A DNA stretch of 64,000 bases from IMG/VR virus record IMGVR_UViG_3300021957_000015, positions 1 through 64,000 of that record. One strand, 5' to 3'. The translations under genes were made by a program, and so were the position numbers. Of this stretch, positions 1-64,000 are shown piece after piece. The stretch is from a virus. The stretch's first letter is position 1. Every line of letters begins with the position of its first letter. The notes beneath the pieces were generated by a model. The model saw nothing but the letters and a program-made list of their open reading frames with translations, searched no databases and was not told the DNA's origin.

Positions 1-210
1 AATTCTAGTAATGATCTTGCGTATAGGTTGATTTCAGGCTTAGGTCAATATTGTTATACGTATTTAGAGTCAGATGAATTAATTGAAATGCACTTGATAC
101 ATGTCTTAAAGATGTTAACTTACGAAGAAAAACAATATTTAGTTATTGAAGCCGCAAGAGATTGTGCAGGCGCAGATCATTGGTATACTTTTGAAAAAGA
201 TTGGGGTTAA
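1..210 (+). CDS. unknown protein, 5' end cut by window edge
   Basis: The frame is open from base 1 to a TAA at 208-210, so the true start lies upstream of the window. The visible 69 residues are soluble and mixed acidic/aromatic, ending in WYTFEKDWG. No family is recognised. The next gene starts 2 bases after the stop, so the two are probably co-transcribed. An internal TTG at base 28 could serve as a start but has no supporting context. Confidence 0.5.
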   Translation, partial: NSSNDLAYRLISGLGQYCYTYLESDELIEMHLIHVLKMLTYEEKQYLVIEAARDCAGADHWYTFEKDWG

Positions 211-211
211 G

Positions 212-424
212 ATGACTATTGAAGAACGATATGATCGTATAGATTCTGCACCATATGTTGTGTTTCCAGACGATAAAACAATTCATACGGTTGAAAGCAT
301 AGAAGTATTTGAAAATGTAATTCTTATAGAGACAAATACCGGATGGTTGTTTAATGACTTTGATGTATTTACTGTTGAAGAAATGGTAGACATCGAAAAT
401 AAATTAGAAGATCTACTAAAATAA
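212..424 (+). CDS. small unknown protein (70 aa)
   Basis: An ATG at 212 follows the upstream stop by one base and gives a 70-residue acidic protein beginning MTIEERYDRIDSAPYVVF. A longer reading from a TTG at 146 would run back through most of the upstream gene and is less likely. No domain is recognised. The alternating hydrophobic and acidic stretches (VILIETNTGWLFNDFDVF) suggest a small beta-rich fold. It is followed by a 66-base AT-rich gap before the phosphatase gene. Confidence 0.6.
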   Translation: MTIEERYDRIDSAPYVVFPDDKTIHTVESIEVFENVILIETNTGWLFNDFDVFTVEEMVDIENKLEDLLK

Positions 425-490
425 ACGCTCAAATATTTTTTTATGTCGATTATTTGTGGTATATTAGTAGTATAATTAAAAGCAAAAGAA

Positions 491-958
491 ATGAAAAAAG
501 TAATATTTGATTTAGACGGAACTTTGGCTCTCATCGATAAGCGAAGAGCTATTTCTACAAAAGACAATGGTAAAATGGATTGGGATAAATTCTTTGATCC
601 TAAGAACATTGATCTTGATCAACCACATGATGCTGTAATTAAGATGGCTCAAATGTTAAGCGATGCTGGACATATGATTGTTATTTTTAGTGGTAGATCT
701 AAGGCTACTAAAGATGCAACTAACATGTGGTTAAAAAAGTTTGATGTACCATGTGATGTATTGAAGATGAGACCGACTAGCAAAGACTTTCAGTTTATGC
801 CAGATGACGATCTTAAGAAGAAATGGTTTAACGACTTGTTTCCAACACAAAAACACGTTGACGATGTAGTTTGTGTATTTGATGACAGACAGAAAGTAGT
901 TGATATGTGGAGAGATATGGGTTTAACTTGTATGCAAGTTGCACCTGGTAATTTTTAA
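491..958 (+). CDS. HAD-superfamily phosphatase, PseT 3'-phosphatase-like
   Basis: A 155-residue single-domain HAD phosphatase. Motif I is FDLDGTLA (D7 nucleophile, D9 acid/base), motif II is IFSGRS (S67), a lysine-rich stretch near residues 109-111 can supply motif III, and motif IV is VFDDRQ (D131, D132). The arrangement, including a WRDMG-type segment after motif IV, resembles the C-terminal 3'-phosphatase domain of T4 polynucleotide kinase/phosphatase. The N-terminal kinase domain with its P-loop is absent, so this is a stand-alone phosphatase. By family, likely substrates are 3'-phosphorylated RNA or DNA ends or nucleotides. A role in repairing nucleic-acid ends is inference. Confidence 0.8.
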   Translation: MKKVIFDLDGTLALIDKRRAISTKDNGKMDWDKFFDPKNIDLDQPHDAVIKMAQMLSDAGHMIVIFSGRSKATKDATNMWLKKFDVPCDVLKMRPTSKDFQFMPDDDLKKKWFNDLFPTQKHVDDVVCVFDDRQKVVDMWRDMGLTCMQVAPGNF

Positions 959-970
959 AACAAGAGTAAG

Positions 971-1162
971 ATGGAAAAGTCAATACAAACACCGTTGGGT
1001 GTATATACAGACGACGAAGCAGGTATTGAGATGATTGAGTCTTATGCCAACCAAAAAGTAATCGAGCAGTTGGAATTAATACTTTCAATAGAGGAAGAAA
1101 CAGGGATAGTCCCTATCAATGCTTTAAAGCATAGAATCAAAGAACTAAAACAAAAGATATGA
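971..1162 (+). CDS. small unknown protein (63 aa)
   Basis: Starts at ATG 971, 12 bases after the phosphatase gene, and ends in a TGA that overlaps the next ATG (ATGA). The protein is predicted to be mostly helical with an acidic centre (LELILSIEEETG) and a basic C-terminus (HRIKELKQKI), compatible with a short coiled coil. No family is recognised. The tight overlap indicates translational coupling with the following gene. Confidence 0.55.
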   Translation: MEKSIQTPLGVYTDDEAGIEMIESYANQKVIEQLELILSIEEETGIVPINALKHRIKELKQKI

Positions 1163-1437
1163 GATTTGAAGATTTAAAATTTAAGAAGCAAGCTCACGGT
1201 GGCGTAGGAGCTACTGTAGAATTTAAAGACGTTACTGTAAGTGTTCAAGCTGGTGCGTTCGTTTACTCTACACCTAGAGAGGATTTACTAGATTCTACAA
1301 TGTACTCATCTTTTGAGGTCGCTGTATTCGATAAAGACGGTAGATTTGTTACAGACTACTTTATGGATAACACTGATGAGGTTTCAGGCTGGACATCAAA
1401 GGAACAAATAGATGAATTGTTAAAAAGATTTTCTTAA
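1159..1437 (+). CDS. unknown protein (92 aa)
   Basis: The ATG at 1159 overlaps the preceding stop by four bases, and its TAA shares a base with the ATG of the next gene. The sequence (GGVGATVEFKDVTVSVQAG, then FEVAVFDKDGRFVTDYF) looks like a small beta-sheet protein ending in a helix (EQIDELLKRFS). No domain is recognised. It sits in a compact run of small phage genes of unknown role. Confidence 0.55.
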   Translation: MRFEDLKFKKQAHGGVGATVEFKDVTVSVQAGAFVYSTPREDLLDSTMYSSFEVAVFDKDGRFVTDYFMDNTDEVSGWTSKEQIDELLKRFS

Positions 1438-2027
1438 TGAGTAGGCAATTTACATGGTGGCGTAGATTTCACGGAGTTGTTAAACTACCTAAGAAATATT
1501 TATTTAAAGGTGCTAGTGAACTTCAGCAAAGAATAGAATTCGGCGAATATGAATTTAATCATTTAGGCAGAGAAGTATACTTAGAAGAAATGATTTATGA
1601 GGCTAAGGTAGCAGCTATTAAAAAAGAAAGCCCATGGTTAGAAGGCGAAACTCTAATTGAAGCAGTCGATTATGATAGAAAACAATATAATAAGCGTAAA
1701 GCTATTATGATGAAAAATCACCTAGAGACTGAGCAAAAACTTCTTTGGAAATTAGCTGAAGATTTAGCTAAAGAATTTGACATGTCAAAAGAAAAAGTGT
1801 CAGACATAATGGAAATATTTGATGGTAGCACTAGAGATTTGTATTTTAAATGTAAGAGTATTGCGCTAGGTAAAAAGTTTGATCCAGAAAAAATGCAAAG
1901 ATTCGTCAACGAGCAGCCGCGACATATTTTAAAACCCAAAGAAAGGAAATACATCAAGCTTTGGACAAAACTAATCAAAGAGCATAATTGGAAACGGTAT
2001 TTAAACTGGGAACAATTGAAACAATAG
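1437..2027 (+). CDS. unknown basic helical protein (196 aa)
   Basis: Begins MSRQFTWWRRFHGVVKLP at an ATG that overlaps the upstream stop by one base. The protein is lysine-rich and largely helical, with little hydrophobic core in its middle third (KAIMMKNHLETEQKLLWK). Basic character would suit nucleic-acid or phosphate-rich partners, but no motif confirms that. No membrane segment or signal peptide is visible. Confidence 0.55.
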   Translation: MSRQFTWWRRFHGVVKLPKKYLFKGASELQQRIEFGEYEFNHLGREVYLEEMIYEAKVAAIKKESPWLEGETLIEAVDYDRKQYNKRKAIMMKNHLETEQKLLWKLAEDLAKEFDMSKEKVSDIMEIFDGSTRDLYFKCKSIALGKKFDPEKMQRFVNEQPRHILKPKERKYIKLWTKLIKEHNWKRYLNWEQLKQ

Positions 2028-2043
2028 GTCTAATATCAATACA

Positions 2044-2289
2044 ATGAATATGATAGATTACATCACTAATAATTATGGCGTTGCAATAAATTACGTATCT
2101 ATATACATGATATGTGGTGTAGTTTGCAATCTTATATACGACATAATTATTTCTGTTATTGGCGAAGAAGCATACAGGTTTTCTAACATAGAACGATTAG
2201 GCGTAGCTATTGTTTGGCCGCTATATTTTACACTGTTTATTATTAATTTTTTAAAAGCATTATTTGGAAATGACAAAGACAACAAGTAA
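2044..2289 (+). CDS. small membrane protein (81 aa)
   Basis: Two hydrophobic stretches are visible: residues about 10-38 (AINYVSIYMICGVVCNLIYD followed by IIISVIG) and about 52-72 (RLGVAIVWPLYFTLFIINFL). A charged tail (KALFGNDKDNK) follows. It is probably a two-span inner-membrane protein. Its last 20 bases overlap the UV endonuclease gene. Function unknown; holin-like topology is possible, but no lysis enzyme is adjacent. Confidence 0.5.
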   Translation: MNMIDYITNNYGVAINYVSIYMICGVVCNLIYDIIISVIGEEAYRFSNIERLGVAIVWPLYFTLFIINFLKALFGNDKDNK

Positions 2290-3205
2290 CTACGGATATT
2301 GTTGTATCAATACAACTTTACAAAAATCAGAAAAGGTAACTACTAATCGTAGTATGATCAAGCGCACGTTTGCCGCTAAAGGTATTGAGTATGCTTCAGA
2401 GTTAGCACTGCTTAACGCTAAGGATTTGGTTAAGATTATCAATTGGAACAATCGCAATGGCATCAAGCTGTTCCGTATTAGTTCTGATATGTTTCCATGG
2501 ATGAGCGAGTACAATTTGTCTGATTTACCAGATTATACTAAAATTGCCAATACTCTTAAAGGCGCTGGTAAAATTGCAATGGATAATGGTCAGCGATTGA
2601 CGTTTCATCCAGGACCTTTCGATGTTTTAGCATCTCTTACTCAGCGAGTAGTTGACAAATGTATTATTGATCTTAATAAACATGGCGAAATCATGGATTT
2701 ACTAGGTTTGCCTAGAGATCATTCTGCACCAATCAATATTCATGTCAATACTACACAAGGTGGTAAATCAGAAGCTATGCAAAGGTTTGTCGATAACTTT
2801 CATTTGTTAGATGCATCTGTACGCAAACGTCTTGTTGTAGAAAACGATGACAAAGAAAGTCAATACACTACCGAGGATTTATATGTAGGTGTATACAACA
2901 AAATAGGTGTACCTATTACATTTGACTATCATCACCATTGGTGTCATCCTGGTGAATTATCTCAAGAGGAAGCTCTTAAGCTAGCTTCCACTACATGGCC
3001 TAAGGGTATTCGTCAACTTGTACATTTTTCTTCCTGCCAACAAATACACGAAGACGACACACAAACTAATAAGCGTGCACATGCAGACTACATATACGAA
3101 CATATTGACGATTATGGCTTATCATTAGATATCGAGTTGGAAGCTAAAGCTAAAGAATTAGCATTGCAACAGTATGTGAAACAATTTAAACATCAACTAG
3201 TATAA
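2270..3205 (+). CDS. uvsE: UV damage endonuclease (UvsE/UVDE family)
   Basis: A 311-residue protein beginning MTKTTSNYGYCCINTTL. The N-terminal G-Y-C-x-I-N segment, FRISSDMFPW, RLTFHPG, INIHVN, VVENDD and ITFDYHHHWCHPG are the conserved metal-binding strands of UVDE-type TIM-barrel endonucleases. These enzymes nick DNA 5' to cyclobutane dimers and 6-4 photoproducts. Histidines and glutamates expected to hold metal are present (HPG, HVN, EN, DYHHH). The ATG at 2270 is preferred to the in-frame TTG at 2264. It overlaps the preceding membrane-protein gene by 20 bases. For a phage of sunlit water it would act as light-independent DNA repair. The family assignment is strong; activity is inferred. 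Confidence 0.9.
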   Translation: MTKTTSNYGYCCINTTLQKSEKVTTNRSMIKRTFAAKGIEYASELALLNAKDLVKIINWNNRNGIKLFRISSDMFPWMSEYNLSDLPDYTKIANTLKGAGKIAMDNGQRLTFHPGPFDVLASLTQRVVDKCIIDLNKHGEIMDLLGLPRDHSAPINIHVNTTQGGKSEAMQRFVDNFHLLDASVRKRLVVENDDKESQYTTEDLYVGVYNKIGVPITFDYHHHWCHPGELSQEEALKLASTTWPKGIRQLVHFSSCQQIHEDDTQTNKRAHADYIYEHIDDYGLSLDIELEAKAKELALQQYVKQFKHQLV

Positions 3206-3224
3206 CCTTTATAAAAATAAACAT

Positions 3225-3428
3225 ATGAAATACTTAAACAAACTTTTTAAGGGATTTGGAAATATTTTAACCTATACATTACATAATCAAATGGGTTTAC
3301 AATCTAATATTTTTTGGATTATAGCATTATTTAAACTTAAAACTCCAGATTTTTGGAACTTTGCAATTCCAGCCATTCTTTTCAGAGGCATACAATTAAT
3401 AATAGACGAACTTAAAAATAAAAAATAA
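3225..3428 (+). CDS. small membrane-associated protein (67 aa)
   Basis: Starts at ATG 3225, 19 bases after the endonuclease gene. An amphipathic N-terminus (MKYLNKLFKGFGNIL) is followed by hydrophobic segments at residues about 28-36 (SNIFWIIALF) and 42-56 (FWNFAIPAILFRGIQ) and a basic end (DELKNKK). No family is recognised. One transmembrane helix or a hairpin is likely. Confidence 0.5.
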   Translation: MKYLNKLFKGFGNILTYTLHNQMGLQSNIFWIIALFKLKTPDFWNFAIPAILFRGIQLIIDELKNKK

Positions 3429-3434
3429 AGACTT

Positions 3435-3680
3435 ATGAATTTAAAGATAGAAGCTTTAAGATTAAAATACGAAGCTCAAAAAATTGAAGCACTTGCAACA
3501 TTAGAAGTTTATATGAAAAATGCTGCAGGAATTGGTGAACATCCACAAGTTATAGAAGAAATGGATAATCTAGTAAAGTCAATTGCAGAGGCAGATGATT
3601 GCTTAAAAACATTAGGTGAAATATTCACTAATACTGACGATGGACCAGCTTTAACTGATTCAGGCTCCATTAATAGTTAA
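3435..3680 (+). CDS. small helical/coiled-coil protein (81 aa)
   Basis: Begins MNLKIEALRLKYEAQKIEAL. The first 35 residues form a clear heptad-like charged helix, followed by an acidic helix and an unstructured Ser/Asp/Gly end. No family is recognised. It is the last gene before the terminator at 3712-3740, so it closes the first transcription unit of the window. Confidence 0.5.
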   Translation: MNLKIEALRLKYEAQKIEALATLEVYMKNAAGIGEHPQVIEEMDNLVKSIAEADDCLKTLGEIFTNTDDGPALTDSGSINS

Positions 3681-3711
3681 TTTATTTAGGCATAATATAC
3701 TGAGGGGTCAG

Positions 3712-3740
3712 AGGGGAAGATAATCATCTTCCCCTTTTTT
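3712..3740 (+). terminator. rho-independent terminator
   Basis: A perfect 10-bp stem (AGGGGAAGAT / ATCTTCCCCT) with a 4-base AATC loop is followed directly by a T run. It stands 31 bases after the stop at 3680 and just before the cargo gene at 3755. It separates the early small-gene cluster from the head-cargo cluster. Confidence 0.9.
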
Positions 3741-3742
3741 AG

Positions 3743-3751
3743 GATATATAA
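3743..3751 (+). promoter_or_regulatory. GATATATAA motif before the cargo cluster
   Basis: GATATATAA immediately follows the terminator T tract. The same 9-mer occurs before several transcription units in the window and is a candidate late -10 element. Here it ends only 3 bases before the ATG at 3755. A start 6-7 bases downstream of the box would therefore fall at or within the start codon, so either the transcript is leaderless or this copy acts differently. Confidence 0.45.
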
Positions 3752-3754
3752 AGT

Positions 3755-4453
3755 ATGAAACACATTAAGGCTTACGAAAGTTTTATAAATGAAGGCAGAT
3801 CTAAGTATGATGGCTTAGCATCAAAATTGACTAAACTTACGTTTAAGAAATGGGTAAACACATATAAAGGTGGCAAAGCGGTTATCAATTATATGGACCA
3901 GATCGAAGAACGAGGTTTAGAATTTGACTTTGATGCAACTATTCATATAGACAAAAAATTTAAAGGCTTTGAAGTTTTACCTTCAACTGGTGCAGATGGT
4001 AGAGATGAGGACGATGATGGCGATTATCAAACTCCATACATTCTAATAGATTTTGGTATAAATCCTGATTGGATTCCAGGAGAATGGTCTACTGTATATT
4101 TTCATTTAGCAGATGTTATTAGACATGAAATGGAACACATAACACAGGATGGAGTAGACACTGGTAATTATAGAGCTGGTAAACCTATTGAAGATGATAG
4201 CGAAATAAGAAATCTAATTAACTTAGGTCTTCTACCATACTTTCATTATTTAATGTTACCCAAAGAAGTGGATGCCAATTTACAGGGACTTAGATATGAG
4301 GCTAAAAAAAGAAAAGAGCCAATGAGTGATGCAGTTAACAGATACTTAGACACTCAAATAGAAGGTGACGTAATCAGTAAACAAGAAAAAGAAGAAGTGT
4401 TGGATCTTTGGAGAAAACGCGCAGCAAAAATAGGTGGCATACCAAAATTTTAA
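3755..4453 (+). CDS. HExxH zinc metallopeptidase-like protein with capsid-targeting leader
   Basis: A 232-residue protein. Residues 1-13 (MKHIKAYESFINE) match the T4 capsid-targeting leader pattern and end in I-N-E, the (I/L)xE specificity of T4-type prohead protease, with G14 after the cut. The rest carries HEMEH at residues 124-128 (zinc ligands H124 and H128, catalytic E125). A later LPKEVDAN segment, with E171, fits the third ligand in gluzincin-like families that have HExxH then a P-x-E-x-x-A motif. An acidic loop (DEDDDGD) lies at 84-90. It is first in the cargo cluster. Read together, it may be a protease packaged in the capsid and delivered with DNA. The peptidase call rests on motifs only; its substrate is unknown. 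Confidence 0.6.
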   Translation: MKHIKAYESFINEGRSKYDGLASKLTKLTFKKWVNTYKGGKAVINYMDQIEERGLEFDFDATIHIDKKFKGFEVLPSTGADGRDEDDDGDYQTPYILIDFGINPDWIPGEWSTVYFHLADVIRHEMEHITQDGVDTGNYRAGKPIEDDSEIRNLINLGLLPYFHYLMLPKEVDANLQGLRYEAKKRKEPMSDAVNRYLDTQIEGDVISKQEKEEVLDLWRKRAAKIGGIPKF

Positions 4454-4454
4454 T

Positions 4455-5045
4455 ATGAAATACATAAACACATATGATAGTTTTTTGAATGAAGCTGCAG
4501 GTGGAAAAAAGACTGATGTTTTAAAGAAACATTTCGATAGAACAAATATGACGCTTGCAAAATGGATCAAAAAATATCTATTACCTCAGGAAAAACTTGA
4601 TTCTGAGTCTGATGCAGTTAATCTAATTACAAAGGTCAATAGTCGAAAATATTATAGTAAACTACCAACAATGTATTTCTTTGATGCACCGGCTGAAGAT
4701 CATCCATCAGATAAACTAATTGTACACTTTGTATCATCAGAAAAAATTAGACAAAATATTGTTAAACATGGCTTTATTTACGGTGAACCTGATTATCTTA
4801 AACTAGGTATGAATTGGTCTTCAAGACATAAGCCTAAAAGAGGGGTTGGATATAACTACGGCCTTGATTACGATGATATGTTAGAAAAATACGGGAGCTT
4901 AGAAAAGGGTGCAAAACATTGGGGAGCTTATCCTATTACATTTAAGTCCACTGATGCAATTAAAAATTATCACTTCGGTGACGACGTTGAACAAGTATTA
5001 TTTTGGGGACCGTCAGCGTATGATATAAAAGCAATTGAAATATGA
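4455..5045 (+). CDS. putative ADP-ribosyltransferase-like cargo protein with capsid-targeting leader
   Basis: A 196-residue protein starting at ATG 4455. A GTG at 4434 lies inside the upstream gene and would bury the leader. The leader MKYINTYDSFLNE ends in L-N-E with A14 after it. The body has LIVHFVS (H91), a G-F-x-x-G segment (residues 106-110), GVGYNYG (130-136) and a late EQVLFWG (E179, Q180). This order of His, aromatic and Glu/Gln segments resembles ADP-ribosyltransferase-like domains. T4 packages the ADP-ribosyltransferase Alt in the same way, so an Alt analogue is a reasonable hypothesis but not proven. It overlaps the next gene by four bases (ATGA). Confidence 0.45.
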   Translation: MKYINTYDSFLNEAAGGKKTDVLKKHFDRTNMTLAKWIKKYLLPQEKLDSESDAVNLITKVNSRKYYSKLPTMYFFDAPAEDHPSDKLIVHFVSSEKIRQNIVKHGFIYGEPDYLKLGMNWSSRHKPKRGVGYNYGLDYDDMLEKYGSLEKGAKHWGAYPITFKSTDAIKNYHFGDDVEQVLFWGPSAYDIKAIEI

Positions 5046-8000
5046 AATACATAAATGAAAAGGCGCCTAGCGTAAAAAGCAAAGTTAAGGACATCAATAA
5101 AAAGATTGGTAAACTGATTTCTAAAAAAGAAGATGCTATTAGTAAAGCTAAAGAAATGGCCGATTCTGAAGAACCTTCTGGAAAAATGCAATCAAGTTTA
5201 GCAAAGATACAACTTAGGCAATCTGAAGCAGAAGCTGAAAAGTTACTAATGCAAAAGCAAGCAGAAATACTTAAAGCTAAAATAGATACTGCTAAGAAAA
5301 AAGAAAAAACAACAGCCAACATAGAAGAAATGGAAAATAGACCAATTACAGTACTAGAGGGTGTTATGTCTGATATACATCAGATGATCAGCAACCATAA
5401 AAACTTTGATTCTTTTCAAAAAGAATTCTTTAAAGAGTACGGACATAAAAAAGTAATGAAGAAAACACCAGAATTTTTAGAATGGTTAGAAGCTCTTTAT
5501 AACGACAGTCAATTTGCAGTCGCTGAAGCAGATGCAAAACCAGGACCAGATCCATACATGAGAGGTCTAGATGACGATGAGGAAGAGAAGAAAGAAGATA
5601 AAATGAAAAAGCAAGCTGAAATGGACGATGATGATCCAGATGCTTACAAAGAATTACCAGGTGACAAAGAGGCCAAAGACAAAGGTGAAGTAAAAACTTC
5701 TAAACATGTCAAAAAATATCACGAATTATATGGTGATAAAAAGGACGAATCAGTAGTTACTGAAAAACTAGCTAGAGGTTTAAAGCCATTATTAAAGACA
5801 GGTTCAACTATTACTAAAAAGGTTGGTGAAGATGCATTATTAGATTTATCTGATAAGTTTGATAGCATAGATGATGAATATGCTGGTGATATAGCAAGTC
5901 ATTTGGATATGGCTATTGAATTAATGCAGGATGGTGAAGCAGGAGCCGCTACTAAAAAATTAAAGCAATTTAACAAAGCATGTAAGGATGTTCTTAATGG
6001 AAAGGAAGTTGGTTCAGCATTTGAATCTTTTTCTCAAAAAGATTGGGATGTAAAATGGAAGATGCCTAAAGACAATTTATTCAATGCAACTAAAACTACA
6101 AATGCAATTAATAACAGGTACAACGCTATACGATCCTTACTAAAGTCGAAGCCTACAGAATTAAAAGCCTTTGATAGTACTGACGACCATCCAGCATATG
6201 ACATGTCTTATGATGAGTTAATGAAATGGTTTAAAACCCTAAAAGAATCATTAGATGAAGCAGAAAAATACGATACTAAAGGATTTAAAGTAGGAGATAA
6301 AATTAAAACTAATTTCGGTGAATGGGAAGTAATTGAAACTGATTATGCGCCTAGAAAAAGTTTTACAGCGCCTTTTATATTTAAAGGAAAAGATATGAAA
6401 AGAGTAGACATACCTAATCCTCCTAAAACTAATAAGAATGCTGTAGGTTACAAAGTAACAGACGGTGCTAAATACCCAACTATTGGTTTCTTATATCAAT
6501 ATAAAGATATTACTAAACTTGCAACGGTTGGTGTTGATGAGAAGAATGTAATGCAAGATGATCCTGAAAAATTCGTTGAATCCAAAAATCTTAAGCACAT
6601 TAATCCATTAAAATTTACAGTAAACGAAGAAAAGGCCGAAGGAGATAGAGGTAAAATATCCGATGCTAAAATAGAAACAGCACTTAAAACTAAAGCCGAA
6701 GAAACTGGAGTGCCAATTGGTTTAATAAGAATCGTAATGAGAAGAGGTATGGCCGCATGGAAAACCGGACACAGACCTGGCGCAACTGAACAACAGTGGG
6801 GATATGCACGAGTAAACGCATTCTTAACTAAAGGTGACGGCACATGGGGTGGAGCAGATAAAGATGTTGCTAAAGAAGTTAGAGATGGTGGACATGATAA
6901 AGGTCTAAAGGAAAGAATAGAATCAGATATCAGATTAAGTGATAAAGTAGTAGCATTTAAGACTGAGGCTCCAGCAGATGAAGATTCACAATCTCCTAAT
7001 TCTATTACATGTGGTAATTGTGCATGGACTTGGATGAAACAAGACGGTGGTGATGATATGTATACATGTCACAAGTGTGGAACAGAAAATGCACCTTCAC
7101 TAGGTGAATCTGTGTTAAACGAAGAAGATACTTACAATGATTATCCTGCCGCTGCTAAAAAGAATGCAAAAAAAGCACTTGACTGGCGAGACGAACATGG
7201 AAGAGAAGAAGTAGATGCTGGAACTGCAGTTGGATGGACACGTGCAAATCAATTAGCCAAGGGTGAAAAAATCTCAGCTGACACTATAAAGAGAATGGCA
7301 TCGTTTAACAGACATAGAAAGAATTCTTCAATAAAAGCTGAATTAAAAGGAACTCCATGGAAAGACAAAGGGTATGTTTCTTGGTTAATTTGGGGTGGAG
7401 ATGAAGGTGTCGATTGGGCAATGAAAAAATCAAAAGAATTAGATAATATGAAAGAGTCAAAACAAATGAAATATGTCAAGCACCTTTTTGAAGGTAAAAC
7501 ATTATCGTATGCAAAGGTTAGTATGTTAGGTTCTAAGGTCATAAATAAAATTAGTATTGGAACTATATTAGACACTAAAACTGGTCAATATGAAATTACA
7601 GATCATGGTCGACAGTCTAATGCTTTTAAAGAATTTGAAGCTGAACATAATGGCAAAATAGTAAAGGTGAAATTAACTGTAATGTATGGCATTAAACTAG
7701 AAGCGACAGATGATGTACGTAGTGCTAGATTTGATCAAGAACTAGAACTAAATTCTATTATTTTAGAATCAGCAATCACTGAAGGCATATATGCTAAAAA
7801 AAGTAAAATAACACCTGGTGAATATATTCAAACTCAATATGGTTATTTCTATAAAAGAGTTGAAGGTAAAGTAGGAGGACAAGATGCTTATGTTGAAATA
7901 AAGAAAGGTAAAGAAGGAAAGAGAAAGACAAGCATTCATGATACAGTTGATTTTGATATAGTTGATAAATCTATAGCTCTTAGCGAATCCTTAGTTAATG

Positions 8001-8764
8001 AAGGTAAAATAGTAATTACTAAAAATGAATGGCCGTATCTTGAGTTTAAAGACGGTAGTAGAAGACATAAAGTAGAATTCGACTATGAAGATATTATTGA
8101 TGATCATGGAAACGAGGGTCAAGATCAATATTGGGTAGGTAAAGATGATCAAGGTCAAGAATGGGTTATCGATGTTTATGCTGATATGCGAGGAGAAGTT
8201 GAAGAGGTACACTATGATACTCTGGTAAAAGAATCAACTAAAACACTAAAGTATATTAAACCATTAAATGAAAGTTATTGGAGTAGTTATGAATATGAAA
8301 AGTGGGTTAAAGATAATGGTAAACCTAAATATCCAAAATGGATAAAATCTACTTTAAAAGAAATTACAAATGCAGGGTTTATGGATCCAGTTTACAATTC
8401 TGAACATCAATATATGGTTGTATGGTTAAGTTCATTCGATAATAAAAAAAGATCTGAGCTATTAGCTTATGATAAAAAAGGCATTAAAGAGCTTGGTCAA
8501 ACGGGCTATGAAATGTATAAGAGATTCTACAATGATTTAACAGGTTACAATATGTTCTCTATGATGGGCGCTATATATGCTTTGGAAGTTTCTAAACATA
8601 TTGAAGATAGAGTTGCAAATGGTGAGCCGGTAGAGCCAGCATACTATATGATGAAGGAGTACTTTAACAATATGGGCATGGACACTAAAAGAAGTAGGAT
8701 TTTTAATGCAGCATATGAAAAGTTAGAAAAATGGATGAAAGAAAACAGCATTCCAACTTTATAA
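5042..8764 (+). CDS. giant modular head-cargo polyprotein (1,240 aa)
   Basis: Begins MKYINEK, a shortened leader with I-N-E at residues 4-6. Further tag-like or (L/I/V)xE sites occur at E406 (LDE/A), E529 (VNE/E, after LKHINPLKF), E694 (LNE/E), E817 (LFE/G, after MKYVKH), E914 (ITE/G), E987 (VNE/G) and E1077 (LNE/S, after LKYIKP). Between them lie distinct modules. Residues 1-240 are a charged coiled-coil region with PDAYKELPGD and TSKHVKKYHELY. About 540-625 is a phage domain with GHRPGATEQQWGYARVNAF. A zinc ribbon has C657, C660, C676 and C679. About 697-803 is a DYPAAAKKNAKKAL...GWTRANQLAKGE domain known from phage head regions. The remaining modules are unrecognised. I infer a polyprotein cut by the prohead protease into packaged fragments. 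No enzyme activity is assigned. Confidence 0.65.
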   Translation: MKYINEKAPSVKSKVKDINKKIGKLISKKEDAISKAKEMADSEEPSGKMQSSLAKIQLRQSEAEAEKLLMQKQAEILKAKIDTAKKKEKTTANIEEMENRPITVLEGVMSDIHQMISNHKNFDSFQKEFFKEYGHKKVMKKTPEFLEWLEALYNDSQFAVAEADAKPGPDPYMRGLDDDEEEKKEDKMKKQAEMDDDDPDAYKELPGDKEAKDKGEVKTSKHVKKYHELYGDKKDESVVTEKLARGLKPLLKTGSTITKKVGEDALLDLSDKFDSIDDEYAGDIASHLDMAIELMQDGEAGAATKKLKQFNKACKDVLNGKEVGSAFESFSQKDWDVKWKMPKDNLFNATKTTNAINNRYNAIRSLLKSKPTELKAFDSTDDHPAYDMSYDELMKWFKTLKESLDEAEKYDTKGFKVGDKIKTNFGEWEVIETDYAPRKSFTAPFIFKGKDMKRVDIPNPPKTNKNAVGYKVTDGAKYPTIGFLYQYKDITKLATVGVDEKNVMQDDPEKFVESKNLKHINPLKFTVNEEKAEGDRGKISDAKIETALKTKAEETGVPIGLIRIVMRRGMAAWKTGHRPGATEQQWGYARVNAFLTKGDGTWGGADKDVAKEVRDGGHDKGLKERIESDIRLSDKVVAFKTEAPADEDSQSPNSITCGNCAWTWMKQDGGDDMYTCHKCGTENAPSLGESVLNEEDTYNDYPAAAKKNAKKALDWRDEHGREEVDAGTAVGWTRANQLAKGEKISADTIKRMASFNRHRKNSSIKAELKGTPWKDKGYVSWLIWGGDEGVDWAMKKSKELDNMKESKQMKYVKHLFEGKTLSYAKVSMLGSKVINKISIGTILDTKTGQYEITDHGRQSNAFKEFEAEHNGKIVKVKLTVMYGIKLEATDDVRSARFDQELELNSIILESAITEGIYAKKSKITPGEYIQTQYGYFYKRVEGKVGGQDAYVEIKKGKEGKRKTSIHDTVDFDIVDKSIALSESLVNEGKIVITKNEWPYLEFKDGSRRHKVEFDYEDIIDDHGNEGQDQYWVGKDDQGQEWVIDVYADMRGEVEEVHYDTLVKESTKTLKYIKPLNESYWSSYEYEKWVKDNGKPKYPKWIKSTLKEITNAGFMDPVYNSEHQYMVVWLSSFDNKKRSELLAYDKKGIKELGQTGYEMYKRFYNDLTGYNMFSMMGAIYALEVSKHIEDRVANGEPVEPAYYMMKEYFNNMGMDTKRSRIFNAAYEKLEKWMKENSIPTL

Positions 8765-8773
8765 AGTAAATTT

Positions 8774-8782
8774 GATATATAA
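8774..8782 (+). promoter_or_regulatory. candidate late promoter (GATATATAA)
   Basis: The GATATATAAT motif lies in the 43-base gap after the polyprotein gene, 25 bases before the ATG at 8808. Spacing and AT-rich leader suit a -10-type late promoter. No clear -35 element is visible, as in T4 late promoters. Confidence 0.5.
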
Positions 8783-8807
8783 TAAAAGAAAACAATAATA
8801 AAATATT

Positions 8808-9374
8808 ATGGCAAAACAAATATTATCGTTCGAAGAGTACAGTAAGAACATTAAAGCTTCTGATGTAGGAGAACACGAAAACCCTGAAGGGTATCCAGCA
8901 CCTGAAGGTGAAACTGATGACGTTGAAGATTACAATGACGAAGAAATTGAAGAGTCTGAAGACGAAGAACGTGAAGAAGAGGTTTCTGATGCCGAAGATG
9001 CAGATGAAGCTGAAGTAGACGGTGACGTTGAACAGGGAACTGACAAGGATAAAGATGAGGAAGTAATTATAGTATCTGAAATGATTGCTAAAGTTTACAA
9101 AAATGTTGTAGCTGAAGCATGTAGTTACGTATCAGACGATTATGATAATCATACTTTAGAATCTTATATGAAAGAAAATGCAGCATTAGTTGCAGGAATG
9201 GCAGCACAAGCACTAGAAGAAGCATATAAAGAGATTAACGAAGATCAAGAACTTGCTAACGAAACGTATGAAGCTATGATGAACGAAATGAAAGAAGCAT
9301 ATTCTAATAAAATCGATCAATGTAGAGAATCTTTTACTGGAGCGCCAAGAGGCCACGCTGAAGAAGAAGCATAA
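8808..9374 (+). CDS. very acidic head-associated protein (188 aa)
   Basis: Begins MAKQILSFEEYSKNIKAS, a diverged relative of the leader family (FEEY in place of FESF) without a clear (L/I)xE cut. Residues about 25-85 are almost entirely Glu/Asp with few hydrophobics; residues 90-185 are helical (MIAKVYKNVVAEAC, MAAQALEEAYKEI). An acidic, helical, tagged protein in the cargo cluster could be a prohead core or scaffold component like T4 gp67/gp68, or an internal protein. No homology is recognised. It has its own promoter-like motif upstream. Confidence 0.5.
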   Translation: MAKQILSFEEYSKNIKASDVGEHENPEGYPAPEGETDDVEDYNDEEIEESEDEEREEEVSDAEDADEAEVDGDVEQGTDKDKDEEVIIVSEMIAKVYKNVVAEACSYVSDDYDNHTLESYMKENAALVAGMAAQALEEAYKEINEDQELANETYEAMMNEMKEAYSNKIDQCRESFTGAPRGHAEEEA

Positions 9375-9391
9375 AAATACCGGGAATAATT

Positions 9392-9688
9392 ATGAAATAC
9401 TTACAACTATTTGAACATTTCATTAATGAAAGATTTAACTCTAAAAGAGCAGAGAAAGAACTAAAAGCAATGGGATTTAAAGGTGCTGATGGCAGTGGAG
9501 GTGAAATTTCAGTTGAAACTGCAGAAATGGAAAATCCATTCGGCAATGATGCAGCATTTACATTCTTTTGGAACGGTAAAGACGTATGGGCAGAAGCTGA
9601 AGATGGTTCTTATGCAGAACAAGCCCAAGAAATCGAAACGGTAGAACAGTTCGCAGACTGTCTTGAATTTGGAGAGGGTTGGTCATAA
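9392..9688 (+). CDS. small internal head protein with capsid-targeting leader (98 aa)
   Basis: Begins MKYLQLFEHFINE/RF: a 13-residue leader in the same register as those at 3755 and 4455, with I-N-E at 11-13. After the leader it has a basic helix (SKRAEKELKAMGFKG) and an acidic, aromatic C-terminal half (AAFTFFWNGKDVWAEAEDG). Size and architecture resemble T4 internal proteins IPI-IPIII, which are packaged and injected and can counter host defences. No specific function is recognised. It is the last gene of the cargo unit, ahead of a strong terminator. Confidence 0.6.
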   Translation: MKYLQLFEHFINERFNSKRAEKELKAMGFKGADGSGGEISVETAEMENPFGNDAAFTFFWNGKDVWAEAEDGSYAEQAQEIETVEQFADCLEFGEGWS

Positions 9689-9718
9689 ACAGACACACAT
9701 TTTAATAAACTTTTTAAG

Positions 9719-9748
9719 AAGTCCGTGTATAATACATGGACTTTTTTA
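9719..9748 (+). terminator. rho-independent terminator closing the cargo unit
   Basis: An 11-bp stem (AAGTCCGTGTA / TACATGGACTT, one G-T pair) with a 3-base loop is followed by a T-rich tract, 30 bases after the stop at 9688. With the terminator at 3712-3740 it brackets the cargo genes. The loop region contains TATAAT (9728-9733), which could also act as a -10 for the deaminase gene, though no -35 is evident. Confidence 0.9.
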
Positions 9749-9760
9749 TTTTAACAAGAT

Positions 9761-10267
9761 ATGCCTAGAATACCAGTAGACTTAATATACATGCAAATGG
9801 CTTACCAAATATCTAAGCTTTCTTATGCTAAGCGTAAGCGAGTGGGTTGTATTATTGTAAAAGATACACAGATTATATCTACCGGATATAATGGAACACC
9901 TTACAAATTTGATAATGACTGTGAAGAAGATCAAATCAGATACGTCGATAACCCTGATCATCTAGAAATTTTAATAGAAAAAGGATATGACTGTGAAGAT
10001 GGATGTTGTTCTAAAGAAGTAACTAAACGAGAAGTCTTACATGCAGAATCAAACGCATTGGCAAAAATTAGTCGTTCTACTCTTTCATCTGAAGGTGCAG
10101 ACATGTACGTAACAATGTCGCCTTGCTTTGACTGCGCAAAATTAATTATTCAATCAGGTATTGCAAGGGTATTTTATTCAGAAAGTTATAGAGATATGGC
10201 AGGAGTAGAATTACTAGAAAAAGCAGGTATCGCCGTAAAAGAAGTTATATGCTGGAACGATCTATAG
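9761..10267 (+). CDS. deoxycytidylate (dCMP) deaminase
   Basis: A 168-residue cytidine/deoxycytidylate deaminase. The zinc site is HAE (H94, catalytic E96) and PCFDC (C122, C125). The N-terminal RKRVGCIIVKD and STGYNGTP segments fit the dCMP deaminase subfamily. The extra Cys/Asp-rich insert near residues 54-84 (DCEDGCCSK) matches the second metal-binding insert of T4-type enzymes. It converts dCMP to dUMP for dTTP synthesis, in keeping with an AT-rich genome. It overlaps the helicase gene by 19 bases. Confidence 0.9.
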   Translation: MPRIPVDLIYMQMAYQISKLSYAKRKRVGCIIVKDTQIISTGYNGTPYKFDNDCEEDQIRYVDNPDHLEILIEKGYDCEDGCCSKEVTKREVLHAESNALAKISRSTLSSEGADMYVTMSPCFDCAKLIIQSGIARVFYSESYRDMAGVELLEKAGIAVKEVICWNDL

Positions 10268-11979
10268 ATCAAATCATAGACAGCGCCTTAGAGGCCAACA
10301 CATTTGGAATAGGTTTTGAATTTAGAAAAAACCAAAGAGAAATCATAACTAAAATATGTGAAGCCTATAAAAAAGATCCAGATTCTACTGTTGTAATAGA
10401 CGCACCTACTGGAAGTGGAAAATCACTTATAGCAATGTGGTCTTCGTATGTCATGAAAGAAATGGGTAAACGAGGTTACTTAGTAACTAGTGATTTGACA
10501 TTGCAAGATCAGTACGAATCAGATTTCATGAGACTTAAATTAAATTGGCCATCTATTAGAGGTGTAGACAATTATGAATGTAGCGTGAATGGTTTACCAT
10601 TCTCATTAGGAGATTGTAAACTAAAAGGAATGGGATATGAAGCTGCTAAAGAATTATCTTGTTATAGTTCTTGTGAATATTTACAAAACAGATCTAGAGC
10701 GATTGATCAACCGATAGCTTTGTTAAATTACGCTTTTTGGTTAATTCAAAGAAATTACGTTGATGCTAAAATGAGGCTAGACGATAGGCCTGTTCCATTT
10801 GAAAAAAGAGATTTTGTGTTTTTCGATGAAGCACATAAAATAGATGAGATTGTTCAAGGGCATTTTAGCCCTAGAGTTGATCCTTCATTAGTAGATAAAA
10901 TACTAGAAGCTACTAGATTTTCAAATAAGCAAGGTTTTGGTAGTAGCGCGTATACTCGAGGTAAACTAACAAGCCTTGTTAATGATTTAATGAAAGGAGA
11001 TAAATCTACCGTATTTGAAGCATTACAAGAATTCGATGCTATTCTTAAAGTATATGGTAAAATCAGAAATGAAGGTAATAAAGCTGCTAAACTTAGGTAC
11101 AAAAGTCAAACTCTTCCAAGAGATTGGCAAAAAGCTTTCGGTATTTTTGATAGATTAAAGGACACTCATTGTAAAATTAACGATTATGTTGCTCTTATAA
11201 AATCAGTAGGTGTAGATAAAATGGTACTTGATCAAAGAGAAGAAGAGTCTACATTTAAATGTGTTGAAGAGGCACTTATGATAAACAAATACTTGCACGA
11301 GAAATCAGGATTTAAAGTATTTATGAGTGCAACTATTGGAGATCCAAGATCTTTTGTAAAAATAATGGGAATTAAGAATGCGCAGTTTATTAGATTAGAC
11401 AATGTATTTAATTATGAAAAATCTCCTGTTGTTTTTATAAACAGACACAAACTAACATATAGAGAGAAGATCAAGAGTTTGCCACATGTGGTTGCTATCT
11501 TAGATCAGATTATAGATAAACACAAGGGTCAGCGCGGTATCATCCACACTGGATCATATGAGTTTACTAACTATATTAAACAAAACACTAAGCATCCTTT
11601 TAGAATTATGGACTATGAAAATTCTAAAGAGAAAGCTGGCATGATTGACTTATTTAAGAAAAAAGAAAATGGTGTATTAATGGGACCATCTTTATTAGAA
11701 GGCTTAGATCTTAAGGATGATACAAGTAGATTTCAAATATTTTTTAAAGTGCCATATCCTAATTTAAATGAACCGTTAATCAAAGCTAAGTTAAATAAAT
11801 CAAATGAGTGGTATGATTGGAAAACGGGCATTAGCGTAATGCAAGGCGTTGGAAGGTCAGTGAGAAGCGAGAATGATTGGGCTATCACATATATCCTGGA
11901 TGCTAGCTTTAAAAACCTGATAAATAAGAAGGGATTCTTCCCTCCATCCTTTTTAGAAAGGCTTAAAACTATAAAATAA
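10249..11979 (+). CDS. DinG/XPD-family superfamily-2 DNA helicase
   Basis: A 576-residue helicase. Walker A is DAPTGSGKS (residues 51-59), the DEAH box is at 193-196 (FFDEAHKID), motif III-like FMSATIGD follows, then GPSLLEGLDL, and motif VI is QGVGRSVR. Four cysteines between motifs I and II (C111, C123, C138, C142) fit the iron-sulphur cluster of the XPD/DinG family. Such enzymes unwind DNA 5' to 3' and resolve D-loops, R-loops and forked structures. It overlaps the deaminase gene upstream and abuts the oxygenase gene (TAATG). A role in phage recombination or repair is inferred. Confidence 0.85.
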   Translation: MLERSIDQIIDSALEANTFGIGFEFRKNQREIITKICEAYKKDPDSTVVIDAPTGSGKSLIAMWSSYVMKEMGKRGYLVTSDLTLQDQYESDFMRLKLNWPSIRGVDNYECSVNGLPFSLGDCKLKGMGYEAAKELSCYSSCEYLQNRSRAIDQPIALLNYAFWLIQRNYVDAKMRLDDRPVPFEKRDFVFFDEAHKIDEIVQGHFSPRVDPSLVDKILEATRFSNKQGFGSSAYTRGKLTSLVNDLMKGDKSTVFEALQEFDAILKVYGKIRNEGNKAAKLRYKSQTLPRDWQKAFGIFDRLKDTHCKINDYVALIKSVGVDKMVLDQREEESTFKCVEEALMINKYLHEKSGFKVFMSATIGDPRSFVKIMGIKNAQFIRLDNVFNYEKSPVVFINRHKLTYREKIKSLPHVVAILDQIIDKHKGQRGIIHTGSYEFTNYIKQNTKHPFRIMDYENSKEKAGMIDLFKKKENGVLMGPSLLEGLDLKDDTSRFQIFFKVPYPNLNEPLIKAKLNKSNEWYDWKTGISVMQGVGRSVRSENDWAITYILDASFKNLINKKGFFPPSFLERLKTIK

Positions 11980-12560
11980 TGGCATACACATCAATAATCA
12001 TTGACAACTTTTATGAAAACCCAGATGAGGTTAGAGAATTTGCACTTTCACAAGAATACAACGTTAGTGGTAATTTTCCTGGGAATAGAACAACACCATT
12101 CTTAAATGAAAGTACTAAAGAACATATAGCTAGTCATATTTCTCCACTTCATGGTAAAATAACTTGGGTTACTGAAGAATATACAGGTGCATTTCAATAT
12201 ACTACACAAGATGACAGAAGTTGGATTCATGCTGATGAACATAACAAATGGGCTGGAGTTTTATACTTAACTCCTAACGCACCATTAAGTGGAGGTACTG
12301 GTATTTTTAAACATAAAGCATCTGGTCTATATAAGATACCAAGAAATATAGATGAAAGCGTGAATTTAGATATAACTAATACACTATATAAGGACTCAAG
12401 AGACATGACTAAATGGGAGTTAGTTGACTTTATAGGAAACAAGTATAATAGACTGGTGATTTATCAAGGTGATCTATTTCACTCTTCACTAGATTATTTC
12501 GGAACAGATATTAATAACGGGAGATTGTTTCAGACATTCTTTTTTGACACAGAAAAATAA
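11979..12560 (+). CDS. 2-oxoglutarate/Fe(II) oxygenase-like protein
   Basis: A 193-residue protein with the jelly-roll oxygenase signature: H84-A-D86 in SWIHADEHNK, a distal histidine H168 in QGDLFHSS, and R182 in GRLFQTFFF for 2-oxoglutarate. The N-terminal IIIDNFYENPDEVREFAL is typical of a phage/marine oxygenase-like family. The substrate could be protein, nucleic acid or a small molecule; nothing here decides which. It shares a base with the helicase gene upstream, so the two are probably co-translated. Confidence 0.65.
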   Translation: MAYTSIIIDNFYENPDEVREFALSQEYNVSGNFPGNRTTPFLNESTKEHIASHISPLHGKITWVTEEYTGAFQYTTQDDRSWIHADEHNKWAGVLYLTPNAPLSGGTGIFKHKASGLYKIPRNIDESVNLDITNTLYKDSRDMTKWELVDFIGNKYNRLVIYQGDLFHSSLDYFGTDINNGRLFQTFFFDTEK

Positions 12561-12564
12561 AATT

Positions 12565-12786
12565 ATGGGATTTAATAAAATGTATTTACCAGAAGTTGAA
12601 GAACTAAAGCAATTCTTAATAGAACATGGAAATCAAGGATTTATAGAAAGATGGTGTGTACCTTTTCTAAAAAGAGATGCTATTATAGGGCCAGAAAAGT
12701 CTATTGACTTTATTAAACAATTTATAAAACAAGAGTATAATGATAGTAGAACTGTTAAAACAAACTTACCAGATTCTGCGAAATAA
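12565..12786 (+). CDS. unknown protein (73 aa)
   Basis: Starts at ATG 12565 (MGFNKMYLPEVEELKQFL), four bases after the oxygenase stop. A TTG at 12544 would extend it into the upstream gene and is less likely. Predicted helical, with a WCVPFLKRDAIIGPEKSIDF centre. No family is recognised. Confidence 0.5.
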   Translation: MGFNKMYLPEVEELKQFLIEHGNQGFIERWCVPFLKRDAIIGPEKSIDFIKQFIKQEYNDSRTVKTNLPDSAK

Positions 12787-12814
12787 GCATAATACGCTTA
12801 AAATTAAAGAAGAT

Positions 12815-13417
12815 ATGAGTATAAAGGAACAAGAGACAACTAAGGTTAAAGAACCTCAAATTTATGTTTGGGGTAAAACAGAAAAAGCAGGTACAATAGT
12901 TGTACATAATGTTGAAAAATCAGACGCTAAATATATGGCATTTACTGACGGATCTAAATGTGCAACTCATTTGGTAGATGAAATGTTGATTTTGGCTAGA
13001 AATCAAGATGATGCAAACAATCTTGCATTGTCTTTTAATCCAGCTGCCAAAGTTATAAATGACTCTAATGAAGACATTGATCATCAGGCTGCACCTGATA
13101 AAGCTGCCGATGTAAAGGTCTCTAAATTTCAAGAACCAATAGAAACAGAAATTAATGTCATGATGGAGATGCTCAGAAAAATGAGTGCTAAAAACCATGC
13201 TAGTATGCCAGTAAAAGTTAACATTCCTTCAAAAGAAGTTTACGATCTATTTAAAGATCAGATGGATATTACTAAAAAAGACCTTAATTCACAAATAGGG
13301 CTGCTAGTAGAAAGTCAGATAGATAATCTAAGAGAGCAATTAAAAGAACAAATAGAATCATTTATTAAAAATTATTATAATGGAACAACAACAAAATCAA
13401 GCAACGCCAAATCGTAG
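12815..13417 (+). CDS. unknown protein with C-terminal coiled coil (200 aa)
   Basis: ATG 12815 (MSIKEQETTKVKEPQIYVW) is preferred to an upstream TTG that overlaps the preceding gene. The first 90 residues look globular (TIVVHNVEKSDAKYMAF, LVDEMLILARNQDDANNLAL). The last 70 form a heptad-rich helix (LLVESQIDNLREQLKEQI), suggesting oligomerisation. No family is recognised. It overlaps the next gene by 38 bases. Confidence 0.55.
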   Translation: MSIKEQETTKVKEPQIYVWGKTEKAGTIVVHNVEKSDAKYMAFTDGSKCATHLVDEMLILARNQDDANNLALSFNPAAKVINDSNEDIDHQAAPDKAADVKVSKFQEPIETEINVMMEMLRKMSAKNHASMPVKVNIPSKEVYDLFKDQMDITKKDLNSQIGLLVESQIDNLREQLKEQIESFIKNYYNGTTTKSSNAKS

Positions 13418-13772
13418 ACAAAGAAGAGCTTACTTAAAGCAACAAGGTATTATTAAGGAGCTTGCTAAGATGCCATATTTTGGTGAAGTTAGATCTAAAG
13501 TTAGATCTGAAAATATTGCATATGGTAAAAAGTTGCATGCTGAAAACACTAGACGCATTGAAGAGCTAAATGCTACTAGATTAGAAGCAACATTAGATGC
13601 AGCTAAATTAACTTGGAATGAACAAGGATACAATGCTGCTGAAATAGAAATGTTAGAAGAAGCATGGGCTTTAGGTGCTATTAAGAATAAAGAAACTTAT
13701 CGAGAAGATAAGAAACTAAGGAAAGAATTGTTGGCTAAAGTTAAAGAATCTAGGGCTAACAGAACAAAATAA
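13380..13772 (+). CDS. unknown basic helical protein (130 aa)
   Basis: Begins MEQQQNQATPNRRQRRAYLK. A Gln/Arg-rich N-terminus leads into long charged helices (RRIEELNATRLEATLDAAKL) and a Lys/Arg-rich end. Start NRRQRRA-type sequences are common in small phage proteins of unknown role, and nucleic-acid contact is possible. The start lies inside the upstream gene, giving a 38-base overlap. Confidence 0.5.
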   Translation: MEQQQNQATPNRRQRRAYLKQQGIIKELAKMPYFGEVRSKVRSENIAYGKKLHAENTRRIEELNATRLEATLDAAKLTWNEQGYNAAEIEMLEEAWALGAIKNKETYREDKKLRKELLAKVKESRANRTK

Positions 13773-13780
13773 TCTACCGA

Positions 13781-14101
13781 ATGATTACAATTAGTATAGA
13801 ACCTGCAGACAATGGTGTCATTAAATTTGTATTTGATGATAATGTAAATGGAGGAGGAGAAGAGTATACTTCTAGGACTGTATATGAATTTGAAGGACCT
13901 AAGACAAGATCAAATCAAATTAAATTTCTTAAGGAATTAGTTATGGATTTAGGTTTGTCTACTGGAACACAATTAGATGCTAATGAACTAGTTATAAAAT
14001 CTCAATGGGGTAGTAAATATAAACCTACTGAAAAAGAATTAAAACTGAAGATTTCGGAGCTTGAGCTATCGCTTAAGTATTACAAATCACAAATACAATA
14101 A
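13781..14101 (+). CDS. unknown protein (106 aa)
   Basis: Begins MITISIEPADNGVIKFVFDD. The first half is beta-rich and acidic; the last 25 residues form a charged helix (KLKISELELSLKYYKSQI) that may be a coiled coil. No family is recognised. Its stop shares one base with the next ATG, indicating coupling. Confidence 0.5.
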   Translation: MITISIEPADNGVIKFVFDDNVNGGGEEYTSRTVYEFEGPKTRSNQIKFLKELVMDLGLSTGTQLDANELVIKSQWGSKYKPTEKELKLKISELELSLKYYKSQIQ

Positions 14102-14505
14102 TGACTTTAAGAATAGACGGCGTCTGGTGCAGAACTAAAACAGAATTTGAAAAATTAGCGAAATCTAGAGATTATGATCTCGCAGTATCTTATTTTGATA
14201 TCTATAATCGTTTGATTAAGAGTGATCCATATGGATCTGAACCGTCGTCTATTATTGTAGCGCTTTACATCAGGAAGATGTTAAAAAAACTAATCACAGA
14301 TTCTAGTGAGGTTGAAGAAATTTCAATAGCATATATGTTTAAAGAACTAGACACTAAAAGTGTTTTAGGCTTTAAAGACTTTATACATGATCTTGTTCAA
14401 GACAGAGACATTAACTTAGACTTAACTATTATCAACCGATGTGATTACCCAAAAAGAGGTGTATTAAGCAAGTTTGATAATGTTAAGTTTATAGATAATG
14501 ATTAA
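14101..14505 (+). CDS. unknown protein (134 aa)
   Basis: Begins MTLRIDGVWCRTKTEFEKLA and is predicted to be all-helical after the first strand. It overlaps the next gene by eight bases. Its place just before the tail cluster suggests a tail or baseplate assembly factor, but no motif supports a specific assignment. Confidence 0.5.
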   Translation: MTLRIDGVWCRTKTEFEKLAKSRDYDLAVSYFDIYNRLIKSDPYGSEPSSIIVALYIRKMLKKLITDSSEVEEISIAYMFKELDTKSVLGFKDFIHDLVQDRDINLDLTIINRCDYPKRGVLSKFDNVKFIDND

Positions 14506-15097
14506 ACATAAATTATTTTCTAAAGGAGAACAAATTCAAGCGTTGATCTCTACTACTCAAAACCCTAACATACTTATTCCTGTTAGGGCAACTATATATG
14601 ATGTTAAATTTGATGACACCAATCCAAAATATCAAATTAGAATTAAAAAGTTCTACGATAATGCATACTTTCTAAAAAAGAACATTTTTGGTGGAAGATT
14701 TATTAAAAACTTTGAAGGAAAGGACACAAAATTAAATGTCAAAAGAGCTGGTTACAGTACTGTTAAAGAAATAGAAGATAATTTATTTAATGGTGATAAA
14801 TGGAAGAACTATCTAATAGTGGTAGACTCCGTGTTCTGTACCAAGACTCGCAGTGAACAGATTGAACTATTCAATAATATACAAACGTTTCAAATACAAA
14901 TGTGCATAAAGGAGCTCTATGAGCTTACTAATAGAGCCACATATAGCAACGGACAATTCTTTTATAATTCGCAAGGTGAATTTGTTGCATCCCTTAAAAA
15001 ATTCTTAGGTAATCGGTTACCATCTGATCCAAATTGGAGTGCTGATCTCTTATATCGTCCAGAATCTTCTGAAATGGACGATGTAGAATGGGTTTGA
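14498..15097 (+). CDS. unknown protein upstream of the tail cluster (199 aa)
   Basis: Begins MIKHKLFSKGEQIQALISTT. The body is beta-rich and basic (VRATIYDVKFDD, YQIRIKKFYDNAYFLKKNIF) with a helical segment near residues 115-140 and an acidic C-terminus (MDDVEWV). No family is recognised. It may belong functionally to the tail genes that follow. Confidence 0.5.
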   Translation: MIKHKLFSKGEQIQALISTTQNPNILIPVRATIYDVKFDDTNPKYQIRIKKFYDNAYFLKKNIFGGRFIKNFEGKDTKLNVKRAGYSTVKEIEDNLFNGDKWKNYLIVVDSVFCTKTRSEQIELFNNIQTFQIQMCIKELYELTNRATYSNGQFFYNSQGEFVASLKKFLGNRLPSDPNWSADLLYRPESSEMDDVEWV

Positions 15098-15106
15098 TAT
15101 ATACTT

Positions 15107-15141
15107 TAGAGAAAATTATATTAATGTAATATATTTTTCTA
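15107..15141 (+). other. AT-rich imperfect hairpin in intergenic region
   Basis: TAGAGAAAATTATATTA and TAATATATTTTTCTA form a stem of roughly 14 pairs with two bulged bases around an ATG loop. It lies between GATATATAC (15096-15104) and GATATATAA (15142-15150). There is no GC-rich core, so it is not a convincing terminator. It may be a processing or regulatory structure. Confidence 0.35.
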
Positions 15142-15150
15142 GATATATAA
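15142..15150 (+). promoter_or_regulatory. candidate late promoter (GATATATAA) of tail cluster
   Basis: GATATATAA ends 18 bases before the ATG at 15169, the first gene of the baseplate and tail cluster. A second, imperfect copy (GATATATAC, 15096-15104) overlaps the upstream stop. Position and repetition fit a late -10 element. Confidence 0.55.
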
Positions 15151-15168
15151 AATAAACCATTACAAATA

Positions 15169-16995
15169 ATGCCAGAACTTGTTTTTACTTATATTAGCGG
15201 ACCGTCTGCATCGGGAAAATATTCCTTAGAAAATCCCCTTGGTGTTCAGTTTGAAACTTTCGTGTCGGATATTGATGAAAGCGGAGAGGCAACATTGAAT
15301 GGATATCCAATAAGAGGGTTTCCTGTTGATGAAGAAGATGCCGCAACAGTGGATTCTCAAGGTAATACTACTATAGAATCGTCTGCGCAAGATACTCCAC
15401 CTAATGCAACTAGTTTATATGGTGTAAACGAGGTAGATTCTAGAAATTATACTGTTGGTAAAACTGTCAGCGGTACTGGTGGTGATAAAATAGAAGATTC
15501 TGGAACATCTGTTTCGGCAGGTTTAGGTCTTAATTCTAAAATGAATGCATGGTCTTTACATAAATATAAAAATAGATCTGATTCTTCTAAAGATGATATG
15601 TCAAGTGGAAAAGACTCTTATAATAAAGCAGTATTCCACCATGGGTTAGCTGACGCATATAATCCAACTGCCAGTAATATTGTAAACGAATCTAGAGAGC
15701 ACAACTCAATTGCTTACACTTATAGTTTTAGTGATTTTCTACAAGCAGAACATTACGGTAAAATATCTAATGATTATTTAATTACACTAAGAAGATTTCC
15801 ATATCCTGTTCAGGATGATCTTAAGAATATGATGATTCCTGGAAAAGACGGAAAGCCAGTTGATGGTTCTATGCCAGATTTAGCGAGAGCTATTACTTGG
15901 ATGTCTCCTAAATTAGGTAATGAAATGAAATCTATTCTTAAATTTGGAACTAAATTTAATTGGAAAGAGATAGAATCTGAAATTCAAAAAATTACAGCAA
16001 GTGCTGGTAAAAAAGGTAAAGTAGGTGCTATGATTGACGGAAGCCCGTTATTAAGTGCTGTAAACGCAGGTGTAAATAATGTAAGTCCAGAACAAGCTAT
16101 CAGGACAAAAGACAAAGGAGCAGGTTGGGATCCAACTAGTGAAACATATCCTAATAAAGTATTTGGACCATTAAATGTAATTAAAAAGGTTTTAACAAAA
16201 CAACAGGGATTGGAATTTGATCAATCGTTTGAATTAAATTTTTATTATGATTTAAAAGCTTTACCAGATACAAGTCCAAAGGTAGCATTTATGGATACGT
16301 TATCTAATATATTAGCATTAACATATAACAATGCTCCTTTCTGGGGTGGTGCTACAAGAGGATTAGGTAGTGGTAGTATTGGTAAACCATTTGGTGATAT
16401 TGCTAAACTTAAGAGTGGTGATTATAAAGGTTTTTTAGGATCAGTTGCTAAACAAGTAAAAGGAGCGGCTGGTTTTGCATTAGGCGATTTAGGTAATGCG
16501 GTAAAAGGTGTTGCTAATGGTAAAGGTATAAATGCACTCGGTGATTCTAAAATTTTAGATAACATTGTCGGTGGTGGATTAATGAAAATGATGAATAGCC
16601 CACAGGGTGCATCAACTGTTGCAGCGTTCTTAACAGGTGATCCAACTGGACAATGGCACGTAACTATAGGTAATCCTATGAATCCAATGATTGTATGTGG
16701 AAACTTAGCAATGATAGAAAGCAAAATAGAATTTGATGGACCATTAGGTTACGAAGGGTTTCCTAGTAAATTAAAATTAACCGTACAAATGAAGCCCGGT
16801 AGACCAAGAGACAAAGGTGAAATTGAATCTATGTTTAATGCAGGTAGAGGTAGATCATATTTACAACCAGATGTTGAAGGTTCAATAGACGTTAGTGCAA
16901 TGTTCGATGTAAGTGCATATGGTAACAAAGATAACACAGCTTCTCACGTTACTAAGGCATTCCTTAAAAGAGTTTCTGACCTTAACGCCGGATAA
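15169..16995 (+). CDS. tail/baseplate protein, tube-cap-like C-terminal domain (608 aa)
   Basis: First gene of the tail cluster. The N-terminal 130 residues are low-complexity Ser/Thr/Gly/Asp-rich. The middle has YSFSDFLQAEHYGKISNDYL and an RRFPYPVQDDL segment. The C-terminal third has GQWHVTIGNPMNPMIVCGNL, then FEGPLGYEGFP-like text and GRPRDKGEIESMF. Such a strand pattern (TIGNPMNP...FP...L.V....GRPRDK) resembles tube-like domains of myovirus baseplate cap proteins (T4 gp48/gp54). The specific assignment is tentative; a structural role is well supported by its position and downstream neighbours. Confidence 0.5.
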   Translation: MPELVFTYISGPSASGKYSLENPLGVQFETFVSDIDESGEATLNGYPIRGFPVDEEDAATVDSQGNTTIESSAQDTPPNATSLYGVNEVDSRNYTVGKTVSGTGGDKIEDSGTSVSAGLGLNSKMNAWSLHKYKNRSDSSKDDMSSGKDSYNKAVFHHGLADAYNPTASNIVNESREHNSIAYTYSFSDFLQAEHYGKISNDYLITLRRFPYPVQDDLKNMMIPGKDGKPVDGSMPDLARAITWMSPKLGNEMKSILKFGTKFNWKEIESEIQKITASAGKKGKVGAMIDGSPLLSAVNAGVNNVSPEQAIRTKDKGAGWDPTSETYPNKVFGPLNVIKKVLTKQQGLEFDQSFELNFYYDLKALPDTSPKVAFMDTLSNILALTYNNAPFWGGATRGLGSGSIGKPFGDIAKLKSGDYKGFLGSVAKQVKGAAGFALGDLGNAVKGVANGKGINALGDSKILDNIVGGGLMKMMNSPQGASTVAAFLTGDPTGQWHVTIGNPMNPMIVCGNLAMIESKIEFDGPLGYEGFPSKLKLTVQMKPGRPRDKGEIESMFNAGRGRSYLQPDVEGSIDVSAMFDVSAYGNKDNTASHVTKAFLKRVSDLNAG

Positions 16996-17009
16996 AATTA
17001 TAATATACT

Positions 17010-17834
17010 ATGGATTTTAAAAGCATAATAAACAAAACAGTAGACACGGTCAAATTAATAATGACTCAACCTACAATGATCTTTAGAAATAAGGATAATG
17101 CTGAAATTATAGCAGAACATGTAGTAACTAAAGATGATAAAGTTAGGCCAGATTTAATAGCTTTAAAATATTATGGAGATCATACTAAAACAGATATGAT
17201 CTTAAAATATAATAGGATATCTGATCCATTTAGTATAAATCCAGGTGAAATCATACTAGTGCCTTCTCCTGATACTGCATATTATAGATTAGAAAGACCA
17301 GCATCGGTTGAAGATAATATAGTCAAAAGACAGTTTGTAGATACTAAAAGATTAAGTCAGAAAGATCAAAAAAGAATAGATGCACTTAAAAAGAAATATA
17401 ATAAAGAAACTCTTTTGCCACCTAATGTTATTCCAGTAGGTAAAAAGAATTATGAGTTTAATGGAAATCAAGTTAGAATGGGCGCACAAGTTCAAACAGA
17501 TCCTGTTACCGAGTCTATTACTGCTGAAGTTATTGCATCTCAGAATGCAGAAAAGAGCCAAAGAGATATTGTACTAGAACAACAAGGTTCTGATTTTGAA
17601 GGTACTAGTGCTGGTGATAGTAATGGTGATAGTAATAGTAATAACGAAACAACTGATACTACTGCTGAAAATCAATTTAACAATGCATCAGGACAAGGCG
17701 GATCAGATGGATCAAATAATAGTAAATCAGATTCTGCAGATTCAACCGGGGACAATAACAATGGAGGAGACGCTCCTGCTGGAAAAGATAGTACAGATAC
17801 TGGTGGAAGTGAAGATTCACCGTGTGCCAAATAA
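17010..17834 (+). CDS. LysM-domain baseplate wedge protein, gp53-like
   Basis: A LysM-type module occupies residues about 45-86 (RPDLIALKYYGDHTKTDMIL, then NRISDPFSINPGE and IILVP). T4 gp53, a baseplate wedge protein, carries a LysM-like fold, and the gene lies next to hub genes, so gp53-like is the best call. Residues about 190-274 are a low-complexity Ser/Asn/Asp/Gly tail with no hydrophobic core, far more extended than in T4 gp53. A second frame (from 17596) is also open across this tail but is a by-product of its repetitive composition. Confidence 0.6.
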   Translation: MDFKSIINKTVDTVKLIMTQPTMIFRNKDNAEIIAEHVVTKDDKVRPDLIALKYYGDHTKTDMILKYNRISDPFSINPGEIILVPSPDTAYYRLERPASVEDNIVKRQFVDTKRLSQKDQKRIDALKKKYNKETLLPPNVIPVGKKNYEFNGNQVRMGAQVQTDPVTESITAEVIASQNAEKSQRDIVLEQQGSDFEGTSAGDSNGDSNSNNETTDTTAENQFNNASGQGGSDGSNNSKSDSADSTGDNNNGGDAPAGKDSTDTGGSEDSPCAK

Positions 17835-17853
17835 TTTGACTAATAAATAATAG

Positions 17854-19350
17854 ATGGATTTAGAACATAATATTTTAGCAGTAGTAGAACCAGCTTTAAT
17901 GCCAACAGAAATAGAAATGTATGCTGCTGGCGAAGAAGAAGGTGGTGATAAACAAACTAAGAACACTGGTAATATTGAGCCATTTATAATGGTAAATAAA
18001 TACGTTTTTGGTAGAGACAATATACAAAGCGTAGAATTAGATTTATCTGGAATTGTGCCTAAGTGCGAAATTTCAGTTATTGATAATAAACAAGCGTTTG
18101 ACGTTGATCACTATCCTAGAGACGGTGATTCTTTCGTTATTTTATTCAATTCTAAGAATCAAGAAACCTTTAAATCTATTCATATGGATTTCGATATTAC
18201 TGAAATAACAAATGAACGAGAAGTTGATGGTGAACCAGCTACAATTAACATGAGTGGCATTGCTAAAGTACCTAAACTGTTTGCAGAAAATTGTCAAACA
18301 CTAGACTCAGCTGGATCATTAGATCATTTAGAAATGGTAGCAAGAGAACTTAAATTAGGTTTAGCAACTAACATAGATGCTACTGATGATAGCCAATCTA
18401 GAATACAAGCATATGAAACTTATTTAGACTTTATAAAATCTATAGCTAAAGATTCATATATCGATGAAGATTCATTTACTAAATTTTATATAGATCAATA
18501 TTATTACTTAAACTATGTTGAAGTTAATAAGATTTTTAACTCATCTAACCCTGACATAAACGATTTACAAGTAGCGTTAGCATCTGCTGCGGTTTCTTAT
18601 GGAGAAAATGGAGACGATGAAGGAAGAGATGCTGATGATCTTGAGATGCCATTAATGCTTACTAACAACAGGGAAATACAGGGATTAAACAACTACGCAG
18701 ATAAAGTAGAACTTATTAACAATTCAAGTAAAATTAGTTTAAAGGCTGGTAATAAAAGAAATGTGATGATCTATGATAATAATAGTGATTCTGATAGGTT
18801 GCAACAATTTGACATAGAGCCATTAAGTTCTACTAATCTTAGAGATATTGAAGAGCCATTAAAGGGTAAAAGAACAGAAGAACGTTATCAAGAAAATGTT
18901 AAGTTTAAGTATATGGGTAGACAAAACGCTGGAGATGATGGTTTAGGTAATACACATAAGAATGCGATCTACTCTAAATTATTTCAAAAGCAAAATGAAA
19001 TGGAAACACAGAAAATGAAAGTAAAGGTTACTTTAAGTAGTTTTAACCCTGCGCTTTATAAGTTTCAAAAGATTCCATTGCTTATGTACCATTATGATGC
19101 TGTTAAAATTAAGGCGGCAGAAGAGGCTCAAGCTAAACAAGATGAGGCTGGTTTTACTGATCAGTCTATAATACCAGATACGGGTGAAAGAGAAGAAGAA
19201 TCAAATTCACAAGTAGTAGATAGATTTTTAACAGGATTCTATATTATAGAAAATATAAATATAAATTATGACTTAGACTCTGGCCTTAGTCAAGAGGTTA
19301 CACTTATTAGGAGAGAATGGCCTACTAAAGTAGCAGATTTAAAGGAATAG
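17854..19350 (+). CDS. baseplate hub protein, gp27/gpD-like
   Basis: A 498-residue protein with the order of segments seen in gp27/gpD-type hub proteins. A barrel opens with VFGRDNIQSVELDLSGIVPK. A central AGSLDHLEMVARELKLGL motif follows, then a TYLDFIKSIAKDSYIDE helical segment and FTKFYIDQYYYLNYVEVNKI. A second barrel ends TGFYIIENININYDL. The hub binds the spike and forms the top of the tail tube channel. It is followed by a tube-like protein and the gp5-like spike, the expected neighbours. Confidence 0.7.
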   Translation: MDLEHNILAVVEPALMPTEIEMYAAGEEEGGDKQTKNTGNIEPFIMVNKYVFGRDNIQSVELDLSGIVPKCEISVIDNKQAFDVDHYPRDGDSFVILFNSKNQETFKSIHMDFDITEITNEREVDGEPATINMSGIAKVPKLFAENCQTLDSAGSLDHLEMVARELKLGLATNIDATDDSQSRIQAYETYLDFIKSIAKDSYIDEDSFTKFYIDQYYYLNYVEVNKIFNSSNPDINDLQVALASAAVSYGENGDDEGRDADDLEMPLMLTNNREIQGLNNYADKVELINNSSKISLKAGNKRNVMIYDNNSDSDRLQQFDIEPLSSTNLRDIEEPLKGKRTEERYQENVKFKYMGRQNAGDDGLGNTHKNAIYSKLFQKQNEMETQKMKVKVTLSSFNPALYKFQKIPLLMYHYDAVKIKAAEEAQAKQDEAGFTDQSIIPDTGEREEESNSQVVDRFLTGFYIIENININYDLDSGLSQEVTLIRREWPTKVADLKE

Positions 19351-19368
19351 AAATCGAATATATAGAAT

Positions 19369-20736
19369 ATGCAGCAAGGATTATTTAAACATAGTAATGA
19401 GTTCAAGAAAGGCACTAAGCTTAGAACTATAAATGAAGACCCAACATATTTAAGTTTTATACTTATGTTCGAAAAATCTTCAAAGGAATCTCCTTTGTTT
19501 AACGGAACTGCAGAAAAATATTTATTAGAAACAGTTGGCGGAGATTACGGTAAAAAATTAGCAGCTAACTTAAAATCATTTGGTGATTTATTATTTAAAA
19601 TTAATACAGAATTACCATGGTTTTGGCAAACTATAACCGGCTTAGAGATTTCTCAACAATATAAGGATTTAGCAGAACCATATTGGGGCGCAGAGGATCC
19701 TAAACTAGAAATAGAATGTTTGGAAGAAACTGTTGATTTAACAGTTATCTCTTTAATGGACTTATATAAAAGTGCAGTATATGATTTTAATAGATGGATA
19801 GAAATAATACCCCACAATATTAGGTATTTTAGAATGCAAATAATAGTCACTGAAATTAGACAATTTCAACAGGACACGCATGCTAAAGATTTAAATGGAT
19901 CATATAAACCAGGAGGACCTGTTCATAAAGATGCAAAAGAACCTAAACCTATTCATGAAACTCTTAATTTAGTAGCTAAACCATTTATTCAATTACAATT
20001 TGATTTTTGTACATTCGATATAGATTCTATAGCTACAATGTATGCAGATTTAGGTAAAAATCCTGAAGCTAGAAAACCTAAATTGGCAATAAAATGGCAA
20101 GCAGTTGCTCAAACAGGTGGAAATCACGCATATAAATCAGACGCTAAAGAAGGATTAGGTGTTGTTGGAAATCCAAATCCATATGATTTTGGTCCATTTG
20201 ATCCATTACAGTCCGTAAAAGACGCAGCTAATGATAAGTTAAAATCCATTAAAGATGGTGTAATGGGTAAAATAGATAATTTTAAAGGCGCATTTTCACA
20301 AGAGCCAAACGGATTAGCTAACGTGTATGGTAGTAGTAGAACTGGTTTAAGCGGACCATTAGCGTCGCTTGCGGATCAAGCTATAGATAACGTAATGGCT
20401 AGTCTTTTATTAGGAAATGTACACGGTGTTGGTGGTTTAGGAAGTATAAAAGATGCCATAACTGCTGGAAGTGTAAATGCTATTGCTAATTTAGCAGGAC
20501 AATTATTTACAAATAATGATAATAGTCCAAAAGGAGACTTATCACCAGGTAACATATATCCAACAGATAACTTTGCATTAGATTCATCACCAGATGGTAA
20601 TATTTCTCCTAAGAAAGTATATGATAATACACCAGATGACCGAGATGATCCAATTAACGACAATGTATATGGTGGTCGAAACACAGGCGTAGATTCATCA
20701 CCAGATGGTAACTTAAACGATAACGTACATGAATGA
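19369..20736 (+). CDS. baseplate tube-initiator-like structural protein (455 aa)
   Basis: Residues about 130-165 (YDFNRWIEIIPHNIRYFRMQ, then IIVTEIRQF) and about 205-230 (PFIQLQFDFCTFDIDS) fit the beta-hairpin tube domain found in baseplate tube-initiator proteins. The C-terminal 190 residues are Gly/Asp/Asn/Pro-rich, with a repeated D-S-S-P-D-G-N element at residues about 403 and 443. It lies between hub and spike genes and overlaps the spike gene by eight bases. gp48/gp54-like is plausible; the exact equivalent is uncertain. Confidence 0.5.
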   Translation: MQQGLFKHSNEFKKGTKLRTINEDPTYLSFILMFEKSSKESPLFNGTAEKYLLETVGGDYGKKLAANLKSFGDLLFKINTELPWFWQTITGLEISQQYKDLAEPYWGAEDPKLEIECLEETVDLTVISLMDLYKSAVYDFNRWIEIIPHNIRYFRMQIIVTEIRQFQQDTHAKDLNGSYKPGGPVHKDAKEPKPIHETLNLVAKPFIQLQFDFCTFDIDSIATMYADLGKNPEARKPKLAIKWQAVAQTGGNHAYKSDAKEGLGVVGNPNPYDFGPFDPLQSVKDAANDKLKSIKDGVMGKIDNFKGAFSQEPNGLANVYGSSRTGLSGPLASLADQAIDNVMASLLLGNVHGVGGLGSIKDAITAGSVNAIANLAGQLFTNNDNSPKGDLSPGNIYPTDNFALDSSPDGNISPKKVYDNTPDDRDDPINDNVYGGRNTGVDSSPDGNLNDNVHE

Positions 20737-21445
20737 TAAAGAACTATTTAAAGACAACATTAGAGAAACTCACTGGCTTGGTGAGGTAGTTGTTAATGAA
20801 GATCCATTAATACAAGGAAGATGTAGAGTAAAGGTTTATGGTAAATTCGATACACTAACGGACGACGCTATTCCATGGGCAACTCCTATGAATAGAGATC
20901 AAGTCGGTGCACATTCAGTCCCAAGAGTTGGTGATATAGTTGCAGTTAGATTTGATAATGGAAATATTTACCACCCAGAATATTGGTTTCAGATTGATCA
21001 AAACCCAGATTTAAAGACAGATATATTGGAAGCATCTGATGCACCACATGACGTGATTAGTTTAGTATATGATGCAGAAAGAAATGTTAGAATATATCAT
21101 TCCCCAGAAGATGGCTTAGTTATTACTAGAGGTAGTGGTGCTAAAGAAAGACCAATGATACAAATAGACGAAGAAGGATTCATTAAGATAAGCACAGATG
21201 CGAAGATGTTCTTAGACTGTGGTGATATATTCGTTTCAAATGAAGGTGAACCTGGAGCAGATGAGACAGAGCCCGCAGTAAGAGGTCAATCTTTACAAGA
21301 TTGGTTGCAGATGTGGTTAGATGATTATAATGCACATATTCACCCAACAGGTGTTGGACCATCAGGTCCGCCGATGCCACCTACACCAGCAACTGTAGGT
21401 AAATTATCTAGTACTCATATTAACTATCAACAAAAAGGTAAATAA
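20729..21445 (+). CDS. gp5: baseplate central spike, gp5/gpV-like
   Basis: The N-terminal OB-fold is recognisable (WLGEVVVNEDPLIQGRCRVK, then VGDIVAVRFDNGNIYHPEYW). This leads into a spike shaft and a C-terminal AHIHPTGVGPSGPPMPP tip, the metal-binding type of end found on gpV/gp5 spikes. No lysozyme domain is present between OB-fold and shaft, unlike T4 gp5. The protein would sit on the hub trimer and pierce the outer membrane. Length (238 aa) suits a lysozyme-less spike. Confidence 0.75.
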   Translation: MNDKELFKDNIRETHWLGEVVVNEDPLIQGRCRVKVYGKFDTLTDDAIPWATPMNRDQVGAHSVPRVGDIVAVRFDNGNIYHPEYWFQIDQNPDLKTDILEASDAPHDVISLVYDAERNVRIYHSPEDGLVITRGSGAKERPMIQIDEEGFIKISTDAKMFLDCGDIFVSNEGEPGADETEPAVRGQSLQDWLQMWLDDYNAHIHPTGVGPSGPPMPPTPATVGKLSSTHINYQQKGK

Positions 21446-21447
21446 TT

Positions 21448-23337
21448 ATGCCCGTAATTTGGCCATCATTTATCAGCGCAGCAGCTAATACAATTTCAAG
21501 CCACCAATTCACAAAACCAGGTGGAGCTGGATTGTCATATGATATGCCCGAGTTTTCTACTGAAGTAGGAAATCCAGCAAACGCTGCATTTATTACAGGT
21601 CCAGGACCATATGTAAATGCTGTTAATCCAGCGCCTTTAAGTGGTAGATTTGATTTTGGTAAAGCCATTGCTCAAGATTATTTAGATGCCGTTAAAGGTG
21701 CGGCTATGACACCGGTTGGTGCAACACATACAAATAATGGAGGTGCTGAACAACTATTATTAAATGGATATGGCTTAGTATTTGAAAGAATATTAAAAGA
21801 AGGCGATATACCATTAATGGACCAAAAGGATGAGGATGGAAATATAACTGAAGTTGGTAAAGAGTCTCACCCTGATTATGCCGATCTTTGCCCCGAACCT
21901 ATTGTACCTCCAGATCCAGTGGAAGAAGAGAAGAAAATTCAAAAAAAATTTAGTAAGTTTATTGAAGAATCTAAAGAAGATCCATTCTATGATCTATATA
22001 AGTTTAGGTTTTTTCAATTTCATTGTTTAGACGGAAAAGAATCTGCAAGTGATATTATTGATTTATTTGCAAATAGGCTTTTGCAACAATTTGATAAAAT
22101 AGGCAGCTTAAGTGGACAATTCAATTATATTAGATGGGCTACCAGTTTAGGTAAGGCAAATTACGAAGACTTTGTTCCAAATAATTATTATTATGCTAGC
22201 AACCAATGGAAACAAAGATTCCCATATGTAAATGTAGAAACTCAAGTAAGAGACGATATAAAAAATGCAGGCTATAGTAATTGGAAGCAAATAGTAGATG
22301 GAGTTTCTAGAGTATTTAAAGAAGCAATAGACGTTGCATTTCCAGTGTACGAGGTTACAATTGCCGCATATGGAAATAAAGATGAGTATGTTTACAATGA
22401 AAATGACTTATTTAAAAGACTATCACTGGGTAGAAAGGCAGAAACTCCAATGCCGTCTCCAGATTTAAGCGAAGATGTACTTTGTCCATTAGATGAATAT
22501 AAATGTCAAATATCTTTTAATAGAGAAAGAGATTTGCCTGAATATGAAAGCAAAAGACCTAGAATATTAACCGACAGTGTAGTAGCATTCTTTTCATATG
22601 ATAGCAGTGCTATAAAATCTATAAATCAATATTCTAATGTGGGTAATTCAAATTTAGAAGAAGGCGAAGCGCCTAACATTGTATTAAACGACAATAATAG
22701 GATTTTATGGTGGGACAAAGATACTCAATATGTACAAAATCAATATGTTGATTTAGAATATGAAAAACATTGGGCTAAAATACCCGCGGCAGTAAGCAGT
22801 ATTAGTCCAAATTCTACCGATGCTAAAGCAGCATTAACTCAATTTTTATCTATTGATCCAAAACAAGGTGGTACTGTTTTTAAATTTCAATATGATCAAG
22901 CCAAGAAGTCAAAAGAAGCTGCAGAAGAATGTGATGAACTAGAAGAAGGTGCAGAAATTGCATATACTTGGCCAGGTGGAGATCCATACGAAGAAATGGC
23001 AGCAATTACTATTGCATACTGGTATGCGTGTATTGTAAAACCATTTACACCAACAACAGCTATGCCTCCCGCACTAATACCTCCACCACTTACTGGTATT
23101 TATGTACCTATTTATTATGGTGGAAAAACTAGATTAGCTAATAATTTAAGAAGAGCTTGGAACTCTGGTAAATCATTCACTGTTCCACCAACAAAACCAC
23201 CAGCGACCGTAGTCGCTACTGCATTAGCTGCGACTTATGCTATGCATCTATTAGAATTTAAATTACTTTATTTGGGTGGAATTCCGACACCTGCAGGACC
23301 TGTTCCAATGGTGGGTTTTGTACCTGTCGTGTTCTAA
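21448..23337 (+). CDS. virion/baseplate protein of unknown role (629 aa)
   Basis: Follows the spike gene by two bases. The N-terminal 90 residues (MPVIWPSFISAAANTIS...) are Gly/Pro/Ala-rich. The centre is helical (FKEAIDVAFPVYEVTIAAYG). The last 90 residues are Pro-rich and hydrophobic (AMPPALIPPPLTGIYVPIYY, then ALAATYAMHLLEFKLLYLGG). A hydrophobic end could insert in a membrane or pack in the baseplate. No enzyme motif is visible. Its place between spike and S1 gene suggests a tail role. Confidence 0.45.
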   Translation: MPVIWPSFISAAANTISSHQFTKPGGAGLSYDMPEFSTEVGNPANAAFITGPGPYVNAVNPAPLSGRFDFGKAIAQDYLDAVKGAAMTPVGATHTNNGGAEQLLLNGYGLVFERILKEGDIPLMDQKDEDGNITEVGKESHPDYADLCPEPIVPPDPVEEEKKIQKKFSKFIEESKEDPFYDLYKFRFFQFHCLDGKESASDIIDLFANRLLQQFDKIGSLSGQFNYIRWATSLGKANYEDFVPNNYYYASNQWKQRFPYVNVETQVRDDIKNAGYSNWKQIVDGVSRVFKEAIDVAFPVYEVTIAAYGNKDEYVYNENDLFKRLSLGRKAETPMPSPDLSEDVLCPLDEYKCQISFNRERDLPEYESKRPRILTDSVVAFFSYDSSAIKSINQYSNVGNSNLEEGEAPNIVLNDNNRILWWDKDTQYVQNQYVDLEYEKHWAKIPAAVSSISPNSTDAKAALTQFLSIDPKQGGTVFKFQYDQAKKSKEAAEECDELEEGAEIAYTWPGGDPYEEMAAITIAYWYACIVKPFTPTTAMPPALIPPPLTGIYVPIYYGGKTRLANNLRRAWNSGKSFTVPPTKPPATVVATALAATYAMHLLEFKLLYLGGIPTPAGPVPMVGFVPVVF

Positions 23338-23347
23338 AAAATAGAAG

Positions 23348-23356
23348 GATATATAA
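23348..23356 (+). promoter_or_regulatory. candidate late promoter (GATATATAA) of the S1 gene
   Basis: GATATATAATATG stands in the 45-base gap after the gene ending at 23337, 26 bases before the ATG at 23383. The leader is almost pure A/T. Confidence 0.55.
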
Positions 23357-23382
23357 TATGTTACACTCTTAATATAAAAAAA

Positions 23383-24681
23383 ATGACAAACAAATCAAAA
23401 AGAGCTAGAATCGGCGAAACTACGGTCACTCTAGACGAAAAAGCAGTAAAACCAAATACTGAAACAGTAGTAGAATCAACAACTAAGAAAGAAGAAGTAG
23501 AAGATGCCAATGATCAGTGGTATAATGCAGAAGGAGAATTCATGTGGGATGAATATGAAGCTACTTGTGTAACTAGACTTAGAAAACCAAATCCACATAT
23601 TAAAACCAGAAACGGTGACAAGGTTTATTCCAGAGAATTATATGCTCAAGAGCTATATGATAAAATGGAAGTATATGAATCTAATGTCAACATGCTACCT
23701 GAATTAATTGAAGGCGGAATATATGACGGTACAGTATTTGCTGTGACTTCAGATTTTATCACGGTCGACGTGGGTTATAGAGAATCTGTTTATATTAAGT
23801 TTGAAAAAGAGCCTGAACATGTTCAAGCCCTTAGACCAGGTGAAGCTACCTCAGTATTGATCACAACCTATAGACCAGGATCACATGTTATTGGAAGCAT
23901 CAGTGGAGGCGTCAAGCAAAAAACATTTATGGATCTACGAGACGGTGTTGAAAAAGGCGACACTGCTTGGGTAGGTAAAGTTGTAAATATGATAGAAAAT
24001 GGAGGTTACATAGTTAACGTTCAAGGAATAGATTGCTTTATGCCTGGATCATTAGCTGGAATTAATAAACTGCATGACTTTAGTTCTATTATAGGAACTG
24101 AAATGTATGTTGTTCCTGTTAGTTTCTCACCAGACAGAGGCACATTAGTGGTTTCACATAGAAAGTATTTACAAGCATTAATTCCTACTGCAATAGAAGA
24201 ATTAAAAGAGAGTATAGAAGTCGAACAAAAGGGACATGTAACAGGTACTGCTAAATATGGTGTATTTGTTGAATTTAATAAATGTCTTACAGGTATGATT
24301 CATAATAATGATTTAGACGAAGATACGTTAGTTAAGTTCAAATCTAGAGAGATTAAACCGGGCGATGAGATTACATTTAAAGTAAAAGACATCGTTAGTG
24401 AAAAGAAAATTACGTTAACACAGAAAGCTAATGTAGAAGTAAATCCATGGAGTGATATTACAACTAGATATCAAATACCTTCTAATGTTAAGGCTACTGT
24501 CAAAACAAAAAAGGACTACGGTTTATTTATTACTATAGAAAATGGAGTAACCGGATTGTTACATATCAGTGAAATAGGGGAAGAAACAATGTCTGTATTT
24601 AAGCCAGGTGATGAGATCACTGTGCAAATTACTAGAATAGATGTAGACTCAATGAAAGTATTTCTTAAACTACCACAATAA
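23383..24681 (+). CDS. ribosomal protein S1-like, four S1 RNA-binding domains
   Basis: A 432-residue protein. After a charged 100-residue N-terminus come four S1/OB modules at about residues 111-175, 191-260, 282-348 and 366-431. The last two are the most typical (GHVTGTAKYGVFVEF...LTGMIH and KKDYGLFITIENGVTGLLHI). Cellular S1 has four to six such domains and brings mRNA to the 30S subunit. It has its own promoter-like motif in the middle of the tail genes. It could favour phage mRNAs whose leaders are A/U-rich and lack Shine-Dalgarno sequence. A virion-bound or RNA-stability role is also possible. The domain call is strong; function is inferred. Confidence 0.85.
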   Translation: MTNKSKRARIGETTVTLDEKAVKPNTETVVESTTKKEEVEDANDQWYNAEGEFMWDEYEATCVTRLRKPNPHIKTRNGDKVYSRELYAQELYDKMEVYESNVNMLPELIEGGIYDGTVFAVTSDFITVDVGYRESVYIKFEKEPEHVQALRPGEATSVLITTYRPGSHVIGSISGGVKQKTFMDLRDGVEKGDTAWVGKVVNMIENGGYIVNVQGIDCFMPGSLAGINKLHDFSSIIGTEMYVVPVSFSPDRGTLVVSHRKYLQALIPTAIEELKESIEVEQKGHVTGTAKYGVFVEFNKCLTGMIHNNDLDEDTLVKFKSREIKPGDEITFKVKDIVSEKKITLTQKANVEVNPWSDITTRYQIPSNVKATVKTKKDYGLFITIENGVTGLLHISEIGEETMSVFKPGDEITVQITRIDVDSMKVFLKLPQ

Positions 24682-24689
24682 GTTCAAAG

Positions 24690-24727
24690 AGAGTGTGATA
24701 TATAATCAAACGGTAATATCATACTCT
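24690..24727 (+). promoter_or_regulatory. inverted repeat carrying a GATATATAA motif, next to a start codon
   Basis: AGAGTGTGATAT (24690-24701) and ATATCATACTCT (24716-24727) form a 12-bp stem with one G-T pair and a 14-base loop. GATATATAA (24697-24705) overlaps the left arm, and the ATG at 24730 is two bases after the right arm. In RNA, a transcript starting downstream of the box would lack the left arm, whereas read-through RNA from the S1 gene would fold it and occlude the start. This suggests start-dependent control; inference only. Confidence 0.45.
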
Positions 24728-24729
24728 AG

Positions 24730-26040
24730 ATGCAAAAACTTAATTTAAAATCTACAAAGGAACAAATCTTGAACTCCGCGCAAATAGGCGTGGAGTTCGA
24801 GTTCTATTCCAATATGGGGCTTGAAGAAACTCAAAAGTCATTAGCCAACTTATTAGACCGAAAGATTCGATTAGAAGACAAGGCACACTCTGACTTTGTA
24901 CCAGATGATAAAATCTTTAAAATGGAACCTGACATGTCAGGTGGTAAAGGCCTTATAGAATTAGTAACTGGTCCTATTCCATATAGAAACGCTAGAGTAA
25001 TTATTATAAAAATGCTCAACTGGATCAAAGAAAACGGATATACTAATGATCGAGCAAGTATTCATTTAAATATGTCATTTCAAACTGATTATTTAGAAGA
25101 TCCAATCATGGTTTCTAAAATGAATGTTCTTAAATTCATTTTAGAATTCGATGAAGAGCAGGTTTATCATTTCTTTCCTAATAGAGAAAATTCAACTTAT
25201 GCTAAAAGTATTAAGTGGGTAATGCCTGCTAGGGAATCATATTGGTATGATGAAGATCACATTGCACCTATGAATTTTGTGTTTGCTAATTCTAAGTATT
25301 ATGGTATAAATTTTGAAAAAGCAGAGAAAAACTATTTAGAGTTTAGGTATATCGGTGGTGAAAACTATCACCTTAAGAAAGAAGAAATATTATACTTATG
25401 TGAAAGGTTTATTATGCAGATGTGGAAATCTTGTAATAATCCTAGATTTACTCAACAAAATAGAATAGAACTTAAGAAAATAATCAATAAAAACATACCA
25501 TTAGTTGATATATTGAAAGATCACACTAAATTAAATGAACATTTTCCTAAAATTCATGTGCTAGTTGATTTACAAGATAATGATCAGGTAATAAAAGTTC
25601 AATGGGCTAGAATTAAAGATAAAGTAATTGATCTAATATCTAATGGTTCTATGGAAAGGGGAATTATTAACTATGATTCAGATTATGGTACTATGCAAAT
25701 TAAAGATGGTGTATTTAAAACGATATACTTATTAGATGGGTATGAATTCATAGATTGCGAACTAAGAGGTAACGTAGAAAATTCACAAATGTACAATTGT
25801 TCAGTTGAAGGATCTATGATCAAAAGGTGTAATCTATATAGTAGTACAGAAGTTAAAGATAGTAAAATAGAATCATGCTATGTTAACGGTAGTGCAACTG
25901 CAACTAATTGTTTTGTGTTTGGACGTGACGGCGTATTTAAAGGAAGACTAATTGGTGGTATATACAGAGAGGGCTTTTTAGGAAAAGATGCAAGAATAAG
26001 TGACGAAACAGAAGTAGTAGTCAGTAAAAAAATAAATTAA
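24730..26040 (+). CDS. amidoligase-like (ATP-grasp/COOH-NH2 ligase) protein with C-terminal beta-helix
   Basis: The N-terminal IGVEFEFYS (residues 19-27), an E-L-V-T-G-P-I-P segment near 76-84 and a SIHLNMSF segment near 115 match the opening GvE(f/i)E, E..sgP and H.n motifs of the putative amidoligase family of COOH-NH2 ligases. Residues about 325-425 are repetitive (FIDCELRGN, MYNCSVEGS, KRCNLYSS, ESCYVNGS), as in a beta-helix or pentapeptide-like stack. Amidoligases join carboxyl to amino groups on peptides, and a target in the virion or the host wall is open. It is isolated among tail genes with its own promoter-like element. Confidence 0.6.
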   Translation: MQKLNLKSTKEQILNSAQIGVEFEFYSNMGLEETQKSLANLLDRKIRLEDKAHSDFVPDDKIFKMEPDMSGGKGLIELVTGPIPYRNARVIIIKMLNWIKENGYTNDRASIHLNMSFQTDYLEDPIMVSKMNVLKFILEFDEEQVYHFFPNRENSTYAKSIKWVMPARESYWYDEDHIAPMNFVFANSKYYGINFEKAEKNYLEFRYIGGENYHLKKEEILYLCERFIMQMWKSCNNPRFTQQNRIELKKIINKNIPLVDILKDHTKLNEHFPKIHVLVDLQDNDQVIKVQWARIKDKVIDLISNGSMERGIINYDSDYGTMQIKDGVFKTIYLLDGYEFIDCELRGNVENSQMYNCSVEGSMIKRCNLYSSTEVKDSKIESCYVNGSATATNCFVFGRDGVFKGRLIGGIYREGFLGKDARISDETEVVVSKKIN

Positions 26041-26043
26041 ACG

Positions 26044-26901
26044 ATGAGTAAAATTACAAGTGGAACTAATCTTGATTTAACTACACCTAGAGATTTTGGT
26101 GATAATTGTCTAAACGATTTCTTAACTGAAATAGCAGATGAAATCACAGGTGCATGTATGTTGCCTGTAAATCTACCACAAAAGGAAGTTATTAACATAA
26201 TTAATAGGGCTAAAAAATGGATGTACAAAAAGTATGAGGATTCTGTAAGAGAAAACTACTATCACGTTCCGTTTGAAGTATTTAATTCAGATTACTTTAG
26301 AGAAAACAGAGCACTTAATTTACCAGCACCTGCAGCTTCTGGAACACCAGGCGCCGGAGGTGGCGGAGTATTTTCAGTATATGGTGTATATGATTTAACA
26401 TCTGGGTGGAATTCAGTTGGATCTGGAATGGATCTTAGATTCCAGCCTGGTGCAGATTTTGCATTAGAAAGAATGTTATTTAGAAACATGTATAATGGAT
26501 CAGGTCCTGCAGAAGCAGCTGAAGAATTACAATATTATGTGTTAAATGCATCTTTAGCGGATATGTCTAGACAAATTTTAGAAAATCCTATTTCTTATCA
26601 ATATCAAAGAAACACTGGTGAATTAAAAATTATGGGTGATACGCCTAAGGGTGATGTTATATTAGAGTTGTTTGAGACTATACCAGACTGCGCCCTGTTT
26701 GATGACGAAATATTCTTCAGATATGTTAGCGCTAAAATAAAGCAATCATTAGGTGCTAAGTTAGGTATCTTTAAATTCGCTTTACCTGGTAATGTTGAAT
26801 TTGACTATAGCGCCATAAAAGATATGGGCGATAGTGAATTAGAATCAATAGAAGAAGAAATCAAAGGAGATGAAGGTGTAGACTTCATGTTCCATAGTTA
26901 A
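26044..26901 (+). CDS. neck/connector-like virion protein (285 aa)
   Basis: The segment NIINRAKKWMYKKYEDSVRE near residue 45, a Gly/Pro-rich loop at about 98-110, and FDDEIFFRYVSAKIKQSLGA near residue 222 resemble head-tail connector or neck proteins of large myoviruses. The match is by general pattern, not a defined signature. It lies just before the gp25- and gp6-like wedge genes. Other structural roles remain possible. Confidence 0.4.
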   Translation: MSKITSGTNLDLTTPRDFGDNCLNDFLTEIADEITGACMLPVNLPQKEVINIINRAKKWMYKKYEDSVRENYYHVPFEVFNSDYFRENRALNLPAPAASGTPGAGGGGVFSVYGVYDLTSGWNSVGSGMDLRFQPGADFALERMLFRNMYNGSGPAEAAEELQYYVLNASLADMSRQILENPISYQYQRNTGELKIMGDTPKGDVILELFETIPDCALFDDEIFFRYVSAKIKQSLGAKLGIFKFALPGNVEFDYSAIKDMGDSELESIEEEIKGDEGVDFMFHS

Positions 26902-26922
26902 AAAATTGAGATACATATATAA

Positions 26923-27279
26923 ATGGATTTTTATATAAAGACAAAAGGAGACCCAAACTGGAATAGAACGCAAGTTCAAACCAATGGAGAAATAGAACAG
27001 CTCGTTCAACAAATAGAGACTATTCTATTTACTGGTAAAGCTGATGTTTTAGGGGCTCCTGGTTTTGGATGCGATCTAGAGCAGTACATATATGCTTTAG
27101 GGTATAATGAAGGTCAACTAAAGGACGCGTTAGATACACAGATTAAATATTATTGTCCTTTAGCACAAAAATACAATGTTGCCACAAAGGTAAAATTCTT
27201 TAAAGGTAACGTTAGAGATATTGCATATATTGATATTACAATAGACGGTAAATATCTCGTACAATTAAACATTAGATAA
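26923..27279 (+). CDS. gp25: baseplate wedge protein, gp25-like
   Basis: A 118-residue protein with the GPW/gp25 fold: NGEIEQLVQQIETILFTGKA, a LGAPGFGCDLEQYIYALGYN segment, then KYYCPLAQKYNV and DIAYIDITIDG. gp25 joins the wedge to the sheath and is the starting site of sheath assembly. It directly precedes the gp6-like gene with one base between, the usual order in contractile-tail systems. ACATATATAAATGG overlaps its start. Confidence 0.8.
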   Translation: MDFYIKTKGDPNWNRTQVQTNGEIEQLVQQIETILFTGKADVLGAPGFGCDLEQYIYALGYNEGQLKDALDTQIKYYCPLAQKYNVATKVKFFKGNVRDIAYIDITIDGKYLVQLNIR

Positions 27280-27280
27280 A

Positions 27281-29113
27281 ATGGCAGAGTTAAAATTTAT
27301 AAGTACATTAAGAGCAACTGCACAGCAGATCAAAGACGACGCTAGAGTTTATATTTCTAGAGTTTATGGACGTGCTGGTACATTGTTTACCGATGCATCA
27401 CCATTTGCTCAAATCATATCTGTAATAACTGAGATTCAAGAATTAATATTATTTTATCTTGAAGACGCACTAGTTGAGCAAAACATATATACAGCTCAAC
27501 ACGCAGAATCTATTTACGGTATGAGTAGGCTTACAGGCCATGACTCTACTAGAGGTTTTGCAGCTACAGGTGAAATTGAATTTAGATGGAAACCTGGTGT
27601 TGATTTTGATAAAATTTCAGGAGCTGGAATTACAATAGACAATAGAGCTGAATTAAAATTCGACCTTAATGGGTTAACATATACATTGTTGACTAGTAAA
27701 GACAGATTTAGATTAGAAAAAAGTAATAATACTGTAATTAGTACCGCAATTATTCAAGGTAAATTTGAATCACAAACTTTTACAGGGGATGGCGAACCTT
27801 TACAATCATTTAATGTACAAACTAAGGGACTTTCAGACCACAGTAAAATAAACATTAGTGTAAACGGTGAGGTTTGGACAAAACAAGAATCTTTATATGA
27901 TTTACACAGAGATGAAAAGGCATATTTAGTTAAAACTGGAATTTCAGGAGGATTAGATGTATATTTTGGAAACACAGCTTTTGGTATGGCGCCACCGCTT
28001 GGTTCTAAAATTGAAGTAGAATATGTTACACATGAAGGTGTCAAAGGAAACATAGATGATTCAAATGATTTAACGTTAAAATGGAAAGCAACCGGTGTAG
28101 ATTCTTTAGGAGAAGAGCATGATCTAAATAATTTCTTAGATATAACGGTTACATCTTCCCCTAAAATGGGAACAGATAGAGAATCTACTCAGTTTACAAA
28201 GATTATGACTCCTCTTGCTAGTAAGTCATTTGTACTGGCAACTCCAGATAACTATGAATACTTCTTATCTAGATACAGTATATTTTCTTATTTAGATGCA
28301 TACAACACAACAGATGATCAATATTTAGATGATGATAATGTGATTTATATTTTTGCAATTCCAGATGTTAGAAGGAAGTTAGCTAAAAACCAGGATTATT
28401 TTTCTATTCCACAAGAAGAAATGTTCTTTGATGATAATGAATATGAAAAAATGTCTAAGGTACTGCAAGATAGCGGTCAACAAATGGTAACTACTGAAGT
28501 TGTTTTTGTTAAGCCTAAGATTAGAAAATATAGTATGGATGTTAATGTTAGATTTTTCGAAGGTTTTACAAAAGAAGAATTAGGCAATGAGATTAGATCT
28601 AAGATAGATGAATATTTATTGAATGTAACTAGAAGAGATAAATTACCAAAATCAGATATAATTTACATATTAGAAGAAATTGAAGGTATTGATGCTGTTA
28701 ATGTTAGGTTTATTTCTGAAACAGAAGAAACAGCAAGAAGATTAGGTTACTTTGAATCTAAAACAATTTCTGTTGTACCGCAAGATCCTGTAACTTTAGA
28801 AAACGTTGGAAACGGAAAACAAAAATATGTGTTCTTTAAAAGAATAGAAGAAGTCTCAACTGTAACAGTAGACGAAGCAACGGTTATACCTGAAACGGTG
28901 GTTGGCTTAGATAGATGGGGTGATATTATTATGGAAAAAGAAGAAGTTGCAGTATTTAGAGGCGGATGGCAAGATAGAGACGGTGATGAGATTACTGATG
29001 ATGTTTTAATTAACGCAGAAGCAGCACTAAGTATTAATTTTGAAGGTGATCCGGTTCCTAGAACAATATATACTAGATTACAAGCTGGTGATAGAAAGGC
29101 ATTAAAGATATAA
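27281..29113 (+). CDS. gp6: baseplate wedge protein, gp6/gpJ-like
   Basis: A 610-residue protein. The N-terminus (QQIKDDARVYISRVYGRAGT, then LILFYLEDALVEQNIYTAQ) and the central VNVRFFEG...KIDEYLLNVTRRDKLPKSDIIY segments match baseplate wedge J/gp6 proteins. In T4, gp6 forms the iris ring that opens during sheath contraction. Following gp25 is the usual gene order. The C-terminal 90 residues (FRGGWQDRDGDEITDD) are an extra domain. Confidence 0.8.
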   Translation: MAELKFISTLRATAQQIKDDARVYISRVYGRAGTLFTDASPFAQIISVITEIQELILFYLEDALVEQNIYTAQHAESIYGMSRLTGHDSTRGFAATGEIEFRWKPGVDFDKISGAGITIDNRAELKFDLNGLTYTLLTSKDRFRLEKSNNTVISTAIIQGKFESQTFTGDGEPLQSFNVQTKGLSDHSKINISVNGEVWTKQESLYDLHRDEKAYLVKTGISGGLDVYFGNTAFGMAPPLGSKIEVEYVTHEGVKGNIDDSNDLTLKWKATGVDSLGEEHDLNNFLDITVTSSPKMGTDRESTQFTKIMTPLASKSFVLATPDNYEYFLSRYSIFSYLDAYNTTDDQYLDDDNVIYIFAIPDVRRKLAKNQDYFSIPQEEMFFDDNEYEKMSKVLQDSGQQMVTTEVVFVKPKIRKYSMDVNVRFFEGFTKEELGNEIRSKIDEYLLNVTRRDKLPKSDIIYILEEIEGIDAVNVRFISETEETARRLGYFESKTISVVPQDPVTLENVGNGKQKYVFFKRIEEVSTVTVDEATVIPETVVGLDRWGDIIMEKEEVAVFRGGWQDRDGDEITDDVLINAEAALSINFEGDPVPRTIYTRLQAGDRKALKI

Positions 29114-29123
29114 ACAGTAAGAC

Positions 29124-29396
29124 ATGAATTTATTTAAAGACTTATTAAAATATAATAAACCTAGAGTATACGATATTGCTAAAACAAGGCATGATAATAG
29201 ACTTAATACAGGTAATCAGTATATGGATGAAAGTTTTATATCTAAGATGCTTTCAAAACACATAATTAGAAATACTATCCTAAGAGAATTCTTATATTTT
29301 ATAGATGATAGCTTATTTGTATTACTTAAAGGCGTTAGAACCTTTAAAGGATATAAAAATTACACAGTTAAAAAAGGTGATAAACATATTAGATAA
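29124..29396 (+). CDS. unknown protein between wedge genes (90 aa)
   Basis: Begins MNLFKDLLKYNKPRVYDIAK. Basic and helical, with a hydrophobic FLYFIDDSLFVLLKG stretch near residue 55. The stop overlaps the next ATG by one base. No family is recognised. Position suggests a baseplate component or assembly factor. Confidence 0.5.
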   Translation: MNLFKDLLKYNKPRVYDIAKTRHDNRLNTGNQYMDESFISKMLSKHIIRNTILREFLYFIDDSLFVLLKGVRTFKGYKNYTVKKGDKHIR

Positions 29397-32149
29397 TGTA
29401 TAATAATTTAAGATTTTTTAATGGTTTAGATAACGATTTGAATTTAGTTAAAAATTCAAATGGCGTGTGGTCTGGTAATTTATATTTAGATGAGGTTTCT
29501 GTTCAATTATATGAAACTGTAAATTTATTTATTTTAGAAGAATGTAAATATTTAGGTGATTTAGTTGCAAATACCCCAGTTGCCGAAAACCCTAACGATA
29601 GTAAATTTATAGCTAAATGGAAAAAAGATACCGTTGTTAATTCAAAGGACATAATAATATATGGAACTAAATTAGAAAATGGTAAAATTATTGTTGATGA
29701 AAAAGATTCTTTAGAATTTGATATTGAATCTAATTCTAATATTACCGGTACTGATGCAAACGGAATTAAAGAACTTTCAACACCTAATCAAGTTGCATTA
29801 CAAATAAATATTGCACTTAGCTCTAAAACTGGAGGACCACACACAAGATATTTATGTATATTTGAATCTATCAATGGCGTAGAAACAAAAATTGCAGAAA
29901 TAACAGTATACGGTGAAGTAGTTGAAGAAGACGAAAGGCTTAGTATTTTGCTTTCTAATTTTGGAGCTACATTAGATGTTGGGGATTTTATGCTATTTAA
30001 AACACATGACATTAGTGAAATGTCTCCAGATTTTAAACTGCTTAATAAGAAACGTAAAGAGTTGCTCCTAGAGTTACATAATATCAAGCCATTCGTAGGA
30101 ACTTATAAAGCTATATTGAATGCTATAGATTTCTTTGGCTATGACAGAATTACTCTAAAGGAATACTGGCTTAACGTTGACAAATCTGCAGAAAGTTTCG
30201 GTAAAATGTATGCTGTGCCAGTGCCTAACGCATCTAAGCGTGGGGAAATGATTCGTAAGAGATTAAAATTTAAAGTGCCTAGTAGCACTATTAAAAAAAC
30301 TAGTAGATTTAGTTTAGTTTATAGAATTAATGAAACTAATGGAACGTTTGATCAATGGGATATCCCAAATGTAGATGAAGTTTTTGATTTTACACCAGAA
30401 GAAGTTTTAATTAAATTATATGGTCTTAAAAATAGACTACAAAAAGATTTCTTGCCATTAAATGCAAAAATCATTGATATAACAGGAGAAGGAGACTACT
30501 TTGCACAAAAAAATCTAAATGTTTGGAATATACAAAACAATGTAGGATTCTTTACAGAAGGACACAACATAAAATTTGAAGTACATCCTAAGAATAGACC
30601 TATTTTTATTGAAGATACTTCAGTAGTACTTAAAAGTCATTTAGATCAAAATGATGATAGTTCTAACTATAACACGTTATTAAACTTAACTTTTGGAAAT
30701 GAAGATTCTATAAATGAATCTGAAAGGGAAGATTTAAGGCAAGCATACAGTAAATTCTACGAAACATATTATGACAATTCTTTAGAATCTTATAACCAAA
30801 ATATTCCTATAGGTGCGCCCATAACATTAGACGGTACATTGACATTTGATGACATTTGGAATGAAGCTAATTTTACTTGGGATGATGCAGTTGACGCTAA
30901 CTCAAATCTTAAAGTAACATGGGAAAACTGGTGGAAAAGATGGGTATATGAAATAGAATGGATAATAACTAATAAAGAACATGGATATGATCAAACCTTT
31001 AGAGGACCAATTGATAACTTCCTAGTATTTCCTATAACGTTACCGTATGTTGGTCAATATTCTATAGAAATGAGAACTTACGATTTATTTGGACATAGGT
31101 CTCATTTTAGAATGGATAATTTAGTTGATATTAGATTAAAAGATTTAGAATTATATGGTATCTATAAGTGGAAAGAATTATGTGATTGGAATTCTAAGGA
31201 ATTAGATTGGTCAAAATCAGGTGGGTATTGGGATTTTCCTCAAGACAATACTACTAAAATAGAAGATGACATAGCTACTTTGTATTTAACTTTAGATAGA
31301 TCTAATTATGTACACAGGGAAGATGATCAAGGCGTTAGATTCTCAACAGTGCAAAGATTTGTCGATGTGTATTCTGAAATAGGTTTTAGTGAAAATGCTG
31401 GACCGTATCAATGGGACGAATCTACATTTAGATATAAAGATGCTGAACATCTATGGTGGAATGCCATGAGAGTTGGCTCTGATTTAACATCGTCTTTTAA
31501 AATTAACGATATTGAAAACGGAGATATTTTAAAAATAATTCATAAAGATCGTATTACTAATCAAGAGTTTATAGGTACACATGAAATAACATCTCCAACG
31601 CCAACTAGTACTTCTGATATATTTGCATGGAATGCTATAGCTGAAGAATTAAATAATAGTACAGATCCTATTATAAATAAATTTAATTTTAATCCAGTAC
31701 TAGAAGATGTTGATGGCATTGATCCATTAGCAAGTGATATCTTTAGATTTATTATAGCAACGGGCGAAGAATATTCATATACTTATGATTTTTCTGATGT
31801 TAGAATAATTAGTGCAAATTTAGGAAGCACGTCCAGCATTAGTGGTGAAAATCACGTAGTACATTATAATCCAACATGGGACGATACTAAAATATTTAAA
31901 GACTACGCTGAAGTAGAAAGATCTACTCACGTAACTATATCAACTGACATTTCTAGGTTCCCTGGAGCAAAGAATGCTAAATGGACTATTAAGAATATAA
32001 GTAATCCAGAAATCACTGATATATACTATAATAATATGTGGTTGACTTACATATTCAAGCAACCTGGATACTACTCCATTGAGCTTGAAGCGGAAGACAC
32101 ATATGGAAACAAAAACGTTGTAAAACGCAATATGCTAAAAGTAAAATAA
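29396..32149 (+). CDS. large baseplate wedge protein, possibly gp7-like (917 aa)
   Basis: It follows the gp6-like gene and is close in size to T4 gp7 (about 1,030 residues). Tandem Ig/PKD-like beta domains are suggested by VYEIEWIITNKEHG...LPYVGQYSIEMRTYDLFGH and by the end QPGYYSIELEAEDTYGN. Trp-rich segments (WKELCDWNSKELDWSKSG) link them. No sequence signature of gp7 was seen, so the match is by order and size. Confidence 0.45.
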   Translation: MYNNLRFFNGLDNDLNLVKNSNGVWSGNLYLDEVSVQLYETVNLFILEECKYLGDLVANTPVAENPNDSKFIAKWKKDTVVNSKDIIIYGTKLENGKIIVDEKDSLEFDIESNSNITGTDANGIKELSTPNQVALQINIALSSKTGGPHTRYLCIFESINGVETKIAEITVYGEVVEEDERLSILLSNFGATLDVGDFMLFKTHDISEMSPDFKLLNKKRKELLLELHNIKPFVGTYKAILNAIDFFGYDRITLKEYWLNVDKSAESFGKMYAVPVPNASKRGEMIRKRLKFKVPSSTIKKTSRFSLVYRINETNGTFDQWDIPNVDEVFDFTPEEVLIKLYGLKNRLQKDFLPLNAKIIDITGEGDYFAQKNLNVWNIQNNVGFFTEGHNIKFEVHPKNRPIFIEDTSVVLKSHLDQNDDSSNYNTLLNLTFGNEDSINESEREDLRQAYSKFYETYYDNSLESYNQNIPIGAPITLDGTLTFDDIWNEANFTWDDAVDANSNLKVTWENWWKRWVYEIEWIITNKEHGYDQTFRGPIDNFLVFPITLPYVGQYSIEMRTYDLFGHRSHFRMDNLVDIRLKDLELYGIYKWKELCDWNSKELDWSKSGGYWDFPQDNTTKIEDDIATLYLTLDRSNYVHREDDQGVRFSTVQRFVDVYSEIGFSENAGPYQWDESTFRYKDAEHLWWNAMRVGSDLTSSFKINDIENGDILKIIHKDRITNQEFIGTHEITSPTPTSTSDIFAWNAIAEELNNSTDPIINKFNFNPVLEDVDGIDPLASDIFRFIIATGEEYSYTYDFSDVRIISANLGSTSSISGENHVVHYNPTWDDTKIFKDYAEVERSTHVTISTDISRFPGAKNAKWTIKNISNPEITDIYYNNMWLTYIFKQPGYYSIELEAEDTYGNKNVVKRNMLKVK

Positions 32150-32158
32150 ATAAATAAA

Positions 32159-32719
32159 ATGGCAAACATTACAGAAATCTTAGGAACTGACTCGGTGTCA
32201 TCATCGAGACCAACTATTAATAATAACTTTGAGTTATTAAACGATGAATTAGCTAGTGTAACTGCTCTTTTAAATCCGACAACATCGGTTTTAGAAGGAG
32301 TAAGTAATATTAGTACTTCAGCTATTACAGTTTTGCAAAACAACTTAACATTATTCCAAGTTAATTCAAATGGTGGAACAGTAGGAACAGACTTTACATT
32401 CAATAACGCAATTACAATCGCTGATAAAGTGATTAAGAGCGGTGTTGTTGGTACGGCTGCAACTGCAACAACTGTCTCTGCACCAACGACAATTGAAAAA
32501 TCAACATATTTTGTAGATGCTGATTTTACATTGCCAGTGGCAGCAGACGGACATGAGTTTACTATCATTGCAACTGCAGGCGTTACGCTTTTGAAAGCAG
32601 CTGGTGTTGAATTTGGTGCAACTTCAATTGCATTAGATGGACTTAACTCAACAATTACTTTAAGATGTTTTAGCAATACGTGGTACGTAATTAGTGCACA
32701 TAATGCAACTATAGTTTAA
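32159..32719 (+). CDS. tail fibre/baseplate-attached protein (186 aa)
   Basis: Begins MANITEILGTDSVSSSRPTI followed by NNNFELLND. This start is shared in pattern with the collagen-like protein at 46642 (MAINIREILHPSDSDS...INYNFDQIL), so it probably anchors both to the same baseplate site. The rest is Thr/Ala/Val-rich beta structure (TAATATTVSAPTTIEKST) typical of fibre shafts, ending in a compact domain. No enzymatic motif. Confidence 0.5.
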   Translation: MANITEILGTDSVSSSRPTINNNFELLNDELASVTALLNPTTSVLEGVSNISTSAITVLQNNLTLFQVNSNGGTVGTDFTFNNAITIADKVIKSGVVGTAATATTVSAPTTIEKSTYFVDADFTLPVAADGHEFTIIATAGVTLLKAAGVEFGATSIALDGLNSTITLRCFSNTWYVISAHNATIV

Positions 32720-32740
32720 TAAACAAAATTAATAAAATAA

Positions 32741-34678
32741 ATGGCGACTCCTTTAGTTAGAATACCTCAGCCGCAAGGCGGCACAATGTATGCATTCGCA
32801 TCGGCTGCGAGAGACATAACTAGGGCCTTTAATAATCCTGATCTAAAATTTGAATTTAGCAAGTACGCATTACTTGACTTACCAGATTTTACACAATCAG
32901 TAAACGGTTCTAATGTTATTGACTATGAACTTGGCTTAAAACAAGCATCAGGTCAATCTTATGTTGCATCGATGCCAAATGTCGATTTCGCACAAACTTT
33001 TCAAAATTATGCGCTTAACTTAGAAGAGCTTCTTTTAAGAGATGATGACTATGATCCGATTATTTTACAATCAGATGCAGAAAAAGTATTCTTTAAATGG
33101 ATGTCTAAATTAGGTGCAGTAGATTTTAGACCGACTGATTCTAATGAAAGTGTTAATGGATTATATGCAGAAAACGATAACGCTATATTAGGTGGAGCAA
33201 ATTACGAAAAGCTAGTAAAATATTTAGGTAGCATCGACGCAGAGAATGATGTAACATATTCTGATAATACATATCATGAAGTTTATGTTAACGTTCCGAC
33301 ATCGGTTGGTTATACACCACTAGTATTATTTAGACCTACTAATTATAACACAACAGCTACTAAAATGTATGCCGATGATTATATTAAAGGAAGAGCAGGT
33401 CAAACACATCCAGATCCTAATATTAATATTGATTCTGTAGTTGATGCGTATACTCCTAGTAGTGGACCGTATTATGATATACAAACTAATGCAACCAATT
33501 CGGTTCAAATAGAGTTTGAAGCAAGTAGCTATGCTGCTATAAAACAAGATCCAGATACTCAGTCTATATTAGATTATTCTAAAAAAGGACAAGATTTTAG
33601 ATTTAATGCAATATTAATTTATTACGATCTTTACAGTGAATCTGTACCTGCCAATAGAGCTACTAACTTATATGGTATTTTAATATTAGATGATATTAAA
33701 GATGCATTCGGGCCAGGCACAAAGATACATGAGCAAATTAAATATAAACCGAATGAAGTTACCGGACTTAATGGTAATGCATATTCGTTAAAGCTAAACT
33801 TAAAATTTAATTCTTCCTTAGATAACGTAGGCGTTGAAACTTCTATTAATGATTTTACAACATTTTCTATGGATTTATTCATGGATACTACAACTGCATT
33901 AGAAAATGCAACACAATTACTTTTAGAAGCTAATACAAGATATTCTAGCATTGTAACTAGATTAAACGATATTGAATCATTAGTACTTAATTCTAATGAT
34001 AGTGATGATCTTATTTCTAGAATCTCTGCGGTAGAATCTGATTTTGAAGATGCTTCAATACAATTACAGGATTCTAGATCTTTATTAGATCTTATTACTA
34101 AAGCACATGATAAAATCAATAGATTAATAGACGGAACTGTGCCAGTAGAATTACAATATAACACAGATGTTATATTTAACGGTAAAGGCACTGAAGTCGA
34201 TAAAACTATAAAAGATAAAATTAAAGTTAACAATACAGTTTATGGATATTCTTTAGGAGAAGCTTGGTTGTACAACATTGCAGCCGAAGCATTAGCTTCT
34301 AAATTAACTACGAATGCACCTTTTGATGCAGGCGTCGATGGACAAGGTGCTGATAGGTTTGCAATATGGACAAAGCTAGAGGATTATACTAATAGACTAA
34401 GTTTAAAAAACTTATTATCATCGGATCCTAATTCTGATCTGAATATATACATTGACGACAGTTCTTCTTCATGGAAGGTTGGACAAACACTTAAAATAGC
34501 GTTTGACACAATCGACATGCAAGGCAATAATATTAAAATTTATTCTGACAAGTCACGTAGATTTAATAAATTAATTGCAGAAATAGAAGTTAGTCAACTT
34601 TTAACAAATAAACCACATATTGAGATAGTATGTGTAGATCCTACAACCTATCTCTTTGAAGCAGATATTTTAAGATAA
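32741..34678 (+). CDS. virion structural protein (645 aa)
   Basis: Begins MATPLVRIPQPQGGTMYAFA. A globular N-terminal half is followed by a helical coiled-coil-like stretch at about residues 385-470 (TALENATQLLLEANTRYSSI, then LVLNSNDSDDLISRISAVES) and a beta-rich C-terminus. This layout suits a trimeric baseplate or fibre-network protein. No T4 equivalent is recognised. Confidence 0.45.
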   Translation: MATPLVRIPQPQGGTMYAFASAARDITRAFNNPDLKFEFSKYALLDLPDFTQSVNGSNVIDYELGLKQASGQSYVASMPNVDFAQTFQNYALNLEELLLRDDDYDPIILQSDAEKVFFKWMSKLGAVDFRPTDSNESVNGLYAENDNAILGGANYEKLVKYLGSIDAENDVTYSDNTYHEVYVNVPTSVGYTPLVLFRPTNYNTTATKMYADDYIKGRAGQTHPDPNINIDSVVDAYTPSSGPYYDIQTNATNSVQIEFEASSYAAIKQDPDTQSILDYSKKGQDFRFNAILIYYDLYSESVPANRATNLYGILILDDIKDAFGPGTKIHEQIKYKPNEVTGLNGNAYSLKLNLKFNSSLDNVGVETSINDFTTFSMDLFMDTTTALENATQLLLEANTRYSSIVTRLNDIESLVLNSNDSDDLISRISAVESDFEDASIQLQDSRSLLDLITKAHDKINRLIDGTVPVELQYNTDVIFNGKGTEVDKTIKDKIKVNNTVYGYSLGEAWLYNIAAEALASKLTTNAPFDAGVDGQGADRFAIWTKLEDYTNRLSLKNLLSSDPNSDLNIYIDDSSSSWKVGQTLKIAFDTIDMQGNNIKIYSDKSRRFNKLIAEIEVSQLLTNKPHIEIVCVDPTTYLFEADILR

Positions 34679-34679
34679 T

Positions 34680-37600
34680 ATGAATACTAACAACTCACTT
34701 TCTAACACGCTCAAGAAGCTTCTTGAAATCAATGCTAATTCTTTAAAGATTTATGAAAGAATTAACGAAGCAATTACTACTGAAACAAAAGATGTTCCAT
34801 TAGAAATATTAACTGCCGAAGGTACTACTAAGACAGTTTATGTACCTGCATTTGGTTATATGAAACGTGAGTTAGAAAGACTAGATACAAATCTAAAGGC
34901 GCTTTCGGGATTAGGTAAAGGTAATACCAAAATTAAATTACCTGATGGAAGCTATCAAAGCATTATTACTTCTGCATTAAAAACGCCTGCTAATGATATT
35001 ACAAGTGTAATTAGACCAGAACGTTTTTCTACTAAAAGTAATTATTTCTTTGAAGATTTTTTAAACCCTCTTTTAACTACTACGATTGATGTATCAGGAC
35101 AAGTTACTGAAGAAACAGAAAGGGTTTTAATTAAAAGAATTATTTTTGATTCTACTAACGAAACTACAGTAGAATATTTTAAAAGTAATTATAACAAATC
35201 TGAAAATTTAGATTATTTTACTGTAATTAGAGATGTTGTAAATAACAATTTAGCATACATAGTAGACGAAGAAGTTAGAGATTTACCTTTTAGAAATAGT
35301 CAATATGGCGGTAAATTTGATATAACTTCAATTGACACTCTTAAGAAAGATGTAATAGTAGAAGGTGTTACTAAGAAGAAATCAGTTAAGTTAATCACTG
35401 TCGATAAATTGACATATAACGATAACGGTAAAGATTTAAATGATACTGAGTTACTTAAAACAGGTGATGAATTAATGCTTAATTCTGGTAATAAAAATAC
35501 TAGATATAAGATTGTAAAAATAGATGGTTCTACAAGACAATTAGAGTTAGAACTTATAGAAGGTTACGAAGCTTTAAAAATAGGAACTGATGTACTTTCT
35601 ATATACAAGTATACAAACACTGGCTTAAATGTTCAAGTTAACTGTGGATTTAATGAAAGAATTTTAGTATTTATTAAAGCTATTGACCCAGATTCTAATA
35701 TGTTGGCCGAAAAATGGTCACCCGGTATTGGTTTATATACAAACGAATTAACATTTTTACAAGAAGATGGAACATTTATTAGATTAGACGATTACTATAA
35801 AGAAAACGTTGCTGATTTTGGTCAATACATAAAAGCTCTTAAAGAAGATGCTATTCCACCAGCAACGGTGGGAGTTACACCAGACGCACCAACTCTGGAC
35901 AATAGAAACTTTAAGGTTGTTCAAATTAACAGACACCTGACTAAGAATGACGCATCTGATAAGATTAAGAAGTTCTCTGCAGATAAAACATCTGTCGAAG
36001 AAAATATCAAGAAACTTGACGATACTATTGCTAAGAAAAGAACTGAAATTTCTACTAAGAAATATGAATCTGAAGTACAAAGAGATAAAGATAAAAGTGA
36101 ACTTAATTCTTTAATAGAAGAAAGAGCAAGTGAAACTAAACTTTATAATAGTTTAGTAAACCAGATTCAATCATTAGCATCTAGTACTAACGTAACTAAC
36201 ATTACACCTAAGTTTAGAGTAAGAGGTTTTTGGGCTGTTCCTGCTCCTAAGAAAGTTGCAGACACGGTTCCTCAAAAAGTAGTTCAATTCTCAATTCAAT
36301 ATAGATACTTATCCACTAATGGTAAATCAAGTGAAGTTTCACAATTACCATTTACTGACGGTACTAGAGAGAAGACCGCTGTGTTTTCAAATTGGAACGA
36401 GATTAAAACTAAACCTAGATCTAGAGGTAGAATAAAGCCTGTGCTTGCAACAGGACAAAAGCTTAGACCAATGAAGTTTGAGTGGAAAGAATCTCTAGTA
36501 GAAGATGCTCAAGAAATTAACTTTAACCAATTGGACATTGCTATTAATCAAAACGAATTAGTAGAAATAAGAGTAAGATCTATATCTGAAGCTGGATATC
36601 CTGCAAATCCGATATACTCTGACTGGTCGGAACCAATAACTATTGATTTCCCAGAAGCAGAAATTGATACAACCGATTTAGATGCATTAGTCGAGAAAAA
36701 CTTAGCTGAAGTTGCGGCTGTTAAAATATCTAGTGAGTTAACATCTAAGGGTGTTTTTACACACGTTGATGAAAGTTTTATAGCAAATGAAAAATTCTAT
36801 GCACATAATGCAGCGTCTATTGCTTCGGGCTTCTTGTCAGCAGAACAGAAACCTATTTCAGTATTTGATAAATTAATAGCTTTAGAATCTCAAATAGCTG
36901 CACTTAAAGAAGGTATAGAAGCTGAAGTCGGTGAATTAGTGGTTACATTAAGAGCAGAAGATGGTACAGTAACAGTTATTCAAAATAACACAGTTAACCA
37001 AGTGTTTGCTGGATATTATGTTGATGAGGTTGCTGAGCTTTCTGTTAAAAAAGGACACATAGTTACTAAAACATTTAAACTTTTATTAGAAAATACCAAA
37101 GCTACACAATTAGAATTAGTTTCTAGATTAACTGGTGATAGAAATAAACCAGTATACAGATCTTCTACTGCGGGTTCTATTGAAGATACTAATGGATTTG
37201 GAGTTGGATCTAATGATCAAGAAAATACAGCAATTGATGCTAAAGTTTCATCAGACTCATATTACACATCTGAAGGTAAATATGATTTAGCGCCTATTCA
37301 ATATCAAAACATATCTGCATCTGCAATTGGATCATATGATTTATTATTGTCTGCGCCATATCAATCTGCACAGAGAAGAGGTCAATTTATTTATTCAAGA
37401 TATATGGATGTTGCAAATCAAAATCCACATTACATTACAGATTCTTTGATTAGTGGAGCTTCTCCTAGTTTAACTAACTATGAGTATACGTTGAGTTATT
37501 CTTCGTTTATGCCGCCAGATTCTTCAAACCTTCAATTAATAACTCCAAACGGAAATGCATTATCTAATGATTTTATTTGGACAGGAACATTTGGTAGACA

Positions 37601-38486
37601 CGCAGGCGTTCAAAACATTAATGGTGAATTTGAAGCTGAAATGATAGATGTTTGTTCTATAGGAACAATAGGTGCTGCAGCTTACAACACTGGTATTTTT
37701 ATGCACAAAGACCATCCTGAATTAGAAAACTTGTATAGTAATTGGATGACAGATGAAGATGGAAATCAGATTGCATATTCAGATACTTCGCAAAAAGATT
37801 CATTACAAGCTCTTGTAAATCAAGCTACAAACACTATGCCTATTACGGCAACATTTGTATCTGGTAAATCATTTAGATCAGTTGGTGCATTTGGCTCTAG
37901 TTTAATTAATGTAAACAACATTAAAGCTAAACAACAGCTTGCATATCAAGACACTGAAAATAATAGTAGTACTATTATTCCGCTTAATAGATCTTTAAAA
38001 ATGTCATTTGATTCTAATGATCAATTCTTATTAGGTGGTAGATCATGTGGTTCATTCTTATTTATGTCTCCTATAAATTTATCATCACTTTCTGTTGATG
38101 GAGAAACTAAACAATCTAGAAGAGCCATTAAAGGTAGAGATAAATCAGGTCTAGATAATTCTAATGCACTGTCAGTTGATGTCGTATTCCAATATAGAAT
38201 GACTGATTACTTTGGTAATGACCCAGAATCTGACAGAGGTAGAATTGGAGGACAAGCAAAATTAACTTTCCCTAATTTAACATACACTAAGAAAATGGGA
38301 TTTGATATATTTGATAAATTTGATAATCAATTTATGTTTGACTTAGAAATATTTGCTAAGTACTCAGCTAAAGGTAAAAACTTAAATTCTATTAGAGCTG
38401 CACAATTAGTTAGAAATGTGCCGAGTTCTATTTCTCCAGTGAAAGATAGAAGAATGTTTAGCTTTAAGGGTTATTCCATAAGATAA
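34680..38486 (+). CDS. giant virion structural protein with coiled coil and FN3-like domain (1,268 aa)
   Basis: The N-terminal 30 residues are helical (LSNTLKKLLEINANSLKIYE). A coiled coil lies at about 425-500 (ENIKKLDDTIAKKRTEI, then ELNSLIEERASETKLYNSL). A fibronectin-III-like stretch follows at about 510-660 (VQFSIQYRYLSTNGKSSE ... WSEPITIDFPEAE). The remainder is beta-rich with no catalytic motif. It starts one base after the preceding stop and belongs to the tail/baseplate set. Confidence 0.5.
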   Translation: MNTNNSLSNTLKKLLEINANSLKIYERINEAITTETKDVPLEILTAEGTTKTVYVPAFGYMKRELERLDTNLKALSGLGKGNTKIKLPDGSYQSIITSALKTPANDITSVIRPERFSTKSNYFFEDFLNPLLTTTIDVSGQVTEETERVLIKRIIFDSTNETTVEYFKSNYNKSENLDYFTVIRDVVNNNLAYIVDEEVRDLPFRNSQYGGKFDITSIDTLKKDVIVEGVTKKKSVKLITVDKLTYNDNGKDLNDTELLKTGDELMLNSGNKNTRYKIVKIDGSTRQLELELIEGYEALKIGTDVLSIYKYTNTGLNVQVNCGFNERILVFIKAIDPDSNMLAEKWSPGIGLYTNELTFLQEDGTFIRLDDYYKENVADFGQYIKALKEDAIPPATVGVTPDAPTLDNRNFKVVQINRHLTKNDASDKIKKFSADKTSVEENIKKLDDTIAKKRTEISTKKYESEVQRDKDKSELNSLIEERASETKLYNSLVNQIQSLASSTNVTNITPKFRVRGFWAVPAPKKVADTVPQKVVQFSIQYRYLSTNGKSSEVSQLPFTDGTREKTAVFSNWNEIKTKPRSRGRIKPVLATGQKLRPMKFEWKESLVEDAQEINFNQLDIAINQNELVEIRVRSISEAGYPANPIYSDWSEPITIDFPEAEIDTTDLDALVEKNLAEVAAVKISSELTSKGVFTHVDESFIANEKFYAHNAASIASGFLSAEQKPISVFDKLIALESQIAALKEGIEAEVGELVVTLRAEDGTVTVIQNNTVNQVFAGYYVDEVAELSVKKGHIVTKTFKLLLENTKATQLELVSRLTGDRNKPVYRSSTAGSIEDTNGFGVGSNDQENTAIDAKVSSDSYYTSEGKYDLAPIQYQNISASAIGSYDLLLSAPYQSAQRRGQFIYSRYMDVANQNPHYITDSLISGASPSLTNYEYTLSYSSFMPPDSSNLQLITPNGNALSNDFIWTGTFGRHAGVQNINGEFEAEMIDVCSIGTIGAAAYNTGIFMHKDHPELENLYSNWMTDEDGNQIAYSDTSQKDSLQALVNQATNTMPITATFVSGKSFRSVGAFGSSLINVNNIKAKQQLAYQDTENNSSTIIPLNRSLKMSFDSNDQFLLGGRSCGSFLFMSPINLSSLSVDGETKQSRRAIKGRDKSGLDNSNALSVDVVFQYRMTDYFGNDPESDRGRIGGQAKLTFPNLTYTKKMGFDIFDKFDNQFMFDLEIFAKYSAKGKNLNSIRAAQLVRNVPSSISPVKDRRMFSFKGYSIR

Positions 38487-38513
38487 TATGGAAAAGCTAC
38501 TCATATTGTGTTA

Positions 38514-38522
38514 GATATATAA
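38514..38522 (+). promoter_or_regulatory. candidate late promoter (GATATATAA) of the giant fibre gene
   Basis: GATATATAATAGAG lies in an 84-base intergenic gap, 48 bases before the ATG at 38571. AATAGAG and CTCTATT flank a 13-base loop just downstream, a possible leader hairpin. Confidence 0.5.
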
Positions 38523-38570
38523 TAGAGAAAGTAGTTAGTACTCTATTAATAAAACAATTAGCACGGTAGA

Positions 38571-41500
38571 ATGGCAAAACAATTAATCATATTTGACACT
38601 AGCACATCACACTTAGATTCTTCTAATGTATGTTCTTACGATAGAAGTGGTACACAGTTAACTTTATACTGTAACGATCTTGATGATATTTTAACAGATG
38701 ACAATGTTCAATTATTTACGACATCTGCAGGTGCCGATACTGAAGATGATACGCTTGAGTGGACATTTAGCGGAGACGCTGGTGGTAATTGGTTTTATGT
38801 TCAAAGCATAGAAGGTACGAGTAGACATGGCGCTATTAAAATTCTACCAACGGGCGTAACAGCATCGGGCACAGATGGTAAATTTAGTGCATGTCCACCA
38901 ATATACTCTATTGAATTTCAGGATGACAACGGAAACGCGATCACTAACGCAAATGAAGGTGATACCGTTAAAATATATGTTGATGCATTCTCTGATACCA
39001 GTTTAAATGGTAACACAGTGTCTTTACAGATTGATGGTACTTACAATGGAGCTACTATAGATGACATATCTATAAGTTCATTAACTGACATTGTACTTAG
39101 TGTCGGATCTAGTGTAGGAGCAGATTCTAGACAATTTACAGGTGAGTTAGGATTTGACATCGTATCGGATGCAGACCCAACTGAAGAATTGGTAATTATT
39201 GCTACGCCGGAACAAGTAGGCAGTTCAGCTCAAACAATTACTTTAAATTTATTAGCTGCTCCAACGCCAACACCGACTGCAACTCCGACCGCAACACCAA
39301 CACCAACACCAACTCCTTTACCTGATTTTACATGTGCATTAGCTGCAGTAAACGTAGATGATTTAAATGGACTTGCAGTTGGTACGACTATAGACAGCAA
39401 TGATATACAAATTAGTAACGGTGGTACATTTAACAGTATTACGCCATTAGTTATAGGATCAAATACGCAAACATATGATGTAGTGGTTAATGTGCCATCT
39501 GGTTATAACAACAATGGTACTATTACATGTCAGGTAACAATTGCCGGAGATTCTGCCCCAACAGCTAACGATAACACAATATCGGCTACACAAGGCATAT
39601 CGACAGTGATTGATTTATTTAACTTAGTTATTGATGATAACACAAGCGATAGTAATTTAACATGGAGTATTTCTGAAAGTTCTACATTTAATGGGACGCT
39701 CAGTACGTTTAACCAAGCTACTGGCGCAATAATATATACTGCACCTCAAATATCATTTGGATCACCTGCTATACAGGATACATTTACATACACAGTAGAA
39801 GATAGCATAGGACAAACCGCAACTGGTACTATTACTATTAATGTAAGTGCCGCGAGTAATACTGCACCTACATTTAATAACACACCGTATAACATATCAG
39901 TTGAATTAAACTCAACTGAACCGATAGTTTTTCCGTTTAGCGCGACTGATCAAGAAAATCAAAATATTACATATAGTATTTCTGCGCCTACATTTGGTAC
40001 AGCAACAATAGATTTTAGCACAAATACTTTTTCATATTTGACTGCAGCCGGTAACACAGCACCTGATTCTTTTGTAATAACTGCAACAGACTCTGAAGGC
40101 GCTAGTTCTTCAGAAACTGTTAATGTAACTATTTCAGCTGGTACATATTATGCATTTAATAAAACAGGGTTTTTTGCTAGTGAAGATGAAGCATGTTTAA
40201 CTGAGACAATTAATATAGGATATGCTAGAGTTACTCAGTCTACAAAAATAAGTGATATTGCAGTAGGTGATGAAATCTATTTAGATGAAACAGGTAATCT
40301 GTTTATATCTAATAATGTTTCTAAGTATTTTAAAATTACTCAACTTACAGGAAATGGTAATTTATTAGAACAAGTAATATCTGTAAATTCGTCTGGTATT
40401 GTTGAATCTGTATCATCATGTTCTGTACAATCTGACAAATTTAAAGAGACACTTGTTAGATATTCTGGTTCTGAAACAAGTATTTGTAATAATTTTGGAG
40501 GTGAAAAAGTAAAAGTTGCGTATGGTGTTAACGATAGTTCTGATCCTGCTAAGGATTTACAAACCTTAGTTGCCGATAATACGATATTATTTGTTAGTAG
40601 TTATTGGGCTAACCAGTACTCAAACGGATTTAATGAAGATTTAGAAGGGCAGATACCAGCTGGTTTATATCAAGCAGAGTTTGAAACTTCTACTTATTAT
40701 AAAAGAGGAACTGAAAACAATTGGGTATCTAACCCTGGAGGTTGGTCATGTCCACCTGAAATAGTATATTCTACATATGAATTAAGTAACATATATTATG
40801 CAGATAATATTGATGAACTATGTAACGGTAAAACAACAACAACAAGTCTTTGGTATAGTTTACCCGAAGGCGAAGCTACTAAAGATTTCGACACTATAGT
40901 AAATCTTAATATTCCTGTTTACACTTCCCAACTTACAGCTTCTGAAAATACAATAGAAGGTTTAGCTCAAAGCGGAGTGTATTCTAATAACCTTGATGGT
41001 AGCGGATATGTATGGAATAATGAGGGTGACGGATTTGATTTTAGTTGGTTTGGCTTTAATAGTCAAAATCAATTTATAAAATCAAATGGATCTACTCAAA
41101 TTTTTACACAAAATTGTAACATTATAAAGGCACCTAATATTAATCTTACTAATTTACCAGGAGAAATAGAGGGTGATAGAGGTATAAACGATACCAATGT
41201 GTATTACGCATTCTATGGATGTGAAGCATACGAGGATCAAGATAATAGATTAGGCACTGAGTCATATTATTGGAAATTATATGTAGTAGACGCGGGCGTT
41301 GATGTAGTATTGGATGAAAATGTAACAGTACAAGTAGGCCAAAGCTATCTTAACGATTTTATAAATACATGGCGAGATTCATCAACAGCAGACTATTCAA
41401 CAGATATTGTTTTTCAACCAAATGGATTTAAGTGTGTCTCTTATGTAAATACAATATATGCAGAGGATATAAACAATGCAGCTAATAAGCTTAGTGATCA

Positions 41501-44500
41501 TGGCTACGGAGCAATTAATGATATTAAAATAGTTACTACAAATCCTGTAAATTTAGGATTTGGTAGTGAAAACACAGTAAACATTTATTCTACATGTTTT
41601 GATTGTAGGAATGAATTAAATATAAAAGATAGTTATACCTTTCCAGTAGTTAATGATGCTGCGCTAGATGCATTAGGTCCTAATTTTGATTTAGAAACAA
41701 ATTATAAATTAGATAATGTTTCTAAGCCATTGTTAAGAACCAACCCTAAACTTACAACCAATGTAAAATTAGTTGTAAATTCTGAAGATAAATTATACTT
41801 GGAAAGCATAAGTGCTACAAAAGAATTAGCTGCAATAGAATACAAGAAATTCCCAATAAACAAGGATGGAAAATATTCATACGATGTTGCTAATTTCTAT
41901 AATGTAAATATGACTCCTAATGATCTTATGTTTACTACAAAAAGAGACTATTCAGATATTACTGTTTTAGATTCTTATGAGAAGCAACTAGAAGAGACAT
42001 ACCAGTATGGGACTAATTACAATGCATCAAAATTACATAGTGAAGACTTTAGGATTTTTGCACCTATTTGGTTAGATACAAATATTCCTAAAAACTTTGT
42101 AATTTACAGAGTAAATGATCCAGTAGGATCTCTAAATCTAGGAAACAATGCTGCTGATAATTTTAACAGAATAAAAAGTATATTAAAGAATTCTGAAATA
42201 ATAGAAACGTTTGATTTAACAAGAGATTCTAATATAGGTAACTATTTAAGGAATCATATTCAAGACGAAACATTCCCATCATCTCCGTTAACTATTAATT
42301 TTGAAAAATCTGCAAAATCTAGTTTTAATGGAATAGATCTTATTAAAGGTGGGTTTACACGTAAAGCAGAGTATTTGTATAAGAGTTATTCATTAACAGA
42401 TAAACCATTGATAGAAGCTAACGATTTTATTACAGATTCGTTTAAAAGAAATGAAATTGCTTCCGCAAATTTAATCAACTTAGAATTTTTATTTAACGAT
42501 GACTCGGCTACTGAATATAGCATTAATAGGTATTTCGGTATATATGTTGATGATATAGAATCGGGATATGGTAGAGTTGTTTCGGTAGATGGTAAGGTAT
42601 ACACATTTAAGGAATTAAATTCTACAGTAGATGCTAATGTACCTGAAACTGCTATACCATCATACAATCAAATTAGTAATATGCCGATGTTAGGATATGT
42701 TTCGGCTGGTAATAAATTCTTTAATATTTCTAGTAACACATATTACGATGCTAATCAATGGAAGGTTGCAGTAGAGGACGGTAGTAATAAAATTCAAGAA
42801 CATTTAGGTATTCAAAGCACTAATAGATCAGTTGATCTAGTGTCTAATGATGATCATGGTTATGACTTTATTAAGTTGAGTATAATTGATACTCCGTATA
42901 CTAATGATTCATTAGGAATTACTTATATTAAGGAGGAAGCTAATAGGTTTACATTCATTAAACATGTAGCAAACCAGACTATTAGGTTTGAAATAGATGA
43001 TCCTTCTGACTTTCAGAATACTTTAACGTTTTCTGTAAATAGTCAAAGTACAATAACTGACACAATAGCCGCTATTAAAACACGCGTTGAAACTGAAACA
43101 GATGAGGACTTACCTTTATTTAAAGAAATATATGATATTACATTTGACGATAAGTCAATATTCTTAACTGAAAAGAGAGCTAACTTAGGAGACTTTAATT
43201 TAAGAATTACATCACAAGGTGATTGTATTATTAGAAATGATTCTATTCAAACTAATGTAGGTTTAGAAAAGCACACTTATTATGCTGAGTCCCAGTTAGA
43301 AGCTAAATCATTTAAAGGTTTAAGATATTCTAATCTAGGTACATCTACTGATATTGCAGTTGCTTTATCTTCTTGTATAAACGCAAACGAAACAGAGTTT
43401 ACTTCTATTAACGTAGGAGCTAACGTGTATATTATTAGTAATGTATCTGGTTATCAGTTAATGCAATCTTGTGTTTTATTAGGTAAGACCAATGTAAACG
43501 ATTTTGTTTTATTAGAAAATCTAGATAGCTTAAATAAGCTTAATCTAAGACAGAATTTTCAATTCCTAAGCGGTCAAGCTATTTTACAAAAATTTAATGC
43601 ATATTATTTATCAGGTGGAAATGCGCCAGAAAAATCAGTTTTTGTAAATAACGAAACCGTAAGTGAAATAAACATTAATGATTATATAGAAACCAGATAT
43701 AAAGGTGTATACAATAAAGTTATAGACATAGTTGAAGATATTAGAACGTCTGATAACATATATTCGAAGGTTATTTTAGAAGACAAAAACGATTTAAGTT
43801 CAGGCGATACTAAAATATTTTACGAAAATGAAATTAGATTAGGTTTATTTTCTGCATATAATATCTACGATATGAATTTTGATTTCTATGATACTGATAA
43901 CTCTGAATTAAAAGAATTGGCATACGAAACTCAAGAAGAGATAGAGTATGAACCATATATAAATGCTATTAACAATATTGATGAGGCAACCGGTATAGAA
44001 ACGACCATATTAAGTGCTAGAGATATCTTTAGTGAAGATTTCGAACTAAACCCAATAAATTATTTTTCTAATTTATCTAAAATATTAACAGAGGAATCTG
44101 TTGATGAAGAAGAAGACGAACAATTAACTTCAGAGTATGACAGACTTAAAGAGAACAATTTAAAAAAATATGCAACTAATTCTAGAATAGTACCTAATAT
44201 TAATAAGTGGGTACTTAAGGATACTGTAACAGTTAGGGAACAGCCATATTATTTAAATGTTAACGAAGCATTTGGTAGAACTAATTTCTCCCCGGATTTA
44301 ACAGTATCTGAAAGAAGTCGAGAGTCTATGACACATGAGTGGTTTTATTTAGAGAAGCCACCAAAATATTTAAAATATAATCAACTTAATGACACATTTA
44401 GTTATGTTAATTTTATAGAAGGTTTTGATTTAAGCGCTAATTTATTTAAAAGCACTACTAACAATTATTTTGATAAATTCATGATCAGTGATGGTTTTGA

Positions 44501-46640
44501 AAAAACATTGACTAGTGAAGATTTAGTATCTATATATAGCGACATAAATGAAAACGACACAGAACTTAATTCATTAGAAGGTGAAATAACTTCATTTATT
44601 AAAACTAACATTCTTAAAAAATATACACTAATCGAAGGTGGAAATAATGTATCTTTTGCTAGTACTATATTTAAAGGGATTAAGGTTGATTTTAAAAATA
44701 GAAAAGAATTTGTAAATAGTACTGCTAGTGAATTTGTAAATAGTAGTGAATTTAACGGTTACAAATTTAGTATTTTACTTAAAGTAAATGATAATGTTGA
44801 AACTAATAGTATAGAGTATGAAGTAATTCAAAACAAAGAATTCAAGTTTGTTATTATGTATATTACTTTAAACTTAGGTGATTATTGGATTGATGGAAAC
44901 ATGAATAGAAAATTATTGTATGAATTAAATCATAAAATAGTTTTTGATTCTAATCAAAATGATTTTACATACGCAGATACTAAGTTTAACGGAGCATTAC
45001 AATTTAATAGTACATCTGTAAACTGGGCAGAAGAAGGACCATATACTATTCCGGGTATTCCACATCTTAACGGAAGTTTACCTAAATTTGATTCTCAGAT
45101 AACTTTAGGTGATGATGGATTATATGGTGATATTTACATAGACTTATTTCCAAATGACGATACTAATTCTATTTATAAAGTTAGTGTAGCGGGTGTTGAA
45201 TCTGATAATTCTATAAAAATCACAGGAAAACCTGTTAATGACAATGGAGATATACTCAACATTGAATTTTTACCTAATTCTATTCAAAAGAACGCTTCAT
45301 ATTCATATGTTGGTGGAGGTGCAAACGCACATAGAGTTATATTAGAAAATTTAACAGCTAAATCAGTTGCTGATCTAGTTAATTTAAATAATAATGATGT
45401 TACATATACTACTATAGAAAGTGACGGAACAATTTTAAATAATCAATTTGTAATAAACTTCAGCGATGGTACTGAAATAATAACCAGATCTGACCTGAAT
45501 ATAGAAGAAGACACCGATAAACCCAAGAGTTTTAAATTATTTAAGGGTAATATTGGATATAATCTAATAAAAGAACAAGAGTATTACCCATTCTTAATAA
45601 GACAAAACGGTAAATATACAGTAGATATGAAACCTGTTGTGACATTTACTGATGCGTATTCTCATTTTAAAGTTAATAGATTACATTTAACATCTAACGA
45701 TAACGAATTATTATTTGAACAATCATTGTATAAACATTCGTTAACAGATATAACTGAATTTAACAGAGCAGCTGCTTACTATAAGAAATATAATAAATGT
45801 GGAATAGTATTTAACTTAGGTTATATTAGTGATACTGGTAATCACGATTCAAATTGGGGATTAATAAAAAATCATTTCTATCATAAAGTAAATGAAATAA
45901 ATCCAGGAGGTGTAACTAAACTTTCTGCAACAAGTGATAAATTACCACTTTATCCTTTAATTGGAGAAATAGCAATAGATAAAAAAGACGTAAACGTATT
46001 TAGATCTTCATGGGATTCTGATTATTATACAAGGTCTCTTGCCGGTGGAAATTCGACAAACGTACCCGGAACTTTAGACACACATGAAGAAAGATCATAT
46101 ATGTCCTCTACTGTAATGAAACCTAAGTATTCCTATAATCTTTTAGATTTTAATACATCTTATGTTTCTTCGGAAGAAGAGTTAGATGACATATTAAGAA
46201 ACGGTGATAATTCAAGTGATACCGTATTATTTGAAAATAAAAATTACATTATTATAGACTTTTACATAAGTGATACACTAATTACTAAACTTGCAAAAGA
46301 AGGTGTATTAGATAGCATATCTAAATATGTTTTACCCGCTAATTCAGCTGGAAATAAAGAAACATTAAATGACGATGCACTTATGTATGCTGAGAATAAT
46401 TTAATAAAAACATATATACTTGATTCAGTTCAATTATACACAAAACAATTTAAGGGCAAAGGATCTAAGATTATTAATGCAGTTACTGTAGATCAATTAG
46501 ATGCAGATGGATTTACTCCAGATAATAATAATTTTGCATATAGAAATCACATTCAAAAGCCAATGAATTTTAGGTTGATATATAATAAAAGATTAGGCTA
46601 CTCTTATGATATAAAACCTATGATAAAAATAAAGTCATAA
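38571..46640 (+). CDS. giant tail/baseplate protein with PT linker and cadherin-like domains (2,689 aa)
   Basis: The largest gene in the window. Residues 1-225 are a beta-rich head; about 230-251 is a Pro-Thr-Ala linker; about 325-525 holds two cadherin/Ig-like repeats (ANDNTISATQGIS...DTFTYTVEDSIGQTATGTI and then SFVITATDSEGASSSETVNV). Several Cys-containing repeats with ADNIDELCNG-type and ASEDEACLTE-type starts follow to about 1,040. From about 1,050 (KPLLRTNPKLTTNVKLVV) to the end is a long region of the type found in giant baseplate/tail proteins of large phages. Putative adhesion domains thus appear joined to a structural core. It would contact the cell surface; the receptor is unknown. 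Confidence 0.55.
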   Translation: MAKQLIIFDTSTSHLDSSNVCSYDRSGTQLTLYCNDLDDILTDDNVQLFTTSAGADTEDDTLEWTFSGDAGGNWFYVQSIEGTSRHGAIKILPTGVTASGTDGKFSACPPIYSIEFQDDNGNAITNANEGDTVKIYVDAFSDTSLNGNTVSLQIDGTYNGATIDDISISSLTDIVLSVGSSVGADSRQFTGELGFDIVSDADPTEELVIIATPEQVGSSAQTITLNLLAAPTPTPTATPTATPTPTPTPLPDFTCALAAVNVDDLNGLAVGTTIDSNDIQISNGGTFNSITPLVIGSNTQTYDVVVNVPSGYNNNGTITCQVTIAGDSAPTANDNTISATQGISTVIDLFNLVIDDNTSDSNLTWSISESSTFNGTLSTFNQATGAIIYTAPQISFGSPAIQDTFTYTVEDSIGQTATGTITINVSAASNTAPTFNNTPYNISVELNSTEPIVFPFSATDQENQNITYSISAPTFGTATIDFSTNTFSYLTAAGNTAPDSFVITATDSEGASSSETVNVTISAGTYYAFNKTGFFASEDEACLTETINIGYARVTQSTKISDIAVGDEIYLDETGNLFISNNVSKYFKITQLTGNGNLLEQVISVNSSGIVESVSSCSVQSDKFKETLVRYSGSETSICNNFGGEKVKVAYGVNDSSDPAKDLQTLVADNTILFVSSYWANQYSNGFNEDLEGQIPAGLYQAEFETSTYYKRGTENNWVSNPGGWSCPPEIVYSTYELSNIYYADNIDELCNGKTTTTSLWYSLPEGEATKDFDTIVNLNIPVYTSQLTASENTIEGLAQSGVYSNNLDGSGYVWNNEGDGFDFSWFGFNSQNQFIKSNGSTQIFTQNCNIIKAPNINLTNLPGEIEGDRGINDTNVYYAFYGCEAYEDQDNRLGTESYYWKLYVVDAGVDVVLDENVTVQVGQSYLNDFINTWRDSSTADYSTDIVFQPNGFKCVSYVNTIYAEDINNAANKLSDHGYGAINDIKIVTTNPVNLGFGSENTVNIYSTCFDCRNELNIKDSYTFPVVNDAALDALGPNFDLETNYKLDNVSKPLLRTNPKLTTNVKLVVNSEDKLYLESISATKELAAIEYKKFPINKDGKYSYDVANFYNVNMTPNDLMFTTKRDYSDITVLDSYEKQLEETYQYGTNYNASKLHSEDFRIFAPIWLDTNIPKNFVIYRVNDPVGSLNLGNNAADNFNRIKSILKNSEIIETFDLTRDSNIGNYLRNHIQDETFPSSPLTINFEKSAKSSFNGIDLIKGGFTRKAEYLYKSYSLTDKPLIEANDFITDSFKRNEIASANLINLEFLFNDDSATEYSINRYFGIYVDDIESGYGRVVSVDGKVYTFKELNSTVDANVPETAIPSYNQISNMPMLGYVSAGNKFFNISSNTYYDANQWKVAVEDGSNKIQEHLGIQSTNRSVDLVSNDDHGYDFIKLSIIDTPYTNDSLGITYIKEEANRFTFIKHVANQTIRFEIDDPSDFQNTLTFSVNSQSTITDTIAAIKTRVETETDEDLPLFKEIYDITFDDKSIFLTEKRANLGDFNLRITSQGDCIIRNDSIQTNVGLEKHTYYAESQLEAKSFKGLRYSNLGTSTDIAVALSSCINANETEFTSINVGANVYIISNVSGYQLMQSCVLLGKTNVNDFVLLENLDSLNKLNLRQNFQFLSGQAILQKFNAYYLSGGNAPEKSVFVNNETVSEININDYIETRYKGVYNKVIDIVEDIRTSDNIYSKVILEDKNDLSSGDTKIFYENEIRLGLFSAYNIYDMNFDFYDTDNSELKELAYETQEEIEYEPYINAINNIDEATGIETTILSARDIFSEDFELNPINYFSNLSKILTEESVDEEEDEQLTSEYDRLKENNLKKYATNSRIVPNINKWVLKDTVTVREQPYYLNVNEAFGRTNFSPDLTVSERSRESMTHEWFYLEKPPKYLKYNQLNDTFSYVNFIEGFDLSANLFKSTTNNYFDKFMISDGFEKTLTSEDLVSIYSDINENDTELNSLEGEITSFIKTNILKKYTLIEGGNNVSFASTIFKGIKVDFKNRKEFVNSTASEFVNSSEFNGYKFSILLKVNDNVETNSIEYEVIQNKEFKFVIMYITLNLGDYWIDGNMNRKLLYELNHKIVFDSNQNDFTYADTKFNGALQFNSTSVNWAEEGPYTIPGIPHLNGSLPKFDSQITLGDDGLYGDIYIDLFPNDDTNSIYKVSVAGVESDNSIKITGKPVNDNGDILNIEFLPNSIQKNASYSYVGGGANAHRVILENLTAKSVADLVNLNNNDVTYTTIESDGTILNNQFVINFSDGTEIITRSDLNIEEDTDKPKSFKLFKGNIGYNLIKEQEYYPFLIRQNGKYTVDMKPVVTFTDAYSHFKVNRLHLTSNDNELLFEQSLYKHSLTDITEFNRAAAYYKKYNKCGIVFNLGYISDTGNHDSNWGLIKNHFYHKVNEINPGGVTKLSATSDKLPLYPLIGEIAIDKKDVNVFRSSWDSDYYTRSLAGGNSTNVPGTLDTHEERSYMSSTVMKPKYSYNLLDFNTSYVSSEEELDDILRNGDNSSDTVLFENKNYIIIDFYISDTLITKLAKEGVLDSISKYVLPANSAGNKETLNDDALMYAENNLIKTYILDSVQLYTKQFKGKGSKIINAVTVDQLDADGFTPDNNNFAYRNHIQKPMNFRLIYNKRLGYSYDIKPMIKIKS

Positions 46641-46641
46641 A

Positions 46642-48033
46642 ATGGCAATCAATATTAGAGAAATACTACACCCGAGTGATTCTGATTCTATTAAGTTTGA
46701 GAAAATCAACTACAACTTTGATCAGATTCTTGCTAACGGGGGAGGACCAAGAGGCCAAAAAGGCCAAAAAGGACAATTAGGAAATTCAGGTTTAACTGGA
46801 GAAAAAGGAATCAAGGGCGATCAGGGTATTCAGGGTCTTAAAGGAGAGATTGGTACTACTAATACACCTTGGTTTAGTATTGATCCTAGTGGCAACACTG
46901 ACTTTAAAATTTTAAAACCAAAAAGATTAGGTTTACAATATACACCCGTCATATATTTAGGTGATGATTTATTTGACGAAAGTACGTCTTCGTTTGGTAT
47001 TGATAGTGGACTTAATGCTAAGTTAAATATTAAAAAAGATTCTAACGCATTTGATAACTATGTTACATTAATAGATGATGTTAGTGATCAAAAAATAGTA
47101 TTAACTAGTACATATAATTCAGCCTCTCAAATAACTAGATTTGCAATACAAAACGCATTTGGTGCAACAAATATTAAATTTGCGATAAGCGTAGATGATG
47201 TAGAAATAGCGGCACAAAATGAAATTGCTATAGTAGGTACAAATGGAGTGAAATTACAATCAGGTGGTACTAGTGATATTAAATTAGAAACTTTAGGTAC
47301 TGGTAAATTAGATGTTGATGCAAACTCAGAATTTAAAGGATATGTTAGACTTAATAACTCAACAGATCCTATATCACCAGTAGCAGGTATGATAAGATAT
47401 AATTCTTCTAATAATAAATTTGAAGGTTATTTTTCTTCTAATGAATGGAAAGAACTATGTACTGAATGTGGAAGTGCGGTACCTAATAGTATTATTATAA
47501 ACGGCGGGGATATAAATGCAAATCAAGATGGTTCACCGGTAAATAATAATAGTGTTGTCATAAGCGGCGGGGATATAAATGCAAATCAAGATGGTTCGCC
47601 GTATGGTGAAAATACGCCTACACCAACACCTACTCCAACACCAACGCTTGAAGAGACAGGAACAATTGTTATCAAAGAGAATGGTACTGGTAATATAGTT
47701 ACAGAGTATTCCTTAGATGATTTTGCTGGAGGTCCAGGTTCAGACTCTGTATCGCTTACGTATAATCATAGCGGTGGAAGTGTAAACGAAGACTTACCAA
47801 TAGTCTTAGCTAAGGATAATGATATTAGTGTCTCATTTGTTCACGGTACATGGACAGGTGGAATAACATACGGTGGAATGACAATTCAAAGCATATCACC
47901 AGGTGCAGAATTTCCGGTCGGCAAAAACTTAGATGATTTAATAATACAAAATCCTCATGATATTAATGCAACAGTTACATTAACAGGAAGCTTGGTAGAA
48001 GGTTATTCCGGTGGAAAAGGTGAGAATGGTTAA
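46642..48033 (+). CDS. collagen-like tail fibre protein (463 aa)
   Basis: The N-terminal anchor (MAINIREILHPSDSDS...INYNFDQIL) is followed by about a dozen Gly-X-Y triplets (residues 34-70, e.g. GPRGQKGQKGQLGNSG), which form a collagen-type trimer. Residues 80-270 are a beta-rich fibre domain. Next comes a 21-residue unit (GGDINANQDGSP) repeated twice, a PT linker (TPTPTPTPTPT) and a C-terminal beta domain ending SGGKGENG. It starts one base after the giant gene. Probably a receptor-binding fibre or its accessory. Confidence 0.65.
   Translation: MAINIREILHPSDSDSIKFEKINYNFDQILANGGGPRGQKGQKGQLGNSGLTGEKGIKGDQGIQGLKGEIGTTNTPWFSIDPSGNTDFKILKPKRLGLQYTPVIYLGDDLFDESTSSFGIDSGLNAKLNIKKDSNAFDNYVTLIDDVSDQKIVLTSTYNSASQITRFAIQNAFGATNIKFAISVDDVEIAAQNEIAIVGTNGVKLQSGGTSDIKLETLGTGKLDVDANSEFKGYVRLNNSTDPISPVAGMIRYNSSNNKFEGYFSSNEWKELCTECGSAVPNSIIINGGDINANQDGSPVNNNSVVISGGDINANQDGSPYGENTPTPTPTPTPTLEETGTIVIKENGTGNIVTEYSLDDFAGGPGSDSVSLTYNHSGGSVNEDLPIVLAKDNDISVSFVHGTWTGGITYGGMTIQSISPGAEFPVGKNLDDLIIQNPHDINATVTLTGSLVEGYSGGKGENG
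47502..47601 (+). repeat. tandem 63-base-period repeat in fibre gene
   Basis: Bases 47502-47538 and 47565-47601 (37 bases each) are identical but for one A/G change near the end. They encode the repeated GGDINANQDGSP unit. Near-identity at DNA level indicates recent duplication and possible copy-number change. Confidence 0.85.
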
Positions 48034-48066
48034 AATAAAATAAATAAGAAATAAAAATAACATAAA

Positions 48067-48945
48067 ATGGCAGATTTACAGTTAAATAATAAATACACTA
48101 GAACTATAACAGTAGTTCCAAGCGGTAGTAGCTATACTTGGGAAGGAGTTGAAGAAACTCCATGGATTTCAATTTCACAAGTAGGTAGTTCTGATGAATG
48201 GGAAATTACAGTAGAAGAAAACAATACTAATGCATCTAGGGCCCAAATATTAACGGTGCGACATGGTGATGGTTCAACAACTGCTCAAATTACTGTAAAT
48301 CAGGCAGGTAGTGATGGGGTTAATGTAACACCAACTCCTACTCCTACTACAGCTACGACAATTTCATTTGGAGCACACAATATGATTGGATGTGATACAC
48401 CAACCACCGATACATATACTTATGTAGATAATGGTGCATTCGAAGTTGGTGATTCGGTTAACGGAATTGGAGACGGTCAGTATATTCGTGTAGTTACAGC
48501 TGCAACAGGTAGTGCAACTGCTAATATAGGTCAAAAGTTTGCTATTCAAGACGAAGAAATTATGTCTATTGGAAGTTGTGAGAATACTATTTCCTTTGGT
48601 GCTACTGGTCAGACGGCATGTGATACACCAACCACAGGCACATATACTTATGTAGATAATGGTCCATTTGAAGTTGGTGATACGATTAGTGGAATTGCAG
48701 ACGGTCAGTATATTCGTGTAGTTACAACCGCAACAGGTAGTGCAACTGCTAATATAGGTCAAAAGTTTGCCATTCAAGACGGAGAAATTATGTCTATTGG
48801 AAGTTGCGATGACCAACCAACGCCGACCCCAACACCGACGCAGACGATTATGCAAAGCCCATCAAGTTCTAAATTTGTAGGCATGCCAACACCGACACCA
48901 TCCCCAACACCTAGTATGTCAGTATCAGAACAAATCATTAGATAA
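48067..48945 (+). CDS. BACON-domain fibre protein with tandem repeats and PT linkers (292 aa)
   Basis: Residues 1-82 fit a BACON domain (SSYTWEGVEETPWISISQVG, then ITVEENNTNASRAQILTVRH and ITVNQAG), a fold of Bacteroidota carbohydrate- or mucin-linked proteins also found in crAss-like phages. A VTPTPTPTTATT linker leads to two 76-residue repeats, each with a CDTPTT...TYTYVDNG...FEVGD core and an ending MSIGSC. PT linkers follow again (QPTPTPTPTQT; MPTPTPSPTPS). It is likely a surface-binding fibre component. Its end, STRSEQIIR-like, has no domain. Confidence 0.7.
   Translation: MADLQLNNKYTRTITVVPSGSSYTWEGVEETPWISISQVGSSDEWEITVEENNTNASRAQILTVRHGDGSTTAQITVNQAGSDGVNVTPTPTPTTATTISFGAHNMIGCDTPTTDTYTYVDNGAFEVGDSVNGIGDGQYIRVVTAATGSATANIGQKFAIQDEEIMSIGSCENTISFGATGQTACDTPTTGTYTYVDNGPFEVGDTISGIADGQYIRVVTTATGSATANIGQKFAIQDGEIMSIGSCDDQPTPTPTPTQTIMQSPSSSKFVGMPTPTPSPTPSMSVSEQIIR
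48358..48813 (+). repeat. two tandem 228-base repeats in BACON fibre gene
   Basis: Copy one is 48358-48585 and copy two 48586-48813, exactly 228 bases (76 codons) each. The second half of each is nearly identical at base level, including the tract encoding DGQYIRVVT and SATANIGQKFAIQD. The first part of each copy has diverged most. High DNA identity suggests recent duplication or gene conversion. Confidence 0.85.
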
Positions 48946-48961
48946 GAAAGACTAAATTTAT

Positions 48962-49765
48962 ATGGAAATAATTAAGAAAATATTTGGCAATAAGAACACC
49001 CTAACATTTGTACTGGGTGCTCTTTTTGTGTTGTTATTTTTAAGACAATGTAACCAAGTGGCCTCTTTGAAACAAGATGTTAAATATGCGCAAGAAGACG
49101 CTAGTATTTCTTTAAATAATTTGTTAGCTTCCCAAGATTCTGTTACGGTTTTAAAAAATACTAACGGTGATCAATTGGCACAAATAAGATCTTACAAAGT
49201 TGATTTATCAATTAAAGATAATAAACTTATTAAGATGACTAATAAGTATAAAAAAGCGCTAGACTTAAATGATGATTTATCAGATGTTAATTCCTTGATA
49301 TCTGCTGAATTAGAAATTAAAGATAGTTTACTAGCAAACGCAAGCGTAACTCAAATAGATTCAACTACTGCTGAAGTTAAGTATGAATCATTTAAAGATT
49401 ATGGAAGTGGTAACAGTAGATCTCTATTTGGAACTTCTACATTAAAATATGATTTCGGTCAATTTAGAGTTTTAGATAGTAAATTTGAATTAAAACAAAC
49501 ATTGAGTTTGTTTGCTGCGATAGAAAACGTAGACGGTGCAGATAAATTAAAATTAAGTACTAGTTATCCTGGCATAGAAATTAAAGACATTGAAAACATA
49601 AACTTAATCAACACTCGTTTAAATAGAAAACTTGAAAAAAAATCAGGGTGGTCTATTGGAATTGGAGTTGGTTATGGAATAAACTTAAATAATAATCAAA
49701 TAATTAGTACTGGTCCTTCTATTGGTTTAGGAGTGTATTGGTCACCTAAATTTTTGAGATTCTAA
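48962..49765 (+). CDS. membrane-anchored, spanin-like envelope protein (267 aa)
   Basis: One N-terminal transmembrane helix (residues about 13-28, NTLTFVLGALFVLLFLRQ) precedes a periplasmic coiled-coil region (about 30-120, VASLKQDVKYAQEDAS...IKDNKLIKMTNKYKKALD). The C-terminus is Gly-rich alternating beta (WSIGIGVGYGINLN; SIGLGVYWSPKFLRF) ending in Phe, as in outer-membrane strands. Anchoring both membranes would suit a spanin-type lysis protein, but it has no recognised family. It lies right after the fibre genes, a common place for lysis genes. A virion or host-modification role is also possible. Confidence 0.45.
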   Translation: MEIIKKIFGNKNTLTFVLGALFVLLFLRQCNQVASLKQDVKYAQEDASISLNNLLASQDSVTVLKNTNGDQLAQIRSYKVDLSIKDNKLIKMTNKYKKALDLNDDLSDVNSLISAELEIKDSLLANASVTQIDSTTAEVKYESFKDYGSGNSRSLFGTSTLKYDFGQFRVLDSKFELKQTLSLFAAIENVDGADKLKLSTSYPGIEIKDIENINLINTRLNRKLEKKSGWSIGIGVGYGINLNNNQIISTGPSIGLGVYWSPKFLRF

Positions 49766-49771
49766 AACAAT

Positions 49772-51838
49772 ATGGCAAAATCATCAAGATATTTCAGGAT
49801 AGACGAAGACGTTTTATTAGAATTCATATATCACGATCAAAGCAATCCAGACTCTACTAAAATTGAAGTAGACGATAACGGTAGTGAAGTAAAATTCTTA
49901 GATACTGTAAAAAATGTTACAGGAGCTAGTAGACATTTAATAAATGAATTGGGTAGTGATGTTGTAAATTTTGACGTTACTACAAATGGCGGATACGTGT
50001 CTATAGAAAACTTTGCTGCTAGAACATTATTATTACAAAACGGTAAAACATATAAATTTGACTTATCTTTATTAGATAATCCAGAATTATTCTTTATCAC
50101 TGGAAGCGCAGGAATATATTCGTATTCTGATGCTACTAAAATAGGAGTTTTCTCACCTAATCAAAACGGTACAATAGAGTATACATATCCTAATTTTATA
50201 GGAGGTAAAATAATAGTAGATACGAGAGCTAATCCTTTATTTTCTACACCAGATGAAGTTACCGGAAATGATATTAATCAAATTATAGGTAGATACCATG
50301 GTATAAAAGTACCTAATGATGAATCAAGATATGCATTGTTAGGATACGATTCTACAGGTTATTATGAAATGTTTAATTACATAAATAATAACGCAGGTTG
50401 GACTGGAGGTAATGAAGCTGATTTAATTAATTATCAAGTAGAAGCAACACAAAATATAAATTATATTCAATATGATTCTGTTAGACTTCACTTAAAAAGT
50501 GGATATAGCTTTTCTGCAAGAAATTACGAAGGTTTCTTATTTGAAATTACAACTGACAGAGATAATGGTATTAAAAATTATTTAACTCAATTAGTTTATC
50601 TTAATACTAGTAATTATGAATATGCTAATCCTAGACCATTCGTATTAGGAGAAACGCTTTGGAGTAAGTTTATTGAAATTAAAGTACCATCAATAATTGG
50701 TCAAAACGCTGAGTTTACTGATAGATTCTATGGAGATGGAACAGTAGGTTCAAGTAATTTAGATCCTGCTAGTAATTACGGAGTAAGTTTTAAACTTATA
50801 GATAAACTAGAAGTAGGAAATGGATTTGATTATTTTTATACAGCTGAAGAAAATAAATTTACCGTTTCCAGAGAAGATGAATATCAAGATTTTACCGTTG
50901 TAATTGAAGATGCAGAAGACGGTGATTACTTTAAAATATATGGAGAAAGAGATAATTCAATAGGCGCATTTGAAGCATATGTTTTAAATAGAATCAGTAC
51001 ATCATCAGATGATATAGTTGTTATATTTGATGTCGATGTATTTGAACAAATTGGAACATCGTATGTAAAGACTAATGAATTGACGTTTACACAATATGAA
51101 GATTTTAATGATCCTATACTGTTTAGACCTATTATTAAAAATGCTGCAACTGCTGTAAACTTTTCTATAGAAGTTACAATGAGAATTTATAATCAAACTG
51201 ATAATACTCAAATTGTAAAGAAAGCTAGTATGATTCTTAATCAAGCCGGCAAATATGGAAAGAAACTTTCTGCTCTTAAGATCAACAGTCCTAATGTAAT
51301 GACAGAGGTCTACAATATATTACCTAATTTATCAGGTAATAAAATAATCAAAAGTTTAATTACTGATAATTTACCTAGATCTGTAAAAGTTGTGCCTGCA
51401 TTTATTGAAAGGCACAATATAATTACAACATCTGCTAAAGTTAAATTAGAGGGCGAAGGTGAAAATCAAATGATCAAAGATGTTGAAGAAATTGAAACTT
51501 CTGAATTTATGAAAGAAGGCGACATTAGAATTAGCATCCCTCCATTTGCATGTTACTTTAAATTTGTTATTTCTAAAAAATTAGGAGATGACATTCAATT
51601 TATTTCTTTTGAAAACGCTGAAAGATTGGTACTATCTTTTGGTGATGGAACTAATAAATTAACGTTTAACCACATATCTAATAAAGATATAGACATGGGC
51701 GAAGGAGAAGTATTATTTAAAATAAATGAAGCTAATGCTAAAGCAATTAGAAATATGAATAATAATATGTTCTATATAAGCGTAGATAATGGCACTGAAC
51801 AGACATATATAACATCAGGTAAATTTATATTAGTATAA
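49772..51838 (+). CDS. virion structural protein (688 aa)
   Basis: Begins MAKSSRYFRIDEDVLLEFIY and is largely beta-rich throughout. It ends MNNNMFYISVDNGTEQTYIT. No catalytic motif or membrane segment. It precedes the tube-like gene by one base and is probably a baseplate or tail protein. No T4 equivalent is recognised. Confidence 0.45.
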   Translation: MAKSSRYFRIDEDVLLEFIYHDQSNPDSTKIEVDDNGSEVKFLDTVKNVTGASRHLINELGSDVVNFDVTTNGGYVSIENFAARTLLLQNGKTYKFDLSLLDNPELFFITGSAGIYSYSDATKIGVFSPNQNGTIEYTYPNFIGGKIIVDTRANPLFSTPDEVTGNDINQIIGRYHGIKVPNDESRYALLGYDSTGYYEMFNYINNNAGWTGGNEADLINYQVEATQNINYIQYDSVRLHLKSGYSFSARNYEGFLFEITTDRDNGIKNYLTQLVYLNTSNYEYANPRPFVLGETLWSKFIEIKVPSIIGQNAEFTDRFYGDGTVGSSNLDPASNYGVSFKLIDKLEVGNGFDYFYTAEENKFTVSREDEYQDFTVVIEDAEDGDYFKIYGERDNSIGAFEAYVLNRISTSSDDIVVIFDVDVFEQIGTSYVKTNELTFTQYEDFNDPILFRPIIKNAATAVNFSIEVTMRIYNQTDNTQIVKKASMILNQAGKYGKKLSALKINSPNVMTEVYNILPNLSGNKIIKSLITDNLPRSVKVVPAFIERHNIITTSAKVKLEGEGENQMIKDVEEIETSEFMKEGDIRISIPPFACYFKFVISKKLGDDIQFISFENAERLVLSFGDGTNKLTFNHISNKDIDMGEGEVLFKINEANAKAIRNMNNNMFYISVDNGTEQTYITSGKFILV

Positions 51839-51839
51839 C

Positions 51840-52391
51840 ATGATTTTAAATAGTAGAAATAATACATTTGATTTTAAATTTCCTAGAAATTTTATACCCA
51901 AAGAGGTAGCAGAAAAATATAAAAAATATTTAACAAAAGTACCTGGCTCAGTTTTAGCAGAGCCTATAGATTTTGTTAACTATTCTATACAAGGAGTTAA
52001 TATTCCTGGAGTTTCATTTGATCCTATATCACAAGCTGATAATGATGGATCTATAAGATATCAAAGAGGTGCTGTTCCTATTCAAAATACAATAGAAAGA
52101 CAATTTACGGTAACTATGCAATTGTTAGATGGTTTTATAAATTATTGGATAATGATGGACACATTATTATATTATTACGCAAGATCAACTACTGAACCAT
52201 ATACTGAACCTTTAACTTTAAGAATATTAGATTCTGAGGGAGCTTCAGTTGCATATATGCAATTTGCTAAACCTATTATGAATTCTATTAATGAATTAAA
52301 TTTAAATTTCTCAGATAATATTTCTGAATTTAGTACATTTGAAATAAACTTCTATTACAATCAATTAAAACTAAGATTAGAAGTAGAATAA
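51840..52391 (+). CDS. tail tube-like structural protein (183 aa)
   Basis: The arrangement of strands (FVNYSIQGVNIPGVSFDPIS, then RQFTVTMQLLDGFINYWIMM, and INELNLNFSDN...FEINFYYNQLKLRLE) fits a tail-tube-fold protein. Size matches myovirus tube or tube-initiator proteins (T4 gp19 is 163 residues). Assigning it as the major tube is uncertain because the sheath gene is not nearby. Confidence 0.5.
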   Translation: MILNSRNNTFDFKFPRNFIPKEVAEKYKKYLTKVPGSVLAEPIDFVNYSIQGVNIPGVSFDPISQADNDGSIRYQRGAVPIQNTIERQFTVTMQLLDGFINYWIMMDTLLYYYARSTTEPYTEPLTLRILDSEGASVAYMQFAKPIMNSINELNLNFSDNISEFSTFEINFYYNQLKLRLEVE

Positions 52392-52403
52392 TATATATAC
52401 AAT

Positions 52404-52955
52404 ATGAAACATTTACTTACATTAGAAAGTTATTATTCTTATAAGGATTTTGAAAAAGGAAGATGGGGAACACCTTCTGAAATTGAAGAAGACCTTAGAA
52501 TGACTATTGTAAATTTACTTACATATGCTGGTATTTCAGATAATTTAGATGATGTTGAATACAAAGACGAATCTAATGATAAAGGAATAAAGTGGGAAAT
52601 AACTATCAAGCATTCTGAGGGTACAGATATATTACATGCTTACAAAAGAACTAATTGGAGAGGACAATATGAATTATACTTAAATAAGAAGAAGTCAACT
52701 GCATATGATATTCAACAGACATTCTTAAAAAAGTTTGTATCGCCATTAGATCAATATTTAGCTTCAATGAAGTCGTTTGATAAACACTATCAATATGCAG
52801 ATGATAATAGATCCTACAAAAGTGGGTCGGCACATGCTGAAAGATTAAGAGAAATGTATAAAACATTACAATCTTCGGACAAAAAGAAAGCATATAAAGA
52901 ATTTAATAAAAAACATGGAACTGATTTACCATTTAAGGATTTTTCAGGATCATAA
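52404..52955 (+). CDS. leader-family protein, function unknown (183 aa)
   Basis: Begins MKHLLTLESYYSYKDFE, resembling the capsid-targeting leader (M-K-x-L...ES-aromatic) but with no (L/I)xE cut nearby. The rest is charged and globular (KWEITIKHSEGTDILHAYKR), with a Lys/Ser-rich C-terminus (KKAYKEFNKKHGTDLPFKD). AATATATATACAATATG overlaps its start, near-identical to the start context of the gene at 53459. It may be an uncleaved head-cargo protein. Confidence 0.5.
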   Translation: MKHLLTLESYYSYKDFEKGRWGTPSEIEEDLRMTIVNLLTYAGISDNLDDVEYKDESNDKGIKWEITIKHSEGTDILHAYKRTNWRGQYELYLNKKKSTAYDIQQTFLKKFVSPLDQYLASMKSFDKHYQYADDNRSYKSGSAHAERLREMYKTLQSSDKKKAYKEFNKKHGTDLPFKDFSGS

Positions 52956-52973
52956 TAAATAATAGATAACATC

Positions 52974-53432
52974 ATGGCAAAACAAAAAATTTACACAGTA
53001 TGGGGATCTAACCCAGAAAAAGGTGATCGTTTCGATAAAGCAGAAGAGTGGATGGCTGCTGTATTTGAATCTGAAGAAGAAGCTAACGCTTTTAAGGATG
53101 CTGAAAGTAAAAATTACAAGTTCATAGAACAAAGTATTCATGCAGATGTTTCTTCAGGTTTTCGTGTAGCTAGTGGTTTTCACAGCGCTAGAATTTTCTG
53201 CGAGAGTATGTCTGAGAATAAAGCTAAAAAACAATTATTAAATTTAAACACTAGATGTTCAGCTTACTTTAAGAAGCCTATAAGTGGTGGAAGCTATGTT
53301 AAATTTAATAAAGATGGATTTGTTGAGGGCAAAGGATATAAATTTTACTCTAATGAAGATAATGCAATCCAAGAATCTAAAAAAGTATTAAGCCACTTAC
53401 TGTTATTTGAACAATTTATTAATAAACACTAA
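52974..53432 (+). CDS. unknown protein with C-terminal leader-like motif (152 aa)
   Basis: The body begins MAKQKIYTVWGSNPEKGDRF and looks like a small globular domain (EEWMAAVFESEEEANAFKDA). The last residues, LLLFEQFINKH, closely follow the N-terminal leader of the 98-residue protein at 9392 (LQLFEHFINER), but with Lys where the cleavage Glu should be and at the wrong end of the protein. This is either a C-terminal targeting tag or a fossil of a leader. No family is recognised. Confidence 0.5.
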   Translation: MAKQKIYTVWGSNPEKGDRFDKAEEWMAAVFESEEEANAFKDAESKNYKFIEQSIHADVSSGFRVASGFHSARIFCESMSENKAKKQLLNLNTRCSAYFKKPISGGSYVKFNKDGFVEGKGYKFYSNEDNAIQESKKVLSHLLLFEQFINKH

Positions 53433-53458
53433 GTTTAATAATCAAAGATATATACAAT

Positions 53459-53827
53459 ATGAAAACATTTAATAAATACTTAGTAGAGGAAAAGATTACT
53501 GAAAACGACATGGAAGTTCTTAAAGAAAACTTACAGTCTGAGTGGACTCCTGAATTAGAATCTAAAATAGATGCAGCAATAGAGGAATTTTGTAAAACTT
53601 ACCAAAACGAAGATGGTACATATGACTTAGACAAGTTAAATGAAGAAATAACTAACGAAGGTCTTCTAGGTTCTATTATAGGTGGTTTAACTGGATTTGC
53701 TCTAGGAAAATCAGTTGGTAAATTATTAGCTAGAGTATTAGGTATTCAAAAGGGTATATTATTTGATTTATTAACCTCAAGACTTGTAGGTGCTGCATTA
53801 GGTGCTAGTCTTGGTAAAAGATTCTAA
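53459..53827 (+). CDS. glycine-zipper membrane-active cargo protein with capsid leader (122 aa)
   Basis: The leader MKTFNKYLVE/E has the same 10-residue register as the T4 internal-protein leader I recall (MKTYQEFIAE). A second L-N-E lies at 60-62. After it, residues 68-122 are Gly-rich and hydrophobic (LLGSIIGGLTGFALGKSVGK, ... LVGAALGASLGKRF), a glycine-zipper pattern typical of membrane-inserting or pore-forming peptides. It may be packaged, cleaved and released to help DNA or protein cross the host membrane. GATATATAC lies 3 bases before the start. Confidence 0.55.
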   Translation: MKTFNKYLVEEKITENDMEVLKENLQSEWTPELESKIDAAIEEFCKTYQNEDGTYDLDKLNEEITNEGLLGSIIGGLTGFALGKSVGKLLARVLGIQKGILFDLLTSRLVGAALGASLGKRF

Positions 53828-54481
53828 ATGAATTACGTTTCAGTAGATTTTTCTTTAAATTCTCCAGGTATTTGTATTTTTAATACAGAATCCAACACAC
53901 ATCATTATATAAGTTACGTTAAACCAGGTTTAGGTACTAAGAAAGAACAAAAGCTTCAAGAAGACATTAGTCTACTAAGCGATGTTACTTTAGTATATCA
54001 GCAAGACTGGAAAACCACATTTGGTGATTACTCTAAAAATGAGCTAGCTAAGGTTAGAAGATATATGGCTACTGCTGACCAAATTATTAATATTATTTTA
54101 GGAATTACTAAAACTAAGAATGATTATATTATCGCATTCGAAGGAACTTCTTATGGTTCTAAAATGGGAACTAATAATATAATTGACATGGCTGCGGGTG
54201 CCGCTATTCTTAAAGAACAAATGATTTCTCAGCTTCACGTTAAAGACATATTGACTGTTGCTCCTACTACAATTAAAAAGTTTGCTGGCAAGGGTAACAT
54301 GAACAAGCTTCAGTTGTTTGAGGCATATCAGCAAAATGTGAACGATGACCCAATCTTAGCTCGAAGCCCCTTACATTCTATGATCAAAGATCTTGAAATT
54401 GGGAAAAAGATCCCGAAGCCGTTGGACGACCTAGTAGATGCGTATTTCTTGGTTACATACGTTTCAAACCCCTCCACCTAA
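53828..54481 (+). CDS. RuvC-like/RNase H-fold nuclease
   Basis: A 217-residue protein with four acidic positions in RuvC order: D7 in VSVDFSLNSPG, E105 in FEGTSYGSKMG, and D201 and D204 in LDDLVDAYF. An APTTIKKFAGKGNMNK segment near residues 145-160 also fits the fold. Such enzymes cut Holliday junctions or other branched DNA. Neighbouring ssDNA-binding, primase and UvsW genes support a recombination or DNA-processing role. It starts directly after the preceding stop. Confidence 0.7.
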   Translation: MNYVSVDFSLNSPGICIFNTESNTHHYISYVKPGLGTKKEQKLQEDISLLSDVTLVYQQDWKTTFGDYSKNELAKVRRYMATADQIINIILGITKTKNDYIIAFEGTSYGSKMGTNNIIDMAAGAAILKEQMISQLHVKDILTVAPTTIKKFAGKGNMNKLQLFEAYQQNVNDDPILARSPLHSMIKDLEIGKKIPKPLDDLVDAYFLVTYVSNPST

Positions 54482-54591
54482 TCTTTCCTCCAGACTTAGA
54501 TAACATTTGTTATATGCTAGTTGCGAGAAACTGTTTCATTTTTTTATTATTTATTTTTAATAAGTCTTTCCATGAAACAATTAGGAACTAA

Positions 54592-54600
54592 GATATATAA
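54592..54600 (+). promoter_or_regulatory. candidate promoter (GATATATAA) of replication cluster
   Basis: GATATATAA is in the 148-base gap after the nuclease gene, 29 bases before the ATG at 54630. TATAAT at 54605-54610 lies just downstream, a possible second -10. Upstream, TGTTTCAT and ATGAAACA form an 8-bp inverted repeat around a T-rich loop of about 33 bases, not a convincing terminator. Confidence 0.45.
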
Positions 54601-54629
54601 TAAGTATAATAATTAAAGTATTAATTTAT

Positions 54630-54800
54630 ATGTTGATTACTATTGAATACCTTCGTCTAATTAAGATCCTCGAAAAAATGGTGATAGCGAACCAGCTTAC
54701 TGAAAAGGAAGCGTCAGAGTTACTTCACAAGTCAGGACTGATTAAGTTAGAGGAAAATAGATGGAAGGAACCTTCAGGAGCAATCTTAACAGTTAGTTGA
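54630..54800 (+). CDS. small unknown protein upstream of ssDNA-binding gene (56 aa)
   Basis: An ATG at 54630 opens a 56-residue frame ending TGA at 54800: MLITIEYLRLIKILEKMVIA, then NQLTEKEASELLHKSGLIKL and EENRWKEPSGAILTVS. Codon use and helix-forming character look coding, with an LTEKEASELLHKSGLIKL stretch that could be part of a small helix-turn-helix. It follows a promoter-like motif. No family is recognised; regulation of the next gene is a guess. Confidence 0.5.
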   Translation: MLITIEYLRLIKILEKMVIANQLTEKEASELLHKSGLIKLEENRWKEPSGAILTVS

Positions 54801-54886
54801 AACTATTTATTATTATGCATTATAAGGTAACGAAAGAACATTAAAGTAATTTCAAGTATTAAACAATTAAACAATTTAAAGGTATT

Positions 54887-55807
54887 ATGAGCGAATCATT
54901 TGACATTTTTAACTTGGGCGTAGAAGACGTAGAAACGCATCAGCCCGAAAGAACAACAGTAAACGAAGTTTACAAACCAACAGCCGATGACGGCAAAGAC
55001 GGAACTTATAAAGCGCTAATCCGCTTCGTTCCAAATCCAGAGAATCCAAGAAATTCTCTAATTCAAAAATACGTACACTGGTTAACTAATTCTAGTGGTG
55101 ACGGTAAATTGGTAGATTCACCATCTTCAATAGGTGAAAAATGCCCAATCGCAGATGTATTCTGGAAACTGAGAAAATCAGATTCAGCAGTAGATCGCAA
55201 GTCATCAGAGAAATTAAAGAGACGTCAGCAGTATTATTCTTTAATTAAGATTGTAAAAGATCCACAAAACCCAGAATTAGAAGGTACTTATAAAGTATTT
55301 AAATTCGGTTACAAGATTAAAGAAAAAATCGATGCTGAATTGAAACCAGATTTCGGTGAACCAACACAGGTGTTTGACTTATTCGAAGGTAAGAACTTTG
55401 AGTTGATCATTACTCGCCAAGGTGAATATAATAATTATGATAAGTCTAAATTCTCAGCTAGTACTTCTGCAATTTTAATGGGCGATACTCCAGCAGAAAG
55501 AAATAAAGAGACAATGACTGCAATCAAAACTGAGTTAGAAAACGCACCATCTCTTGTAAACTATGATTACAAAGCATGGGACGAAGATACTAGATCTTTT
55601 GTAAATGATGTATTAAGAATGTACTTAAATCCTGGAGATTCTATCTCAGCGATGACAAGTAGTTCAACATCTACACCAAAGAAAGCCACTACAAGTGCAA
55701 CAACGGTAGTTGAAGCAGAGGCTCCTGTAAAGACAGAATCAAAAGAAACTGCAGCAGTTAGTACAGATGACGATCTTGATTCTTTCTTGAATGACCTCGA
55801 CATCTAA
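54887..55807 (+). CDS. gp32: single-stranded DNA-binding protein, gp32-like
   Basis: A 306-residue protein. The OB-type core spans about residues 40-220 (YKALIRFVPNPENPRN, KCPIADVFWKLR, YYSLIKIVKDPQNPELEG, FDLFEGKNFELIITRQG). The C-terminus is a Ser/Thr/Ala linker ending in a strongly acidic DDDLDSFLNDLDI, the partner-recruiting tail of phage ssDNA-binding proteins. The Cys/His set of the T4 gp32 zinc finger is not complete (only C at GEKCP), so zinc is probably absent. It overlaps the primase gene by 17 bases, coupling the two. Confidence 0.8.
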   Translation: MSESFDIFNLGVEDVETHQPERTTVNEVYKPTADDGKDGTYKALIRFVPNPENPRNSLIQKYVHWLTNSSGDGKLVDSPSSIGEKCPIADVFWKLRKSDSAVDRKSSEKLKRRQQYYSLIKIVKDPQNPELEGTYKVFKFGYKIKEKIDAELKPDFGEPTQVFDLFEGKNFELIITRQGEYNNYDKSKFSASTSAILMGDTPAERNKETMTAIKTELENAPSLVNYDYKAWDEDTRSFVNDVLRMYLNPGDSISAMTSSSTSTPKKATTSATTVVEAEAPVKTESKETAAVSTDDDLDSFLNDLDI

Positions 55808-56873
55808 TAATAACATAGAACTAACACAAGAGCTAAAGGAAAGAATAGAGTATGCACTTATACAAGTAACTACTCAGCAACATTCTAATCCAAATAAGCA
55901 ATCACTAAAGAGCATGCATGGGCGAATAACCCTTGCATGCCCTTATTGTGGTGATTCCCATAAAGATGATACCGCAAAACGTGGTAACGTATTTTGGGAC
56001 ACCTTGCAATATCATTGTTATAACTGCGGTCACCACACAAATCTTCATACATTTTTAAAGGATCATGATATTAGACTTGGTAAAGCTGGTGATTCATTTG
56101 CAGTAATAGATTACATTCAACAAAACAAATTACAAGTACGCTCAGATAATGTTCTTAAGCCTACTCTATTTGAAGATATACAAAAACATGCAATAGACAT
56201 TGATTTGTTTAAATCTAAATTTAAGGCAAAGTCTATTGAACCTGGAGAATGGATATGGTTTCAACTTAAAGACAGATTACTACATAAAAAACTAGATGAG
56301 TTCCTATATTCTGCCAAAGAACATAGATTATGGATTCTAAATTTAAGTACAGATAATAAAATTATAGGTGCACAAACTAGAAGAATGAAAGGATATGGTC
56401 AAAGATACCTTTCATATGATTTACCTAAGCTTTATGAGGAAATGGGCCAACCATTACAAATTGAAGAAGCAGAATCAAATCAATTGGCAAAGATTTCTAC
56501 ACTATTTGGAATCATGAGAGTTTCTTTTCAAAGGCCAGTAACTTTATTTGAAGGACCGCTCGATGCTAAATTTATGACAAACTCGTTGGCATTGGCAACT
56601 GCTGGAAGATCTACTGAAGAATTCGATGAAATAGAAACCGTTAGATATATGTTTGACAATGATGATACAGGTAAAAAGAAAATGATAGAGAAGCTTAAGA
56701 AGGGCAGACCTGTATTTATGTGGTCAAAATTTCTAAAAGATAATAATTTAGATACATATAATATCAAAGATCTTAATGATTTGATGATTAAATGTTTTGA
56801 ATTAAAGTCAGATGCTTTTAAAAAAATCAATAACTATTTTACATCAAGTCAATTAGATTTATGGTACATTTAG
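55791..56873 (+). CDS. gp61: DNA primase (DnaG-type, gp61-like)
   Basis: A 360-residue primase. An N-terminal zinc finger has C50-x2-C53 (CPYCGDSHKDD) and C76-x2-C79 (HCYNCGHH). The TOPRIM domain has LFEGPLDAKFM (catalytic Glu near 260) and MFDNDDTGKKK (metal-binding Asp residues near 290). The C-terminus is helical. It would work with a replicative helicase not present in this window. It overlaps the ssDNA-binding gene upstream and a small gene downstream. Confidence 0.85.
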   Translation: MTSTSNNNIELTQELKERIEYALIQVTTQQHSNPNKQSLKSMHGRITLACPYCGDSHKDDTAKRGNVFWDTLQYHCYNCGHHTNLHTFLKDHDIRLGKAGDSFAVIDYIQQNKLQVRSDNVLKPTLFEDIQKHAIDIDLFKSKFKAKSIEPGEWIWFQLKDRLLHKKLDEFLYSAKEHRLWILNLSTDNKIIGAQTRRMKGYGQRYLSYDLPKLYEEMGQPLQIEEAESNQLAKISTLFGIMRVSFQRPVTLFEGPLDAKFMTNSLALATAGRSTEEFDEIETVRYMFDNDDTGKKKMIEKLKKGRPVFMWSKFLKDNNLDTYNIKDLNDLMIKCFELKSDAFKKINNYFTSSQLDLWYI

Positions 56874-57088
56874 AAGAACTAACATTTATGGTTGAAGAAA
56901 ACCTAGACGATTTTTATAATGACAAAGACCGATTTAAAGGTCATAGACTACTGATAGACTTTGATTCAGTAGAAATTCCTGATGAACCAGAAACACCAGA
57001 TATGGAGTTTAGTAAGCCTAAATTTAAGAAAAGACAAACAACATCTGTTCACATAAAACCAGATCCTAACAAAAAATCATTATTTTAA
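56861..57088 (+). CDS. small unknown protein (75 aa)
   Basis: Begins MVHLEELTFMVEENLDDFYN inside the end of the primase gene and ends one base before the next ATG. Acidic first half, basic second half with a KPKFKKRQTTSVHIKPDPNK tail. No family is recognised. It may be a small accessory of the replication machinery. Confidence 0.5.
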   Translation: MVHLEELTFMVEENLDDFYNDKDRFKGHRLLIDFDSVEIPDEPETPDMEFSKPKFKKRQTTSVHIKPDPNKKSLF

Positions 57089-57511
57089 ATGAGTAAAGAA
57101 AAGATATTAGCACTCGACGAAAAGTTGAGTTCACAGAGGGCTGGATGGTCAAAAAATATTAAAGACTTAGCAGGTTCTTTAAGAAATATAAATGCAATGG
57201 AAGAAACCATATCAGGAGTATTATCCTCTAGACAAACTATGGTAGAACAAATAGCATACCTAAATACTAAGGTTAAAGAACAAAAGAATAACATAAATTC
57301 CAGGTGGAGAGAGGCATATATTAGATATTTTGAATATGACTATAAACTTGGAGAAAAACAAAAAGAGCGTTTTATTGAAAACGATCTAGTACAAGAACAT
57401 ACAAAATTATCTCTTTTAGAAAATCAATTAGATTTCATGAAAGAATCGGTAAAAACCCTAGATAACATGGGATTTGCCATTAGAAACAGGTTAGCACTTA
57501 AAGACCTGTAA
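57089..57511 (+). CDS. uvsY: UvsY-like recombination mediator
   Basis: A 140-residue helical protein, close to T4 UvsY (137 residues). Segments YFEYDYKLGEKQKERFIEND and NQLDFMKESVKTLDNMGFAI follow the T4 pattern, including the late GFAIRNR end. It directly precedes the UvsW helicase gene, as in T4. UvsY loads the UvsX recombinase on gp32-coated ssDNA. UvsX itself is not in the window. The call rests on length, pattern and neighbour rather than a defined motif. Confidence 0.6.
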   Translation: MSKEKILALDEKLSSQRAGWSKNIKDLAGSLRNINAMEETISGVLSSRQTMVEQIAYLNTKVKEQKNNINSRWREAYIRYFEYDYKLGEKQKERFIENDLVQEHTKLSLLENQLDFMKESVKTLDNMGFAIRNRLALKDL

Positions 57512-57536
57512 CTAAAAATAAAAAGTCCCATTAAAT

Positions 57537-59045
57537 GTGGAACTTAGTTTAACAGAAAATAGACAGTTGCTTCGTATTGATGATGCAACTGAAATGGAGC
57601 TTGAACAACTTAATATCTCTCTTAACAAGAGAATTGAATCGTGGAGATTTAATCCATTAGTTAAGAAAGGATTGTGGGACGGTTACATATCATATATAAA
57701 AGATGACAAGTGGATTCCATCTGGGCTATGGAGAGAAGTCATGTCAATATGCAAAGAATACGGATATGAACTTAAATTAAATGGTATAACTGTCCTGTTT
57801 GACACTAAAATAAACCAGGAAGAGTTTACAGAGTGGGCTTTAAAGTTCTTTGAGAAATCAGAAATAACGCCCCGTGATTATCAAATAGAAGCAGCATTTA
57901 ACATTCTTAAATTTAGAAAATGTTTATCAGAGCTTGCAACCTCTGCAGGTAAAACATTGATATCATTTTTAACTGTAGCATATCAATTAGAGAAAAAGAA
58001 ATCAGAAAGAATTCTTTTTATTGTACCTAATGTTTCTCTTGTAGTACAAGCTAGTGAAGATTTCTTAGATTATAACTATAGAAACTCAGTAGATATAAAA
58101 GTACAACAAATTTATTCCGGTCAAAAAATAAGACCCGGTAGAAATGTAGTAATTGGAACATATCAATCTCTTGTTAAAAAGAATAAAGAATATTTTGAAC
58201 AATTTGATGCAGTAATAATTGACGAAACACATAAAGCTAAATCTACTTCAATTAAGACTATATTACAAAAGTGTGTAAACGCTAAATATAGATATGGTTT
58301 ATCAGGTACAATTCCAAAAGAAGGCACAATAGATAGACTTACATTAATGGCATACACTGGCCCTTTGATCACTGAGGTTTCTGCAAATTTCCTACAAAAT
58401 GAAGGACACATTGCAAAATGTAAAGTTAAAGTTATTAAAATGGATTATGCTCCTCAATCTACAAAGGACGCATTTAGAGAAATGTCACAAAACAGATATG
58501 AAAGTAAAGATGTATTCAAATTTGAACAAAACTACATTATTAATTCGGAAGGGCGTCTTAATTTTATTTCAAACATTATATCCAGAGTACGCGGTAATAG
58601 TCTTGTTCTTTTCCACAGGATTGAACATGGTAAAAAACTTTATGCAAAACTTAGGCAAGAAAGTGATAAAACAATATATTATGTTGACGGTAATACCGAT
58701 AAGGATATCAGAGAAGAATATAAAAAGAAAATGGAGGCAAACGCGAATGTAGTAATTGTTGCTTCATATGGTACGTTCTCTACTGGTATATCAATTAAAA
58801 GAATTCATAATATATTCTTCACAGAGTCCTTTAAATCTGAAGTAGTTATTAGGCAATCTATTGGGCGTGGGTTAAGGCAACACAGCTCTAAAGAAAGCGT
58901 AAACATTATAGATTTTGTTGATGATTTGTCTTCACCTGATTGGGATAATTATCTTATAAGACACGCTAAAGCTAGACAAGCCATATATAAAGAACAGAAG
59001 TTTGCATACGAAATAAAAAATGTGTCATTTGAAGGAGATATATAA
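57537..59045 (+). CDS. uvsW: UvsW-like superfamily-2 DNA/RNA helicase
   Basis: A 502-residue helicase starting at GTG 57537; an in-frame TAA at 57519 leaves no earlier ATG. An N-terminal domain (FNPLVKKGLWDGYISYIKDD) is followed by Walker A ATSAGKT (residues 134-140), DETH at 229-232, LSGTIPKEG, and motif VI IRQSIGRGLRQ. T4 UvsW unwinds R-loops and branched DNA and favours late replication initiation. Its last codons (GAT ATA TAA) form the GATATATAA motif of the next unit. Confidence 0.9.
   Translation: MELSLTENRQLLRIDDATEMELEQLNISLNKRIESWRFNPLVKKGLWDGYISYIKDDKWIPSGLWREVMSICKEYGYELKLNGITVLFDTKINQEEFTEWALKFFEKSEITPRDYQIEAAFNILKFRKCLSELATSAGKTLISFLTVAYQLEKKKSERILFIVPNVSLVVQASEDFLDYNYRNSVDIKVQQIYSGQKIRPGRNVVIGTYQSLVKKNKEYFEQFDAVIIDETHKAKSTSIKTILQKCVNAKYRYGLSGTIPKEGTIDRLTLMAYTGPLITEVSANFLQNEGHIAKCKVKVIKMDYAPQSTKDAFREMSQNRYESKDVFKFEQNYIINSEGRLNFISNIISRVRGNSLVLFHRIEHGKKLYAKLRQESDKTIYYVDGNTDKDIREEYKKKMEANANVVIVASYGTFSTGISIKRIHNIFFTESFKSEVVIRQSIGRGLRQHSSKESVNIIDFVDDLSSPDWDNYLIRHAKARQAIYKEQKFAYEIKNVSFEGDI
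59037..59045 (+). promoter_or_regulatory. candidate late promoter (GATATATAA) overlapping the uvsW stop
   Basis: GATATATAA ends with the uvsW stop codon, 34 bases before the ATG at 59080. The coding and promoter information thus share the same bases, consistent with a selected site. Confidence 0.5.
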
Positions 59046-59079
59046 TAAAATAATCATAACGAAATAAATATAAATTGTA

Positions 59080-60909
59080 ATGGATAAATTAAAAAACTTC
59101 GAGCAATTTGCTAAGGTAAAAACCGAACGTGATGCCGCTCAATTAAAAGAAGAGCAAGATTCTAAAAGATCAGCAGAAGCTAATACCTTCAAATCTCTTT
59201 TATCAGAATTCAATGTCACTTCTATTAAAGAATTATCAGAAGATCAAAAATCTGAATTTTTTACTAAACTAAGAGGTGTTGAGGTTTCTGAATCCTTTTT
59301 AATTATAGAAGGAACTAGAGGACAGTTTGGTAAAATAGACAAAAAAGGTAACATAGAATCAGTGTATACACATTACGACTCATATCCTGATAACATGCTA
59401 CCACTTATCAAGAAAACATATTTAAAAGGTGGTTCACCTCTAAATATGGTTCTTAAAAATGGAGATAATTCAGGTTTAGAAGCTGATCCAAGAGGAATGA
59501 ACTACTACGGAGACTCCGATAATATGAAAGGTAACGTTAAAAACATTGACAGATACATTTCAACAGCAGGCGATAAAGGTGGTGCAGAATTCATTTACCT
59601 TTTTGATGAAAAATCAGGAAAGTGGTTAATGGCAGACATATATGCAGGTGATAAAGATTTAAAACCAGCATTTGAATCTGTAGAAATTAATGAAGCTATT
59701 AAAGTAGAAGGTAAGAGAGATGCTAAGAAAGTAGTAACTCAGTATAATCAAATTTTGTTTTCTAAATTAAATGCAATCGGTGCATCTAACGATAAGAAGA
59801 CTTTATTGGGTGCAATTAAAAAATTATTCTTAGATTCAATGGAAGATGCTAATTTCCATAGAGAAAGAGAAAAGTGTGCAGGCGCTATCAAAGGTAATAT
59901 AGGATCTATTCCAGTAATAGTTGATGGTTTAGGCAAAATGTCAGTAAACATTGGATCAACAAGAATTAAAGATGCGTTAGAAAAAGAATATTCTAGAATT
60001 TCAAATGCAGCTGGATGGTCAGGTCAAGGTATTGCAGAAGGAACTGCATTATTCTTAGAGCAGTGTGGCTTTGCTAAAATGGGACAAGATTTACTAGATA
60101 GGTTTAACTCTTTCTTTGAAGGTGAAGTAAAAGACAACTTTGAATTTAGAATGTTTGAAACTATTAAATATGCAGAAAGTGTATTAGAAGCTACTGTAGT
60201 TATGGATGCAACAGATCCTGGATCTAAAGTATTAAAAAAATTACTTAAGAAACACAAAGTTACAATGGAGATCATCGATAACGAAGGTCCAACAGGTTTC
60301 CCAGAAGTTGAATTAACGGGTTCAAGAGAAGATCTACAATCAGTGTTAGGCTCTGACGATGGTTGGGGTGATCCTGAATTAGGGGAATACATTGAAGAAT
60401 CTAACGAAACCTTTAAGATTAAAGTTAAAGCTTTAAATGAAGCTAAATTTGTAAAAGATTTTAATAAAGATGTTTTAGGTGCTGAAACTAAAGAAGATAT
60501 AAAATCTTATTATCCATCAGCTAAATTCTTTATTGGTAAATTGACACACTTCTTTGGAGAACTAGAACCTAACCTATTCTTTAAAGCTTACTATGCTAGA
60601 TACTACAAAGAAGATACGGGCAAGAAAATTAAAGGTGACTTTAAAATTACTTCAATCTACTCTGAAAAGGGTAGTAATTATGTTCACTTACACAATGAAT
60701 CTGCTAAAACAGTAGAAGCTCCAAAAGTAAACGAAGCAGAAGTTACTTCAGACGAAGAATTTAAAGAGTATGCATTTTCAGTATTAAAGAAAGCATTCGG
60801 AGATGAATTTGACGAAGATAAGGCAGGTGAAGTTGTAGACGGATTAATTTCTAAAAACTCAGGAGATTACGGTGCTATGGTTGGTGCCTTAAAATCATCA
60901 CTAGGGTAA
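59080..60909 (+). CDS. second leader-bearing head-cargo polyprotein (609 aa)
   Basis: Begins MDKLKNFEQFAKVKTE, a diverged leader (F-E-Q-F). Cleavage-like sites lie at IIE77/G78, INE205/A206 and LNE454/A455, and a weaker VNE552/A553. Module 78-205 has a GTRGQFGKIDKKGNIESVYT...YDSYPDN...FIYLFDEKSGKW pattern seen in marine-phage proteins. Module 206-454 is helical then beta-rich, with SRISNAAGWSGQGIAEGTAL and EFRMFETIKYAESVLEA. The last module ends in an acidic helical region. No enzyme motif is recognised. Architecture parallels the larger polyprotein at 5042. Confidence 0.55.
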   Translation: MDKLKNFEQFAKVKTERDAAQLKEEQDSKRSAEANTFKSLLSEFNVTSIKELSEDQKSEFFTKLRGVEVSESFLIIEGTRGQFGKIDKKGNIESVYTHYDSYPDNMLPLIKKTYLKGGSPLNMVLKNGDNSGLEADPRGMNYYGDSDNMKGNVKNIDRYISTAGDKGGAEFIYLFDEKSGKWLMADIYAGDKDLKPAFESVEINEAIKVEGKRDAKKVVTQYNQILFSKLNAIGASNDKKTLLGAIKKLFLDSMEDANFHREREKCAGAIKGNIGSIPVIVDGLGKMSVNIGSTRIKDALEKEYSRISNAAGWSGQGIAEGTALFLEQCGFAKMGQDLLDRFNSFFEGEVKDNFEFRMFETIKYAESVLEATVVMDATDPGSKVLKKLLKKHKVTMEIIDNEGPTGFPEVELTGSREDLQSVLGSDDGWGDPELGEYIEESNETFKIKVKALNEAKFVKDFNKDVLGAETKEDIKSYYPSAKFFIGKLTHFFGELEPNLFFKAYYARYYKEDTGKKIKGDFKITSIYSEKGSNYVHLHNESAKTVEAPKVNEAEVTSDEEFKEYAFSVLKKAFGDEFDEDKAGEVVDGLISKNSGDYGAMVGALKSSLG

Positions 60910-60920
60910 AAACAATATAT

Positions 60921-60949
60921 AAACTAGAGAGCATAACACTCTCTAGTTT
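60921..60949 (+). terminator. intrinsic terminator-like hairpin
   Basis: AAACTAGAGAG (60921-60931) and CTCTCTAGTTT (60939-60949) form an 11-bp stem around a 7-base loop, 12 bases after the stop at 60909. The T run is short (TTTT-A-C). An AATATATAAAC sequence at 60914-60924, near the upstream stop, overlaps the left arm. It is either a modest terminator or a leader hairpin of the next gene. Confidence 0.6.
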
Positions 60950-60964
60950 TTACTTTCAACTACT

Positions 60965-62236
60965 ATGAAAATATATACAGACTTTAGTACATTTATAACT
61001 GAAAGGGTTCATTTACAAGAATCTAATTTAATATTAGAAGGTGGAGCAGCCGGCCACATGTCACACCCGTTTGATAACAAGTCATTGACATTCGGCGATT
61101 TTAAAAAGCTTATAGAATCTGGATTAAGTGGAGAACTTAATTTTGAAGAAGATCCTACTGAAAAAACAGATGGCCAAAATTTATTTGCAACTGTTAAAGA
61201 TGGAGAAACAATGTTTGCCAGAAATAAGGGTCAAATGAAAAATCCAATAGACCTAAACGGTATTATTAAGATGTTTACTGGTCACGCTTCTAAATTAGTA
61301 GAAGAAACATATATTTTTGCAGCAAAAGATTTAGCTGACGCTTTACCAAAACTTAAGGATCAATCAATGTTTGCAAACGGATTAAATTTCGTTAACATGG
61401 AATTGATCTACTCTAAAAATCCCAACGTGATATATTATGATAGAGATGTTATTCAATTTCACAATATAACAGAAACAGACGGAGAAGGTAATCAAACAGG
61501 AACTCAAAATTTAGCAACAGAATTAGTAGGTGCTTTAAAAGAATTAAAGAAAGATGTTCAAAACACATTTACTATAATTCCACCACAAGTATTAAAGATT
61601 GCTAAAGACGTTGACTTTGAAGCAAACAAGTCAAAATTCATTAAACAAGTAGAAGCATTAAAGAATCGTTATAAATTAACAGATGCTGACGAAGTTTCCA
61701 GATATCATGAAATGTGGTGGAGAGAAACGATAGACACAAATTTCCCTGATCTAGAACAAAACCATAAAGAAGGTTTATTATTAAGATGGGCATATGGCGA
61801 TAAGAAAACTTTAAACTTAAGATCATTAGACAAAGCTATCGGTAAAGACAAAGCTGCACTAATTAAGAAGTTTGATAAAGAAGATGTTAAAAAGAAGTAT
61901 AAAGAAAACATTAGACCATTTGAAGATCTATTCTTAGAATTAGGATCAGTAATCTTGAAAAACGCAAGTAACTTTGTAGCTGCATCGCCAGATAAAGAAA
62001 TGCAAAGACTACATAATCAAATTAGAACTGAAGCTGCTAAGATTAAAAAATCAGGTGGAATTGATCAGATTAAAAAAGTTGAAGCTGAACTTGCTAGACT
62101 AGAAAGAATCGGTGGAATAGAGTCTATTATACCAACTGAAGGTTTAGTTTTTAAATATAAGGGACATACTTATAAACTAACTGGAACTTTTGCTGCAATT
62201 AATCAATTAATGGGAATTATTAAATACGGTAGATAA
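60965..62236 (+). CDS. polynucleotide-ligase/nucleotidyltransferase-like cargo enzyme with triple-site leader (423 aa)
   Basis: The leader holds three (L/I)xE sites: ITE13/R, LQE19/S and ILE25/G26, after which GGAAGHMSHPFDN begins the core. The core has K67-T-D-G, the KxDG nucleophile motif of ATP/GTP-dependent ligases and capping enzymes, followed by MFARNKGQMKN, a VNMELIYSKNPNVIYYD segment, and late EGLVFKYKGHTYKLTG (motif IV-like). These fit a ligase-superfamily nucleotidyltransferase known from marine T4-type phages. It joins or adenylylates nucleic-acid ends, or acts on a metabolite. A packaged ligase would be delivered at infection. Confidence 0.65.
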   Translation: MKIYTDFSTFITERVHLQESNLILEGGAAGHMSHPFDNKSLTFGDFKKLIESGLSGELNFEEDPTEKTDGQNLFATVKDGETMFARNKGQMKNPIDLNGIIKMFTGHASKLVEETYIFAAKDLADALPKLKDQSMFANGLNFVNMELIYSKNPNVIYYDRDVIQFHNITETDGEGNQTGTQNLATELVGALKELKKDVQNTFTIIPPQVLKIAKDVDFEANKSKFIKQVEALKNRYKLTDADEVSRYHEMWWRETIDTNFPDLEQNHKEGLLLRWAYGDKKTLNLRSLDKAIGKDKAALIKKFDKEDVKKKYKENIRPFEDLFLELGSVILKNASNFVAASPDKEMQRLHNQIRTEAAKIKKSGGIDQIKKVEAELARLERIGGIESIIPTEGLVFKYKGHTYKLTGTFAAINQLMGIIKYGR

Positions 62237-62238
62237 CA

Positions 62239-64000
62239 ATGGCATTACAGAACTTAAAAACATATTTTGAATCAACTAATATCAATGACTTTAAAAAGTT
62301 ACTAGATAATATTTGCGTCGTAACCGAAAAGGTACAAGCTTCAAGTTTTCATGTTAGAAGAGATGAGATTGACGTTTTTGAATTTTTTAAAAGCGGTTCA
62401 AAAACACCTATTAATAAAGTAGACAGAACGTTAGTAAAATATTATGAAAACGGAATTAAACACTTTAACACAATATCAGATGTTATTCTAAATGAAATGC
62501 CAAAGGATTGGAAATTCGGGTTTGATTACATGTTAGAAACCAAAACTGTAGATATAGAATATGACAATGTTCCTAAAAACAATCTTATATTAACACATAT
62601 ACAGGTTTTAAATCCTTCAGATCCCTCTAAAGTAAAAAAAGTAATTAGAGATCCTAGAATTTTAGAAAAATGGGCTGGTTTATTAGATGTACAGCCAATA
62701 TCTGTACTTTTTCAAGGTCAATTGGCATCTAATCAGAAAGATGACTTAATATCATTATTATCACTGGGCACTGAAGAATTTAAAAAGAAATTTAAAAACC
62801 AATCTTTTACAAGAACTATTTATCACATATTCGATAACGGTAGAAATAAGTCAGCATTAAACTTGGATTTAGATAAAGACATTGATGCGCTAGTTATTAA
62901 TTTTTATGAAGATAGGACACCTAAAAGTTTTAAGCTAGAAAGATTCGATAGAGAATCTGCACCAAATAGAAAATCATCAGACATGTATCAAATATCGATA
63001 CTAGATTTAGTTGAATTCTTAACTTCATTTGATTTATCAGATATAAAATTAAAAGAAGAAAAGGCGGATTTAAGATATGTAGAACTAATTTCATCTATAT
63101 TTAATGCGTATGTTGAAAAGCATGCTACAAAATATGTAGGCGCTGATTTTGATTCAGCTGATTTTGCAGAAGGAGAATCATTTGAACTTAATACAGCATT
63201 TATGTCAAATGAAAAAACAATATCACTTGTACAAAATAAAGTACTAGCTGAATTGTTCAAAATAGCATTAGGATCTTTTAGAAAAAAGAGAACTAAAGAA
63301 ACAGATATCATTAACGCAGATTTATTATCTCAAATTAATGAAATAGTTGAAGAAATAGATACTATTGTAATGGGTAAAACAAATGAAAAAGATGTAATGG
63401 ATTTTAAAAAATATCTAATTAATCAAAAACTAAATGGAGATGTAAGTCCAATAATGGAAGGATTAACTGTAAATTATCCAGATCAAGGTAAAAAGCCAGT
63501 CAATATGTTTGTCGGTAGATTTCAACCGTTCACATTAGGACATGCTAAAGTAATAGACACTATCAGCAAACAAAATGGACACCCTGTTGTTGTAATATTG
63601 ATTAAATCAAAGACTAAGAAAAAAGAAGATGCGTTTAAAAGACCATACGACGAGGAAACTCAATTAGCAATGCTTAATAAATTAAAGTCTAAATACCCAA
63701 TAGAAAAAGTATACATTTTAGATAGAGCTGCAATAGATTACATGTTTAACGCAATGCGAGCAGATGGTTACGAACCAGTGCTTTGGGGAACAGGAACAGA
63801 TAGACTTAAAACATATTCGTATCAAGTTGATAAACCAGAATATAGAGAATCTTTAAATTGTAGAGAAGATTTCGGTTTATTTGAAATCCCTAGATCTGGT
63901 AAAAACATTTCAGCAACACAGGTTAGAAATGCAATGTTAGACGGTGATGAAAAAACATTTAAAAAATTAACACCTAGACCAATTCATGGTATGTATACTG
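62239..64000 (+). CDS. ligase-like plus NMN-adenylyltransferase-like fusion, 3' end cut by window edge
   Basis: At least 587 residues, still open at the window edge. The N-terminal half resembles a ligase-type nucleotidyltransferase: EKVQASSF (K31 as candidate nucleophile, Ala for the usual Gly), NKVDRTLVKYYENGIKHF, and NLILTHIQVL. A possible cut site I405-M-E407/G408 separates it from a C-terminal cytidylyltransferase-like domain. That domain has GRFQPFTLGH (residues 426-435, a (H/T)xGH signature) and ISATQVRNAM. The C-terminal domain fits NMN adenylyltransferases of NAD synthesis. It starts two bases after the upstream stop. Whether it is catalytic, and its target, are unknown. Confidence 0.6.
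   Translation, partial: MALQNLKTYFESTNINDFKKLLDNICVVTEKVQASSFHVRRDEIDVFEFFKSGSKTPINKVDRTLVKYYENGIKHFNTISDVILNEMPKDWKFGFDYMLETKTVDIEYDNVPKNNLILTHIQVLNPSDPSKVKKVIRDPRILEKWAGLLDVQPISVLFQGQLASNQKDDLISLLSLGTEEFKKKFKNQSFTRTIYHIFDNGRNKSALNLDLDKDIDALVINFYEDRTPKSFKLERFDRESAPNRKSSDMYQISILDLVEFLTSFDLSDIKLKEEKADLRYVELISSIFNAYVEKHATKYVGADFDSADFAEGESFELNTAFMSNEKTISLVQNKVLAELFKIALGSFRKKRTKETDIINADLLSQINEIVEEIDTIVMGKTNEKDVMDFKKYLINQKLNGDVSPIMEGLTVNYPDQGKKPVNMFVGRFQPFTLGHAKVIDTISKQNGHPVVVILIKSKTKKKEDAFKRPYDEETQLAMLNKLKSKYPIEKVYILDRAAIDYMFNAMRADGYEPVLWGTGTDRLKTYSYQVDKPEYRESLNCREDFGLFEIPRSGKNISATQVRNAMLDGDEKTFKKLTPRPIHGMYT

Follow-up and report, generated by a model that had tools for sequence, protein, structure and literature searches.

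A 1,240-residue modular polyprotein as a probable precursor of packaged head cargo in a T4-type phage

The open reading frame at positions 5042..8764 (+ strand) of the window, the 64,000-nucleotide stretch of virus record IMGVR_UViG_3300021957_000015 analyzed here, probably codes for a modular precursor of the cargo in a T4-type phage head, that is, a T4-type capsid-targeted cargo system in the form of an evolving polyprotein. The modularity of the chain, the exchange of modules at its sites, a motif common to leaders and joins, and a protease in the large relatives are established. The leader and the leader-like joins would target the chain to the prohead core, and an S77 (gp21-like) prohead protease would cut after the glutamate of [V/L/I]-[N/T/x]-E joins during head maturation, freeing about 12 small mature proteins; some of these, or all, would stay with the DNA and be delivered on infection. 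The joins would also act as in-frame seams in evolution, so that cassettes would be gained, lost, swapped and reordered, and may split into separate tagged genes or re-fuse.

The reading frame and its modules

The reading frame has an ATG start and no stop inside, and its product consists of about 12 modules placed head-to-tail in a single chain of 1,240 amino acids. Rearranged counterparts encode 1,337 (L001), 1,161 (L002), 1,016 (L003) and 926 (L152) amino acids, and purifying selection was detected on every module tested (dN/dS 0.02-0.42). Given this selection and the 1,337-, 1,161- and 926-residue counterparts in close relatives, the reading frame is no assembly accident; an assembly artefact or a pseudogene was ruled out. 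Translation from an in-frame ATG at nt 7466 was also considered; no stop lies upstream of this ATG, and therefore such a start would give at most one additional product.

The predicted sites are E6, E106, E165, E241, E328, E406, E529, E694, E817, E914, E987 and E1077; E106, E165 (a weaker site) and E328 (degenerate) are the weak joins. The first-pass annotation had divided the chain into about eight modules; the division stood, while the listed sites raise the count to about 12. All coordinates that follow are on the + strand. The chain begins with the short N-terminal leader MKYINE (5042..5059; predicted cut after E6), whose counterparts in relatives are MKYIQTLSE, MRYIKSLNE and MRFIKPLNE. 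M1 (residues 7-106; 5060..5359; dN/dS 0.18) is lysine-rich and coiled-coil-like and ends in VLE. M2 (residues 107-165; 5360..5536; dN/dS 0.03), the GVMSDIHQM module, stands in another context, after ISE/ITE sites, in L010/L009 and L015. The acidic M3 (residues 166-241; 5537..5764; dN/dS 0.05) ends in ESVVTE and comes after LSE in L004. M4 (residues 242-328; 5765..6025) has a deduced boundary. M5 (residues 329-406; 6026..6259; dN/dS 0.12) ends in ESLDE; in L023 and L026 it follows ESVNE/ESVTE as an internal cassette. M6 (residues 407-500), together with a tail fragment and the leader-type join LKHINPLKFTVNE (residues 501-529), occupies 6260..6628; by DNA comparison, M6 is about 90-93% identical in L001, L003 and L015, at differing places in the order, and the tail fragment has a match at a different place in L001/L002.

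M7 (residues 530-694; 6629..7123) contains a DUF5824 domain (Pfam, 54.9 bits) and a zinc ribbon, which lie on different reading frames in L004, and ends in ESVLNE. M8 (residues 695-817; 7124..7492) is a helical domain of about 110 amino acids followed by the leader-type join MKYVKHLFE. M9 (residues 818-914; 7493..7783) ends in ESAITE and is found in other orders in L004, L010, L015, L021 and L022. M10 (residues 915-987; 7784..8002; ESLVNE end) has 95.3% DNA identity to its counterpart in L003, whereas M8 and M12 are 79-81% identical between the two. M11 (residues 988-1077; 8003..8272; dN/dS 0.12) ends in the leader-type join LKYIKPLNE, and M12 (residues 1078-1240; 8273..8764) is the C-terminal helical domain.

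Structure prediction of each module had been proposed at first pass. M8 modelled alone with AlphaFold gave a pLDDT of 94.6 and a pTM of 0.85, and M12 gave a pLDDT of about 90 with a first helix beginning about 5 residues past the predicted cut at E1077; models of several other modules, built from a shallow alignment, were poor. Independent folding is predicted from these models for M8 and M12 only. M8 had no PDB match for its model and no Pfam match, and the fold of residues 695-1240 had no significant match in PDB. A BFVD search with the latter returned two matches under E 0.001, an XkdF-domain protein and a portal protein, over about 104 aligned columns, and both fit the M8 region. The polypeptide holds several unrelated domains (DUF5824, the zinc ribbon, M8, M12 and others). 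PADLOC gave no match, and a known activity was not found for most modules.

Joins, leaders and module exchange

Most joins carry a [V/L/I]-[N/T]-E glutamate site that matches the leader ends of the neighbouring separate genes, which terminate in [VLI]-N-E, and also the T4 gp21 motif (L/I-X-E). The first-pass annotation had pointed to further sites ending in xE, and [ILV][NT]E occurs 7 times in the reading frame versus 1.75 expected by shuffling (P = 0.0016). The pattern ES..[NTSD]E, picked once the sequences had been read, occurs 5 times versus 0.54 expected (maximum 4 in 2,000 shuffles). The rest of the window contains 11 join-type motifs in 18,050 amino acids. Among internal sites, P3 was V, I or L at 139 of 147, though the search pattern made no such demand. 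The density of the [ILV]NE[AGKS] site class was 6-fold higher in polyproteins than in other long reading frames, and 55 of 1,346 reading frames had at least two joins, against 8.3 expected.

The three tag-like pieces reported earlier are present at residues 517-529, 809-817 and 1069-1077, and the second retains its Met-Lys start, with the in-frame ATG at nt 7466. Only these three joins have the look of a full leader; the others are mostly the shorter ES(V/L)(V/L)(N/T)E. Leaders ending in [L/I/V]-X-E are N-terminal: MKYINE in the polyprotein itself and full-length forms on flanking genes and single-module homologues. Upstream, the separate tagged gene at 3755..4453 (+) begins with MKHIKAYESFINE followed by G and encodes an HEMEH (HExxH) motif; it had no Pfam match, and its PHROG matches were weak, with function unassigned. 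The tagged gene at 4455..5045 (+; MKYINTYDSFLNE followed by A) has a stop that overlaps the start of the polyprotein, and a third, at 9392..9688 (+; MKYLQLFEHFINE followed by R), lies downstream, as does a similar tagged gene in L001 and L002.

The IMG/VR relatives contain the same modules reordered, with whole modules lost or added, or as separate leader-tagged genes. M1 is a separate leader-tagged gene directly upstream of the polyprotein in L003, L005, L006 and L007; M8 is a stand-alone tagged gene in many phages, including L157, L170 and L175; and M12 stands alone with a tag in L004, L059, L060 and L072. Leader remnants persist at the corresponding place inside the fusions; for example, the stand-alone form MKHIKLFEQFVTE followed by GFW has as its fused counterpart LKHIKLFEQFISVNE followed by S in L061. 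Such relatives had been suggested as a check, and together with the remnants they support the proposed head-to-tail fusion of leader-tagged genes. The close relative L152 cleanly lacks both M9 and the M4-M6 block, and the DNA junctions lie at P1 Glu codons. Of the ends of homology blocks, 30% fell within 5 amino acids of a site versus 6.6% expected (maximum 12% in 2,000 shuffles), and 32 of 36 multi-member module families had more than one kind of neighbour. By these sequence comparisons, modules travel whole, their ends lying at the sites. MAFFT did not align the mixed short fragments of A5 and A6 correctly, and these two alignments were left out. A scan of genome contigs found no relatives, tblastn with the polyproteins of L021 and L010 found no match in cultured phages, and a motif scan of the cultured jumbo phage PTm1, among the nearest by capsid protein, found no such polyprotein. 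On the strength of PTm1, marine Bacteroidota may be guessed as hosts of this phage group.

Protease and competing explanations

A gp21-like (S77) prohead protease was detected in 12 of 12 tested module-bearing records larger than 100 kb, with one match below the cut-off. The window's own 79-kb record had no S77 protease match, probably because the record is a fragment. In the close relative G001 the protease is present with Portal_T4 and Gp23 beside it, is fused to a scaffold-like region and adjoins a small tagged gene at the place of gp67. We infer cutting, packaging, delivery at infection and the function of each module.

The joins could instead be a short DNA repeat that has spread and mediates recombination with no proteolytic role, a reading that we consider extremely improbable. 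Join codons are skewed (GTT for the second Val in 45 of 47 versus 49% background, and GTA for the first Val in 38 of 45 versus 43% background), so either the spellings descend from a common source or their similarity is maintained. However, 59 different DNA spellings occur among 110 joins, and the leaders on single-module genes, where no recombination seam is needed, terminate in that protein motif as well. A role as a recombination repeat can coexist with cutting at the joins. We also regard as very improbable a prohead core or scaffold-like protein that the protease would chop up, the peptides then leaving the head, as happens to T4 gp22, gp67 and gp68. T4 core proteins are cut by gp21 into several fragments (PMC9026906), and M1 and M3 are charged and of low complexity, but G001 already has its protease-fused scaffold-like region and tagged gene in the gp67 position, the modules are conserved domains whose histories differ, compact folds are predicted for two of them, and in other viruses M8 occurs as a fusion with portal, prohead-protease and capsid proteins.

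It is unlikely that the chain is a multidomain polyvalent protein, injected whole or cut after injection by a built-in zincin, its joins serving only as flexible linkers at which domains are recombined. Polyvalent proteins (Iyer et al., 2017; PMC5512222) are likewise long phage proteins with many unrelated, shuffled domains and are probably virion-carried; they combine 2-15 domains, their injection is presumed and some are packaged uncut, and module shuffling alone would produce the same mosaics. In contrast to these proteins, DUF5824 was the sole Pfam match over the cut-off along the chain, with no metallopeptidase/zincin or catalogued polyvalent domain, and the HExxH motif is in the separate gene at 3755-4453. 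The joins fit the prohead protease motif and share their P3 and P1 residues with the leaders found on separate genes, and modules also occur as single leader-tagged genes, without any inter-domain linker.

Known systems and implications

The proposed cargo precursor resembles T4 IPI, IPII, IPIII and Alt (PMC9026906, PMC3012670) in its short N-terminal leader ending in L/I-X-E and, judging from the large relatives, in the S77 protease, and, as for the T4 internal proteins, small diverse cargo behind a conserved leader accompanies a T4-type portal and capsid. In T4, L/I-X-E is the gp21 motif and cargo carries a capsid targeting sequence (CTS) (PMC9026906); the cargo is injected, and the internal proteins of T-even phages differ between phages (PMC9026906, PMC3012670). 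Each T4 cargo protein has a separate gene, whereas here about 12 modules share one chain with internal sites and an order that varies between phages. Because one reading frame holds about 12 modules, we regard the system as a variant, not a member, of the T4 internal-protein class. The leader MKYINE is also shorter than the 10-residue CTS of T4. In T4, the IPIII leader can bring a reporter such as GFP into heads. The ejection proteins of phiKZ and SPN3US, as described in the available text of two reports (PMC5694885, PMC7411985), are packaged head proteins processed at A/S-X-E by the gp21 relatives gp175 and gp245; that text describes removal of a propeptide from one protein and no multi-product precursor. 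This arrangement was not described in the literature searched for phage polyproteins processed by prohead proteases, a largely open-access set of journal articles.

RNA-virus polyproteins are single precursors from which a viral protease releases many products. Here, in contrast, the virus is a tailed phage with dsDNA, a separate enzyme of capsid maturation is the presumed protease, and cassettes are shuffled between relatives. There is about an even chance that many uncultured T4-like phages have a cassette-exchange locus for injected effectors, in which joins are both protease sites and recombination seams and a whole set of effectors is produced, packaged at equal copy number and rearranged as one. 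Such a locus, if real, would be the dsDNA-phage counterpart of RNA-virus polyproteins and cassette arrays. The sites would offer a simple rule for finding new packaged phage proteins: any module flanked by two joins becomes a candidate injected effector, and almost none of these modules has been described. The evolution of the cargo could also be put to the test by comparing module phylogenies, join sequences and protease specificity over tens of records. If the cargo-precursor reading is right, tailed phages apply the polyprotein strategy to packaged cargo: equal amounts of the products would be fixed, one targeting event would serve rather than a dozen, and effector sets would evolve through in-frame cassette exchange.

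The polyprotein and its candidate cleavage sites

The ORF at 5042-8764 (+) is uninterrupted and encodes 1,240 residues, and a direct sequence check located within it the tag-like pieces quoted in the first-pass annotation. There are seven sites of the form [ILV][NT]E where 1.75 are expected (P = 0.0016), and five ES..[NTSD]E sites where 0.54 are expected, counts that are weakened, more than the position test below, by patterns having been defined after these sequences were viewed. Full leaders, MK(Y/H)xxx(Y/F)(E/D)xF(I/L)NE, start the flanking genes at 3755-4453, 4455-5045 and 9392-9688; the window comes from an IMG/VR record of 79,169 bp that appears to be a fragment.

The 64 leaders have E at P1, one of V, L and I at P3 and, in 73%, N at P2, a pattern partly dictated by the search. 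Neither preference at the 147 internal joins was so dictated: 139 have V, I or L at P3, and 53% have A or G at P1'. The predicted signal is the same in leaders and joins. Single-module genes place the leader right before the module, as with the C-terminal module M12 in L059 and L060 (MKHIKLFEQFVTE followed by GFW); in the fused form in L061 (LKHIKLFEQFISVNE followed by S) the leader persists, with Leu in place of the initial Met. The helical module M8 occurs in tagged genes of one, two or three modules. In viruses with untagged M8, or with M8 joined to head proteins, the site is usually absent, although short contigs limit this contrast; the signal therefore tracks the tagged context and not the M8 domain.

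Rearrangement of modules among relatives

A viral-contig scan for relatives gave 27 loci. Among 24 related proteins, 30% of 242 homology-block ends lay within 5 aa of a site, compared with 6.6% for random positions (maximum 12% in 2,000 trials). After three more scans, 55 of 1,346 ORFs had at least two joins against 8.3 expected, leaving about 42 non-redundant modular proteins, one of which (L127) has 11 joins. In-silico cutting at joins yielded 208 segments (median 104 aa) and 36 families with at least two members, 32 of which occurred beside more than one different neighbour; these family numbers are approximate, since single-linkage clustering merged some modules (family F0).

The block order in L001, in window-protein residues, is 1-247, 526-854, 404-507, 987-1068 and 1069-1240. 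Between M8 and M12, relatives carry from none to several variable cassettes, and in L005 the two are joined directly via KELKHIKPLNE. The most clear-cut module absence is in the 926-aa L152 counterpart, which cleanly lacks residues 242-526 (M4-M6) and 819-912 (M9). At the first junction, L152 reads ESVVNE then DKAEGDRG, and the window ESVVTE, M4-M6, TVNE then EKAEGDRG; at the second, L152 reads MRYIKPLTE then GIYAK, and the window MKYVKHLFE, M9, SAITE then GIYAK. DNA block ends between the two lie no more than about four codons from the glutamate. DNA identity to L003 is 95.3% in M10 versus 80.8% in M8 and 78.7% in M12, so individual cassettes have had distinct recent histories. Every module tested was under purifying selection, M4 being left out as it had no close partner.

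The first-pass annotation had proposed head-to-tail fusion of leader-tagged cargo genes and had asked whether modules occur separately in relatives. They do: L004 disperses homologous blocks among separate ORFs, two of which start MKYIKLF and bear M8 and M12, and M12 forms the single-module genes of L059 and L060. Together with the leader retained in the L061 fusion and the cassette-wise absences in L152, the single-module tagged genes support the fusion reading.

Joins of the form ES(V/L/I)(V/L/I)(N/T)E have 59 DNA spellings among 110, and their Val codons are skewed (GTT in 45 of 47; GTA in 38 of 45), with P values indicative only because the copies are related. This skew is consistent with in-frame exchange through joins that provide short homologous seams. 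Across relatives the choice of join codons is non-random (ESVVTE is mostly GAATCAGTAGTTACTGAA, as at 5747-5764), suggesting a further role for the joins as short recombination seams.

Predicted folds and other candidate packaged genes

M8 modelled alone gave a pLDDT of 94.6 and a pTM of 0.85, and the model had no match in the PDB. In a model of residues 695-1240, M12 was confident and started right after E1077; confidence was low in the join regions and also in the beta-rich modules, the latter having too shallow an alignment for a judgement. M8 (7124-7459; L157-L231) is a helical domain of about 110 aa, without Pfam or PDB match, found in at least 574 viral contig stretches. It occurs alone with or without a leader, or as a fusion with portal, capsid or XkdF-type prohead-protease proteins; such fusions are consistent with a head-packaged domain, and the same fusion-based reasoning has been applied to other domains (PMC9503650). 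A cultured phage, Salicola phage SCTP-2, encodes a stand-alone M8 with a leader-like start (MKINDFTSTKLFEDE) in gene 459 (L049:3923-4312).

The 609-aa ORF at 59080-60909 (MDKLKNFEQFAK...) has residues 333-442 in common with residues 367-462 of the L010 polyprotein, a shared module that makes this ORF a probable second modular protein of the window. A 423-aa ORF at 60965-62236 carries the leader MKIYTDFSTFITE and a GGAAGHMSHPFDN motif; we take it, by eye, to resemble putative nucleotidyltransferases of marine T4-like phages. Separate leader-tagged genes of L037 (7799-8143 and 4869-5798) weakly match a GNAT acetyltransferase and an ATP-grasp ligase and are possible packaged enzymes.

The prohead protease and known systems

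A Peptidase_S77 (gp21-like) domain was detected in G001 and G005-G009, and in 12 of another 29 records with tagged genes or polyproteins; the 21 records with untagged M8, mostly short, had none. Taking the tested tagged records above 100 kb by themselves, 12 of 12 carry the domain, G023 with a match under the curated cut-off. The G001 gene adjoins Portal_T4 and Gp23 capsid genes. The protease forms the N-terminal part of a protein exceeding 630 aa that has a long acidic, scaffold-like tail, in G001 (820 aa; L042:14160-16622; G001:147160-149622) as well as in L032 and L033. By portal and capsid, the closest relatives are huge uncultured phages, Sphingomonas phage PAU, Lak phages and Tenacibaculum phage PTm1; in PTm1 one protein is annotated as scaffold and protease, and a motif scan did not find the system. 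T4 gp21 cleaves after L/I-X-E, and packaging of IPIII requires its first ten residues (PMC9026906). We infer, the link being one of motif, that the S77 protease would cut the joins.

Polyvalent proteins similarly combine shuffled domains in a single polypeptide; in the present chain, however, a zincin was looked for and not found, and the joins point to the capsid protease. The likeness to T4 internal proteins would extend to the leader, core targeting, prohead-protease cutting and cargo in the head. T4 internal proteins are, however, defined as separate genes, and because the modules here share one ORF, the polyprotein is classed as a variant of that system. As in T4, the leader would direct the chain to the core, the prohead protease would cut it, and the cargo would be retained in the head.
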